Virus record (IMG/VR): IMGVR_UViG_3300006654_000663
Span: 1-41,433 of that record
Direction: 5' to 3' (one strand)
Source of the DNA: a virus
DNA: 41,433 bases
A program made the position numbers and the translations under genes. The notes under the pieces were generated by a model, which was not told the DNA's origin, did not search any database, and worked only from the letters and a program-made list of their open reading frames with translations. Of the stretch, positions 1 through 41,433 are shown piece after piece. Position 1 is the first letter of the stretch. Every line of letters starts with the position of its first letter.

Positions 1-324
1 ATGGCTGCCTTTGATGGGCTGAATGTAATTGATCCCGCCAGCTTTGCGGTCTTTCGCTCTGCGCTCGACACTCAAACGGTCAATGTTGCGACAAAGACCC
101 GCGACGATGGAATCAAGCAGGCGCTGCGAGAATGCGGCCTTGATGCAGAAGACCTTCCTGCATTGATGGCGCGCCTATCGAGAAGCGAGCAGGGGCCGAA
201 CACCATAATTTCAATCGACGGCGTACAAGCGATCGAGCTTCACCCTCTACGGTTTACATACGAGGAAGAAGGCGACCGATACATTATGAAGATCACGCAA
301 CCATATCGCCGCCTGTCCGCATGA
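1..324 (+). CDS. Hypothetical protein, 107 aa
   Basis: Function not recognised. The frame is open from the first base of the window, so the true start could lie further left, although the codon at position 1 is an ATG. The product is a soluble mixed alpha/beta protein with no membrane segment; the C-terminal half (IELHPLRF, then DRYIMKIT) looks beta-rich. Its stop overlaps the next gene's start as ATGA at 321-324, so the two are co-transcribed. If the genome is circular in its free form, this gene lies immediately downstream of the integrase at the right end. Confidence 0.6.
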   Translation: MAAFDGLNVIDPASFAVFRSALDTQTVNVATKTRDDGIKQALRECGLDAEDLPALMARLSRSEQGPNTIISIDGVQAIELHPLRFTYEEEGDRYIMKITQPYRRLSA

Positions 325-542
325 CCGACGCCGACCTCGAAGAAGCCCTAGACCTCAAGTTCCGCCAGACCCCCAACAGCGTCCGCCGGCTCTTTGCCTC
401 AAAGCTCCCTGATGATCGAGACAAAGCCACAGCAGCCCTTGCAAGGCTCGCGATGGAAGCCATCAGGGAACAGTCCGAACGGGACGCAAGGACGGAAAGG
501 CCAGCGGCTCCGAGTGTGGGGTGGGAGAAGCGTGAACCCTAG
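321..542 (+). CDS. Hypothetical small helical protein, 73 aa
   Basis: Function not recognised. The product is highly charged and mostly helical, with an alanine/arginine/glutamate-rich centre and no Cys or membrane segment. The start is fixed by the ATGA overlap with the preceding gene. Its TAG stop lies inside a CTAG that is also the stop of the leftward gene ending at 539, so the two genes converge without any spacer. Confidence 0.6.
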   Translation: MTDADLEEALDLKFRQTPNSVRRLFASKLPDDRDKATAALARLAMEAIREQSERDARTERPAAPSVGWEKREP

Positions 543-733
543 TCGCCTCGCCTGCTATCTGGCTCCACTCTGGCATTCTGATCCCCCCAAGGATTTCGTG
601 TGTCTCCGGTCAAATACGTATCAACCACAACACGAGTAGGGGTGTCACCTGAATTACCAAGCATCCTCAAAAACCGAAGGGTTTCACTCTCTTCGGCTTG
701 TTTCCCCGCTAAGGCCTCAATCAATTCATTCAT
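539..733 (-). CDS. Hypothetical protein, 64 aa
   Basis: Function not recognised. A longer reading with a GTG start at 778 exists, but the ATG at 733 is preceded by AGGGAAG at good spacing, so the 64-residue form (MNELIEALAG at the N-terminus) is preferred. The N-terminal 25 residues are helical and acidic; the remainder is polar. It is the last leftward gene, about 190 bp beyond the lysis cluster, and may have its own promoter in the AT-richer gap at 734-925. Confidence 0.5.
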   Translation of the reverse strand: MNELIEALAGKQAEESETLRFLRMLGNSGDTPTRVVVDTYLTGDTRNPWGDQNARVEPDSRRGD

Positions 734-925
734 AGCCAACTTCCCTGAAAGCCACACAGGATGTAGCACGATTTTCACAAATGAGAATCGGGTGGATGCG
801 ATTAATTTAGCGCATATCTACCAAAACGATGTGCCTCACATCACATTTGCGGACTTTGCGCCATAATGCCGCAATACCTAGCCATAGCCACCGCTGTCAT
901 TCTGACGCTGGTGTCTGTGATCGGG
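734..925. promoter_or_regulatory. Gap with a 6-bp inverted repeat, possible promoter region
   Basis: This non-coding stretch is richer in A and T than its surroundings and carries the perfect inverted repeat GATGTG-CCT-CACATC at 828-842. It lies upstream of the leftward gene at 539-733, so it may hold that gene's promoter and an operator. No convincing -35/-10 pair could be assigned. Confidence 0.25.
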
Positions 926-1096
926 TCAGCGCCGTTTTAGCACCTTCTCATTCTGTCTCTGGAAGCGCTTTGTCTCGGCTTTGAAGTTCTCGCGCGCGAC
1001 CTCCAGTCGTTGCCGAACGATCCGTCGGATATCTGCCATATTCCAGACCATGCATTCTGCACAGCCGTCATGTGGGTTCTCGCGATCATCGGTCAT
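926..1096 (-). CDS. Small charged protein at the end of the lysis cluster, 56 aa
   Basis: This short leftward gene starts at an ATG that overlaps the stop of the holin-like gene (ATGA, 1093-1096), which supports it strongly despite its size. The N-terminus has a Cys-x2-Cys pair (GCAEC); the rest is a strongly basic amphipathic helix rich in Arg, Lys and Gln. Function is not recognised; its place among lysis genes suggests a lysis-associated or host-interaction role, which is inference. Confidence 0.6.
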   Translation of the reverse strand: MTDDRENPHDGCAECMVWNMADIRRIVRQRLEVARENFKAETKRFQRQNEKVLKRR

Positions 1097-1425
1097 TGGT
1101 GCGCCTCCATCAACCGGCGCAATTCCTTGATGTCCGTTGCGATTGCGCGGGTGGCTTCTGTCGATTCCCGCATGGCCTTCGCGCCGTCCTCAAGAACGTT
1201 TAGCGTCTCCATCTGTTGCCTGACGTCTTCACGGGCCGACTCTGCCTGATCCTTGAAGATGCTGTTCACGCGCTCCGAGAGTTCGCGGATTGTGACATTG
1301 CGCTGGCTGATGGACTCTATCAGATCCTTGCGCTCCTTGTTGAGAAACCAGCAAACCACTGCCAGAATCCCCGCTGGCCCCTGCTCTATGGCCCAGCTGA
1401 ATAGGGTGATTTGCTCCGGCGTCAT
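1093..1425 (-). CDS. Holin-like membrane protein with coiled coil, 110 aa
   Basis: A hydrophobic segment at about residues 17-29 (GPAGILAVVCWFL) is followed by a long heptad-rich region (about 30-108), giving an N-terminally anchored coiled-coil protein. Small single-span proteins of this shape beside endolysin and spanin genes are often holins or holin-associated proteins, so a role in releasing or timing the endolysin is likely but not proved. Its start overlaps the stop of the Rz1-like gene (ATGA at 1422-1425) and its stop overlaps the next gene. It could instead be a membrane-anchored regulator of lysis. Confidence 0.55.
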   Translation of the reverse strand: MTPEQITLFSWAIEQGPAGILAVVCWFLNKERKDLIESISQRNVTIRELSERVNSIFKDQAESAREDVRQQMETLNVLEDGAKAMRESTEATRAIATDIKELRRLMEAHQ

Positions 1426-1736
1426 GGCTCCCCCTCACAGTCCCCATTGATCCGGCAGCGGATTGTCTCCTCCAGACCGTCGATGTAGGCTGTCACTTCG
1501 CCGTCATAGGCCAGCATGCGCCGCAAGTTCGTTGCGAGGACATTTGCATCTTCGCCGTCATAAAGACCCGGCGCGGACGGCCTTTGCAGCGCGCTTTCCG
1601 GTACCGGCTCCGGGCGGACCTCAACGAACTCAGTTACCGTGACGGGTTCTGTAGGCGGACAGATCGCCTCGGAGCCCGTCTGACACCCGGTCAGTAGAAG
1701 TGCAGCCAGCATAGCCGTCGATAGAGAGAGCTTCAT
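1422..1736 (-). CDS. Rz1-like outer-membrane spanin lipoprotein, 104 aa
   Basis: The product starts with a lipoprotein signal (MKLSLSTAMLAALLLTGC, lipobox L-T-G-C with the modified Cys near residue 18) followed by a proline-rich stretch (CPPTEPV to RPEPVPES), as in o-spanins of the Rz1 type. It would sit in the outer membrane and pair with the Rz-like i-spanin to fuse the membranes at the end of lysis. The start at 1736, preceded by GGAAAGG, lies inside the Rz-like gene in another reading frame; the genes overlap by 107 bp, the usual Rz/Rz1 arrangement. A longer in-frame reading from 1805 would bury the lipobox and is rejected. Confidence 0.75.
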   Translation of the reverse strand: MKLSLSTAMLAALLLTGCQTGSEAICPPTEPVTVTEFVEVRPEPVPESALQRPSAPGLYDGEDANVLATNLRRMLAYDGEVTAYIDGLEETIRCRINGDCEGEP

Positions 1737-2076
1737 CGATACGCCTTTCCGCGTCTCTGCGGGCACGCTCGGCCCGTTGGTTGGCTTCGGTGACCTTGCG
1801 GTCAAGAGCTTCGTTTTCGGCGCGCTCTACAGCCTGCCGGGCTTCCAGCTCGGCACGCTTCTCTGCCTCTTCCTTGCGGATGTCCTCTATCTGGTCCTCT
1901 CGCGCCTTCTGGGCGGCCTCGCGGGCTGTGGCGCACTCTGAGGCCGCTTTCTCGAAGCCACGCTCATACGCGGCTGATTTTGTGCTTGAGAGCCAGATAT
2001 TAAAGCCGATGACGAGAAGCAGCGCGATACCGGCGCCAGCGAGGGGCTTCCAGTAGCGGAGAGCGAGGGCGGTCAT
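1630..2076 (-). CDS. Rz-like inner-membrane spanin, 148 aa
   Basis: An N-terminal membrane anchor (about residues 11-30, AGAGIALLLVIGFNIWL) is followed by a long charged coiled coil (about 35-115, rich in Glu, Arg and Ala) and a short C-terminal tail. This is the topology of type II integral-membrane i-spanins (Rz). Its 3' end overlaps the start of the Rz1-like lipoprotein in a different frame, and its own start overlaps the endolysin stop (ATGA at 2073-2076). With the endolysin and lipoprotein it makes a complete Gram-negative lysis cassette. Confidence 0.8.
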   Translation of the reverse strand: MTALALRYWKPLAGAGIALLLVIGFNIWLSSTKSAAYERGFEKAASECATAREAAQKAREDQIEDIRKEEAEKRAELEARQAVERAENEALDRKVTEANQRAERARRDAERRIDEALSIDGYAGCTSTDRVSDGLRGDLSAYRTRHGN

Positions 2077-2504
2077 GCCACACCCGTGCGCATCATTCGC
2101 TCCAGACGGACGGCCCGCTCGCCCACCTGATCATGCCACCGGCTGTTCTCCATCCCTTGTGCCGCCTTCTCCCAGTCGCCCGCCTTGACAGCAGCAAGCG
2201 TATACTTGAAGCCTAGCAGGCCGTTCACACCGAGATTGAAGGCCATATTGAGGATGACCCGCTGGCGAACATCATCCAGCGTGCGCCACCAGGTCAGCTT
2301 TGCATCCAGCTCTTGCTCAAACCGCTCAATGTCACGGTCCAAAAGATACAGCGCCTCGTCTTCCGTGATGCCACCACCCTTGCGCTTGTCGATGAGCCGC
2401 CCGATCCCAATCGTGAGATATGACTCCGAGTCGGTGTAAGCATGAGGCACGAAGCCCTCGTCGCGTCGAAGCTCTTGCTTCATGGCCTTGCGGTCATAGG
2501 TCAT
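2073..2504 (-). CDS. Endolysin, T4-lysozyme-like muramidase (GH24), 143 aa
   Basis: The protein hydrolyses the glycan strands of peptidoglycan. The T4 lysozyme catalytic triad pattern is present with exact spacing: Glu16 in RRDEG, Asp25 in AYTDS and Thr31 in YLTIGIG (E-x8-D-x5-T). Length is normal for the family. The start at 2504 is preferred because GAAAGG lies about 8 bases upstream; an in-frame ATG at 2570 would add 22 residues with no secretion-signal character. No signal-arrest-release segment is visible, so export should depend on a holin. It opens the lysis group just after the tail genes. Confidence 0.88.
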   Translation of the reverse strand: MTYDRKAMKQELRRDEGFVPHAYTDSESYLTIGIGRLIDKRKGGGITEDEALYLLDRDIERFEQELDAKLTWWRTLDDVRQRVILNMAFNLGVNGLLGFKYTLAAVKAGDWEKAAQGMENSRWHDQVGERAVRLERMMRTGVA

Positions 2505-2575
2505 CGTCTCTGCCTTTCGCGCAAAGAAAAGGCGCCAGACGGCGCCGGGGAGGCTTGCGGGGTGGATCATGGTGC

Positions 2576-4546
2576 TCAGCTGAAGTCCGGGCGATCCCGC
2601 AGGACACTGGTTGCGACCGGATCGGAGAACGAAGACCCTGCCGGAATTGTCGCCGCATCGCCGTACAGATCGGCTGCAAGGATGTAGATTTCATCATCCG
2701 TAACCAGCGCAGCTGGATACACGCCGGCGAGATCGTACTCGACGCCGCCAATTGTAACCAGCCCGGCCGGGACGATTGCCAACACATCGCCAGTCACCAG
2801 CCCCGCATCGGCCGGCACGGTCGATCCGGCGAAATTGATAATCATGTTACCATTGCCAGCAGTGCGATACTCCGCACCCACGGCGTCGATCAGCTTGATC
2901 CTTGGGAGCCGGTCCTTGACGTAGATGTCCGTTTTTACGAGCGGGCTGCTATAGCCGCTATTCAGTGGCAGGGCCGCAGGCTTCTGCGTTTCAACCAGCG
3001 CGGGATTGACTGTAAAATCCCGCCGCGTGACAACCCCACCCGACAGGTCGAAATCTCCATCCGCCCAGTAAAGCTCGCCGTTAATCGTGACGGGATCAGC
3101 CGCCCGCACACGGACAATCGCAGCCGTAGAGAGACCGGACAGAAGGGGGTTCCAGCCGGTATCTGTGAAATCATAGACCAGCGCGCCCGCGCTGGTCCGG
3201 TTCATCTGCATATCCACGCCAGAGGCTACAAGCACGTAATTGCCGGGGATGTTTATTTCTGCAGGCGGTGCTGCGCTGATATTATAGTCCACTACCAGGC
3301 GTTTCGTCTCGCCTTCCTCGATTTCGACGGTGTTCGAGGAGCCGAACCCGGCCATCCCGAAATAGAGCTTTGCGCGGCCGTCCGACTTTCGCTCAAGACT
3401 GAGATAATGACCATCGCTGCCCGACCCCGGCCAGCCCTCAACCGCAATGACCTCCACAACAGATCCGTCAAGCCCGTAGGCCCGCAGGCCCATCGTGCCC
3501 GCCGGGGCAATGATGACGCCGCCAGGCTGCCCGACAGCAGGAAGCGTGAAGCGTGCCGAATGGTCTCCGCTCCAGCTGAACTGCGTGAAATTGTCCGGAT
3601 TGAGGGGGGCCATGCCAAGATAATAGTTTCGGGACGTGAAGGCGATGGTTTTGCAGGACTGCTCCAGTCGGCCCTTGCGGCCCTTCATCAACCATAGCCG
3701 CTCGACCTGCCCGAATCGGGTTTCGCCGGTATAATTGGCCGGGTCCGATGCGCCGGTTCCGGTATTATACTGATAGAGATCAATGAACTGCTCAACCGTG
3801 ATGGTCGAGGCCGGAAGGATATCGCCCGTCTCCATGTCGTCCAGCGTGAGCGGCGCGTCATCCAGCCGGACGATCTCGGAGCGCAGAAGGGTGTTGCCAT
3901 GGACGGTCCCGACAAAATCCCCCTTGCCGAGTTCCGAAATCGCCAGCTCGTGCGCGCCCTCAACAGTAATCTGATTGCCGATGATCCATCCATCTTCCGT
4001 GCGGAAACAAAGCCGCGTGTCTTCCACGATATTGTCTGACCGGTTCTTGGCTTCATCAATCGTGCGGACAAAGCGCCAGCGGACATAATAGCCCGGCACC
4101 TCTTCCTTGCGGAAGATGTCGAAGGACGTTGCGGTGCGCTGCATGAGCCACGGGGAGCGGCGCAAGGCCGTTTCCTCGGCACTGAGCGGCGTGACCTGCT
4201 CGATACGGATCGAGACACTGGCGAACTTGGCCGTAGGGGTCGCTGTTTCGAGTGTCGGGGCGGACAGGAATTGCGCCGAATAGGTCTGCAACCCGGTGCC
4301 GCCGGTCGTTTGCAACGAGAGATCAATCTCGAAGATGCTGGCCCGGTTCTCGGCATAGAATGCCAGCAGCTCCGCCTCTGCCTCGGCATTCTCCAGAAAC
4401 ACCTTAAAGGTCGCCCGCGTTGGCATCTGCGGATAGCGGACATACTGGCGAAGCAGCCCGGAATCCATTTCCGACGATTCCACGCCCCCATCTGGGGAGA
4501 GCGCATAGGGCGTCAGCAGAATGGGGAAGTCAGGAAACTTGTTCAT
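2576..4546 (-). CDS. Probable tail fibre / receptor-binding protein, 656 aa
   Basis: Last structural gene before lysis and directly downstream of TipJ, the normal place for a fibre or adsorption protein. The N-terminal part (about 1-120, including YPQMPTRATF and ENAEAEAELLAFY) looks like a tail-attachment domain; the central and C-terminal parts are beta-rich, with many Gly, Thr and Asn residues and several VTINGELYW-like short repeats typical of fibre folds. No enzymatic motif is seen. It starts four bases inside the end of the TipJ gene. The family is not firmly recognised; the call rests on position, size and composition. Confidence 0.6.
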   Translation of the reverse strand: MNKFPDFPILLTPYALSPDGGVESSEMDSGLLRQYVRYPQMPTRATFKVFLENAEAEAELLAFYAENRASIFEIDLSLQTTGGTGLQTYSAQFLSAPTLETATPTAKFASVSIRIEQVTPLSAEETALRRSPWLMQRTATSFDIFRKEEVPGYYVRWRFVRTIDEAKNRSDNIVEDTRLCFRTEDGWIIGNQITVEGAHELAISELGKGDFVGTVHGNTLLRSEIVRLDDAPLTLDDMETGDILPASTITVEQFIDLYQYNTGTGASDPANYTGETRFGQVERLWLMKGRKGRLEQSCKTIAFTSRNYYLGMAPLNPDNFTQFSWSGDHSARFTLPAVGQPGGVIIAPAGTMGLRAYGLDGSVVEVIAVEGWPGSGSDGHYLSLERKSDGRAKLYFGMAGFGSSNTVEIEEGETKRLVVDYNISAAPPAEINIPGNYVLVASGVDMQMNRTSAGALVYDFTDTGWNPLLSGLSTAAIVRVRAADPVTINGELYWADGDFDLSGGVVTRRDFTVNPALVETQKPAALPLNSGYSSPLVKTDIYVKDRLPRIKLIDAVGAEYRTAGNGNMIINFAGSTVPADAGLVTGDVLAIVPAGLVTIGGVEYDLAGVYPAALVTDDEIYILAADLYGDAATIPAGSSFSDPVATSVLRDRPDFS

Positions 4547-6918
4547 ACGAGATCATCCCAGAGGTCAGGTAGGTAATTGACGGCCTTGATCGACGTGGTC
4601 GCGCCGGGCGTGCCGATTTCGAGGACGGTGAGATCGAGCGGCGCGAAATCTGCAGCAGCCCCGAACGTCACAAGCGTCGGGACAGACTGGCCATCGAAGA
4701 CGAGGTCGAAAGGCGGGGAAGCCGCAAGCACGATTGTCTTGCCGCCGTCTCCCGTCGCATCCAGCAGCCCGCTGACGCTTCCGTCCTGATCGCGCAGAAT
4801 GAGCTTGAGCGCCCCCGAGGGCGCGGCGCGGTTCAGCGTGACAGACGTGCCGGAGGCGGACGTGACGTAGCCGTGATCCGCCTTGTCGGAGATCCACGGT
4901 GCAGCGAGCCCGATCCGGTCATAGCGCTGCAGGTTCTGGCCTTCCCGGCCAGTCTTGAACGTATACGTGCGGTGCCGACCGGAAAACTGCCGCCAGAGAT
5001 ATTTGGCCATGGACAGGGCTTCATCCGGGTCCGTCAGGCCGATGGGCGGTTCGCGCTTCGGATTGACGCTATCGGCAGGCCAGATCGCATATTTGCGCTC
5101 GAAAGTGAGCGCATCCTGGTACTCGATTTCAAACCCGTCCTGTTCCGTATTCGAAGTGAGCGAGGCTTCCCATTTGAGGCTGTTCACGATGGTATTGTCG
5201 GGCGTCACGATGGAGGCCCGTTGCGGCTTGGCCTCATCGACCACAAGCGAGACCTGGAACCCGCGCGGGACAGGTTCAGCGCGTCCGAGGCCTGCGACAG
5301 CCTTCAACGCATCCCACACCGTCACGCGGGTATCGAATGAGCCGTTGAACCCCGACCGCCCCGCCTGCGCCGTGCGGAACGCATCGAACGCCGCAGCATG
5401 GATCACGCTGTAGGCCTGACGGGCACCGTAGGACGTGTTCGTGATGATATCCGCCATCACGTCCACCAGATTGCCGCCCGCAACCTCTGCCGCCGGGTCA
5501 GCGCCCCATTCTGGCAGGATGCTGGTTGTCCGAACCCTGATCTGGCTTTGCGAGCTAGCAGAGATTTCCTTTGCGCCCGTGATCTTCAGGGCCAGCAGCG
5601 TGACATTCCCGTAGCGCGGTACGCTGTTGTCATAGTCCAGATAGGCCTTCATGCCGGTCCAGATGACGCGCGCGCTGTCCCTTGCCCGGATTTCCTGATC
5701 ATCGGTGCGGACAACCGAAACCTTGTAGCGTCCGGCTGTGAGACCAGTCACCGAATAGCTGCGCCGAATGGGATTGTTGCTCGCGCCGGTTTCGCTGAAC
5801 ACATGCGTTGAAGGTGAGCCCACATCATCGCCCGCATCATCGATCTGCTGCAGCGTGAACGTGGTCTCCACCGTCATGTTGGCGAAGTTGCCATTGTCCT
5901 TCTGCTTGTAGAGGCCGCCCGGATATTCGATATCGAACTCAAGCGCCTGCGTGGTCGTGCCGGTCCGGTTGGTGACGAACGGCCCACGGGTGATGCCGTC
6001 GCCGCCCTTGGTCGCAAACTCTATTGTCTCGTCGGTGGCGCTACCGCTAAAGCTGGTGGTTACCGTGATCGAAGTGTCCGTGACGCCCGCAATCGTCTTT
6101 GTCGCACTGATCGGGCTCGTAACAACAATCGTATCACCGACCGAGATGGCCGCGTCCGCGATTGACTCATTGAAGATGATATTCACGCCGGTGATGGAGC
6201 CGTTGACCGCGTCCGAATAGCGCTGGACCGGCTCAAGCTCCAGCTGGTCTACGTCGCCGGACGTGACGACATTCTCGTGGGTGCCGAAATCCGCCTCGAT
6301 GTTGCCAAGCTCGGAGTCGTGATCTTCTGGCAGGAACACCTGATATTCAATAAGCCCGGACGGCAGGTCACCGGTGGGCGTGTCGCCGATGAAGATATCA
6401 TCGAGCTGGTATTTGCCCGCGCCGAGACACAGGATGAAATGCCGGATTTCGTCATTACCCGCGAAGACCCGGTAGGACTGGCTGGCATATTCTGGCGTGC
6501 GGACAACCGTGCCATAATTGACGGGCGGCGGCGCGCCGAGCTTCGCCTCGTTGGCCTTCACGCCCACGCTGTAGAGGCTGTTTGCAGACTGCTGCGAGGC
6601 CTGCCCCGGCACTTTCGGCGCCAGCAGGAAGGTCACGCCCACAGAAATCGCAACCGAGGCCACCACGACAGCCCAGAGCGGGATTTCGAAACCGGACGGC
6701 GTCAGTCCGAGATGATAGGTGTCGCCTTCTCCAATCTCGATCCCTTCCCACTCATCGACAGGAATGATGCGCGCTGGGCCGCCACTGACACGGGAGAGCC
6801 GCGAAGATAGCCCGCCCGGTCCTTTCGGAAACTCCCGGTCCAGAATATCCATGAGCGGACCAGCACATTCCACGACGCGCTCAACGCCGGTGTGCCGCTC
6901 AATGATCAGCTGTCCCAT
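4543..6918 (-). CDS. Tail tip / host-specificity protein, TipJ (lambda J-like), 791 aa
   Basis: This large protein closes the tail tip and contributes to host attachment. The features fit the TipJ family: a short N-terminal domain, a hydrophobic span at about residues 79-101 (IPLWAVVVASVAISVGVTFL), a PPPVNYGTVVRTPEY segment with the pattern common in J-like proteins, beta-rich repeats in the middle, and a C-terminal hub region. The start at 6918 overlaps the end of the NlpC/P60 gene by 13 bp; an upstream in-frame ATG at 6966 lies deeper in that gene and is less likely. The order DUF1833, NlpC/P60, TipJ is a standard tail-tip cassette. Confidence 0.8.
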   Translation of the reverse strand: MGQLIIERHTGVERVVECAGPLMDILDREFPKGPGGLSSRLSRVSGGPARIIPVDEWEGIEIGEGDTYHLGLTPSGFEIPLWAVVVASVAISVGVTFLLAPKVPGQASQQSANSLYSVGVKANEAKLGAPPPVNYGTVVRTPEYASQSYRVFAGNDEIRHFILCLGAGKYQLDDIFIGDTPTGDLPSGLIEYQVFLPEDHDSELGNIEADFGTHENVVTSGDVDQLELEPVQRYSDAVNGSITGVNIIFNESIADAAISVGDTIVVTSPISATKTIAGVTDTSITVTTSFSGSATDETIEFATKGGDGITRGPFVTNRTGTTTQALEFDIEYPGGLYKQKDNGNFANMTVETTFTLQQIDDAGDDVGSPSTHVFSETGASNNPIRRSYSVTGLTAGRYKVSVVRTDDQEIRARDSARVIWTGMKAYLDYDNSVPRYGNVTLLALKITGAKEISASSQSQIRVRTTSILPEWGADPAAEVAGGNLVDVMADIITNTSYGARQAYSVIHAAAFDAFRTAQAGRSGFNGSFDTRVTVWDALKAVAGLGRAEPVPRGFQVSLVVDEAKPQRASIVTPDNTIVNSLKWEASLTSNTEQDGFEIEYQDALTFERKYAIWPADSVNPKREPPIGLTDPDEALSMAKYLWRQFSGRHRTYTFKTGREGQNLQRYDRIGLAAPWISDKADHGYVTSASGTSVTLNRAAPSGALKLILRDQDGSVSGLLDATGDGGKTIVLAASPPFDLVFDGQSVPTLVTFGAAADFAPLDLTVLEIGTPGATTSIKAVNYLPDLWDDLV

Positions 6919-7325
6919 CGGGCATACTCCACGCGCGCAAAGGGCAGATTGGTGAGCGACAGCCATTCAGGGCCGCCCGGCGAGACGGTTTCGCCGCCAG
7001 TGATGACAGGCGCTTGCGTGTGCAGGATGCCGCCCGCAATCACGATGCCGACATGGCGGGCCGCGGCGAATTTCGGGACGAAGGCAACCGCGCCCTCACT
7101 GACTGCGCAGCGCTTCCATTCCTCGTCACGCACCTGCTCGTTGAAGATGCGCAGCAAGTCGCGCGGATTATCCCAATGTGGCAGCGGATCGCGGGGAACC
7201 GGCCAGCCCATACGGCGGCAGACCTCAACGACCATGCCATAGCAGTCATATGCTTCCGGACCGCGCCCGCACACCTCGTATGTGGTCTCCAGCATGTCGG
7301 AGATGATCGCCTGCCTGTCGCTCAT
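6906..7325 (-). CDS. NlpC/P60-type tail-tip peptidase, 139 aa
   Basis: A cell-wall peptidase domain carried at the tail tip, expected to cut peptidoglycan peptides during DNA entry, comparable to the NlpC/P60 part of lambda gpK. The catalytic Cys is Cys28 in YDCYGMV, the His is His91 in RHVGIVI, and a third polar residue is probably His102 in ILHTQ. The start at 7325 is fixed by the ATGA overlap with the DUF1833 gene; a longer reading from 7508 is rejected because its extra residues overlap that gene. Length is normal for the stand-alone phage form. Confidence 0.82.
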   Translation of the reverse strand: MSDRQAIISDMLETTYEVCGRGPEAYDCYGMVVEVCRRMGWPVPRDPLPHWDNPRDLLRIFNEQVRDEEWKRCAVSEGAVAFVPKFAAARHVGIVIAGGILHTQAPVITGGETVSPGGPEWLSLTNLPFARVEYARWDS

Positions 7326-7813
7326 CGGCTCAGCCCCGGAAAAAGCACGGGCGTGTAAAGCGTGCGCGGAAAGCCCAGATTGAGGAAATCGAGCCATGTC
7401 CCGGTGCAACTGACGCCCCGGCTCATGCCCGCAATCTTGGTTATTTCCAGCGGCCCAAAGGTCATTTCGCTGTCGGTCTCCGCCTCGAAATACTGGTTGA
7501 ACTCGCACTCGATGGCCTGCGTCCGCGTAACCGTGACCGCGTTGATCTCAGCAATGAGAGTCTGCGTGCTGAACAGGTTGAGCTGCATCTCGTAGCGCCC
7601 GCTCGAAGTGGTCGCTGGACGCTGCAGCTCGAACGGGTGCGGCGTGAACGTGACCTCTTCCCCGCGCACATTTCCCGCGAAGGGTTCGTGCCAGGTCGTC
7701 AGATGCCAGTCCTGAGAAAATCCCGGATGGAAGAGGCTGACCGTCTCGCGCGCGATATCCCCTGATGTTGCAGAGGCTCGCCAGCGCTTGGTCCGGTCTG
7801 TTGCGTCCGTCAT
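7322..7813 (-). CDS. DUF1833-type minor tail protein, 163 aa
   Basis: Matches the pattern of the DUF1833 tail proteins that sit between the tape measure gene and the NlpC/P60 gene: a beta-rich domain with HPGFSQDWHLTTWHEPF, a PHPFELQRPATTSSG segment and a C-terminal LGFPRTLYTPVLFPGL. It is probably a distal tail or hub component equivalent in position to lambda gpL/gpM. The start at 7813 follows a G-rich stretch and avoids an unlikely 18-residue extension. The stop overlaps the next gene as ATGA. Confidence 0.75.
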   Translation of the reverse strand: MTDATDRTKRWRASATSGDIARETVSLFHPGFSQDWHLTTWHEPFAGNVRGEEVTFTPHPFELQRPATTSSGRYEMQLNLFSTQTLIAEINAVTVTRTQAIECEFNQYFEAETDSEMTFGPLEITKIAGMSRGVSCTGTWLDFLNLGFPRTLYTPVLFPGLSR

Positions 7814-7829
7814 GCGGGCCCCCCTGATA

Positions 7830-7857
7830 TTGACATTTCGAATGGCGCCGACATGAT
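7830..7857 (+). promoter_or_regulatory. Candidate promoter of the small rightward Cys-rich gene
   Basis: A perfect -35 hexamer TTGACA at 7830-7835 is followed after 16 bp by CATGAT (4 of 6 to TATAAT) at 7852-7857. It points rightward, against the surrounding operon, about 30 bp upstream of the small gene at 7885. The same bases lie just upstream of the leftward DUF1833 gene and are otherwise non-coding. Confidence 0.4.
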
Positions 7858-7884
7858 GCGCGCCCAATCACCGAAAGGGCGAAC

Positions 7885-7998
7885 ATGATGCGCGCGATAC
7901 TCAACTGGCTCGAAAGCCTTTTCACCACGAAGCCCTGCGCGAAGTGCTCTGGCGATGCAATGTGCGCCGACTGCGAATGGCACTGGGCCATCCGCTAG
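7885..7998 (+). CDS. Tiny Cys-rich protein on the opposite strand (moron-like), 37 aa
   Basis: This ORF of 37 codons is the only rational coding content of the 180-bp gap between the tape measure and DUF1833 genes. It has an AAAGGG ribosome-binding site at 7874-7879, five bases before the ATG, and a good -35 element further upstream. The product has a short amphipathic N-terminus (ILNWLESLF) and two Cys-x2-Cys pairs (PCAKC and MCADC), like a minimal zinc-binding knuckle. Its TAG lies in a CTAG shared with the stop of the tape measure gene. Function unknown; orientation and own signals suggest a moron expressed in the lysogen. Confidence 0.5.
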   Translation: MMRAILNWLESLFTTKPCAKCSGDAMCADCEWHWAIR

Positions 7999-10900
7999 CG
8001 CGCTCCGGCCGCCCGGTTCCAGCCCAGCTTGTTTTCCCCGATTTCGGAGATAGGACCGCCGCCGCCCGACAGGTCATCAGCAATCGCGGCTACCGCCTGC
8101 CGGGTCGCTTCCTCAATAATGAATTTCGGGCTCATTTCTGAACCCTCTTTACGGACCTGTACGCCGGGTGCGTTGTTGATGATCTGGATTTGCGGAGCCT
8201 GCCCACCGCCGCGATTGTCATTGGCCGGCGCCTGCCCCCGGCGCATCGCATCCACATTCTGCCAGCCGCCATAGCGGGCGACATCCTGCTGCGACCAGAC
8301 AACCTCGCCTTTGTGCACGACGCCAGCCGGATCATTGACGCCCCCCGGCCCAGTATAGCCGCCAACCGCGAAGCTATCCGTCACGGTCTGGATCGAACTC
8401 ATGATCTGGGCGCCGTAAGCCGTGACCTTCGCCCATTCGGCAAGGTTGAGCGGGAACGGAAGGGCCAAGGCCTCAGAGAGGGCCTTGGCGATGTTCAGCG
8501 TGGCGGATGCAATCACAAAGCCCTGTTGCGCCGCGATCATCAGCTTGTAGGCAGCGGACTGTTCGCCGACGCTATCGCGCATGATGCTGGCGACATCGCC
8601 GAATATCTCGGAGTAGGTGCCGAGCATGATATCGCGTTGCGCTCGTAGGTATTGATCCTCAATGAGTGCGCGGGCCTCTGCGGCCTTCTCGACTTCGTGG
8701 GTTTTCAGCGCCTCGTATTCTTCGACGATTTCCAACTGCTGCCGATAGTCGCGTTCCAGACGCAGCAGCGGGTTATCGATGCCGAGGGTCAGTTCACGGT
8801 TGAGGTCATCGAAACTCTCGCGACGGCTTGTCGCTTCGGTTTCGGTAATGCCATTATCATTCGCGGCATCGAAATCTTGGGACATGCCGTCATAGGTTCT
8901 TTGTAGATCGGCACGCCTATTCACCAGCTCGGTAATGCGTGCAATCTCATCGTCCATGCCTTCAAGGCCATTTTTGCGGATGAGGTCTTCCACGGCGATT
9001 GCGCGGGAAACTGCATAGTGAGCTTCTTCGCCAAGCCGAAGCGCGCCCGTCAGGCGCTGAAGCTGGTCAACCTCGATTTCAAGGTCTTCAATCGTGTCGC
9101 CGGCGGCCTTGGCCGCTTCGAGTGCCTTTTCCGCCTCAAGCTTTTGGCGCGTCAGGTCGCGAATTTCACGAGCCGCTGCGCTATTGTCGTTCGCGGCTAG
9201 ACCTGCCGCCTGAAGGTTCTCCAGAATGGCGCGCTGCGTGTCGTCAGTCTCGCGCGTCAGGGCCAGTTCCTCGCGCAGCCCGGTGATCGTGTCCTGTACG
9301 GCTTCGGCGGCTGCTTCAGCAGCGCGCTCCTGCTCGCGGAAGGTGTCACCTGCCCAGTCATCCACGTTGATATCCATGAGGCCCGAAACGACAGCCGACC
9401 ACTTCGACCATGTTGTCGTCAGATCGGCAACAATCTGGTTCTGTGCCTCCAACTCGCGCGTGACGCGACCTTCCTCCACCGTGTAGCGGACGCGGTTCAG
9501 CTCGGCTTCAAGCCGGGCCTGTTCTGCCGTCGCCTCGTTCAGCTGCGTCAGGGCGGCCTGCTGCTGAATGGTCGCATCGGCCAGTTCACGGGCTTTTGTT
9601 TCCTGAGCTTCCGCAAGGGCTGCGCCTTCCATTCCGACAAGCGACTGCTCATCCCGAATGTCTTCAAGTATGGTCTTGTAGGGGTCGAGCACCCCAAGCG
9701 CGCGGTCGAACATGCCGGCCAGGCTTGCATCAGAGAGCCGGTCAATCGACCCAGCCAGCATATCTACCAGCCCGGACGCCTCACGCGCCTCATCGCCTGT
9801 CTCGCCAATCCTGTCGCGAAACGCTGAGAGCCTGCCCTGTGCTGCACGCGCCGCTTCCCGCGCCTCGTCAGCCGCTGCGGCATAGCTTTCAAGCTCTGCT
9901 GCCCTGCGGTCTGCCTCCCGGCCCTGCTGGACGAGGATTGCCGTCAGGGCGCCCACGGCTGCGATGCCAAGCCCAACCGGACCAAGCAGCAGCGTGATCC
10001 CGGCGCGGAGAGTGGCGACCGAAGCCGTGAAGATTTTCGCGGCTGTCGAGCTTGCCATGAAAGATGCAACCATAGGCCCGCCGAACACGACCGCCGAAGC
10101 GGCCCCCGCTGTGGTCAGCACGTCCATATTGTCCGACAGGAAGCCGGTAACCTCCAGCGCGCCTTCCATTGCCGGCACAAGCACGTTGAGCGATGCTTCG
10201 CCTGCTGTGAGGGCCATATTGCCGAACTTGGACATGGCGACGTTGAGGCGCTGGTCGAGAGATGAGGCCATCTTCTCGTAAGCCTCGTTCGCTGCCCCGG
10301 CGCGCCCTTCCATCTGGTCAAGGATCTCGTTGAACTTGACGCCGCCCTGACCTGCCAGTGAGAAGACAGCGCGAAGTGATTCCACCGAGCCGAAGAGTGT
10401 TGCGAGCGCTTCCTGGCTACCATCGGTCTTTTCGACAAGGTATTCCATGAACCCGGCAAGGCCCATCGTCGCCGCTTTCGTGGCGGTGAACTCGATACCA
10501 AGCTGGTTTGCCAGTTCCACAGCCTGAGAGGACGGCTTGAGAAGCTGCGTCATGATGCCAGAGAGGCCCGTGACAGCAAGCTTTGTGTCTTGCCCCTGCG
10601 TTGTCAGGGCTGCGGTGGCTGCGACCAGTTCGTGGAACTCGAAACCGACCGCCGTTGCCTGCGGAATGGCCCGCCCGAGCGAATTGGACAACTCGTCAAT
10701 GGTCGTCTTACCAGCCTTCATGCCAACGAAGAGCGCATCGGCTGCGTCCTCAGCGCGAAGCCCGCTTGCTGCATAGGCGTTCTGGGCCGTTGTCAGGACA
10801 TCGACAGCGGTCGTGACCTGCGTGATACCGCCGATCGCCACCCGGTTTGCAGTGTCCAGAAGCTCTGCGGAAGCCGCTGCATCACCAGCGCCTGCGGAGA

Positions 10901-11249
10901 TGGCCTGATAGAAGGCCTTGGCCTGAGCCGTGGCAGACCCGCCGTATTGCTCGACCAGTGCACGCGAGGAAGCCGTGATGGCATCGATCTCAGACGGAAC
11001 CGCAGGCAGAAGCGTGGACACTTCCGCAATGGCCGCGTTGAACTCTCTCGCCCGGTCTGTTGCCGTGCTGAAGCCGATAGAGGCAACGCCGATTGCGACG
11101 AATCCCGCAACAGCGCGCGTTGCTGCCTGCCCCAGTCGAGCGGCCGCTGCCTCGGTCCGGCTCGACTGACGCTCAAAGCGTTCAAGGCTACGCGTGCCTT
11201 TATCAACATCCTGAGAGTCGATCCGCAAGCCTAGGCTGGCAATTTCCAT
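7995..11249 (-). CDS. Tail tape measure protein (TP901-type core), 1084 aa
   Basis: Determines tail length and is packed in the tail tube lumen. The N-terminal third shows the TP901/PhageMin_Tail core (AVSTLLPAV, then YGGSATAQAKAFYQAISAGAG, KTTIDELSNSLGRAIP), followed by hydrophobic segments around residues 370-450 (VVFGGPMVASFMAS, ITLLLGPVGLGIAAVGALTAI) and long coiled coils rich in Ala, Glu and Arg. The start at 11249 has AAAGG about 8 bases upstream; the alternative ATG at 11279 lies within the upstream reading frame. It immediately follows the frameshifted chaperone frame, the standard order for long-tailed phages. Confidence 0.88.
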   Translation of the reverse strand: MEIASLGLRIDSQDVDKGTRSLERFERQSSRTEAAAARLGQAATRAVAGFVAIGVASIGFSTATDRAREFNAAIAEVSTLLPAVPSEIDAITASSRALVEQYGGSATAQAKAFYQAISAGAGDAAASAELLDTANRVAIGGITQVTTAVDVLTTAQNAYAASGLRAEDAADALFVGMKAGKTTIDELSNSLGRAIPQATAVGFEFHELVAATAALTTQGQDTKLAVTGLSGIMTQLLKPSSQAVELANQLGIEFTATKAATMGLAGFMEYLVEKTDGSQEALATLFGSVESLRAVFSLAGQGGVKFNEILDQMEGRAGAANEAYEKMASSLDQRLNVAMSKFGNMALTAGEASLNVLVPAMEGALEVTGFLSDNMDVLTTAGAASAVVFGGPMVASFMASSTAAKIFTASVATLRAGITLLLGPVGLGIAAVGALTAILVQQGREADRRAAELESYAAAADEAREAARAAQGRLSAFRDRIGETGDEAREASGLVDMLAGSIDRLSDASLAGMFDRALGVLDPYKTILEDIRDEQSLVGMEGAALAEAQETKARELADATIQQQAALTQLNEATAEQARLEAELNRVRYTVEEGRVTRELEAQNQIVADLTTTWSKWSAVVSGLMDINVDDWAGDTFREQERAAEAAAEAVQDTITGLREELALTRETDDTQRAILENLQAAGLAANDNSAAAREIRDLTRQKLEAEKALEAAKAAGDTIEDLEIEVDQLQRLTGALRLGEEAHYAVSRAIAVEDLIRKNGLEGMDDEIARITELVNRRADLQRTYDGMSQDFDAANDNGITETEATSRRESFDDLNRELTLGIDNPLLRLERDYRQQLEIVEEYEALKTHEVEKAAEARALIEDQYLRAQRDIMLGTYSEIFGDVASIMRDSVGEQSAAYKLMIAAQQGFVIASATLNIAKALSEALALPFPLNLAEWAKVTAYGAQIMSSIQTVTDSFAVGGYTGPGGVNDPAGVVHKGEVVWSQQDVARYGGWQNVDAMRRGQAPANDNRGGGQAPQIQIINNAPGVQVRKEGSEMSPKFIIEEATRQAVAAIADDLSGGGGPISEIGENKLGWNRAAGAR

Positions 11250-11250
11250 A

Positions 11251-11706
11251 TCACTCGCCTTTCTGGTGTTTGCGGCCAAGCTCTTTCAGCCGGTCCTTGA
11301 GGTCCGAGCCGTCCAGCGGCTTGATGTCTTCGGCCATCTTTTTGAGAAACATGTCGTCGAAATCTTCGAGCAGAGAGAGGTCGATCGGGAGAAGAATGAC
11401 GCCTGTCATGCGGGCGAAGGCATCGATATCCGGCCACTCGACAGGAGCGTGACCGTTAGGCCCCGATCCCTTGCGGCGGCGGATGCGCTGCCAGACGGCC
11501 CAGGCATGGCCCGCCGCCGTAGGAAATGGCGGGACGACAAGCTGAGCCTCATAAGAGGCGGCTATATCGTCCCGGCCTTTACGGACCGCACGCTCAAGAC
11601 GGCTTTCCAGCCTTTCCCGGCGGGTGCGGCCCTCTTCAATGCGGTCCAGTTCAAAGGTGCGCTCGGCATAGGCGCGGGCGCGATCAGCAAGCGGACTTAC
11701 TTCTTC
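11251..11706 (-). CDS. Start-less second frame of the tail assembly chaperone (T-like, by -1 frameshift)
   Basis: Reading leftward from about 11777 there is an open frame, -1 relative to the chaperone gene, that runs to TGA at 11251-11253, two bases before the tape measure ATG. It contains no ATG, GTG or TTG until 11409, near its C-terminal end, yet reads as a good protein: a charged helical part (LERAVRK, RDDIAASYEAQ) then AWAVWQRIRRR, ARMTGVILLPIDLSLLEDF and a basic end. This is how lambda G-T and its relatives look, where a -1 ribosomal slip makes a fusion needed for tail assembly. The fusion would be about 307 residues. The exact slip codon is uncertain; coordinates assume GGG-AAG at 11703-11709. 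Confidence 0.7.
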   Translation of the reverse strand, partial: EEVSPLADRARAYAERTFELDRIEEGRTRRERLESRLERAVRKGRDDIAASYEAQLVVPPFPTAAGHAWAVWQRIRRRKGSGPNGHAPVEWPDIDAFARMTGVILLPIDLSLLEDFDDMFLKKMAEDIKPLDGSDLKDRLKELGRKHQKGE

Positions 11707-12173
11707 CCCGAACGCCCCGAAAAAGAGTCTTCGCTCTTGAAGAACTCTGTCAGCTGGCGCGTCAGCTCGCCGCCATAATCAGGGTCACGCAGCGCCTTGA
11801 CGACGCTCTCTTTGGAAAACTTCAGAGTCTCGCCGCTGAGGGTAACGGTGTCCGGCTTCCAGCCGAGAACGCGCGAGGCCGCAGCCTCGGCATTTTCCCG
11901 ACGAATATCCTCGCTGGTCTTGTGGGGCGGCTTGTACTTCTTGCCGTTCACCCGAGCCGCCTCTTTGGCACGGCCTTCCTCAAGCGATTTGTCGAGGATT
12001 TCGTCCTCAAGCGCGATGGTGTTCGGATGGCCGGGGCCCGCGATGGTCCATACCCAGCCAGTCGGCTCGCCGGCGGCGCTGAGCACTTTCATCTCGGCCT
12101 TGTCCACTGATTTGAACGGGTCGAGATTGAGGGGCGCGGACACGGCTTCTTCGTTCTGCTTCTTGTCAGTCAT
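11697..12173 (-). CDS. Tail assembly chaperone (G-like), 158 aa
   Basis: It lies between the tail tube and tape measure genes, where long-tailed phages encode the chaperone that coats the tape measure. The protein is soluble, lysine- and glutamate-rich, with an N-terminal low-complexity part and a helical C-terminus (VVKALRDPDYGGELTRQLTEFF) ending in a flexible Ser/Gly/Lys tail. The start at 12173 (MTDKKQNEE) is preferred over 12230. Its last 25 codons overlap an open -1 frame without a start codon, so part of the translation is expected to continue as the longer fusion product. Confidence 0.72.
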   Translation of the reverse strand: MTDKKQNEEAVSAPLNLDPFKSVDKAEMKVLSAAGEPTGWVWTIAGPGHPNTIALEDEILDKSLEEGRAKEAARVNGKKYKPPHKTSEDIRRENAEAAASRVLGWKPDTVTLSGETLKFSKESVVKALRDPDYGGELTRQLTEFFKSEDSFSGRSGKK

Positions 12174-12261
12174 GGGTAAATCTCTTTTCGGAATATCGGG
12201 ATTGTCGGGTGAGCCGCTGACGCCCGACACGCCAGCGGCTCTATCTCACGCGAGAATGGGG

Positions 12262-12774
12262 TTAGGCGCCGGAGGTGTCTTCCGATGGAACTTCATAGGT
12301 ATCGGTAGTTTTGGCGATATCGAAGTTGCGGCGGTGCACGTTCGACACGTTGCCGAGATTGGTTGTCTTGGACGTTACGAGCCCAAGGTAATACTGAACC
12401 GACTTGGTGTGATCTGACGTTCGAGCATCTGCAAGCTCTACCTTGAAGGGATAGTTGAAGTCAGAATCCGCAGCAGCCATTAACTCAATTTGACCCTCAT
12501 CCAAAGGATCACGCCCAACCACAACGGACTGAGTGCCCCCGTCACGCGGGCCTTTCAGCTTGCGCACGCGGCGATTACCAACTGCCGTGAAAGTGATCAC
12601 CTCAGACGTTTCTGTCAAATTGCCAAAATCTTCGACTTCTTCGACTTCAACCCAGTCGCTGATCGCCTCAAAAGCAGTGATTGCCTCTGAGTTAGTGCCC
12701 TCAATGAGGGTATCCGGTTCAATCGGCGTGGGGCTGATATACAGCTTGCTGCCGGCATTCGCATTGATGGCCAT
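12262..12774 (-). CDS. Major tail tube protein, 170 aa
   Basis: Forms the stacked rings of the flexible tail tube. Position (after the tail terminator, before the chaperone) and sequence fit the lambda gpV-like tube family: an N-terminal extension with SKLYISPTPIEPDT, a beta-rich core (VGNRRVRKLKGPRDGGTQSVVV, YPFKVELAD) and the VQYYLGLVTSKTTNLGNVSNV segment. It is preceded by a strong AGAGGAG ribosome-binding site, consistent with high expression. A hairpin terminator lies just upstream of it, so separate control of this gene is possible. Confidence 0.82.
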   Translation of the reverse strand: MAINANAGSKLYISPTPIEPDTLIEGTNSEAITAFEAISDWVEVEEVEDFGNLTETSEVITFTAVGNRRVRKLKGPRDGGTQSVVVGRDPLDEGQIELMAAADSDFNYPFKVELADARTSDHTKSVQYYLGLVTSKTTNLGNVSNVHRRNFDIAKTTDTYEVPSEDTSGA

Positions 12775-12797
12775 GATTTATCTCCTCTTGGCACATG

Positions 12798-12818
12798 AAA
12801 AAGCCCGCCAAAGCGGGC
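12798..12818 (-). terminator. Hairpin terminator between tail terminator and tail tube genes
   Basis: On the leftward strand GCCCGC-TTTG-GCGGGC is followed directly by TTTTT, a compact intrinsic terminator (6 bp all-GC stem, 4 nt loop, U-run). It sits between the tail terminator gene and the tail tube gene, inside what otherwise looks like one operon. It may act as a partial terminator, an RNA-processing or stability element for the tail tube message, or a site overcome by antitermination. Confidence 0.75.
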
Positions 12819-12847
12819 AGGTTATCCGGGCTGTGCCGGGATCGGGT

Positions 12848-13300
12848 TTAGACGTAGCCTCGATATCTGACGGACACCGGCACACGCCAGAACGCCTCAT
12901 CACGAAGCGGCTGCGCCACATCTGGAGCACGCTCCACGCGGACACGCGCGCCCTGAAAATCAAGCGCAAGGTCCGCCGGGAAATGCGCGGCAATCTCGCC
13001 AGCCTTCTGCGTCAGCACGTCAGGATGTGTCTTGCCCGTCCCGACATCCGATACAGGCCACATGAGCGAAAGCTGAAGAATGCCCATCCTCTCGTGCGGG
13101 TCGCTGCCCTTGATAAACAGCCGCGTGTTGTCGTTAGGTAGGTGTCGGCACTCAACGTAGGGCAGCGGCTTCCCGCTTGCCGACACGGGCGGATCAAACG
13201 GCTCCATAGGATATGACACGGCATAGCCGACAGGCAGTGTGGCCACCCGCGTCTTCAGGGCTTGCCAGATTTGTGTCTCAGTCGTCGGCACTGTAGTCAT
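12848..13300 (-). CDS. Tail terminator / minor tail U-like protein, 150 aa
   Basis: Small protein that caps the tail tube and fixes tail length. It follows the gp10-like gene and precedes the tail tube, and has the pattern of the DUF4128/gpU-like group: IWQALKTRVATLP at the N-terminus, a VECRHLPN strand, the MGILQLSLMWP strand, a QKAGEIAAHFPADL helix and a basic C-terminal strand (RVPVSVRYRGYV). The start overlaps the end of the preceding small gene by 23 bp. Confidence 0.75.
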   Translation of the reverse strand: MTTVPTTETQIWQALKTRVATLPVGYAVSYPMEPFDPPVSASGKPLPYVECRHLPNDNTRLFIKGSDPHERMGILQLSLMWPVSDVGTGKTHPDVLTQKAGEIAAHFPADLALDFQGARVRVERAPDVAQPLRDEAFWRVPVSVRYRGYV

Positions 13301-13538
13301 CCACGCTGCCGTCTGCGTACTCGATGCGTCGAACTTCTTTTCCGTCCGGCCCGATCATCACGACTTTGCCGTCATATTCCTCTATTTCGACCAAGTGCAA
13401 TTCGAGATTCGCAACCGGCACGCCGCCAGCTGAGTGAACAAAGCTAACGCCGGTTATGTGACTTGAGATGTCGCGCCCGTTCTCATCAACAACGCAGGTG
13501 CCGAATTGTGTGCCGTCGCTTTTAATCCGCAGCTTCAT
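13278..13538 (-). CDS. Small conserved-looking phage protein, 86 aa
   Basis: Function not recognised. The product is beta-rich (MKLRIKSDGTQFG, then GVSFVHSAGGVPVANLELHLVE) with an acidic C-terminus. Proteins with a similar ANLEL-type strand occur as small accessory genes within phage head-tail modules. The start at 13538 gives a compact domain; the longer frame to 13616 overlaps the oppositely oriented small gene and lacks a ribosome-binding site. It overlaps the tail terminator start, so it is translated within the same operon. Confidence 0.6.
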   Translation of the reverse strand: MKLRIKSDGTQFGTCVVDENGRDISSHITGVSFVHSAGGVPVANLELHLVEIEEYDGKVVMIGPDGKEVRRIEYADGSVDDYSADD

Positions 13539-13554
13539 GGAATAGACCCTTCCG

Positions 13555-13731
13555 GTGACAGACAAACCCCCGCTCACAGATGAACAGGTCGAGGCCCGCT
13601 TAGGCGTGGCGCTCAATTCGATTGGCTATGACAGCCGGGGCGAAACAGAACTTGGCAACAATTCACTGAGAGCGGCGCGGCAGGTGCTGCTTGCCCTCAA
13701 GCTCGCCTTGCTCAAGAAGTTGGACGAATAG
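13555..13731 (+). CDS. Small rightward protein with GTG start (possible moron), 58 aa
   Basis: This frame is bounded upstream by a stop at 13543-13545 and can only start at the GTG at 13555. It reads as a credible helical protein (PLTDEQVEARLGVAL, then LRAARQVLLALKLALLKKLDE). It fills the gap between two leftward genes and overlaps the end of the gp10-like gene by 20 bp. No good ribosome-binding site or promoter was seen, which lowers confidence. The N-terminus somewhat resembles a short MerR/HTH segment, but this is not firm. A second opposite-strand insertion in the structural operon besides the one at 7885. Confidence 0.45.
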   Translation: MTDKPPLTDEQVEARLGVALNSIGYDSRGETELGNNSLRAARQVLLALKLALLKKLDE

Positions 13732-14125
13732 ACCGGGCCTTTGCTTCCCGGGCGGCCTGACCCACGATGCCAGGCCATTGCTGAGCCGCCAGCCGGACCA
13801 TGCCGTCCTCATACTCACGCGGCCGCGCGTAGCTTGCGACGAAACCCATGTAGATCGTGTCGGTTGGCGCCGATCCCGCGATCACAAGCTCGATCTGCGC
13901 ATCATCTGAATAGGTGCGGCCCTCTGCAGGCTTGGCGTTGCGATCAATGAGCGGCATGGCGCTTGTCGATCCCATGAAGCTCGCCCGCAAAAAGCCGGTG
14001 TCGACCCTCGTTCTATCGCGAACCTCCCGTGCGACCCGTTGCGCGCTTTCCTTTCGGACCGCCTCAACCCGCCTCTGACTGGCGTTCACCCAATCCGAAA
14101 CCTGAGCGGAAAAGCTGGTCATCAC
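13712..14125 (-). CDS. HK97 gp10-like head-tail / minor tail protein, 137 aa
   Basis: Completes the head-tail joint or tail terminator complex. The characteristic RVDTGFLRASF motif (Asp-Thr-Gly followed by a strand) at about residues 40-50 and the FVASYARPREY segment near residue 95 are the hallmarks of the HK97 gp10 family. It starts with a double ATG at the stop of the MuF-like gene (TGATG overlap). The C-terminal helix ends in a basic tail. Order in the head-tail region is normal. Confidence 0.78.
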   Translation of the reverse strand: MMTSFSAQVSDWVNASQRRVEAVRKESAQRVAREVRDRTRVDTGFLRASFMGSTSAMPLIDRNAKPAEGRTYSDDAQIELVIAGSAPTDTIYMGFVASYARPREYEDGMVRLAAQQWPGIVGQAAREAKARSIRPTS

Positions 14126-15156
14126 TCAATCCCTGCGAGGTAATCCACGACGTGCTCATAGGTGCAGCGGCAATTCACGACTTCTTCGGCGGGCGCACCG
14201 GGGGCGTGCGGATAAAGGAGTCCGTTCGAGAATGGCTGGTCAAGGGCGACCATATCGCCGTCTATCGCGGCATGGCTGTCTCGCGTCCGATTATCCTTTG
14301 TCGCTACCCAGCGCTTCTTGACCTGCTGTGCCTGCACCGCGCCGGTGTCGACCAGCTGGCGAAACGCCTCATCTTTCGATCGGGCAAGCGCGCCTAGCGT
14401 CTCAGTCCGTGCAATCGTTTCGCCGCGAAGAGCCAGGAGCCGATCAGAGTATCGGCCCGTGATCCTCGCCACCGTGTCCCGGTCCAGTCCTTTGCCTTCA
14501 CGGATCGCCTTTGCCACCGTCCGGTCAAATCTCTTGTCCCGGCGTGTCAGGCCGAGATAGGCGCGCATGGCGTCAGGATCTCCAGAAAGCAGCCCTGAGC
14601 GCGCGTTCTCGACTGCCCTTGCCTGCGGACCAGAAAGCCCCAGAATACCGCCTGTGCGCCTGTTGCTGCCCCTCTGGACCCTGCCGACGATGTTCAGCGC
14701 GGTTCGCTTCGGATTGGCGCCTTCCATCATGCCGCGCTGAAGCACCAGGCGGATGCTCTCGCGCTGCTCATCAATGATCCGCGTGACCAGTGACGAGGAA
14801 TGCTCTCTCAGATACCGCTCCACACGCGGCGCGCGCATGTCGAAACGGACAACCAGCCGTCCGCCGTTCGGATCTCGCAGCGCTGGCATACCGCTTACCG
14901 CGGCAACGCCCCCTGCCCCATAAGCGGCCCTGAAGGCCTCCTCAAGAGTCCTGAAAGCGGCCGGGTCCAAATGAACCGCATCCAGCGCGCCTTGAATGTC
15001 TCCCCGTTCCAGGCGCTCGACCATGCGGCCGATCTCTGCCCGGTTGGCAATGTCTGTTACCGCTTCGATGAAGGCGTCCAGAAGCTGCTTCTCGTACTGG
15101 TCAGCCAGTGTCTCGAATTGCCTGCGGACTTCAGCGCGGGTCGGGCGGCGGGCCAT
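14122..15156 (-). CDS. Minor head protein, Mu F / SPP1 gp7-like, 344 aa
   Basis: Virion head protein probably ejected or involved in assembly at the portal. The C-terminal domain shows the MuF signature: ARTETLGALARSKDEAF, then KKRWVATKDNRTRDSHAAIDG and finally VVNCRCTYEHVV. The N-terminal 200 residues are helical. It ends in overlap with the gp10-like gene and begins one base after the stop of the preceding head-closure gene. MuF proteins usually lie next to the portal gene; here it lies after the connector genes, a modest departure. Confidence 0.78.
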   Translation of the reverse strand: MARRPTRAEVRRQFETLADQYEKQLLDAFIEAVTDIANRAEIGRMVERLERGDIQGALDAVHLDPAAFRTLEEAFRAAYGAGGVAAVSGMPALRDPNGGRLVVRFDMRAPRVERYLREHSSSLVTRIIDEQRESIRLVLQRGMMEGANPKRTALNIVGRVQRGSNRRTGGILGLSGPQARAVENARSGLLSGDPDAMRAYLGLTRRDKRFDRTVAKAIREGKGLDRDTVARITGRYSDRLLALRGETIARTETLGALARSKDEAFRQLVDTGAVQAQQVKKRWVATKDNRTRDSHAAIDGDMVALDQPFSNGLLYPHAPGAPAEEVVNCRCTYEHVVDYLAGIE

Positions 15157-15537
15157 CTATCCCTTCGCCCTGATTTCCAGAGTGGCTTTGGCCGGGTCTT
15201 CGCTGATGTCGATAATGGTGTAGGTTTGACCTCGGGCTTTTATCACGTCAGACTTGAGCGGCCTGAAAGGCATCTCGCTCTGGATAAGGACGATCTTCAC
15301 ATCGTCGGCATCGACGACGCCCTTCCCGACAAGGAAGTCGCTGTAGGTGTCCACGAAGCCCAGGAACTCGTGCTCGGTCGTTTCCTCTTCTGGCTCCCAC
15401 GTCTCCCACGTTGGAAGGTCTGGTGGGCGTTCACTGGTCGCTTCAGTGCGCGGAATAATCAGCGTATAGGGCAATTTCGACTTCACCAGCGCATTGCCGA
15501 TGATGCTTGCGAGGCGGCCCTCCAGAAGCGAAGTCAT
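15157..15537 (-). CDS. Probable head-tail joining (head closure) protein, 126 aa
   Basis: Small protein between the gp6-like connector and the MuF-like gene. N-terminal helix (LEGRLASIIGNALVKS) followed by a beta-barrel-like region (IVLIQSEMPFRPLKSDVIKARGQTYTIIDIS), as in head closure or stopper proteins. The family is not certain, so the role is inferred from position and shape. It abuts both neighbours with no spacer. Confidence 0.55.
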   Translation of the reverse strand: MTSLLEGRLASIIGNALVKSKLPYTLIIPRTEATSERPPDLPTWETWEPEEETTEHEFLGFVDTYSDFLVGKGVVDADDVKIVLIQSEMPFRPLKSDVIKARGQTYTIIDISEDPAKATLEIRAKG

Positions 15538-15944
15538 CAGCCGATTGTCCTCAAGCCGAAGCGCCTGCTTTTAGCAACGCAATCTTCAAACATGGAATCT
15601 ATCGCCGACACGACAGGCACTGCCCCTGCAATTGGATCGACCCCGTCCCGAAACTTCACGCGAGCACTACCGGCGCCGACTTCCGCAATGGCCTCATTGG
15701 GCACGATGTTGGCAGAGAAAAATCCAGGCGTTGCAAGCTCAAGCGAGGCCGCAATATAAGCCGCCCTCGCCACAAGCGGCATATCGGCCGTGCACGGCAG
15801 CACGAAATGGCGAACGTAGTGAAATTCGATATAGTCACTGGCTCGGACAAGCGCTGCTGACGCTGCTGCGTCGGTTGCTTCCGACGGGGCACTGTCGCCC
15901 CGCTCGGTCGCATACGTCCGCCAGTCTTCCACCGTGCCATACAT
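15537..15944 (-). CDS. Head-tail connector, gp6-like (DnaT-like phage family), 135 aa
   Basis: The start MYGTVEDWRTYATERGD and the following helices (AALVRASDYIEFHY, ARAAYIAASLELATPGFF) fit the small adaptor family that forms the first ring below the portal; database entries often call it DnaT-like ssDNA-binding. The C-terminal part (IAEVGAGSARVKFRDGV, VSAIDSMFEDCV) also fits. It lies in the expected place after the major capsid, and the next gene begins at its final base. Confidence 0.68.
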   Translation of the reverse strand: MYGTVEDWRTYATERGDSAPSEATDAAASAALVRASDYIEFHYVRHFVLPCTADMPLVARAAYIAASLELATPGFFSANIVPNEAIAEVGAGSARVKFRDGVDPIAGAVPVVSAIDSMFEDCVAKSRRFGLRTIG

Positions 15945-15946
15945 GG

Positions 15947-16261
15947 CTATTCCGCGCTCCAGAGAGCATCACGCTCTGCGCTGGTGAACTTCTTCTCGCC
16001 ATCCTCCAGCAGGGCATTGATGCAGCGAAGGTCCGGCGAACCGTCATTGGTGAAATCGTCGTCAGACAGACCCTCGGCCAGCTCTTTCAGACGGGCTTTG
16101 CGGTCGGGATTCGTAACGAAGGTCTTGCCCTCGGTCTCCCCGATAATCTCATAGCGGCCAGCCCAGCCTGTTGGCTCGCTGCTGACGGTCATCTCGCGTC
16201 CGACCGGAATTTCAGCGCCGTGTCCGTCATAGATGCCGGGTGCTGTGATCTTGATACGCAT
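15947..16261 (-). CDS. Small head-region protein, 104 aa
   Basis: Between the major capsid and connector genes. It has an N-terminal beta domain (MRIKITAPGIYDGHGAEIPVG) and a C-terminal helical part with SPDLRCINALLEDGEKKFTSAERDALW. The C-terminal half resembles short helical modules found in small head-completion proteins such as lambda FI-like proteins, but the family is not certain. The start at 16261 has GAAAGGA upstream and lies just after the hairpin following the capsid gene. Confidence 0.6.
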   Translation of the reverse strand: MRIKITAPGIYDGHGAEIPVGREMTVSSEPTGWAGRYEIIGETEGKTFVTNPDRKARLKELAEGLSDDDFTNDGSPDLRCINALLEDGEKKFTSAERDALWSAE

Positions 16262-16285
16262 GGCTGGTCCTTTCAGGTGAGGAAA

Positions 16286-16307
16286 GGCCCCGACCGAAGC
16301 CGGGGCC
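16286..16307 (-). terminator. Hairpin terminator after the major capsid gene
   Basis: A 7-bp all-GC stem (GGCCCCG with CGGGGCC) and an 8-nt loop follow the capsid stop by about 8 bp; on the leftward strand it is followed by TTTCC. The short, interrupted U-run suggests partial termination or 3'-end protection, letting capsid mRNA accumulate above the downstream genes. Confidence 0.6.
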
Positions 16308-16315
16308 AATCACGT

Positions 16316-17368
16316 TTAGGAGTCGATATCGGTCGAGTAGAACACGCCGGTCTTGCCGCTGAAGTCCGCGCGCACTTCCAGGCCCATCGCACCCATGACG
16401 AGGAACTGGTAGTTATCCGTCGGGTTCATGCGGGTCTTGGCGGTCGTGTTCACGGCCATGCCGACAAGCGGGCGGATATACTCGGCACTCGGCACGAAGC
16501 CGAACAGCTCGTTGCCCGTCAGCTCGTAAGTCACCGCGATCTTGTTGATGCGACGGTTGCTTTCGAGGTACTGCCAGAGCTTGCCTTCTTTCTGGCCGGA
16601 CGCACCGGAGTACGAACGGTCGAAGTTGCGGCCGATCTCAGGCGAGATGTACAGGTTGACGGCGCCAGTGATGTTGTTCGCATCGAGCATTGCACCAAGC
16701 GTCTGCGTGATGAAACCGTCGATGGCATCAGAGGTGGTCGAGGTCGAGGTGAGGTCGATATTCGCACCGCTATTGGCCGTGCCAAGGTTGATCACCTTGG
16801 AGAGCGGGTTGGTGCGAATGCCGGTCGCCGTATAGCCCTGGAACACGATGCTGGAATCGCCGTCGAGGACATATTGCGCCATATCCTGACGCAGGGCGGC
16901 GGTAATCGCCTCCTGATCGTCAGCCAGAGCGTCGAAGTTCTCGGACTGCAGGGTGTTCCATTCCCGCCACTCGCGGCCATAGCCGGACGAGAAGATCGGA
17001 ACTGGCGTGCCGCGGTAGTCATACGTCACCTTGTCGAGGGTGTTGGGCACCTGACCCGACAGGGAACGGTTGACCGTGCCGGCATCGGAAGCAACGCGGT
17101 TCAGGTGAACCAGCTTGCCGATGTTGACCGCCTTTGCCAGCGGCAGGAGGTCGGTCATGTAAGCCTGGCCTTCATCGTTCCGCATGACGCGGCGGGTGAT
17201 ACCGTCCAGATCAAGCCACGCATCACGCGGCAGAACCGAGGCAGCATTGCCCACGGCTGCGAGGTTGTCTTCCGTATGGTGAAACCATTCACGGTTGACT
17301 TTTACATCTTCCCACCAAGCCGCGTGAGGGCGGGAGTTGGCGACAAGCTGTTCGTCAAAGTAGCGCAT
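16316..17368 (-). CDS. Major capsid protein (HK97-fold), 350 aa
   Basis: The shell subunit. It follows the protease-scaffold and decoration genes and precedes the connectors, and has the right size and composition: an N-terminal arm (ANSRPHAAWWEDVKVNREWFHHTED), a central domain with VPIFSSGYGREWREWNTLQ, and a C-terminal beta region (YQFLVMGAMGLEVRADFSGKTGVFYSTDI). The pattern is that of the capsid group labelled DUF6260-like, but no search could be run. Cleavage by the upstream protease cannot be told from sequence. A GC hairpin right after the stop suggests enhanced expression of this gene. Confidence 0.82.
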   Translation of the reverse strand: MRYFDEQLVANSRPHAAWWEDVKVNREWFHHTEDNLAAVGNAASVLPRDAWLDLDGITRRVMRNDEGQAYMTDLLPLAKAVNIGKLVHLNRVASDAGTVNRSLSGQVPNTLDKVTYDYRGTPVPIFSSGYGREWREWNTLQSENFDALADDQEAITAALRQDMAQYVLDGDSSIVFQGYTATGIRTNPLSKVINLGTANSGANIDLTSTSTTSDAIDGFITQTLGAMLDANNITGAVNLYISPEIGRNFDRSYSGASGQKEGKLWQYLESNRRINKIAVTYELTGNELFGFVPSAEYIRPLVGMAVNTTAKTRMNPTDNYQFLVMGAMGLEVRADFSGKTGVFYSTDIDS

Positions 17369-17380
17369 GTCAGTTACTCC

Positions 17381-17839
17381 TTATGCGGCTGCGGTGAGGT
17401 AGCCCTGGCTCGCACGGAACGCGATCAGCTGTTCCGAGCCAGAGGTGTTGTTGTAGGCCTCGGTGGAGTAGCCGATCACCTTGTCTTCCGTAGAAGCAAT
17501 GGCGAGAAGGCCGCCCGCAGCCGGGGTCAGGGGAGTGCCGATGGCTGAAATGTTCACGCCGTCAGCAATGCGGCCGGCGTAAATCTGCTCGTCAAGCAGC
17601 TCCATGCCGATCACGGTGTCGCCATCAGCATAGTCATCATCGACCGTCTTCATGGCGAGATAGTTGTCCTGGCAAATCCAGACCTTGCCGACCGTATCGG
17701 CGGCAGCATTGTCGAACTCACCAGAAGAGATGACCAGCAGGTTGCCCGGCGAAAGATCGCCGTCTGCTGCGGTCAGCTCAAGAACCTGCGGCTTGGCCTC
17801 GGAGACCGGGCCGAGGTAAATCTTGTTATAGCGTGCCAT
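17381..17839 (-). CDS. Probable capsid decoration protein, 152 aa
   Basis: Small beta-rich protein between scaffold and capsid genes, where decoration or cement proteins are coded. It is rich in Ala, Gly, Thr and Asp and low in Lys, with strands such as KPQVLELTAADGDLSPGNLLVI and VGKVWICQDNYLAMKTVDD and a C-terminal IAFRASQGYL. This matches the look of head-stabilisation proteins, but the exact family is not certain. Confidence 0.65.
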   Translation of the reverse strand: MARYNKIYLGPVSEAKPQVLELTAADGDLSPGNLLVISSGEFDNAAADTVGKVWICQDNYLAMKTVDDDYADGDTVIGMELLDEQIYAGRIADGVNISAIGTPLTPAAGGLLAIASTEDKVIGYSTEAYNNTSGSEQLIAFRASQGYLTAAA

Positions 17840-17842
17840 GTG

Positions 17843-18199
17843 TTATGCCTCCGCTTTCGGCAGTTGGAAGGTCGGCTTGCCGTTGTTAGCGGCGAAGGCC
17901 GGATTAAGGGGCGCAGCCTTGCCCGGCTTGGCCTTCTCTGCGAGCGAACGGGCGGCATTGAGGGTCAGCTCATTGGCCTCGTCTTCGGTGAGGAGGTTTG
18001 CCTTGACGATAGTTTCGACATAGCCTTTCAGCTCTGCCTCGTCTTTCGCCTTCTGAGCATTCTGAAGGGCTTCCAGATTATCGGTCAGGGGCTTCACAGC
18101 TTCCTTGACCGCGTTCGCCAGAGTCTCTGGCTTGATGGCCTCCGAGAGGGTATCAACCTTCGCGGAAAGCGCGTCGAACTGTTCTTTCGATACAGTCAT
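17843..18199 (-). CDS. Nested scaffold protein from an internal start, 118 aa
   Basis: Within the protease-scaffold gene, the ATG at 18199 (codon 254) is preceded by GAAAGGAAGC, a strong ribosome-binding site spaced five to six bases from it. The product starts MTVSKEQFDALSAKVDTL and is a coiled-coil protein with a basic Pro/Ala-rich tail, exactly the scaffold domain. Lambda makes its scaffold Nu3 from an internal start in gene C in the same manner. Inferred from sequence only. Confidence 0.6.
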   Translation of the reverse strand: MTVSKEQFDALSAKVDTLSEAIKPETLANAVKEAVKPLTDNLEALQNAQKAKDEAELKGYVETIVKANLLTEDEANELTLNAARSLAEKAKPGKAAPLNPAFAANNGKPTFQLPKAEA

Positions 18200-18958
18200 G
18201 TCTGCTTCCTTTCGATTTGCAGAGGGTTCCCGCTCGGAAGATGTGAACATCTCCAGAATAGCGGACTTGATGCGCTCCTTGAGGGGAGCCTTTTCGCGCT
18301 GTTCAAGCGCTCGGACCATCGAGTCGACAGCCCAATCCAGTTCGGTATCAGCCCGCTCGAAAGCAGAGTTGATCACCTCGACTTGTTCCTGTTCGCCCTT
18401 CGAGTTGACAAACATACCGACGCCCTGTTCAGGCGTTGCCGCTCCGTCCTCGCCTATGAGGATCGCGTCATGGTCAAACATGATGTTGCGGGCGATGAAT
18501 TTGTGGTCTTCGCTGCCGTCGCAATTCTCCAACTCGCACAGGAGCCCCGTGCTGGTATGGATCGGCTCGCCCTTGTCCACGGCGTTCAGGACGGTGCGCC
18601 CGCCCTCTAGTTGCTTGGCGAACTCAATGTCGATCACCTTGTCGAGAAAGACCCGGCCATTTTCACGACGGACGTTCTCATTCCAGGCCCCAACCCAGCT
18701 TGCATTGATGCCTTCAGGCTCGCGGGCACTGACAAACACGCCGTCCACCATCGGGTGGCCGAAAGGCGCAGGGGTCCGGTTCAGCGTCTTGTAGGAGCGC
18801 TCGATCTCGTCGGCAGGGTACTTGATGCCGTTCATCACCACGTTGTCCGGCAGCGTTGCCGACGGAATGATCAGAAGGTCGCGGCCATTGCGCTTTACAC
18901 GTTGCGCAGCCTTAGTGTTTGCGAGCGAACGGACGTTCACCCGGACATGCTTGTTCAT
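17843..18958 (-). CDS. Prohead protease-scaffold fusion (DUF2213-like), 371 aa
   Basis: The N-terminal 220 residues look like the DUF2213 phage protease: PAPFGHPMVDG around residue 64-73, IHTSTGL around 133-139 and NIMFDHDAILIGE around 158-170, which carry candidate Ser and His catalytic residues. The C-terminal part (about 254-345) is a charged coiled coil like a scaffold. The protein should lead capsid assembly and then be degraded. An internal in-frame ATG with strong ribosome-binding site allows the scaffold part to be made alone. Confidence 0.75.
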   Translation of the reverse strand: MNKHVRVNVRSLANTKAAQRVKRNGRDLLIIPSATLPDNVVMNGIKYPADEIERSYKTLNRTPAPFGHPMVDGVFVSAREPEGINASWVGAWNENVRRENGRVFLDKVIDIEFAKQLEGGRTVLNAVDKGEPIHTSTGLLCELENCDGSEDHKFIARNIMFDHDAILIGEDGAATPEQGVGMFVNSKGEQEQVEVINSAFERADTELDWAVDSMVRALEQREKAPLKERIKSAILEMFTSSEREPSANRKEADMTVSKEQFDALSAKVDTLSEAIKPETLANAVKEAVKPLTDNLEALQNAQKAKDEAELKGYVETIVKANLLTEDEANELTLNAARSLAEKAKPGKAAPLNPAFAANNGKPTFQLPKAEA

Positions 18959-18969
18959 TGTCAGGTTCC

Positions 18970-20358
18970 TTAGTCTTCGTCTGGCTCTATCGGCTCAGGG
19001 TCGAGGCCAAGCGCCGCCGCTGCCTCATCGTCATCAGGCTCACCGCGAAACGCCTCTTCCGGCGACAGCGGCTCAAAGCCGACCCGCGCGCGGATTTCCT
19101 CTTGAAGGAAAGCCAGCTCACCCGTTGGTGACAGCTTGGCGTTGATCTCTGCCATCTTCATGGCGAGGTCAAACTTCTCGGCCATGCTGGCCTCGGTCAG
19201 GTCTGCCCAATCCAGCGACCAGTCGCGCTCCGGCAGGATACCAAACGCTTCCAGTCGGTTCACCAGCGCCATGATGTTCGGGATGGTCTGCCCCTCGCGA
19301 CGGGACATGCAGGTTTGCGCCCATTCGTTTGCGTCTTCAGTGCTAGCTCGCTCGCCAGTCTGAGAGCCGACAAGGATTTTCAACGGAATGCCGAACGAGG
19401 CCGCGAAAGATTGAAGTGCCACAGCCACGAAATGCTCAGGGATAGGCAGGCTCACCTGAAGCGACTTGGCCTGCATCCCTTGCAGCCAGAGAAGCGCGTC
19501 AAAGCCTTTTTGCCAGTCCTCAACCTGATCGCTCATCGTCTCGTGCAGGTCTTCTGCCGAGACGCCCATGCCCTTCGCCATATCAGCGAGGTCGATTTCC
19601 TTATCCGTCTCCAGTACAGGCGCCGCTTTGGCGTTCTTCCAGAAGCCCTCGCCACCTGCCCCGATGACCTTTTCCAGCGTCATCAGGTCATTAAAGCCCG
19701 GCTCAAGCATGGAGCGGTTGTGAACCGTGCCATCGCGTGACCAGATAATGACACGATCAGGATGCAACTCGAACGATCGGTTCTTCTGGTTGGTGCTGCC
19801 CTTGTCGCTGTCCACCGCATATTCAGTGAAGTTGAACATGAGCGGCTGACCGTAGGTCTCCGACGTTTCGTCAGAGTCCCATTGACTGACCGTGAGCTGG
19901 CCTTCCCATGCGGGAATAACTTCGACCAGGCCCATCAGACCACCCGGCACGCGATCAACCGGCTGGTTGAATTTCTTGCTGTCCGCCAGCCGCAGGATCA
20001 GGCCAGAATAACCACCGACCATTGACCGGAGGTCCGCCTCCTTGACCTTCTGCCACAAGCGCAGATCATCAAAGCGCTGACGTATATCGCCTTCGGCCCG
20101 GCTCTCTGCATCCTTTTCTTCGCCCTCCATAAGAAACGGAAAGCTCTGCCACGTCTTGCCTGCCGTCTTTTCAACTGCGGCGCATGCAATGCCGTTGCGG
20201 GCATACATCGCATGGAACTGGTCAAACGTTATCGTTTCGGGAAAGCCGAAGTCCCGGTAATGGTTGTGCTTCGCATTGGCGAAATAGCCCGGAAACATAG
20301 CCTGAAGCGAGCGCGCCCGATTGGCGATCATCGTCAGGGAACGCTGCGCGATGCCCAT
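18970..20358 (-). CDS. Portal protein (DUF1073-type), 462 aa
   Basis: Forms the dodecameric DNA entry ring at one capsid vertex. It lies directly after the terminase and shows the DUF1073 portal pattern: YARNGIACAAVEKTAGKTWQ in the N-terminal region, SMVGGYSGLILRL, a PERDWSLDWADLTE segment and a helical C-terminus ending in an acidic tail. Public databases may label this family anti-CBASS Acb1-like; here its position and size fix it as portal. It begins at the last base of the terminase gene. Confidence 0.82.
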   Translation of the reverse strand: MGIAQRSLTMIANRARSLQAMFPGYFANAKHNHYRDFGFPETITFDQFHAMYARNGIACAAVEKTAGKTWQSFPFLMEGEEKDAESRAEGDIRQRFDDLRLWQKVKEADLRSMVGGYSGLILRLADSKKFNQPVDRVPGGLMGLVEVIPAWEGQLTVSQWDSDETSETYGQPLMFNFTEYAVDSDKGSTNQKNRSFELHPDRVIIWSRDGTVHNRSMLEPGFNDLMTLEKVIGAGGEGFWKNAKAAPVLETDKEIDLADMAKGMGVSAEDLHETMSDQVEDWQKGFDALLWLQGMQAKSLQVSLPIPEHFVAVALQSFAASFGIPLKILVGSQTGERASTEDANEWAQTCMSRREGQTIPNIMALVNRLEAFGILPERDWSLDWADLTEASMAEKFDLAMKMAEINAKLSPTGELAFLQEEIRARVGFEPLSPEEAFRGEPDDDEAAAALGLDPEPIEPDED

Positions 20359-21668
20359 TAGCGATGCCTCTTGGACAGGATCATGCCTGCGCGCGGCGCC
20401 TGCTCACCCAGCATCAGATCGCTCAGCGCCCACACCGCAGCGTCCAGCCTGTCCGGCGACCCATCGCCCATATAGCCATCAGAGGTCATGCTCACCATTT
20501 GATCCTCCAACTCGCTCAATCCGCCGACATGGCGCACACGGCCCTGCTCATAGAGCGCGGCAACCGGCTCAGCCCTTACGGCCTTGCCCCTCGATGCGAC
20601 CACTTCCTTATAGCTCACCGACTTATCTACGGTGCGGATGACGTGCTCGACCATCGCCCCGCCATAGTTACGCTCTGCAACGATCCGGTCGGCGCTGTAT
20701 TTCCGGTACGCCTCGACAGCGCGCCGCCCCCAGCCCGCCGGGGAAAGATCACACGTCCAATCCGACAGGACATAGGCCAGTCCATCGACACCCAGACCGG
20801 CAACCACAATGCCGATGCTGTCCGCCGTCTCTTCATCACCGCCGCCCGCGCCTGATGGGTCAACCGCGACCACGACACGCCGCATGTCCGGCAGGTCGCC
20901 GCGCCACAGAGCGTCCTCGACCATTTGCCGGGTCCAGAGCGCGCCTGGTATGTCGTCCAGTATCTCGGCTTCAAGCTCTTGCCGGCCAAGCCGTGTGCCT
21001 TCGTACCTCGATAGAACCGCCTGCCGGAACGCCGGGGCGAGGTTCATCAGATTGTCGTGCGTCCGCCCCCGCGTGACGTGCGTTGTTTCAGAGCGCACCA
21101 GCTCCCGTATCAAGGGCAAAGGCCGGGGCGTCGTGGTTGCACAGACCTTCGGACGCTCGCCAAGGCGAAGCCCGAACATGGCCATGTCCCATGCTTCCTG
21201 CATGTACTTCCATGCCGCCAATTCATCGCACCAGAGTGCCGCGTGCTGGGGGCCGCGAAGACGATCCGGCTCATCTGCCGAATACAGCGTGGCGATCGTT
21301 CCGTTGTCCCACGTCAGCCGACGCTTGGACGGCTCATACACTGGACGGTCCCATGGCGGGGAAATTGCGAGGATTCCGCTTTCCCCCTCGACCATCACGT
21401 CTCGGGCGTCAGAGGCCGTTGGAGCAATCAGGCCAATCCGCCCAACCGTGTCCTTGATCTGCCGGACCCATTCGGCACCAGTGCGGGTCTTGCCCCATCC
21501 ACGGCCAGCGAGTGCCAGCCATACCGTCCAATCGCCCTCAGGCTCCAGCTGGTCGGGACGTGCCCAGAAGCTCCAGCGGTAATTCAGCGCCGCCTTTTCG
21601 TCAGGCGTCAGATTCTTCAGGAGCGCCTTCGCCTGTATCGGCGTCAGCGTATTTGCTGAGCTTGGCAT
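20358..21668 (-). CDS. terL: Terminase large subunit, 436 aa
   Basis: ATP-driven packaging motor with C-terminal nuclease. Walker A is AGRGWGKT at residues 54-61 and Walker B is AALWCDE with Asp148-Glu149; the nuclease domain begins with VVVAVDPSG (Asp270) and has the later acidic DGSPDRLDAAVWAL. The layout matches the terminase_6 family used by gene-transfer agents and many alphaproteobacterial phages. It overlaps the end of the small subunit gene by 68 bp. Confidence 0.9.
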   Translation of the reverse strand: MPSSANTLTPIQAKALLKNLTPDEKAALNYRWSFWARPDQLEPEGDWTVWLALAGRGWGKTRTGAEWVRQIKDTVGRIGLIAPTASDARDVMVEGESGILAISPPWDRPVYEPSKRRLTWDNGTIATLYSADEPDRLRGPQHAALWCDELAAWKYMQEAWDMAMFGLRLGERPKVCATTTPRPLPLIRELVRSETTHVTRGRTHDNLMNLAPAFRQAVLSRYEGTRLGRQELEAEILDDIPGALWTRQMVEDALWRGDLPDMRRVVVAVDPSGAGGGDEETADSIGIVVAGLGVDGLAYVLSDWTCDLSPAGWGRRAVEAYRKYSADRIVAERNYGGAMVEHVIRTVDKSVSYKEVVASRGKAVRAEPVAALYEQGRVRHVGGLSELEDQMVSMTSDGYMGDGSPDRLDAAVWALSDLMLGEQAPRAGMILSKRHR

Positions 21669-22044
21669 CCAGGCTCCTTGCGGCGTCCTTTACCGTGACG
21701 CTAGCATCCGTCTCTGTGCGGGCGGTGGTCCAATTGTGATTGCTTGCCAGATCCATCGCGAGGCCGGGCGTATACTTCTCCCGATCAATGAGGCGTTCGG
21801 AACGGTCTTGCTCAATTCTCAGGCGCGCGCGTGTGGCGGCGTAAGAAAATTCTTTCTTCTGCTCGTAGTCCCAGAGGCTCTGACGCGAAGCAAAGCCCAT
21901 ATGGTAGGCCAGCCCCGCAACAGTCGGGATGCGCTTGTCAGTTTCGCACTGGTCGAAGTATTGATCGATGCAGTTTTCGAAGTGCAGGGGGTCACTGTAT
22001 TTAGGGTGCCTGCCTGCTTTGGCGTCATCTTCAGCCATGATCAT
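21601..22044 (-). CDS. terS: Terminase small subunit (gp3-like DNA-packaging protein), 147 aa
   Basis: DNA-recognition partner of the large subunit. The KAGRHPKYSDPLHFENCIDQYFDQCE start and AGLAYHMGFASRQSLWDYE helix-turn-helix-like segment are the pattern of the phage gp3 small terminase family. The remaining part is an oligomerisation helix (ARLRIEQDRSERLIDRE) and a polar tail. The start could be 22044 or 22038 (MAEDD); neither has a strong ribosome-binding site. Binding-site location (cos or pac) is expected nearby. Confidence 0.78.
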   Translation of the reverse strand: MIMAEDDAKAGRHPKYSDPLHFENCIDQYFDQCETDKRIPTVAGLAYHMGFASRQSLWDYEQKKEFSYAATRARLRIEQDRSERLIDREKYTPGLAMDLASNHNWTTARTETDASVTVKDAARSLDAKLSKYADADTGEGAPEESDA

Positions 22045-22119
22045 TATCGAGAAACGCTAAGGTTTCGCCCTTTGGTGCAGGTTTCGGTTTATCTGGCCGG
22101 TGGGACATGCAGCCACAGG

Positions 22120-22242
22120 TTAATCCCGCGCCTCTTCAGCCAGCGCTTCCCGCGCTTTCACGGCCTCGCGGTCAGCGGCCAGTTCGTGCTCTGTGAGGCC
22201 GTACCGGTTGGTGTCGGCTTGGTGTTCATGGTCAGTGAGCAT
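22120..22242 (-). CDS. Small acidic helical protein upstream of terminase, 40 aa
   Basis: Short ORF with a strong GAAAGGAAG ribosome-binding site before the ATG at 22242; an in-frame ATG at 22260 would give 46 residues. The product (MLTDHEHQADTNRYGLTEHE at the start) is highly charged, His- and Glu-rich and probably helical, ending in ALAEEARD. Function not recognised. It lies just upstream of terS in the leftward operon. Confidence 0.55.
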   Translation of the reverse strand: MLTDHEHQADTNRYGLTEHELAADREAVKAREALAEEARD

Positions 22243-22260
22243 GGCGCTTCCTTTCGACAT

Positions 22261-22521
22261 GAGTAATCCCCGCCGCGAGCTTGCTCGGGACGCTGGTGTA
22301 TGGCTCTGGGCTTATGGGTGAGTGTTCCGGTTAGGGCCGGACGGGGAAAGGGTATCTGCGGGCCGCCGATCCTCGCGGCTCACGTGACGGTGCGCATGGT
22401 TCCCGTAGAACGCGCCCTTTTACTGGCATACGGGCATCACGCCGCAGAATCACAAAGGGGAGCGCGTTAGCCGCAACTCCCCTTATTCCTTTTGCTGGCT
22501 TCTCACGCTTCGCGTGACCTG
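22261..22521. other. Gap upstream of terminase with inverted repeats
   Basis: No convincing gene is seen. The segment contains an 8-bp inverted repeat AAGGGGAG/CTCCCCTT at 22455-22484 (14 nt loop) and a 6-bp hairpin TCACGC-TTC-GCGTGA at 22505-22519, neither followed by a U-run on the leftward strand. Its position beside terS would suit a packaging recognition site; this is only inference from location. A leftward open frame here (ending at 22331) looks basic and unstructured and is not called. Confidence 0.3.
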
Positions 22522-23109
22522 TCAAGCGGCCTCGCCAAATTTCTGCGTGAACCTCTCTGGCCAGAAGTGCCGGGCAAGGCGTCTGGCCGGATGCTGCAGG
22601 ATCTCGCAGGTGTGAGGCGTGAAATACCGGCCCCATTCTGCCACCACCATCTGCAGCCGCTCGCGCTCGGCTATCCTGCACCCGACAAGGCAATCTTCCA
22701 TCGCGCCATGAATGCCCTTCAATCGGATCAGGGCTTCCTCTGTAGTGATCTTTTCACCTCTACGGGGCTGCAGGGTGCCGAGAATGTCCGGCGCCTCTCT
22801 AGGAGCCTGTATGCTCGCCCTGTAGGCTTCCGTGATCTGGCGATAGCGGTGCAGGGCTTCGTGTTGATCATCGGTGAGCAGACCCTGTGTCTTCGCGACC
22901 AGCAGCGGATCATCGGGCGTGCCGGATGATCCTTTGAGAAGATCGAGGCGAAGCTGTTGCGCACGGCTGGGCTTCTGCTTGCGGGCGGCGATGTTGCCCG
23001 GCTTGGACTTCACCCGGCCGGACGGCTCACGCTCGCGAGGGCCGCTCACCTGGAACTCTGGACGGAGCTTCTGCTTACGCTTCCTGCGTGACTGTTTCGT
23101 TCTTGCCAT
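22522..23109 (-). CDS. Hypothetical basic protein, 195 aa
   Basis: Function not recognised. The N-terminal 50 residues are very basic and low in complexity (KQSRRKRKQKLRPEF), which suggests nucleic acid binding. The C-terminal part is helical (DDQHEALHRYRQITEAYRAS, ALIRLKGIHGAMEDCLVG, VVAEWGRYFTPHTCEIL). Such a gene between replication and packaging modules might help regulate late functions, but no family could be assigned. Confidence 0.65.
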   Translation of the reverse strand: MARTKQSRRKRKQKLRPEFQVSGPREREPSGRVKSKPGNIAARKQKPSRAQQLRLDLLKGSSGTPDDPLLVAKTQGLLTDDQHEALHRYRQITEAYRASIQAPREAPDILGTLQPRRGEKITTEEALIRLKGIHGAMEDCLVGCRIAERERLQMVVAEWGRYFTPHTCEILQHPARRLARHFWPERFTQKFGEAA

Positions 23110-23131
23110 GTGTCAGAACCCCTCTGTGTGG

Positions 23132-24541
23132 CTATCGGGATGGGCGGGAAAGGCGGAGAGCGACGGTCTGTATCCGCGTGCCGCTCGCCTTGAAGCTCTC
23201 GGGTGGCAGATCAGTGAACAGCCGCTCAAAGCGTGGCGCCCGCTTCTCAGCCCATGCTCGAAACTTCTGGTGCCTAGCGCTTTCGCCAATCTCGGCGGTG
23301 GCCGGCAGAATTGCGACCAGGCGTCCGCCGGGCTTCAGCCAGTCGAAGGCATGCAGCACGTGGTCCATCCAGTGCGTGCCGTAGAAAGGCGGGTTCATGA
23401 TGACCCAATCAAACTCGGGACGGGCCTTCATGTCGAGAAAGTTGGCGCGGTAGACGATGACGCCGGGCCAATTCTGGATACATGCGGCGCGCTCCGCATT
23501 GACCTCAACAGCTGTGATACGCGATGCGCCCCGGCTCTTGAGCTCACGGACGATTGCCCCCGTCCCGGCGCTGGGCTCCAGGACATTCATGCCGGTGAAG
23601 TCATGGTCGCGCAGAAGCCGTTCGATGACCTCAACCGGCGTCGGATAGAACTGCAAATCCTTGGCGACCGCCGTGCCAGGCTTCAATTCCTCGCCGCGCT
23701 CGGCCGCGTCGGGAATGACCTCGCCATAGTAGGCCGCGAGTTCCTGATTGACCTTTTCGACCAGATCCTTGCGGGTGAACCAGAGATGCGCGTTGCCGTT
23801 CATGAATGTGCGGACGCGGAAGTATCGGGTTTCGACATAGCCCTGTTTGCGGCCCCAGCCGCCCTTCCCTGCGCGTTCCTCTCGGATGGCTTCGCGCAAG
23901 GCGTCAGGCTCTGGCGGTTCACCGTCCAGTGTCGCAAAGGCGCGCTCAATGTCGACAAGCGTGTCGTAGGAGCGAGAGCCGTAGGAAATATGGCCCATAT
24001 CGCCTATGAAGTTGGTGATGATGATCCGCGCATCGAACCTGAACACGTCGTGGGATTTGAACCGGCGGTCGAGGCTGGAGAAGGTGCGCGCAAGTCCGCG
24101 CTGGAAGATCAGCCTGGAATCAGACAGCAGGCCCGCGAGCGTCGCCTCAATATTCTCTTCGGTAATTTCGGGCGCCGACTCTTCCAGCGATGAGCGCCAC
24201 GCCTCTTTGTCGTCCGCATCCATCAAATTCAGGAAGTTCAGCCGGTCTGCCAGCCCATCCCAAATGCTGGCGTCCAGTTCCTGCCGGAACGCATCAAGCG
24301 CCTTTTCACGATCATAGCCGTATGGCAGCTCGAATGCCTTGAGCTGCCGCGTGCGGTCGTCTCTGCGGTCATGGTGGCGTCGCCCGAACGAGGCGCGCGC
24401 TAGCGTGTCAGACGCTGCCTGCCGGGCCTCTTGAGCGCCCTGTAACAAATCGGCCGCCTCGGTAAACTTCACCAACGCCGCATTGCGGTCGCGCACGATG
24501 CTTTCGATTGGCAGCTGAAGGTCAGGAAGCATTTCCCCCAT
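23132..24541 (-). CDS. DUF4942 protein with N6-adenine methyltransferase domain, 469 aa
   Basis: The C-terminal domain carries a class I SAM-dependent methyltransferase: motif I VLEPSAGTGAI at about 319-329 and catalytic NPPF at 383-386, typical of DNA adenine-N6 enzymes. The N-terminal 300 residues, helical and with a YETRYFRVRTFMNGNAHLWF-like end, fit the DUF4942 region. The start at 24541 (MGEMLPDL) overlaps the stop of a tiny upstream gene as TGATG and follows GGGGGTGG; longer readings are rejected. No restriction enzyme lies nearby, so it is likely an orphan enzyme protecting phage DNA or regulating expression. Confidence 0.82.
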   Translation of the reverse strand: MGEMLPDLQLPIESIVRDRNAALVKFTEAADLLQGAQEARQAASDTLARASFGRRHHDRRDDRTRQLKAFELPYGYDREKALDAFRQELDASIWDGLADRLNFLNLMDADDKEAWRSSLEESAPEITEENIEATLAGLLSDSRLIFQRGLARTFSSLDRRFKSHDVFRFDARIIITNFIGDMGHISYGSRSYDTLVDIERAFATLDGEPPEPDALREAIREERAGKGGWGRKQGYVETRYFRVRTFMNGNAHLWFTRKDLVEKVNQELAAYYGEVIPDAAERGEELKPGTAVAKDLQFYPTPVEVIERLLRDHDFTGMNVLEPSAGTGAIVRELKSRGASRITAVEVNAERAACIQNWPGVIVYRANFLDMKARPEFDWVIMNPPFYGTHWMDHVLHAFDWLKPGGRLVAILPATAEIGESARHQKFRAWAEKRAPRFERLFTDLPPESFKASGTRIQTVALRLSRPSR

Positions 24542-24630
24542 CACGCCACCCCCGGCCATGCAATGAACCAGAGCGCCAAGGCGAGAAGGCATAGAAGGTT
24601 CAGGTTTGTGTGGTATCTGGAACGGGTCAT
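24541..24630 (-). CDS. Tiny single-span membrane peptide, 29 aa
   Basis: Too short for usual gene calls but well supported: an AAAGGAGTG ribosome-binding site precedes the ATG at 24630, the start overlaps the upstream stop as ATGA, and the stop overlaps the methyltransferase start as TGATG. The product has a basic N-terminus and a hydrophobic span (LNLLCLLALALWFIAW). Function unknown; it may be a membrane effector or simply a translational link between its neighbours. Confidence 0.55.
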   Translation of the reverse strand: MTRSRYHTNLNLLCLLALALWFIAWPGVA

Positions 24631-25493
24631 GCGGCACTCCTTTGCGGGATTTTCGGGGCGGCCGGATCATCTGCAAGCAGGCGACGGATGCGGTTCAGGA
24701 TTTCGTCGGGTGCGCGGCAGGTCGAGTAATGTGGAGGATCGCCAAGATAGGCCGGCCATGTGTTGCCGCAGCTGTCCACGTAGTTGCGGGCCGCAGTCTT
24801 CCAGTCCTCTATCGAGGTCTCGACAATGCGCGGCTTCGCCTCTCGCAACACATCGGCGTATCGTTCATCCTTCAGCCAGCGGAACATGTCAGGCAGTGGC
24901 GGGATGAAATCTTTCGGAGCTCGTCGGGCCTCCACGGCTAGGCGGATGGCTTTCAGGATTTCTTGCGGGTCAGCCTTCCTGACCGACCTACCCCACTGGT
25001 CTCGGGCTTTCTTCTTCGTCTGTCCAGAGGCTTTCAGGGAACAAGACTGGTAGAGCTTCCACGCTTCCTCGAAAATCGAGAAATCAACTTTACTCTTTCC
25101 GGTTCCTTCCGGTTCTTCCTTATAGGGGACCGCACCATTCTGCGGGTCCATTGACATATTTTTGCGGGCGCATTCTTTTGCGGGCGCATTCTTTTGCGGG
25201 CCCAATACGGCTCCAGTGATGCCGATTTTTAGATGGAATTGCCCCACTGAGGAGCCGCGACCGCGACCGTGATATTGGTATTCGCGCTCAATTAGGCCGG
25301 CCGCTTCAAGGGCCTTCATGTGATTTTGAAGGGCGCGCTCACCGAGACCGGAACGCTCTTCCAGCCAATCCATTGACGGGTTGCACTGTCCTGTACTGCC
25401 ATTGTGACAGTCAGCCAGAAGCATCAGGATCGCCTTCGTATTGATGGGCAGACCGCGAACCTCGATTGCCCATGACATCGCCTTGTTGCTCAT
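24627..25493 (-). CDS. HTH replication protein (lambda O / DnaT-like role), 288 aa
   Basis: Probably the origin-binding or helicase-loading protein. The N-terminal half has the winged-helix pattern of HTH_36 phage replication proteins (VRGLPINTKAILMLLADC, then WLEERSGLGERALQNHMKAL, AAGLIEREYQYHGRGRG). The C-terminal half contains a helical region with FEEAWKLYQSC and GDPPHYSTCRAPDEILNRIRR. It overlaps the helicase gene by 4 bp. A 16-bp tandem repeat lies in the linker at 25161-25201, which could allow frameshift by slippage. Confidence 0.7.
   Translation of the reverse strand: MSNKAMSWAIEVRGLPINTKAILMLLADCHNGSTGQCNPSMDWLEERSGLGERALQNHMKALEAAGLIEREYQYHGRGRGSSVGQFHLKIGITGAVLGPQKNAPAKECARKNMSMDPQNGAVPYKEEPEGTGKSKVDFSIFEEAWKLYQSCSLKASGQTKKKARDQWGRSVRKADPQEILKAIRLAVEARRAPKDFIPPLPDMFRWLKDERYADVLREAKPRIVETSIEDWKTAARNYVDSCGNTWPAYLGDPPHYSTCRAPDEILNRIRRLLADDPAAPKIPQRSAA
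25161..25201. repeat. 16-bp tandem repeat in the replication protein linker
   Basis: Two perfect 16-bp copies (TTTGCGGGCGCATTCT at 25161-25176 and 25177-25192) are followed by a partial third copy (TTTGCGGGC). The period is not a multiple of three, so each copy is read in a different frame (PQKNA, PAKEC, ARKNM). Gain or loss of a copy would truncate the protein after its winged-helix domain. Confidence 0.85.
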
Positions 25494-26875
25494 GCTGCCC
25501 TCTCCACGTTCCCGCGCTCGCGGATCACGTTGTTGTCCATTGAGTGCGTGAACAGCTCAGTCCCGACCGGGCCGTTGCGGTTCTTCGCAATGATGATTTC
25601 AGCCTGCCCACGCACGGCGGTAAGCTTGCGCGAGGCGTCGGCCTGCTCTTCCGGCGTTCCCTCGCTCTGGGCACGCTCCAGGTAGTAATCTTCGCGGTGT
25701 AGGAAGATGACGCTATGCGCGTCCTCCTCGATCTCACCAGAGTTGCGCAGGTCATGCAGCAGCGGCTTGCGCTTCTCGGCCTGCGAGGCACGGTTGAGCT
25801 GCACCATGACAACGACAGCCAGATCAAAGCGCTTGGCAATTTCCAGAAGGGCCTTCGACACATTGCCGGTATCTTCGTATCGATTGCGGCGCCCTTCGTC
25901 GGGCTTGAGGTGGCCGATGTGGTCCACAAAGATGACTTGCAGGGGGCCATGTCCGGCGCGCTTGGAACGCATATTCATGGAGCGTATCGCTGCTGCCATC
26001 TGCTGCGGACAAAGGCCCATGCGATCATCGATCATGAAGCGCTTTGCTGACAGCGCATCGACGCCGCCTGCCAGAAACTCCAGATCTTCGGGGCGCGCTT
26101 GATTTTGCTCAACGTCGAAATAGCGAATGCGCCGCCCGCGCTTCCATGCTTCATAGCAGGCCTTGCGCGTGGCGAGGGATTCTCTCGGCATTTCTAGCGA
26201 AAAGAATCCGACAGGCGCGCCCGCTTCGGCCATCTCGTGGCCGATCACCGTTGCAAGCGTTGTCTTGCCCATAGAGGGCCGCGCAGCCAGCACGTGGATG
26301 GCGCCCTTCATGAGCCCGCCGAGCTTGCGATCCAGTGACGGCAGGCCCATCTTCACAAAGCGTGAGGCGCGATCCTTCTGGCTCTCAAGCGCCATCAGAA
26401 GCGAAGCGCCGGCGTCATGGGTCTCGACAACCGCGCCGCTGTGCTTCTGCAGCTCCTCAAGCGCTGCCTCGTGTTCACCGAGGAGCTTGTCCGGGTCGCC
26501 GCTATTCATCGCGGCCTTGCTTAGCTCACCACCAAGAGACGCCAGAGACCGGCGCTTCCACAGGCTGGCAACCATGCCCGCATAGTCGATGATTTCTGGG
26601 CCAAAGGCGCATTGGTCCAAAAGGTCGCCAAGATAGGCGGCCCCGCCAATTTCCTTCAGCCTGGACTCGCCCTCAAACCATTCGCGAAGGGTGACGCCAT
26701 CAGCAACTCGGCCCTCTCGAATATGCGTTTCTATGGCTTCCCATACGGCGCGGTGCGCGAGCGAATAGAAGCACTCACCGTGAAGAACATCGCGCACGCG
26801 GTAGAATGCGGCATTATCGTACAGGATGGCGCCAAGGACGCCCGCTTCAGCAGAAAGGTTATGAGGCGCTTCCAT
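25490..26875 (-). CDS. dnaB: Replicative DNA helicase, DnaB family, 461 aa
   Basis: Unwinds DNA at the phage fork. The N-terminal collar domain begins EAPHNLSAEAGVLGAIL, which is the usual DnaB start; the RecA-like domain has Walker A RPSMGKTT at 199-206, FFSLEMP just after, Walker B VIFVDHIGHL, the arginine-finger-bearing region VMVQLNRASQAEKRKPLLHDLRNSGEIEEDAHSVIFLHR-like, and the final IIIAKNRNGPVG. Length is normal. It overlaps the preceding Cys-rich gene by 17 bp and is followed by the HTH replication protein. Confidence 0.9.
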   Translation of the reverse strand: MEAPHNLSAEAGVLGAILYDNAAFYRVRDVLHGECFYSLAHRAVWEAIETHIREGRVADGVTLREWFEGESRLKEIGGAAYLGDLLDQCAFGPEIIDYAGMVASLWKRRSLASLGGELSKAAMNSGDPDKLLGEHEAALEELQKHSGAVVETHDAGASLLMALESQKDRASRFVKMGLPSLDRKLGGLMKGAIHVLAARPSMGKTTLATVIGHEMAEAGAPVGFFSLEMPRESLATRKACYEAWKRGRRIRYFDVEQNQARPEDLEFLAGGVDALSAKRFMIDDRMGLCPQQMAAAIRSMNMRSKRAGHGPLQVIFVDHIGHLKPDEGRRNRYEDTGNVSKALLEIAKRFDLAVVVMVQLNRASQAEKRKPLLHDLRNSGEIEEDAHSVIFLHREDYYLERAQSEGTPEEQADASRKLTAVRGQAEIIIAKNRNGPVGTELFTHSMDNNVIRERGNVERAA

Positions 26876-27110
26876 CGTCCTCCCCTTTCTCTTTCTGGCG
26901 TTCCTCCAGCGTTTTCAGGACAGGCAGGAAGGATTCCACGACCGTCTTGAACTCGTCGGGATATTCGCGCGGTTCGCGGAGGTTGTCGGAGCGAAGCGCC
27001 GGAATGTTTTCGGTGCCGAACTGCTCAAACTTACTCCCCACTGGCGCGCATGAGGCGCACCAAAGTTTCTTCGTGCAATGCTCTGGGTTTTGTTCTCCAC
27101 ACTCAGTCAT
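26859..27110 (-). CDS. Small Cys-rich protein, 83 aa
   Basis: The N-terminal part has Cys4, Cys12, Cys18 and Cys21 (with LWCASC), suggesting a small zinc-binding knuckle; the remaining part is helical and acidic (DEFKTVVESFLPVLKTLEE). Function not recognised. The start at 27110 overlaps the previous gene end by 8 bp; the stop overlaps the helicase start. Within an operon of small nucleic-acid-binding proteins. Confidence 0.6.
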   Translation of the reverse strand: MTECGEQNPEHCTKKLWCASCAPVGSKFEQFGTENIPALRSDNLREPREYPDEFKTVVESFLPVLKTLEERQKEKGEDDGSAS

Positions 27111-27378
27111 CCGCCAGCGCTCCCGTGAGGAACTGGCGCACATGCCTCACGGCCACGTCCAGCTTGTCGCTGATCTCACGGGCGGACAGCCCTTGATCAT
27201 TGAGCCTCAAAATCTCAAGGTCTCTATCCTCATTGCGAAGGGTGGTGAGATACCTCTTTTTCAGGCCAGCGACGGCCGAGCCAGTGCGCCCCATCCTGAC
27301 GCCTGCCTCTTTCTGAGAAAGCCCCTCCTTAGTCATGAGGTCATGAGCTTCGTGCGCGGGCGTTTTCTTGTAGTTCAT
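27103..27378 (-). CDS. Small helix-turn-helix protein, 91 aa
   Basis: Two helix-turn-helix-like units can be read: KEGLSQKEAGVRMGRTGSAVAGLKKR (about 17-42) and NDQGLSAREISDKLDVAVRHVRQFL (about 59-84), the latter resembling sigma region 4 type recognition. It is likely a DNA-binding regulator or part of replication control. The start at 27378 overlaps the stop of the next upstream gene as ATGA; the longer frame to 27453 is rejected. Confidence 0.65.
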   Translation of the reverse strand: MNYKKTPAHEAHDLMTKEGLSQKEAGVRMGRTGSAVAGLKKRYLTTLRNEDRDLEILRLNDQGLSAREISDKLDVAVRHVRQFLTGALADD

Positions 27379-27746
27379 ACCGAAATCCTCCAATGATCCT
27401 CGTAATCTTCGAGCAGGCTCTGAGGTCCGTCCGGCGCGTTGCGATTGAGCCACTGCGTCAATGCAGGCCGGGAGAGGCCAAGGGCCCTCGCGACGGACGA
27501 GATAGACGTTTTTCTATTGGCTATTGCTCGGCAGCGGCGCACTGCCTCACTTGGCGACGTCGCGTTCTTGTGCGGGCGATCCAGAATACGCGAGTAAAGG
27601 TCTGGCCAGCGACGCCTTGTTTCTCTGTAGGCGTAGATGCGGCTGGTGCCCCACTCTTCGCCAATCTTCTCAAATCCGCCGCCACGGTCGCAAACATCTT
27701 CTGCGACCTTTTTGCGCTCTACCCAGGTCTTTGCGGAGTGAGTCAT
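27375..27746 (-). CDS. HTH-containing regulator-like protein, 123 aa
   Basis: Two DNA-binding-like segments are visible: CDRGGGFEKIGEEWGTSRIYAYRETRRRW at the N-terminus and SISSVARALGLSRPALTQWLNRNAP near residues 81-105, a clear helix-turn-helix. Basic composition fits DNA binding. The start and stop overlap its neighbours as ATGA on both sides, so it is part of a tightly coupled operon. Target unknown. Confidence 0.68.
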   Translation of the reverse strand: MTHSAKTWVERKKVAEDVCDRGGGFEKIGEEWGTSRIYAYRETRRRWPDLYSRILDRPHKNATSPSEAVRRCRAIANRKTSISSVARALGLSRPALTQWLNRNAPDGPQSLLEDYEDHWRISV

Positions 27747-28213
27747 GCCGCCACCTGCCCCGCGACAGCTTCGCGTCCGGCCTGTGTGGCACCATAGACG
27801 TGCGCACTGTTGCCCATCCTTGTTTTGGCGGTGCGGGGTCCTTTGTAGGCGAGGCCCATTTCTTTCAGTTCGGAGAGGCGCGGGCTGACAATATCGGCGT
27901 CGATACCGATAGATGCAGCAACGTCCTCTGCGCCCTTCTGACCGTGCGTGACGATGTGCGAGAGAACCTTGAGCCGGATCGTGCCGACCTCACCCGACAG
28001 CTTCGCAGCCATCTCAGCAGAAGCGCCGCCGCCCTTGGAGCCGACCTCGCCTTTATAGGGGTGCTCACCAAAGATGTGCGGCACTGACACCGCCCACTGA
28101 TCCAGATGATTACGGCAACCAGTTGCGATATGCCCATCAGGGAACTTGAAGGTTCCGACGGCCGGGACATTTTGCGGGCCGTGGAGGGCGCATCCTTCGC
28201 AGTGTTTAGTCAT
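27743..28213 (-). CDS. Winged-helix protein with N-terminal Cys motif, 156 aa
   Basis: The N-terminus (MTKHCEGCALHGP, then GCRNHLDQW) could bind a metal; the C-terminal half reads as a winged helix (LKVLSHIVTHGQKGAEDVAASIGIDADIVSPRLSELKEMGLAYKG), with a typical recognition helix and wing. Probably a transcriptional or replication regulator. ATGA overlaps join it to genes on both sides. Confidence 0.65.
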   Translation of the reverse strand: MTKHCEGCALHGPQNVPAVGTFKFPDGHIATGCRNHLDQWAVSVPHIFGEHPYKGEVGSKGGGASAEMAAKLSGEVGTIRLKVLSHIVTHGQKGAEDVAASIGIDADIVSPRLSELKEMGLAYKGPRTAKTRMGNSAHVYGATQAGREAVAGQVAA

Positions 28214-29154
28214 CGCGCGCCCCCATTCGGGCAGGGAGCGAAACTCGACCGCGCGGGCCCTTCAAAAAAATCTTCACGGACCCGCTCGTGAGCGAGCACC
28301 TTTTCGCCCGCTTCGGCTGCCTGCTTAAGGATGCTCCGAAGATTGCGGATCTCCTGCTCAAGGTCTTGAACGATGCCCTGCTCAGATAGCAAATGAATGA
28401 TGTTACGGCGCTTGTATCGAAGCTGCCTCCAGTCGCTGTCACGCGGCAATCCGAGAGCCAAAGCCGCCTCTACACGAAGGCCCTCTATCTCCCGCAGAAC
28501 TGCCTGCTTTGCCTGCTCGGCCTTTTCTCTGGCTTCAAGCTTTGCATCGCGCAGAACACAAGCCGCTTCATCGCGCATCTTGGCGGCTTCGGTGCGCTGG
28601 TACTCGACGTGGTCTTTCAAGCCGCGCACATCTCGTAGGATGCGGGCAACATCCTCGCCGCAGTCTTTCCGAACGCTTTCCGAAATAGTCCAGAGGTCGT
28701 GGCGCCGTGGACTAGCCTCCCTTTTCTCTCGAACGCGGTCGACGCCATCGATCAGCATTTTCATCATGGCCGTGAAGTCCGGTCGACCAGTGCCGGGGCG
28801 CTCTCGCTTTAGCGTCTTCCAGCCCGCGTCGCTGCGGACGATAAGCCCACACTCCTGCGGCACGTCGTTCTTCGTGATAAGCCCTTTGGGCACGGCGAAA
28901 ATGACGCCGCCGGAGAACTTCAGATAGCTCTGCCACTTGGCGCTAGTCACGTCCGACAGAAAATCGGACCGGCTGATCTTGATCTCGTAGCTAACCGGGC
29001 GCGGATTAGCGAAAGACTTTTGCATGGTGTACACGTCCGGGCGAGGGTTGCCGCTCGGTCCCATCTGCATATCCGTCCAAATCATGCGGTTTGGCGCGCT
29101 GAGGTGATCGGCCAAATCGCGGGCTAGATCGTCGTGCTTCCAGTTCTCACTCAT
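28210..29154 (-). CDS. MmcB-like PD-(D/E)XK nuclease with coiled coil, 314 aa
   Basis: The first 100 residues carry a PD-(D/E)XK pattern close to MmcB DNA-repair proteins: RPDVYTM (Asp40), SYEIKIS (Glu57-x-Lys59), DFLSD, then KWQSYLKFSGGVIFAVPKG. The remaining part (about 165-300) is a long charged coiled coil. A nuclease domain tied to a coiled coil in a replication operon suggests a role in recombination, repair or attack on host DNA. The overlap with the 29151-29327 gene (ATGA) fixes the start. Confidence 0.68.
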   Translation of the reverse strand: MSENWKHDDLARDLADHLSAPNRMIWTDMQMGPSGNPRPDVYTMQKSFANPRPVSYEIKISRSDFLSDVTSAKWQSYLKFSGGVIFAVPKGLITKNDVPQECGLIVRSDAGWKTLKRERPGTGRPDFTAMMKMLIDGVDRVREKREASPRRHDLWTISESVRKDCGEDVARILRDVRGLKDHVEYQRTEAAKMRDEAACVLRDAKLEAREKAEQAKQAVLREIEGLRVEAALALGLPRDSDWRQLRYKRRNIIHLLSEQGIVQDLEQEIRNLRSILKQAAEAGEKVLAHERVREDFFEGPARSSFAPCPNGGAR

Positions 29155-29327
29155 TCCCCCTGCCCTCCCTTGTCGGAGAGGCGACGGCGTAGCGCCCAGC
29201 GCTCCATATTGAAGCCTGCCTCGTAGGTGCCCCAGCCTAGCTTGCGGAGGCTGCTACCAGTCAGCTGTATGGCAATCAGGAACGGGGCTGCGATTGGCCC
29301 GGCGAAGTTCCTCAAGTTCACGCTCAT
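29151..29327 (-). CDS. Small hypothetical protein, 58 aa
   Basis: This gene is below the usual length cut-off. It starts at an ATG inside the 3' end of the upstream gene, in another frame, with GAGAGG about 10 bases upstream, and ends as ATGA with the nuclease gene. The product has a hydrophobic stretch (FAGPIAAPFLIAIQL), possibly a membrane anchor, followed by a basic tail (ERWALRRRLSDKGG). Function unknown. Confidence 0.5.
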   Translation of the reverse strand: MSVNLRNFAGPIAAPFLIAIQLTGSSLRKLGWGTYEAGFNMERWALRRRLSDKGGQGE

Positions 29328-29637
29328 GCTGCATGACCTCTCTTTTCTTATCGTTGAGTTCGGCTTCGAGAGCCGCGATGCCCCCGGCTTGGATGAAGGG
29401 CTCGAACACCCTTTGAAGGCTCGGCCAGTAGCCCGCGTTGATCATCGAAATGACGATCAGGAGTGCGGGCAGATGCCCTTGCCGATAGTTCTCGGCGGTG
29501 CGCTCTGAGATGATGACGTTGCGCGACTCCAGGTCGGCGCGCATGGCTGCGGCGCTCGGCCAATGGTTCTGGCAAAAGCGCGTCCAGCGGCGTTCTGCGA
29601 CGGACCGCAAGAAGTTGCGGTTTTCCTGAATATTCAT
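29254..29637 (-). CDS. Possible DNA-binding regulator, first gene of the leftward operon, 127 aa
   Basis: The central part (AAMRADLESRNVIISERTAENYRQGHLPALLIVISMI) can be read as a helix-turn-helix followed by a hydrophobic helix, as in small phage regulators; the C-terminus is a coiled coil (ALEAELNDKKREVMQHERELEELRR). The start at 29637 is preceded by GGAGATGAGA. It faces the gene at 29697 across a short region with a perfect palindrome. Target and family are not known. Confidence 0.55.
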   Translation of the reverse strand: MNIQENRNFLRSVAERRWTRFCQNHWPSAAAMRADLESRNVIISERTAENYRQGHLPALLIVISMINAGYWPSLQRVFEPFIQAGGIAALEAELNDKKREVMQHERELEELRRANRSPVPDCHTADW

Positions 29638-29642
29638 TCTCA

Positions 29643-29672
29643 TCTCCATGGGTAGATTGCTCTCCATGGAGA
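29643..29672. promoter_or_regulatory. Palindromic operator between divergent genes
   Basis: The perfect 12-bp palindrome TCTCCATGGAGA (29661-29672) is preceded 18 bp away by a degenerate copy (TCTCCATGGG at 29643-29652). It lies in the 59-bp space between the leftward operon start at 29637 and the rightward gene at 29697, so a regulator binding here could control both. No clear -35/-10 hexamers were identified. Confidence 0.45.
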
Positions 29673-29696
29673 CGGACGGCACACAAAGGAGCGCCT

Positions 29697-29903
29697 ATGA
29701 CGACAGATGCGAGAGCCAGACGCCAAATGAGCGAGGGTCTGGGTCTCATTGTGGAAGGTTTCAGAAAGCTGCGCCTCGCCGTGGAAATCGAGCGCACGCT
29801 TAAGGATACGAGCGAGCCGGACGGGACCGGGGACGATGGCCCCGCCCGGCTCTCGCCATGCGCTCAGGGCGTGGTGGGAACGCAGCGCAATGGCATTCAG
29901 TGA
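29697..29903 (+). CDS. Small hypothetical protein, divergent, 68 aa
   Basis: Function not recognised. A strong AAAGGAG ribosome-binding site precedes the ATG. The N-terminus is a regular helix (RARRQMSEGLGLIVEGFRKLRLAVEIERTLKD), followed by a disordered Gly/Pro-rich tail. It diverges from the leftward operon, and converges on the small membrane protein operon with a strong hairpin between them. Confidence 0.6.
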   Translation: MTTDARARRQMSEGLGLIVEGFRKLRLAVEIERTLKDTSEPDGTGDDGPARLSPCAQGVVGTQRNGIQ

Positions 29904-29911
29904 AGAAGAAG

Positions 29912-29939
29912 CCCCGGGAAGCGCGAACACCTCCCGGGG
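29912..29939. terminator. Strong hairpin terminator between convergent genes
   Basis: CCCCGGGA pairs with TCCCGGGG (8 bp, 12-nt loop). On the leftward strand the second arm is followed by CTTCTTCTTC, a pyrimidine-rich tail, consistent with ending the 31046-to-29996 operon. It is only 8 bp after the stop of the rightward gene, so it may serve both directions. Confidence 0.6.
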
Positions 29940-29995
29940 AGTGCCTGCCACAGGGAGGAGGTTCGCCAGAGGGACGAGATGGCAGGGATTGGAGA

Positions 29996-30151
29996 TCATG
30001 CGAGCCCCGCAAACTTAGCGAGGTCGATGACCAGCCACGCCAAACCAAGACCGATAAACAGGCAACCAAAGCGACCGGGCCAGCGATCTTTGTCGGAAAA
30101 GCTGAAGCCAAGCAAAATGACGATGAGGTCGAAAACGATCATCCAGATCAT
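29996..30151 (-). CDS. Two-span small membrane protein, 51 aa
   Basis: Too short for usual calling, yet supported by a GGAGG ribosome-binding site and an ATGA overlap with the preceding gene. The product has two hydrophobic stretches (MIWMIVFDLIVILLGFSF and GCLFIGLGLAWLVIDLA) split by a charged loop (SDKDRWPGR). It is last in the operon from the left arm of the immunity region. Exclusion of superinfecting phage is a plausible role (inference). Confidence 0.6.
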   Translation of the reverse strand: MIWMIVFDLIVILLGFSFSDKDRWPGRFGCLFIGLGLAWLVIDLAKFAGLA

Positions 30152-30321
30152 CCGCGCCTCCACGGATTAGCCGCGAGCGCGTCGTGCAACCGATTGCCTT
30201 GAGGCTCAGTGTACGGAAGCCAGCCCCGCCAGTTCAGGCAGCGATAGGTGAGCCAGCCAGCGATGGGCAGAACCACAATCACCAGAAACAGAATGATCCA
30301 GAAGGCGAGCGAGGCTGACAT
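30148..30321 (-). CDS. Single-span small membrane protein, 57 aa
   Basis: The N-terminal hydrophobic segment (LAFWIILFLVIVVLPIAGWL) is followed by a cytoplasmic-type tail with Trp and Arg (NWRGWLPYTEP). Start follows the stop of the GIY-YIG/HTH gene directly (TGAATG) and its stop overlaps the next small membrane gene (ATGA). Same operon and likely same role as its neighbour, possibly as a pair. Function unknown. Confidence 0.6.
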   Translation of the reverse strand: MSASLAFWIILFLVIVVLPIAGWLTYRCLNWRGWLPYTEPQGNRLHDALAANPWRRG

Positions 30322-30813
30322 TCAGGCGGCCTCGCTTTGTGCTTTCGACTCTACAAGTTGGGCCAGAGTCACGGCGTTGCCAGTGGCGTCCGAAACCGCC
30401 TTAAGCGTCGCCGTGGAGTGCTCACCCTTGCCCGACATAATCCGCCAAAGCGTCGTGCGAGAAATGCCCGCGCGCTCTGAAAGCTCTTCACGGGACAGGC
30501 CGGACGCCTTGAGATATTTGGAGACCGGATGACCGAGCCGAGGATCAACCCACCGATAAAGCGCGATCACCTCAGCCACTTCCGGCGTGCAGTCGAACCA
30601 TTCCGCGCGCAGATGCGACGCTGCAAAATGCTTGTGCCAGAACCTCTCAGTTTCGGCCGTTACGCCAAGTTGGGCGGCGACAATACTAAGCTGCCTAGGG
30701 TTGCCAGTCTGGAGCGCAGCAAGGCGAACGGTCGGAGCACCTGCCGTCCAGCCAATTTTGACCGGACCCGCTTCACACTCTTGGATGAAATATACCGTAC
30801 CAAGGACGCTCAT
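30322..30813 (-). CDS. GIY-YIG-like (MUG113/T5orf172) plus XRE HTH fusion, 163 aa
   Basis: The N-terminal 85 residues carry the pattern of the MUG113/T5orf172 branch of GIY-YIG-like domains: VYFI at 7-10, VKIGWTAGAPTVRLAALQTGNP at 18-39, Glu56 in ETERFWHKHF and EWFDC near 71-75. The C-terminal part is an XRE helix-turn-helix (SKYLKASGLSREELSERAGISRTTLWRIM, about 98-126). It ends in TLAQLVESKAQSEAA, resembling the end of the upstream XRE protein. Likely a regulator; nuclease activity is not proved. The start overlaps the upstream gene as ATGA. Confidence 0.72.
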   Translation of the reverse strand: MSVLGTVYFIQECEAGPVKIGWTAGAPTVRLAALQTGNPRQLSIVAAQLGVTAETERFWHKHFAASHLRAEWFDCTPEVAEVIALYRWVDPRLGHPVSKYLKASGLSREELSERAGISRTTLWRIMSGKGEHSTATLKAVSDATGNAVTLAQLVESKAQSEAA

Positions 30814-31046
30814 GCTGCGGCCTCGCTTTGTGCGCCTTGCCGTTGCTCTCTGAGCGTATCGACCAGCGTCGAAACAGACACATCGTCATCAGTGGCGGCG
30901 GCTATCTCGATCAGGGTATCGACCGAAAACGTGCCTTCACCCTTCAGCAGCTTGTACACAGTCGGATAGGAGAACGGACGCCCTTCGCAGAACGCTGTCA
31001 CGCTGATATCGCGCGACTTCAGCCAAGCTCTTAGTGGGTGCTTCAT
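30810..31046 (-). CDS. XRE-type HTH regulator, first gene left of the operator, 78 aa
   Basis: Short DNA-binding protein with an XRE-like fold (RAWLKSRDISVTAFCEGRPFSYPTVYKLLKGEGTFSVDTLIEIAAATDDDVS). Probably a Cro-like repressor or antirepressor. No ribosome-binding site precedes the ATG at 31046, and the predicted transcript would begin at about that base, so a leaderless mRNA is likely. An in-frame ATG at 31055 would lie inside the -10 element, so it is not preferred. The C-terminal LREQRQGAQSEAAA tail resembles that of the next gene. Confidence 0.72.
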   Translation of the reverse strand: MKHPLRAWLKSRDISVTAFCEGRPFSYPTVYKLLKGEGTFSVDTLIEIAAATDDDVSVSTLVDTLREQRQGAQSEAAA

Positions 31047-31052
31047 GCCACC

Positions 31053-31081
31053 CATTTAAGCTAGACTAAAATTTAAGACAA
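31053..31081 (-). promoter_or_regulatory. Candidate leftward promoter (pL-like)
   Basis: Leftward strand: TTGTCT (31081-31076), 17-bp spacer, TAAATG (31058-31053). The same arrangement, TTGCCT-17-TAAATC, is found facing right at 31480-31508. Both hexamers overlap operator-like sites, so repressor binding would block RNA polymerase. Transcription would start close to 31046, the ATG of the XRE gene. Confidence 0.5.
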
Positions 31082-31095
31082 GCGAAAATTTAAGT
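31054..31095. promoter_or_regulatory. Left operator array (three sites, 17-bp spacing)
   Basis: ATTTAAG occurs at 31054-31060, 31071-31077 and 31088-31094, exactly 17 bp apart; the middle and right sites extend to AAAATTTAAG and the middle one to the near-palindrome CTAAAATTTAAG. The whole 42-bp block is an inverted copy of 31466-31507, 35 of 42 positions identical. Expected to be bound by the adjacent XRE proteins. Confidence 0.75.
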
Positions 31096-31127
31096 TATGG
31101 CACAAATACACTGTCTGCGCATGGCTG

Positions 31128-31133
31128 TAGAAT
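31128..31133 (+). promoter_or_regulatory. Candidate -10 element of the repressor gene
   Basis: TAGAAT (5 of 6 to TATAAT) lies nine bases before the ATG at 31143. No good -35 is seen 16-18 bp upstream, and there is no ribosome-binding site before the ATG, so transcription beginning around 31140 would give an almost leaderless message. Activation from the left operator array could compensate for the weak -35. Confidence 0.3.
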
Positions 31134-31142
31134 TTCAGCACC

Positions 31143-31454
31143 ATGCAAGAGCACTACATCAAACAATGGCGGAAGAAACGGGGGCTGTCTCAAAAGCAGC
31201 TCGCCGAACGCATGGAGTCCGAGCCCGGCGAGCCGTTGATGTCCCACGTCACCATCAGCAACATCGAGCGCGGCGCTCAGAGCCCCACGCTGGAGCAACT
31301 ACACGCATTTGCGAACGCGCTGGACGTATCTGTCTCCATGCTCGTTGAGAATAATCCTACCATTGATAGCGAGGTCCTGGACCTCGTTGGTCGCCTGAAT
31401 GAAGGGAATCGCGGAACGGTTCTCGCAATGCTGAAAGCAGCTGTCGGCGAATAA
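31143..31454 (+). CDS. XRE-type repressor flanked by operator arrays, 103 aa
   Basis: Candidate immunity repressor. The XRE domain covers about residues 5-65 (IKQWRKKRGLSQKQLAERM, then HVTISNIERGAQSPTLEQLHAFANALDVSVSMLVE); the C-terminal 35 residues are a short helical oligomerisation-like tail. There is no S24 peptidase domain, so RecA-stimulated self-cleavage is not expected and induction must use another route. It lies between two inverted operator arrays with outward promoters. Alternatively it is Cro-like. No ribosome-binding site precedes the ATG. Confidence 0.78.
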   Translation: MQEHYIKQWRKKRGLSQKQLAERMESEPGEPLMSHVTISNIERGAQSPTLEQLHAFANALDVSVSMLVENNPTIDSEVLDLVGRLNEGNRGTVLAMLKAAVGE

Positions 31455-31465
31455 ATTTCAATTGT

Positions 31466-31507
31466 ACTTAAATTTTAGCTTGCCTTAAATTTCATTGTGT
31501 CTTAAAT
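31466..31507. promoter_or_regulatory. Right operator array (three sites, 17-bp spacing)
   Basis: CTTAAAT occurs at 31467-31473, 31484-31490 and 31501-31507, exactly 17 bp apart, with a degenerate fourth (AATAAAT) at the same interval at 31450. It is the inverted partner of the left array. The first site extends to the near-palindrome CTTAAATTTTAG. It lies between the repressor gene and the rightward early operon. Confidence 0.75.
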
Positions 31508-31508
31508 C
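31480..31508 (+). promoter_or_regulatory. Candidate rightward early promoter (pR-like)
   Basis: TTGCCT (31480-31485), 17-bp spacer, TAAATC (31503-31508), matching the leftward TTGTCT-17-TAAATG. An alternative is TTGTAC (31462-31467) with TTAAAT (31485-31490), also 17 bp apart. Either overlaps two operator sites. The start would be near 31515, leaving a 25-nt leader with GAGGAG before the ATG at 31540. Confidence 0.5.
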
Positions 31509-31526
31509 TCTTCTCAGCTAACCACT

Positions 31527-31542
31527 GAGGAGCACAGACATG
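31527..31542 (+). promoter_or_regulatory. Repeated ribosome-binding leader, copy 1
   Basis: GAGGAGCACAGACATG is repeated exactly at 32094-32109 and 32569-32584, each time at the start of one of the first three early genes. Such conservation of the bases between the GAGGAG and the ATG suggests selection on translation initiation or recent duplication of a gene-start cassette. Confidence 0.7.
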
Positions 31543-32082
31543 GCATTCGAACTCGACACTGATGAACTGATGCGGATGGCGGCAACAAAAGCCGCAGACA
31601 CCGTCATCGACGAAGACGATCTCTTCAAACAGGTACGCGAGACCGTCGACGCCCGTATCGACAAGCTGTTCAGCGAGAAATTCGACGCGGTGATTAACGA
31701 CCAGATTGAAGCCGCCATGAAGGACGGCTTCGACCGCGAGTTTCACGAAATCGACAGCTTCGGACGCCCGCAGGGCGAACCAACGACGATCAGCAAGAAG
31801 CTGGCGGCCATGGTTCAGAACTACTGGCAGGAGACGGTCGACCGGAACGGCAAGCCCACCCCCAAGATCTCATACGGCGACAACACTACCCGTGCCGAAC
31901 ACACGCTGCTCAAGCTGTGCGGCCAAGACTTCCACAAAGAGCTGCATCAGCAAACCCTCAACGCCGCAGGCGCTCTGAAAGACGGGCTTCGCGCGGAGCT
32001 TCGCGGCTGGGTCGACAAGTCTCTTGGCGAGATTTTCCACGTCCGCAGCGCAGACGACCAAGCCGAAAAGCGCAACCGCTAA
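31540..32082 (+). CDS. Early protein of unknown function, 180 aa
   Basis: First gene of the rightward early operon. Acidic helical N-terminus (AFELDTDELMRMAATKAADTVID), then a region of mixed charge with KLFSEKFDAVINDQIEAAMKDGFDREFHEIDSFGRP and a C-terminal basic helix (AALKDGLRAELRGWV-like). No motif is recognised. It could be a nucleic-acid-binding or inhibitory early protein. The start is fixed by the strong GAGGAG leader. Confidence 0.68.
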   Translation: MAFELDTDELMRMAATKAADTVIDEDDLFKQVRETVDARIDKLFSEKFDAVINDQIEAAMKDGFDREFHEIDSFGRPQGEPTTISKKLAAMVQNYWQETVDRNGKPTPKISYGDNTTRAEHTLLKLCGQDFHKELHQQTLNAAGALKDGLRAELRGWVDKSLGEIFHVRSADDQAEKRNR

Positions 32083-32106
32083 GCGCACACAAAGAGGAGC
32101 ACAGAC

Positions 32107-32568
32107 ATGCCATTCGGCCTCACCCACAAACAGCTCAAGGCGCTTGACCCTTGCGAGGAAGAGTTTCGCGCGGTCACGAAAGTGCTCGGCGGTCCCCGCA
32201 AATGGAACGGCAAGCTGATCACGGCCCAACAGGCGCGAGACGCTGGCGTCAGCTTCGACAATATCGTCTGGGCCGCCTCTTCCGTGGCCCGCTCTGACAA
32301 GCAAGTTGAGCGCCGCCTCCGCCATTGGATGGCAGATTGTGCCGCCCGCGTGCTTCACATTTTTGAGAAAGAATGCCCCGGCGATGACCGCCCACGCAAG
32401 GCTATTGAGGCTGCGCGCCTGTATGCCGATGGGAAGATAGGGGTCGCCGCATGGGACGCCGCAGGGGACGCCGAAGAGGCATGGCAATTTGACAGGCTTT
32501 GCGAATGGCTCAGCGACACGCCGCCGGAACCCCTCGCGCTTCCCGCGATCCAGAAACAAGCCGCTTAA
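32107..32568 (+). CDS. Early protein of unknown function, 153 aa
   Basis: Second early gene, with the identical GAGGAGCACAGAC leader. The N-terminus LTHKQLKALDPCEEEFRAVTKVLGG and the helical DDRPRKAIEAARLYADGKIGVAAWDAAGDAEEAWQFDRLCEWL resemble a family of phage or immunity-labelled proteins that start with Leu-Asp-x-Cys and have Ala-rich helical repeats; the family has no known function that can be asserted here. No catalytic motif is visible. Confidence 0.65.
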   Translation: MPFGLTHKQLKALDPCEEEFRAVTKVLGGPRKWNGKLITAQQARDAGVSFDNIVWAASSVARSDKQVERRLRHWMADCAARVLHIFEKECPGDDRPRKAIEAARLYADGKIGVAAWDAAGDAEEAWQFDRLCEWLSDTPPEPLALPAIQKQAA

Positions 32569-32581
32569 GAGGAGCACAGAC

Positions 32582-32899
32582 ATGGCAACCGCCACCGACC
32601 CCCGCGAACACTTCCGCAACCTCAGCGAAGGTTTCGTCACCGCCCGTCAATGGAATGTCTCCCGCGCCATGGAGTGCGCAGAGATCGCCTTTGCGACCGA
32701 GACAGCCATGCGCAACGCCCCCGAGCCTTGGACCGAAGAAGCAATTCAACACGCCTCCGAAGCTCTCTGCGACCACTTCCATGACGTTGAAGACTGGAAA
32801 GACGACAACGGCGCTACGGACAAGTCGAAGATCATGGCGGATTGCCTGAACCTCCTGCGTGCCCGCGCCGCCCGTGCTTCCATGAAGGGGGCTGCGTGA
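32582..32899 (+). CDS. Early protein of unknown function, 105 aa
   Basis: Third early gene with the repeated leader. Helical, Ala-, Glu- and Arg-rich (ATATDPREHFRNLSEGFVTARQWNVSRAMECAEIAFATE), with a central His/Asp-rich segment (CDHFHDVEDWKDDNGATDKSK) that might bind metal. Stop overlaps the pentapeptide gene start as TGATG. A longer frame from 32489 is rejected in favour of the ATG with GAGGAG. Confidence 0.6.
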   Translation: MATATDPREHFRNLSEGFVTARQWNVSRAMECAEIAFATETAMRNAPEPWTEEAIQHASEALCDHFHDVEDWKDDNGATDKSKIMADCLNLLRARAARASMKGAA

Positions 32900-33462
32900 T
32901 GATCAGCCTCGATATCCTCAACCGCTTTTCCGGTACCGTCCAATTCACCGCAGAGATTGATTGCGATGAGAATGCCAGCCGCAGCATCAAGATCGGCCTT
33001 GCCGTAAAGTGGGCCATCAAGACAGGCGCGGACCTCGGAGGCGCGTACCTCGGAGGCGCGTACCTCGGAGGCGCGTACCTCGGAGGCGCGTACCTCGGAG
33101 GCGCGGACCTCAGAGGCGCGTACCTCAGAGGCGCGGACCTCAGAGGCGCGTACCTCGGAGGCGCGGACCTCAGAGGCGCGTACCTCGGAGGCGGCGTCAA
33201 GATCAAGTCGCTACTAGCCAGCGCCGTTCGCCTCAACGACCAGTACCAGTTCTTTCTCTGGGAAACCGAGTGCGGCCACGTCATCACGGCGGGCTGTCGC
33301 CAGATGACGATTGCGGACTACCGCGCGCACATCGCGGCGGAATACCCCGGCGCAGCCAAGGGCGACGAGACAAGCGACATTCTCGACTATTTCGAGGCAC
33401 GGCTGAAGCGCACCGACCCCGCCCGTGCCGTGCGGGCCGAACTCCGGAAGGGGGTGGCGTGA
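32899..33462 (+). CDS. Pentapeptide-repeat protein, 187 aa
   Basis: An N-terminal domain (DILNRFSGTVQFTAEIDC, then IKIGLAVKWAIKTG) leads into 11 consecutive A(D/Y)L(G/R)G pentapeptides (residues 44-98), which should fold as a short right-handed quadrilateral beta helix. The C-terminal domain has CGHVITAGCRQMTIADYRAHI, possibly metal-binding. Comparable phage proteins are common but their role is not known; DNA mimicry is established only for some larger family members. Start and stop overlap neighbours as TGATG. Confidence 0.78.
   Translation: MISLDILNRFSGTVQFTAEIDCDENASRSIKIGLAVKWAIKTGADLGGAYLGGAYLGGAYLGGAYLGGADLRGAYLRGADLRGAYLGGADLRGAYLGGGVKIKSLLASAVRLNDQYQFFLWETECGHVITAGCRQMTIADYRAHIAAEYPGAAKGDETSDILDYFEARLKRTDPARAVRAELRKGVA
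33028..33192 (+). repeat. 15-bp minisatellite encoding pentapeptide repeats
   Basis: Eleven in-phase 15-bp units of the form GCG(G/T)ACCTC(G/A)GAGGC run without interruption. Units 2-5 are identical at the DNA level, including third positions, so the array is young or homogenised by slippage. Because the period is five codons, unit number can change without breaking the frame. Confidence 0.9.
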
Positions 33463-33947
33463 TGTTCCGCAAGCTGACACAATTCATTATTGACCGCCAA
33501 TTTGAGCACTTCCCGGCTCCTCTTACCGATTGGCCTGCCATCATCCCGGTTGAGCATCAGGAACGTCTCAGAGAGGCGAGCGCCTTCATCTGGCCTGTCG
33601 GTTCTCAAACAATTGAGGGGGCAGCGCACGCCGAAAGTGACCATGACTTCCTCGTTGTGTCTGGTGAGCGCTTGCCTGACATCTTCGATATGCTTGGCTG
33701 CGCGCTACTCACCGGCGGCGGGCATTATGATCCGTCCGAGGGCGACTTTAACAGCTGGCGTGTCGGAGACCTGAACTACGTTGCGACTGACGACATTCAG
33801 TTCGCCAAGCGCTTCCTGGTCGCAAACGAACTGGCGCGCCGGTTCCGCCTCACAGACAAAGGCGACCGCATCGCCTTGTTTCAGGGCGTCCTGTACGGGC
33901 GCATCGACGCTGCGCGCGTCGCTCTTGGAAGGGTGGTGGCACCATGA
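33462..33947 (+). CDS. Orphan nucleotidyltransferase-like protein, 161 aa
   Basis: The central part has the polymerase-beta-like nucleotidyltransferase signature: Gly47-Ser48 (WPVGSQT), then ESDHDFLVV with Asp60 and Asp62, and a third acidic residue probably Asp103 in VGDLNYV. The C-terminal helical region (FAKRFLVANELARRFRLTDKGDRIALFQGVLYGR) would close the fold. Substrate unknown; nucleotide transfer to protein, RNA or small molecules is possible. No HEPN partner lies next to it. Starts as TGATG after the pentapeptide gene. Confidence 0.65.
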   Translation: MFRKLTQFIIDRQFEHFPAPLTDWPAIIPVEHQERLREASAFIWPVGSQTIEGAAHAESDHDFLVVSGERLPDIFDMLGCALLTGGGHYDPSEGDFNSWRVGDLNYVATDDIQFAKRFLVANELARRFRLTDKGDRIALFQGVLYGRIDAARVALGRVVAP

Positions 33948-34336
33948 CCGCCCCCCTCACCCTCCCCGCCCACGAACGCGCCCAGACGCTTAAGGTTGTA
34001 GACCGGCTGGAAGATCGGGCTGACCTTTATGATCAGCACGTAAAAGCCATCGGCAAGCGGATTGACGCCATCAACAGCCAGATCGCGAAGCTGCAAGCCG
34101 ACCGCCGCGCGGAGCGTGGGTACCTTCAGGACTACATGGACTGGGCGGAAAACATACGCCACGCCGTCGAGATGCTTTCTGCTGAACTGGAAGGCGACAC
34201 AGACAGCACATGGCGCGCTCAATTCCCAGACGCCGCAAAGGCAGAAGAGCACGCCCACGCCTCCATCGAGAAACAGGACACACAAGCCTTCAGGGAAGCC
34301 CTTTGCCTGCGGGATGAGACAGGAGTGAGCCCATGA
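33944..34336 (+). CDS. Coiled-coil early protein, 130 aa
   Basis: A long heptad-containing helix (VVDRLEDRADLYDQHVKAIGKRIDAINSQIAKLQ) is followed by a second helix with YMDWAENIRHAVEML and an acidic tail. ATGA overlaps join it to both neighbours. Function not recognised. Its last residues (EALCLRDETG) are coded by a 19-bp sequence repeated at the end of the next gene. Confidence 0.58.
   Translation: MTAPLTLPAHERAQTLKVVDRLEDRADLYDQHVKAIGKRIDAINSQIAKLQADRRAERGYLQDYMDWAENIRHAVEMLSAELEGDTDSTWRAQFPDAAKAEEHAHASIEKQDTQAFREALCLRDETGVSP
34299..34317 (+). repeat. 19-bp direct repeat at gene end, copy 1
   Basis: CCCTTTGCCTGCGGGATGA recurs exactly at 34619-34637. Both copies are in the same reading phase near the 3' ends of consecutive genes (ALCLRDE and SLCLRDE), 320 bp apart. 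Confidence 0.85.
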
Positions 34337-34653
34337 GCCGATATGGAGTAATCACCGGCGCTCATCTGGCTATGGCTGGTATGGCTATCGTCTCACAGCG
34401 CGCCGCAGAACGAGTGGCGCGTGAGCGGGAAGCCGTGAGCAAAGAGCAGCCGCAAGACCACGACGAACTTGAGCGCCTAAGCCAAGAGTCGGTGGCAAGG
34501 GCAGAAAAGGCCAAGCGTGCCGAAATGAAGGCTCTGCTTGGCTATGTGCCTGAAGAGCCTCTGACCCGTCAACAGCGCCGCCAACTTGAGCGCGCAAAAG
34601 CCAAGTCTCGCAGACACTCCCTTTGCCTGCGGGATGAAGGGAGGACGGGATGA
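34333..34653 (+). CDS. Charged helical early protein, 106 aa
   Basis: The N-terminus has a moderately hydrophobic segment (YGVITGAHLAMAGMAIVSQRAAERVAR) followed by a highly charged region and TRQQRRQLERAKAKSRR, probably nucleic-acid- or membrane-associated. ATGA overlaps connect it on both sides. Its C-terminus (SLCLRDEGRTG) lies in the second copy of the 19-bp repeat. Function unknown. Confidence 0.55.
   Translation: MSRYGVITGAHLAMAGMAIVSQRAAERVAREREAVSKEQPQDHDELERLSQESVARAEKAKRAEMKALLGYVPEEPLTRQQRRQLERAKAKSRRHSLCLRDEGRTG
34619..34637 (+). repeat. 19-bp direct repeat at gene end, copy 2
   Basis: Second perfect copy of CCCTTTGCCTGCGGGATGA, again just before a gene junction. Possible recombination seam between early-gene cassettes. 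Confidence 0.85.
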
Positions 34654-34850
34654 GCGTCTACGCACGCACTGGTTCGCCGTCACGCCCCGGCCCCTATTGG
34701 GTCACGGCCATCAAGGATGGCGAGCCTCACAGCCTGACCGGCAAGCGGATCAGTCTCGGCACGTACTCAAAAAAGCGAGACGCGATCGCCGCTAGGAAGC
34801 GCGCGGAGCGCGAACACAACTTTCATCCAAATCACGGGAGGGCGGCATGA
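34650..34850 (+). CDS. Stand-alone AP2-like DNA-binding domain, 66 aa
   Basis: The whole protein fits one AP2-like domain: YWVTAIKDG for the first strands, KRISLGTYSKKRDAIAARKRAE for the last strand and helix, and the end EHNFHPNHGR as in phage AP2 and HNH-linked AP2 proteins. AP2 domains bind DNA; the homing endonuclease part that often accompanies them is absent here. ATGA overlaps on both sides. May be a small regulator. Confidence 0.68.
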   Translation: MSVYARTGSPSRPGPYWVTAIKDGEPHSLTGKRISLGTYSKKRDAIAARKRAEREHNFHPNHGRAA

Positions 34851-35239
34851 GTAATCTGTCCGATCAACTTTTGTCCGAGCTTTACTGGAAGTGCCAGCCG
34901 CACGGGCCTGAAACCAACCACCTTGCCTTGGAAATCTGGCAGCTACTCCGCGACCGCTCCGGCTCCCTCATCCCAGCAGATCAGGGACGGGTGGAGGAGC
35001 TGGAGGCTGAGAATGCGCGGCTGAAAGAGGCGCTAAGACCATTCGCCGAAACCCTTGTTGCGCAGGTCGATGTTGATCTTCCGCAGCAAGATTGGCGCGA
35101 CGAAGACTACGACACCGTTGTCAGGATTCGCACAAGCCATGCGCGGAGAGGTCTGCCGGATTTGTCTGAGGATATGACGCTTGCCGTTGGAGATTTCCGC
35201 AATGCCCGCGCCACCCTCTCACGGAAAGGGGAGGGCTGA
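34847..35239 (+). CDS. Hypothetical early protein, 130 aa
   Basis: N-terminal helix (DQLLSELYWKCQPHGPETNHLALEIWQLL), a leucine-zipper-like coiled coil (VEELEAENARLKEALRPFAETL) and a C-terminal segment (DMTLAVGDFRNARATLSRKGEG) of a kind common at the ends of small phage proteins. It shares the ALRPFAETL / ALEPFARLT motif and R-A-(R)-x-T-L end with the next gene, suggesting related modules. Function unknown. Confidence 0.55.
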   Translation: MSNLSDQLLSELYWKCQPHGPETNHLALEIWQLLRDRSGSLIPADQGRVEELEAENARLKEALRPFAETLVAQVDVDLPQQDWRDEDYDTVVRIRTSHARRGLPDLSEDMTLAVGDFRNARATLSRKGEG

Positions 35240-35242
35240 GCC

Positions 35243-35458
35243 ATGAGCGACAGAGAAGAGCTGATCAAGAGACTAGTGGAAGCGCTGGAGCCTTTTGCGC
35301 GCCTGACGCCGATGTCAGTTGAGCTTAGCGAAGATGGTTCGCTGATCTGCGCTTTCCGCATGAAAGACCCGGCTGGCGTCACTTTTTCGGCACCACTGAG
35401 CTGGTGCGACCGCGCCCGCACCACCCTCGAAACACTGAAGCAGAAGGATGAAGGCTGA
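35243..35458 (+). CDS. Hypothetical early protein, 71 aa
   Basis: Begins MSDREELIKRLVEALEPFARLT and ends WCDRARTTLETLKQKDEG, both close to parts of the preceding gene; a short beta-rich core (SVELSEDGSLICAFRMKD) lies between. It may be a diverged duplicate of its neighbour's C-terminal half. The ERF gene begins at the final base of its stop. Function not known. Confidence 0.55.
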   Translation: MSDREELIKRLVEALEPFARLTPMSVELSEDGSLICAFRMKDPAGVTFSAPLSWCDRARTTLETLKQKDEG

Positions 35459-36255
35459 TGGCCGAACTCGCAACTACAGAACGCCGCCAGGAATTGGCTG
35501 CTCAGGAAGATCATCAGCCCATGGAGCTGATGCAGGTCATCGCACAGGCCGCCCGCGATCCGCAGGTGGACGTGAACAAGATGCAGGCCCTCCTGCAGAT
35601 GAAGCGTGAGGAAGAGGACCGGGACGCACAGCGCCTATTCAATCGCGCGTTCGTCGCCTGCAAGAAAGAGGTCCGGCCCGTCTATCGCAACAAGTACAAC
35701 GAGCAAACCAAGTCGAAATATGCAGATGGCACCGCAGTTGCGGACGTGATTGATCCGGTCCAGGAGGAGCACGGTTTCTCTATCTCTTACAGCACCGCGC
35801 AAAGCGCCCGCGACGGCTATTACAAAATCATCGGCAAGCTCATCCACGAGGAAGGCCACACCGAGCTTTATGAGGCCGATATTCCTGAGGACAAGACGGG
35901 AATAAAAGGCACCGCCAACAAGACGGACACGCACGCCTTTGGGTCATCCATGACCTACGGTCGACGTTACCTCAAGCTGCTGATCTGGGATTTGGTCGTT
36001 AAGGACGATGACGGTCAGCGCGCAGGTATGGAGTCGCAAGGCACCATGACGACGCAGCAGGTCCAGCATCTCAAAAAGCTGATCAAGGAAGCGGGCGGGA
36101 CCGAAGAGGCGTTCATCAAGTTTCTCAACACCCAGAAGGTGCCGGGCGACACGCTGGAGGAAATGCCTTTCGAGGCTTACGAGAGCGCCCGCCGTTCGCT
36201 CCAACGCCGCATTGAGAATGCCGCCACCACATCGAACAAGGAGAAGCTGCAATGA
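35458..36255 (+). CDS. ERF-type single-strand annealing recombinase, 265 aa
   Basis: Catalyses annealing of single-stranded DNA in phage recombination, together with the exonuclease. The ERF family signature is clear: LFNRAFVACKKEVRPV, then KYADGTAVADVIDPVQEEHGFSISYST and the conserved KTDTHAFGSSMTYGRRYLKLLI block (about 153-175). The C-terminal part has a helical domain (TTQQVQHLKKLIKEAGGTEEAFIKFLN) common in family members. It overlaps the exonuclease start as ATGA. Confidence 0.85.
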   Translation: MAELATTERRQELAAQEDHQPMELMQVIAQAARDPQVDVNKMQALLQMKREEEDRDAQRLFNRAFVACKKEVRPVYRNKYNEQTKSKYADGTAVADVIDPVQEEHGFSISYSTAQSARDGYYKIIGKLIHEEGHTELYEADIPEDKTGIKGTANKTDTHAFGSSMTYGRRYLKLLIWDLVVKDDDGQRAGMESQGTMTTQQVQHLKKLIKEAGGTEEAFIKFLNTQKVPGDTLEEMPFEAYESARRSLQRRIENAATTSNKEKLQ

Positions 36256-36878
36256 TCGAACAGGGTTCGCGCGCTTGGTTCGCGCAACGCTGCGGCAAGG
36301 TCACGGCCTCGCGTGTTGCTGACATCATCGCCAAGACGAAATCCGGCCCGGCCGCCAGCCGCAAGAACTATCTTGCCCAGCTGGTTGCCGAGCGCCTGAC
36401 TGGAAACGTCGAAGAGACATTCACCAGCGCCGCGATGCAACACGGTATCGACACAGAGCCGCAAGCGAGGGCCGCCTATGCGTTCCTGTACGGCGTCGAG
36501 GTCGAGGAAGCTGGCTTCGTCCAGCACCCCTCTATCGAGGCCGCTGGCGCGTCTCCTGACGGCTTTGTGGGTGCGGCTGGGCTGCTTGAAATCAAATGCC
36601 CCAACACGGCAACCCATATCGACACCCTGACAGGCCAGAGCGTGCCGTCTCGATACCTCACACAGATCTACTGGCAGCTGGCCTGCACGGGGCGCGCATG
36701 GTGCGATTTCGTCAGCTTTGACCCGCGCATGCCAGTGGAGCTGCAGTTGTTCGTGAAGCGGGTCCGCCGCGACGACGAGCGCATTGCCGAGCTGGAGGCC
36801 GAAGTGAAGGCCTTCCTCTCCGAAGTTGAGGCCAAGGTGGCCGAACTCGAAACCCTGAAAATGAAGGATGCCGCATAA
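36252..36878 (+). CDS. YqaJ-like viral exonuclease, 208 aa
   Basis: Lambda-exonuclease-fold nuclease that resects DNA ends for the ERF protein. Motifs: QGSRAWFAQRCGKVTASRVADII at the N-terminus, HGIDTEPQARAAY (Glu69), SPDGFV (Asp103) and LLEIKCP (Glu113-x-Lys115), then YLTQIYWQLACTG for the helix with conserved Gln. The C-terminal coiled coil (about 170-205) is a common addition. ATGA overlap with ERF gives a classic two-gene recombination module, followed directly by SSB. Confidence 0.88.
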   Translation: MIEQGSRAWFAQRCGKVTASRVADIIAKTKSGPAASRKNYLAQLVAERLTGNVEETFTSAAMQHGIDTEPQARAAYAFLYGVEVEEAGFVQHPSIEAAGASPDGFVGAAGLLEIKCPNTATHIDTLTGQSVPSRYLTQIYWQLACTGRAWCDFVSFDPRMPVELQLFVKRVRRDDERIAELEAEVKAFLSEVEAKVAELETLKMKDAA

Positions 36879-37321
36879 TGCTGAACAGATGTGAGTTTAT
36901 CGGCTTTTTGGGCGGTGACCCGACCGTCAACCAGACCCAATCCGGCACCCGTGTCGCCAACTTCTCTCTGGCTGTCAGTGAGAAATGGAAAGACAAAAAT
37001 GGCGAACGCCAAGAGCGCACCACATGGGTTCCCGTGGTCGCATGGGCTGGGCTTGCCGACATTGCCGGGCGCTATCTGAAGAAGGGTAGCAAGGTCTATG
37101 TGGCCGGTAAGTTCTCGGTCCGCAAATGGTCCGACCAACAGGGCAATGACCGCTACTCCACCGAAGTCGTCCTGCAAGGCTTCGACGGAACGCTTGTGAT
37201 GCTGGACGGCGCCGGTGGCGGGTCAGGCAACAACCGCACGGGCGACTATTCCCACGACCAGAGCCGCCCGGAAACGCCGCAGGACTTCAACCAAGATTTT
37301 GAAGACGAGATTCCTTTCTAG
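36878..37321 (+). CDS. ssb: Single-stranded DNA-binding protein, 147 aa
   Basis: Standard bacterial-type SSB: OB fold from MLNRCEFIGFLGGDPTVNQTQSGTRVANFSLAVSEKW to GFDGTLVML, followed by a Gly/Asn/Asp-rich linker and the acidic DFEDEIPF tip that binds partner proteins. It begins at the last base of the exonuclease gene. In this context it coats resected or replicating phage DNA and may recruit the ERF annealase. Confidence 0.92.
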   Translation: MLNRCEFIGFLGGDPTVNQTQSGTRVANFSLAVSEKWKDKNGERQERTTWVPVVAWAGLADIAGRYLKKGSKVYVAGKFSVRKWSDQQGNDRYSTEVVLQGFDGTLVMLDGAGGGSGNNRTGDYSHDQSRPETPQDFNQDFEDEIPF

Positions 37322-37331
37322 GAGATGATCC

Positions 37332-37664
37332 ATGCCGATCACCGACCGACAGCTTGAATGGGCGATGGAAATTCTCATCGACCGTGAGAACGAAGCCGCC
37401 AAGGCACGCGCTGGTCATGAGCACATGGCAGATCTTGATAAGGTCGTGCTGGCAAAACTCATGGGTCAGAGCAACGAGAAATCGGCCGCCGCAAAAGAGG
37501 CATGGGCACGCGCTCACCCAGACTACGAAGCCCACCTAGAGCAGAAGAAGATGCTCGCAGAAATGGACTACGCAAAGCGAGACAGAAGGTCCGCCGCTAG
37601 TGCCGTGATTGAGATGTGGCGCACCGAGCAGAGCAATGCACGCGCCGCAGGACAGATGCGCTAA
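37332..37664 (+). CDS. Hypothetical helical protein next to SSB, 110 aa
   Basis: Function not recognised. Helical and highly charged, with AWARAHPDYEAHLEQKKMLAEMDYAKRDRRSAASAVIEMWRTEQSNARAAGQMR at its end, a pattern seen in small phage proteins near recombination genes; no activity has been assigned as far as known here. A GGAGATGATCC-type leader precedes the ATG. It may assist SSB or exonuclease. Confidence 0.6.
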   Translation: MPITDRQLEWAMEILIDRENEAAKARAGHEHMADLDKVVLAKLMGQSNEKSAAAKEAWARAHPDYEAHLEQKKMLAEMDYAKRDRRSAASAVIEMWRTEQSNARAAGQMR

Positions 37665-37693
37665 CCCGCCGCAGCATGAAGGATGAGAGAGAG

Positions 37694-37939
37694 ATGGGAA
37701 AACAAAAAGACCTTGCGAAGATCATTCGGGATAATCCCGGCTGTGTGGCCGTTATCGATAACGATTGCTGGTGGCTGTACGCAGCTGGCTATGAGGACGA
37801 GGACGATCCTGCGCCACTTGCCCGCGATGGCGAGGTAAAGCCATTGGGCGACGGCGGATATGGCTCCGGCTGCGCATATGGCGGAGACATCCTTCAGGCG
37901 CTTGCCGTCATCGTCGGGGTCAAGGTCGAAAGCGTCTAA
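37694..37939 (+). CDS. Small hypothetical protein, 81 aa
   Basis: Compact protein with a basic N-terminus (MGKQKDLAKIIRDNPG), a Trp-rich centre (VAVIDNDCWWLYAAGYEDEDDP) and a Gly-rich C-terminal half. The ATG at 37694 follows GAGAGAG at good distance; in-frame ATGs at 37676 and 37616 are less likely, since the latter overlaps the preceding gene heavily. Function unknown. Confidence 0.58.
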   Translation: MGKQKDLAKIIRDNPGCVAVIDNDCWWLYAAGYEDEDDPAPLARDGEVKPLGDGGYGSGCAYGGDILQALAVIVGVKVESV

Positions 37940-37941
37940 CC

Positions 37942-38430
37942 ATGACCCCAGACCGCACCCCAGAGAAGCGCAAGCCCCTGACATGGGCCGAAGTCCCAGA
38001 CGCTGAGAAGGCCCGCCTGCGTGACAGAGAGGCGGCTCAGAGACGCGAGACGAAGAAGCGGGGGCTTCCTGCCCTGCCTGTCTCCGTCGAAGGGCTATGG
38101 CTTGTGCAGCGCGGCATGTGCACGTGCAACGAGTGCCGGGGTGAAGTGCCTCTGGTCGTAGGAAAGATCGTCATAGCGCACCCGCACTTTCGGGCGGGCA
38201 AAGGCTCGCCAGGTCACGTCCCAACAAATGTAAGCCTCTGGCTGGAGCAGTGCAACAAACGCGAAGCCGGGCCGGAAACCTCCGCCATGTGGAAGGGCCG
38301 CAGGTTCGAGCCGGACCTGACCCGCACTAAGGCGAAGGCAAAGCCGAAAGGCAGCTTCCGCAAGCCACCCAAGGGATATGTCAGCCCGCTTTCAAAAGAT
38401 CACCCACGATACCGGAAAGGTAAAATGTAA
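37942..38430 (+). CDS. HNH-like zinc-binding protein, 162 aa
   Basis: The centre reads like an HNH nuclease: Cys60, Cys62 and Cys65 in GMCTCNECRG, IVIAHPHF with His80, the later TNVSLWLEQCNK with Asn96, Cys104 and Asn105. Both arms are basic, as for a DNA-binding protein. In this recombination-rich context it could act on branched DNA like the phage Rap/NinG type, or be a packaging helper. Metal ligands are not all classical. Confidence 0.62.
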   Translation: MTPDRTPEKRKPLTWAEVPDAEKARLRDREAAQRRETKKRGLPALPVSVEGLWLVQRGMCTCNECRGEVPLVVGKIVIAHPHFRAGKGSPGHVPTNVSLWLEQCNKREAGPETSAMWKGRRFEPDLTRTKAKAKPKGSFRKPPKGYVSPLSKDHPRYRKGKM

Positions 38431-38705
38431 TGAGCTATATCGTCGTCAACGCAGTGAACGGGCCAGCCGCACGCCCCCGTGTCCATGGCTCTCTGGAGAG
38501 TGCGCAGAAAGAAGCCCAGAGGCTTGCACTGCAGCAACCCAACGTGAAATTCTACGTACTCCAGACGCTGGGCTATGTCATCTCGAACCGGGTCGAGTGG
38601 AATAGCCTGAACGAATGGGATCCGGCTCCGAACCATCTCCACGATACTGACGTGCTTTCCAGCAACCACATTATCCGTGGAGATTGGGAAAGCACGCCGT
38701 TTTGA
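38430..38705 (+). CDS. Hypothetical protein, 91 aa
   Basis: Starts on the last base of the HNH gene's stop (TAATG). A beta-alpha-beta-like order is visible (MSYIVVNAVNG, LESAQKEAQRLALQQP, VKFYVLQTLGYV) followed by a polar tail. Small phage proteins of this shape are common, but the function is not known. Confidence 0.6.
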   Translation: MSYIVVNAVNGPAARPRVHGSLESAQKEAQRLALQQPNVKFYVLQTLGYVISNRVEWNSLNEWDPAPNHLHDTDVLSSNHIIRGDWESTPF

Positions 38706-38751
38706 CCCGTAAACTCCAGTCCCGTCCATTCGGGAAGAAAGGTTAAGTGAG

Positions 38752-38997
38752 ATGATTTGCTTATGGACCGACTACCCGATTGTCGAATTGGGTGACGAAC
38801 CGGGCAAGCGAGCGCCTGTCAGGCGGATCGATGCTTTGCATGAATACGACGGAGACAGATACGTCAAACTGACTGTCGGTGGTGTGACGAAAGAGATCAA
38901 AAGCGGTTACATTTACACAAAGCCGGGCCGCTTGGGCGAGGTTCCCTCTGTGTCGCGCCTAACCCTTGCCACCCTCACCCCGAAAGGCGGTGAGTGA
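38752..38997 (+). CDS. Hypothetical protein, 81 aa
   Basis: Beta-rich small protein (YPIVELGDEPGKRAPVRRI, DRYVKLTVGGVTKEIKSGYIY) preceded by AAAGG at suitable distance. The 46-bp gap before it contains a small stem TCCCG/CGGGA but no clear terminator. Function unknown. Confidence 0.55.
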   Translation: MICLWTDYPIVELGDEPGKRAPVRRIDALHEYDGDRYVKLTVGGVTKEIKSGYIYTKPGRLGEVPSVSRLTLATLTPKGGE

Positions 38998-39218
38998 TGC
39001 TGAGAGAGAAGCTGCCAGCTATCACAAGCAACTTTGCCATCCTCGATGTCGAGAAACACCGGCTGACGCTTGAGCGGCACATCAAGAAAAACGGCCCCGT
39101 CAGGCTCACCGTTGAACTGGAAGTCACCGGCCCATTCGGCAGCAATGACGGCACCAGCATAGAGTTCAATTGCAACGTGCTTTCCATCGCCCAATCCCTG
39201 AAAGGCAACCCCCAATGA
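38997..39218 (+). CDS. Hypothetical protein, 73 aa
   Basis: Starts as TGATG with the previous stop. Beta-rich with two strands around VRLTVELEVTGPFG and SIEFNCNVLSIAQSL. No family recognised. Its stop overlaps the next start as ATGA. Confidence 0.55.
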   Translation: MLREKLPAITSNFAILDVEKHRLTLERHIKKNGPVRLTVELEVTGPFGSNDGTSIEFNCNVLSIAQSLKGNPQ

Positions 39219-39619
39219 CTCAACTGAACGATATTATTGAGAGACTGGAGAAAGCGACGGAGGGGAGCTGGGAGCTCGATGCTCGCGTTTACGCCGAAGC
39301 CGTTGGCTCCGATGAAGTTTTTAACGGCTGTACCCTGCCGGAGGCTATAGAGCAGTTTCCAAACCACTGCGGCGGCATCTGTGGGGTTTGGGGAATACCC
39401 AACCTCACTACCGACCTCAACGCAGCCCTAGCGCTTGTTGAGGAGAGGCTGGGCTCTTTGCATGATCTTCGATTTGGGCTGACCGTCATATCAAGCGGAT
39501 GGGGCACGGCGATTGATTTGAACGCGTCCACATTTGTCACCGGCGAGGCAAAAACCCCCGCCCTCGCAGTCTGCATCGCCCTACTCAAAGCTCTAGCGGA
39601 GGAAAAGAATGATGGCTGA
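39215..39619 (+). CDS. Phage ABA-sandwich-type protein, 134 aa
   Basis: The beginning (LNDIIERLEKATEGSWELDARVYAEAVG) and the LTTDLNAALALVEERL segment, ending in KTPALAVCIALLKALAEE, are the pattern of the phage ABA sandwich domain seen in many alphaproteobacterial phages. A single alpha-beta-alpha domain is expected; function is unknown. ATGA overlap upstream; the following gene begins inside its 3' end. Confidence 0.65.
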   Translation: MTQLNDIIERLEKATEGSWELDARVYAEAVGSDEVFNGCTLPEAIEQFPNHCGGICGVWGIPNLTTDLNAALALVEERLGSLHDLRFGLTVISSGWGTAIDLNASTFVTGEAKTPALAVCIALLKALAEEKNDG

Positions 39620-39905
39620 TAATGTTGAGAAACTAAATGAAGCATTGGAGAACATTGCCGGACAGGGCGATTGGCGGCTTGGCGCGAGCGAGATTCGCGC
39701 CGCCCTTTCTGCGGCCGGGCTAGAGGTGAACAAGGTCGGGACGCGGGAGGCGCTGACGAAGTTCGGTCACCTGCACTGCAAGGGCAACGCTCATTGGCCA
39801 GACGACGCAATTCTCACAGTCCAAGCCAGAGGATGCACCGAGCCATTCGGATTATTCGAGTTCGGCAGTCTCCGCACCGCAGCCGCTCTCACAAAGGAGG
39901 GCTAG
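39609..39905 (+). CDS. Hypothetical protein, 98 aa
   Basis: Overlaps the preceding gene by 11 bp, with GAGGAAAAG upstream of its double ATG. N-terminal helices (DNVEKLNEALENIAG, LGASEIRAALSAAGL) and a small Cys/His-containing beta part (FGHLHCKGNAHW, LTVQARGCTEPF). Function not known. Confidence 0.55.
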   Translation: MMADNVEKLNEALENIAGQGDWRLGASEIRAALSAAGLEVNKVGTREALTKFGHLHCKGNAHWPDDAILTVQARGCTEPFGLFEFGSLRTAAALTKEG

Positions 39906-39908
39906 GGG

Positions 39909-40061
39909 ATGGCGTTCAGCTTGGCCGAGCTTTTGGTTGTTGGGGTGGTCTGCACAGCAGGTGCCGGGATTATTGGTTTCTTTGTCGGCTCAATTGTTGC
40001 CGTCAAACTCTGCGCGCGGATCATGACAAATGTTCGCGAGATTTTCGGACCCGCCGACTGA
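39909..40061 (+). CDS. Small membrane protein, 50 aa
   Basis: Single hydrophobic span (LAELLVVGVVCTAGAGIIGFFVGSIVAV) followed by a short basic tail. The ATG is preceded by AGGGG, three bases after the previous stop, and the stop overlaps the excisionase-like start as TGATG. Its role beside the integration genes is not known. Confidence 0.55.
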   Translation: MAFSLAELLVVGVVCTAGAGIIGFFVGSIVAVKLCARIMTNVREIFGPAD

Positions 40062-40327
40062 TGACCGCGCGCTCTGCCTCTGCACGTTGGCCGCGAGCCC
40101 TTCGCGCCCCATTGGCGGCGCAGTACGTTGGCGCGTCCGAATCCACATTCAGGGAATGGGTGAGCCGGGGCCTTATGCCTACGCCTCATCGCCCGCCTGA
40201 TCCGCGCTCCAACATGGTCGTGTGGTTCATCGAAGAGCTTGATGATTACCTCGACCGCTTCACGAAAGACGGAGCGCCGGCCAATGACGACTGGAAAGAT
40301 GACAAGGGGGAACCCGTCGCGCTATGA
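40061..40327 (+). CDS. Excisionase-like HTH protein, 88 aa
   Basis: A helix-turn-helix of the AlpA/MerR type (APLAAQYVGASESTFREWVSRGLMPTP) followed by VWFIEELDDYLDRF is the standard shape of phage excisionases or integrase accessory factors. It overlaps the integrase start as ATGA, so the two are translated together. The call depends on position and fold and could be a different DNA-binding accessory protein. Confidence 0.68.
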   Translation: MTARSASARWPRALRAPLAAQYVGASESTFREWVSRGLMPTPHRPPDPRSNMVVWFIEELDDYLDRFTKDGAPANDDWKDDKGEPVAL

Positions 40328-41433
40328 CCGAAGGTATGGCGAAGATCCGGTATAACTACCTTGTGAGGGACGTGACCCGCCACGGGCAAGTGCGCTGGTA
40401 TGTCCGCAGGCCGGGTCAGAACAAAGTGCGCCTCAAGCTGACACCAGAAGACGAGGGCTTCACGAAGGAATACAAGGACGCCCTGAAAACCAAGAGCGCG
40501 AAGCCGGGCACTATTCGGGTGCAGCCCTATTCGCTCGGCTGGCTCATCAACCAGTATTTCGCCAGCGCGCACTTTGCCGGGCTCGCCAAGGCCACGCAGG
40601 TGCAGCAGCGATCGATCCTCGGACGGGTCGCCCGCGAGAATGGCGACAAGGACGCCCGCACGCTCACCAGCGCCGCCGTTAAGGCTGGACGCGACAAGAG
40701 GGCCCAGACCCCCGGCGCCGCAAACAATTTCCTGAAATCGGTGAAGGCGCTCTATGTCTGGGGCATTGAGGCCGGACATGTGAAGCAGAACCCGGCGATA
40801 GGCGTGAAGCGCGCCAAGATGGGCAAGAGCACGTGGCTCCCGTGGACGCCAGAGCAGCGCGAACAGTTCTGCCGGGCCCACCCTATCGGGACCATGCCGC
40901 GCCTCGTCTATGCGCTCGCCTATGAGGCCGCGTTCCGCCGTTCCGACATCGTGACAGTCGGCAGGCAGCACATCAAAGACGGCTTCATTCTCAAGACGCA
41001 GGAGAAAACTGACGAGCCCGTATGGGTGCCAATCTCACCAGAGCTCCAAGCGTGCATCGACGCTATGCCGAAGACGGGCCTGCACCTCGTCACCACCGCC
41101 TATGGCAAACCGTTCAGCGTGAAGGGGATTGGCGGGGCCATGCAACGCTGGCTGAAGCAGGCCGGGCTAGAGAAGGCCGGACTATCTCTGCACGGGCTCA
41201 GGAAGGCCGCTGGCGCCGATATGGCGGAAGGCGGGGCGACACAGGAAGAGATTGCCGCCGCCCTCGGACACAGCGGCACGAAGACCGCAAGCATCTACAC
41301 CAAATCGGCTGACAAGAAACGCCTCGCACGGCAGGCTCAAGCGAAGCGGCAGGGAACATCTGCAACACAAAGTGTCCCACCTGAATCGTCCCACTCGGGG
41401 CCGGTGGGACAAAAGCGGAGAAAATCGCAATGA
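40324..41433 (+). CDS. int: Tyrosine-type phage integrase, 369 aa
   Basis: Site-specific recombinase for entry into and exit from the host chromosome. Catalytic residues: Arg205 in AAFRRSDI, Lys228 in TQEKTDE, His290 and Arg293 in LHGLRKAAG, His316 in LGHSGTKT and the nucleophile Tyr325 in SIYTKSAD. The N-terminal part (RYNYLVRDVTRHGQVRWYVRR) is the arm-binding region, then the core-binding domain (LINQYFAS to VKRAK). The basic C-terminal tail after 330 is low in complexity. An internal ATG at 40336 is an alternative start. The stop is the last base of the window. Confidence 0.92.
   Translation: MTEGMAKIRYNYLVRDVTRHGQVRWYVRRPGQNKVRLKLTPEDEGFTKEYKDALKTKSAKPGTIRVQPYSLGWLINQYFASAHFAGLAKATQVQQRSILGRVARENGDKDARTLTSAAVKAGRDKRAQTPGAANNFLKSVKALYVWGIEAGHVKQNPAIGVKRAKMGKSTWLPWTPEQREQFCRAHPIGTMPRLVYALAYEAAFRRSDIVTVGRQHIKDGFILKTQEKTDEPVWVPISPELQACIDAMPKTGLHLVTTAYGKPFSVKGIGGAMQRWLKQAGLEKAGLSLHGLRKAAGADMAEGGATQEEIAAALGHSGTKTASIYTKSADKKRLARQAQAKRQGTSATQSVPPESSHSGPVGQKRRKSQ

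Follow-up and report, generated by a model that had tools for sequence, protein, structure and literature searches.

We propose that the window, by which we mean the whole stretch of 41,433 bases of viral DNA analysed here, very probably carries a lambda-type switch with which a tailed prophage chooses between lysis and lysogeny, all of it contained in about 460 bp. In this model, dimers of a 103-aa repressor would bind 17-bp dyads in two operator arrays and block RNA polymerase at two outward promoters. The leftward promoter would drive a cro-like gene followed by the genes for replication and virion proteins, and the rightward promoter would drive the recombination genes and the integrase. 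Immediately upstream of the candidate promoter of the repressor gene lies the left array, which should thus also place the repressor under its own control. Once the leftward promoter fires, the Cro-like protein, translated from a leaderless message, would compete for the operators and lock in lytic growth. The arrays, gene content, geometry, conservation and covariation on which this model is built are read directly from the sequences compared, and the interpretation as an immunity switch is strongly supported by comparison with related loci. Furthermore, these loci probably form a large and previously unrecognised set of lambda-like switches whose repressors are minimal and peptidase-free. 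Across this set the operators would hold an almost constant position, and their sequence would diverge in step with the recognition helices of both the repressor and the Cro-like protein.

Proposed operator arrays flanking the repressor gene

The heptamer ATTTAAG occurs six times on the two strands of the window (shuffle mean 1.33; none of 100 shuffles reaches six), and every copy is confined to one of two arrays flanking the gene of the 103-aa HTH protein. The copies advance in 17-bp steps, at 31054, 31071 and 31088 on the plus strand and, as CTTAAAT (ATTTAAG on the minus strand), at 31467, 31484 and 31501. An earlier sequence-only reading of this DNA had reported six sites with 17-bp spacing, and both positions and spacing prove exact. 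When the local 601 bp were simulated 20,000 times under a first-order Markov model, neither a triple 17-bp array nor a single 17-bp-spaced pair arose. The 42-nt arms at 31054-31095 and 31466-31507, with 370 nt between them, are 83% complementary (35/42), confirming the inverted 42-bp blocks around a small XRE gene that had been described.

Comparison of relatives sets the register of the actual repeat unit, a 17-bp dyad of the form TTTNAG-N5-CTNAAA repeated head to tail. In this register each array consists of three abutting 17-mers with zero gap (Table 1), the innermost left site being a half-site only, with 2/6 dyad pairs, and the centres of the two arrays are 401 bp apart. When one mismatch is allowed, the dyad matches five times in the window (0.65 expected), only within the arrays, and no further operator was found elsewhere in the window at that threshold. 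The host genome holds just two other exact consensus matches, the same number as the reversed-pattern control.

Table 1. Features of the switch and its neighbouring genes (positions in the window)
Feature	Position	Strand	Details
Second leftward gene, 163 aa, T5orf172 (GIY-YIG-like) + Cro-type HTH	30322..30813	-	lambda cII position
Cro-like gene, 78-aa HTH protein	30810..31046	-	ATG 6 nt past -10 hexamer; predicted leaderless
Leftward promoter (lambda PR equivalent), predicted	31053..31081	-	-35 TTGTCT 31076-31081, 17-bp spacer, -10 TAAATG 31053-31058
Left operator array (lambda OR equivalent)	31055..31105	.	conserved in L009-L013, L026, L027
Left array sites	31055-31071; 31072-31088; 31089-31105		10/10 of dyad consensus; 9/10; half-site
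Candidate repressor -10 (PRM equivalent), TAGAAT	31128..31133	+	downstream of left array, 9 nt before repressor ATG
Repressor gene, 103-aa HTH_3/XRE protein	31143..31454	+	HTH domains only; helix-operator covariation across relatives
Right operator array (lambda OL equivalent)	31456..31506	.	inverted vs left array; conserved in relatives
Right array sites	31456-31472; 31473-31489; 31490-31506		9/10; 10/10; 9/10
Rightward promoter (lambda PL equivalent), predicted	31480..31508	+	-35 TTGCCT 31480-31485, 17-bp spacer, -10 TAAATC 31503-31508
Shine-Dalgarno GAGGAG of first rightward gene	31527..31532	+	sequence
First rightward-operon gene, 180 aa, phrog_14855, no assigned function	31540..32082	+	domain annotation

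The 17-bp-spaced inverted cassette, for which a search in related prophages had been suggested, is indeed present there, both arrays being kept in seven relatives from viral contigs and MAGs (L009-L013, L026 and L027) whose repressors are 65-79% identical to that of the window. Three of them, L009, L010 and L026, have the right array displaced to about 680 bp past the repressor gene by an intervening convergent gene, which in L026 encodes a lipoprotein-like protein of 191 aa, and the displaced array still comprises three sites at 17 bp in L010 and L026. This conservation of the arrays amid changing surroundings is evidence of function. The compactness stressed in the sequence-only reading stands as a description of the window, where the inter-array distance is short, but this distance is, judging from the relatives, one state of a variable slot in which many of them carry extra genes. 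Short genes, one or two in number, are frequent in the slot between the repressor gene and the distal operator, at the position of lambda rexAB (L008/L026, L017, L106, L122, L127, L157, L164, L170, L188, L244 and L245). Their products look secreted, lipoprotein-like or membrane-spanning when judged by eye, and these genes may serve lysogenic conversion or superinfection exclusion. When viral contigs were scanned for TTTAAG occurring three times in 17-bp steps, 64 matches came up; four of them carry the repressor gene, all already known, and in three of these four the scan threshold also revealed the second, inverted array. A megablast search of phage records with the right half of the window gave no match.

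Promoters, leaders and gene setting

The outward promoters had been described as TTG(T/C)CT-17-TAAAT(G/C), and this pattern is exact, with TTGTCT-17-TAAATG leftward and TTGCCT-17-TAAATC rightward. The operator overlaps the spacer and -10 of the leftward promoter, and the geometry of this promoter is repeated in 60/68 relatives. We infer that both promoters are active and that transcription starts just beyond them; a consensus promoter scan flagged neither at its threshold, both -10 hexamers being poor, and the promoter and terminator scan as a whole was uninformative. The repressor's own candidate promoter has no recognisable -35 and is the weakest of the three. Across 116 loci, similarity to a -10 peaks 6 nt before the repressor's ATG (2.70 vs about 1.4), and a Shine-Dalgarno precedes that ATG in just five. 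Because of this peak and the scarcity of Shine-Dalgarno sequences, both divergent genes, repressor and cro-like, are predicted to be leaderless, for which the cI and cro mRNAs of PY54, both leaderless by RACE, provide a precedent (PMC4488713). The rightward transcript would carry a leader with GAGGAG, followed by the ATG at 31540. A near-identical ribosome-binding stretch, GAGGAGCACAGACATG, precedes the starts of the successive rightward genes at 31540, 32107 and 32582 (31520-32585, plus strand).

For the leftward HTH gene the most likely start is 31046 and not 31055, because its homologues start M(E/T)HPL. We read its 78-aa product, with the putative recognition helix SYPTVYK, as the Cro analogue. 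The leftward genes continue with the T5orf172-HTH protein, a DNA repair protein, a DnaB-like helicase, a methyltransferase, terminase, portal, tape measure and tail J, and the rightward genes encode the phrog_14855 protein, ERF, a YqaJ exonuclease and the integrase, such that replication and virion genes run one way and recombination genes and the integrase the other. Since flipping the strand gives the gene order of lambda, the left array is equated with OR and the right array with OL. The earlier designation of an OL-repressor-OR module holds, since related loci conserve the pairing of the arrays, the promoters pointing outward and the geometry, but its two labels are reversed, the left array being the one between the repressor and cro-like genes. 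No other repressor candidate was found among the proteins scanned. At the second leftward position several relatives encode a different protein of 148-162 aa, and the second rightward gene of the window (32107-32568, plus strand) matches an Imm-5-like putative immunity protein (PF21805, E 3e-13).

The proposed repressor and its possible routes of induction

The recognition helix of the repressor is SHVTISNIE, residues 34-42. The protein consists of an HTH_3 domain within its 103 aa and has no S24/LexA-type peptidase domain, the hallmark of the CI family, in line with the lack of a cleavable S24 domain noted earlier. In the HTH turn before the recognition helix (residues 26-33) there is an insertion of about eight residues around SEPGEPLM, shared by the window's clade and a related group and absent from shorter members. 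No PDB sequence matches the repressor at E 1e-5. The predicted structure, of moderate confidence (7-row alignment; pLDDT 75, pTM 0.58), ends in two short C-terminal helices. Its best fold match is SinR (E 8e-4), with the P22 c2 and 434 repressor domains lower in the ranking, and it also resembles C-proteins of restriction systems and DdrO; given the moderate confidence of the model, we count these fold matches as supportive only.

Self-cleavage of the lambda type is excluded as the route of induction because the peptidase domain is absent. Inactivation by an antagonist protein or fluctuation of the repressor level would be the likeliest routes, and the two modelled C-terminal helices together with the SinR match are compatible with control by an antagonist. 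Small proteins that inactivate phage repressors independently of SOS have been described (PMC10432266).

A wider family of loci with a nearly fixed operator position

Two further profile searches brought the collection to 198 loci with a relative of the repressor, 122 of them non-redundant. In 68 of the 122 the Cro-like gene has a 17-bp dyad whose end lies 7-10 nt ahead of its start codon and whose sequence differs by lineage, being GTTCGC-N5-GCGAAC, for example, with the L107-type repressor. These 68 loci were selected for a dyad at a fixed position, and only the start-codon-anchored scan of 95 loci is free of that selection; there, 17-bp dyads cluster 7-10 nt upstream of the leftward ATG, with 35 at those four positions and about one per position elsewhere. 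A TTG[AC] -35 stands shortly before the dyad in 60/68 loci (background 10%), and a Shine-Dalgarno precedes the leftward ATG in 1/68. The geometry of the family is one in which the dyad follows the -35 by 3-5 nt and the start codon of the Cro-like gene follows 7-10 nt on, with no predicted leader.

The operator found on the left is repeated, again with a -35, on the right of the repressor gene in 57/68 loci, at no more than 320 bp in 32 of them and at up to 2.5 kb in the other 25, compared with 10 + 9 of 408 (<5%) in a cross-locus control; in the remaining 11/68 it was not found within 2.5 kb. The arrays of relatives mostly have two or three sites, often 17, 33-36 or 67-70 bp apart, and the gapless triplet of the window looks like a filled-in version of this ruler of about 17 bp. 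A dyad-free comparison of left and right 17-mers, in which 11/122 loci exceeded the 99th percentile, is a weak test and is superseded by the dyad-anchored one.

Which protein reads the operators

Operator similarity between loci follows the identity of the repressor recognition helix when the rest of the protein is controlled for (partial r 0.36, P 0.001), compared with 0.07 for the rest of the repressor when the helix is controlled for. Thinning the loci to <55% identity (41 loci) leaves this result in place, with r 0.36 (P 0.0005) for the helix and 0.02 for the rest. At helix position 2, Gln accompanies TAT half-sites in 10/10 cases and Lys accompanies GTT/GTC half-sites in 14/14; the former pairing recalls the contact of Gln44 of lambda repressor with A. 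Because the operator co-varies with the recognition helix of its homologues, this evidence points to the 103-aa repressor as the reader of the arrays. The repressor of locus L246, only 32% identical to that of the window, shares SNIE in the helix and has the operator TTTTAG-N5-CTAAAA, almost identical to that of the window, a likeness that may reflect either convergence or an old conserved specificity. L246 also has three right-hand sites at 17 bp and Asn at the same helix position (7) as the window.

The recognition helix of the Cro-like protein is closer to that of the local repressor than to those of other repressors (3.41 vs 2.57 of 7, P 0.0002), also in the thinned set (P 0.0002), and this likeness is concentrated in the recognition helix, with little or no excess in other repressor segments. 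This suggests that the repressor and the Cro-like protein read the same sites, as CI and Cro of lambda do, a claim that rests on the family and not on the pair in the window, whose two helices are only loosely alike (2/7 by automatic match).

Alternative explanations

It is unlikely that the main binder of the arrays is the 78-aa Cro-like protein or the 163-aa HTH fusion, with the middle gene merely lying between the arrays. Both are HTH proteins of the leftward operon, and the helix likeness within loci suggests that the Cro-like protein reads the same sites, but shared binding, as in lambda, fits our model equally, operator sequence tracks the recognition helix encoded by the middle gene once the rest of that protein is controlled for, and it is the middle gene that the arrays bracket in 57/68 loci. 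Quite unlikely, too, is a module whose sites are real but which serves as an autoregulated accessory regulator, for example of defence or of a toxin-antitoxin system. The resemblance of the repressor fold to SinR, C-proteins and DdrO would suit such a role, but one of the promoters points into the entire operon of replication and virion genes and the other into the operon of recombination genes and integrase, and the proteins scanned include no second repressor candidate that would be the main immunity repressor.

As A+T-rich 17-bp repeats arranged head to tail, and with a DnaB-like helicase encoded in the leftward operon, the arrays could be taken for iterons of a replication origin. This is very improbable, as the dyads stand at constant spacing from start codons and -35 elements in many loci, lie on both sides of the repressor gene with a sequence that follows the recognition helix of that repressor, and in most relatives number two or three per array without long runs. 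One gene between two 83%-complementary inverted arms might also represent a small mobile or invertible element with terminal repeats, an explanation that is hardly credible: the arms are themselves built of three 17-bp units, the layout recurs in relatives although their arms have diverged or share no sequence at all and vary in separation, no recombinase lies between the arms, and the orientation of the repressor gene relative to the Cro-like gene is constant in the relatives examined. Neither an empty site nor an inverted copy of the module was found among the relatives fetched.

Implications

A switch of 460 bp with a 103-aa repressor would come close to a minimal version of lambda's decision circuit, and its lack of self-cleavage and of an oligomerisation domain for looping asks what those parts contribute; the induction of prophages whose repressor cannot be cleaved is a question accessible to experiment. 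Because the family combines dozens of naturally occurring repressors and their operators with a single, constant promoter framework, it provides a data set for the HTH recognition code. If our reading is true, the immunity group of a prophage could be read from its sequence, helping to predict which prophages exclude which. Finally, the loci may supply compact, mutually distinct repressor-promoter parts for alphaproteobacteria, for which a shortage of such tools is reported, with several coliphage promoters weak or inactive in Methylobacterium (PMC3694467).

Comparison with known systems

Paired operators of this family were not found in the openly licensed papers searched, which is weak evidence of absence, and the family is apparently large and undescribed; we set it beside the C repressor of phage 16-3 and the Sulfitobacter regulators by description only. 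The Rhizobium phages RHph_Y1_10, RHph_N2, RHEph18 and RHph_I1_23 have a repressor 33-42% identical to that of the window and a divergent cro-like gene with a TTGATT-17-TACAAG or TTGACT-17 promoter and a start codon 5-6 nt later; their operator sequence differs from that of the window, and no right-hand operator was found close to the repressor gene in these four. Sinorhizobium phage 16-3, also an alphaproteobacterial temperate phage, has oL1, oL2, oR1 and oR2 (PMC12429752) and a PR that reads TTGACG-17-TAGATT in a primer sequence (PMC3694467); two sites per side are reported there, compared with three in the window. In the alphaproteobacterial temperate Sulfitobacter phages A and D the LexA/peptidase domain is likewise missing from the XRE regulators, and no operators are described for them in the same paper (PMC7305329).

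The immB regions of the telomere phages N15, phiKO2 and PY54 have a lambda-like layout in common with the window, and the CB repressors of phiKO2 and N15 likewise have no self-cleavage site (PMC4997575). Their operators are 16-bp sites, three in OR and two in OL, with OL upstream of repA and not beside the repressor gene (PMC4997575, PMC4488713). The window has 17-bp TTTNAG-N5-CTNAAA dyads in place of the 16-bp T-A-N10-T-A operators of N15 type and, unlike the window, these phages are gammaproteobacterial plasmid prophages.

The closest parallel in plan is lambda itself, with its six 17-bp operator sites (PMC4997575). In both, several operators separate a repressor gene from a cro-like gene that diverges from it. 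Both also have a further set of operators past the 3' end of the repressor gene that covers the other early promoter, operators inside both early promoters, and the same gene order and relative orientation once the strand is flipped. The three-site, 17-bp likeness claimed in the sequence-only reading holds for the three 17-bp dyads on each side with two qualifications: the sites of the window abut with zero gap whereas those of lambda are separated, and one left site is a half-site. The window further differs from lambda in its small repressor, which has no cleavable C-terminal domain, in having neither rex nor N between repressor and distal promoter, and in the predicted leaderless Cro-like gene, and the sequences are unrelated beyond the HTH. 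The module is one that would work like lambda OL-cI-OR but stands outside the CI family.
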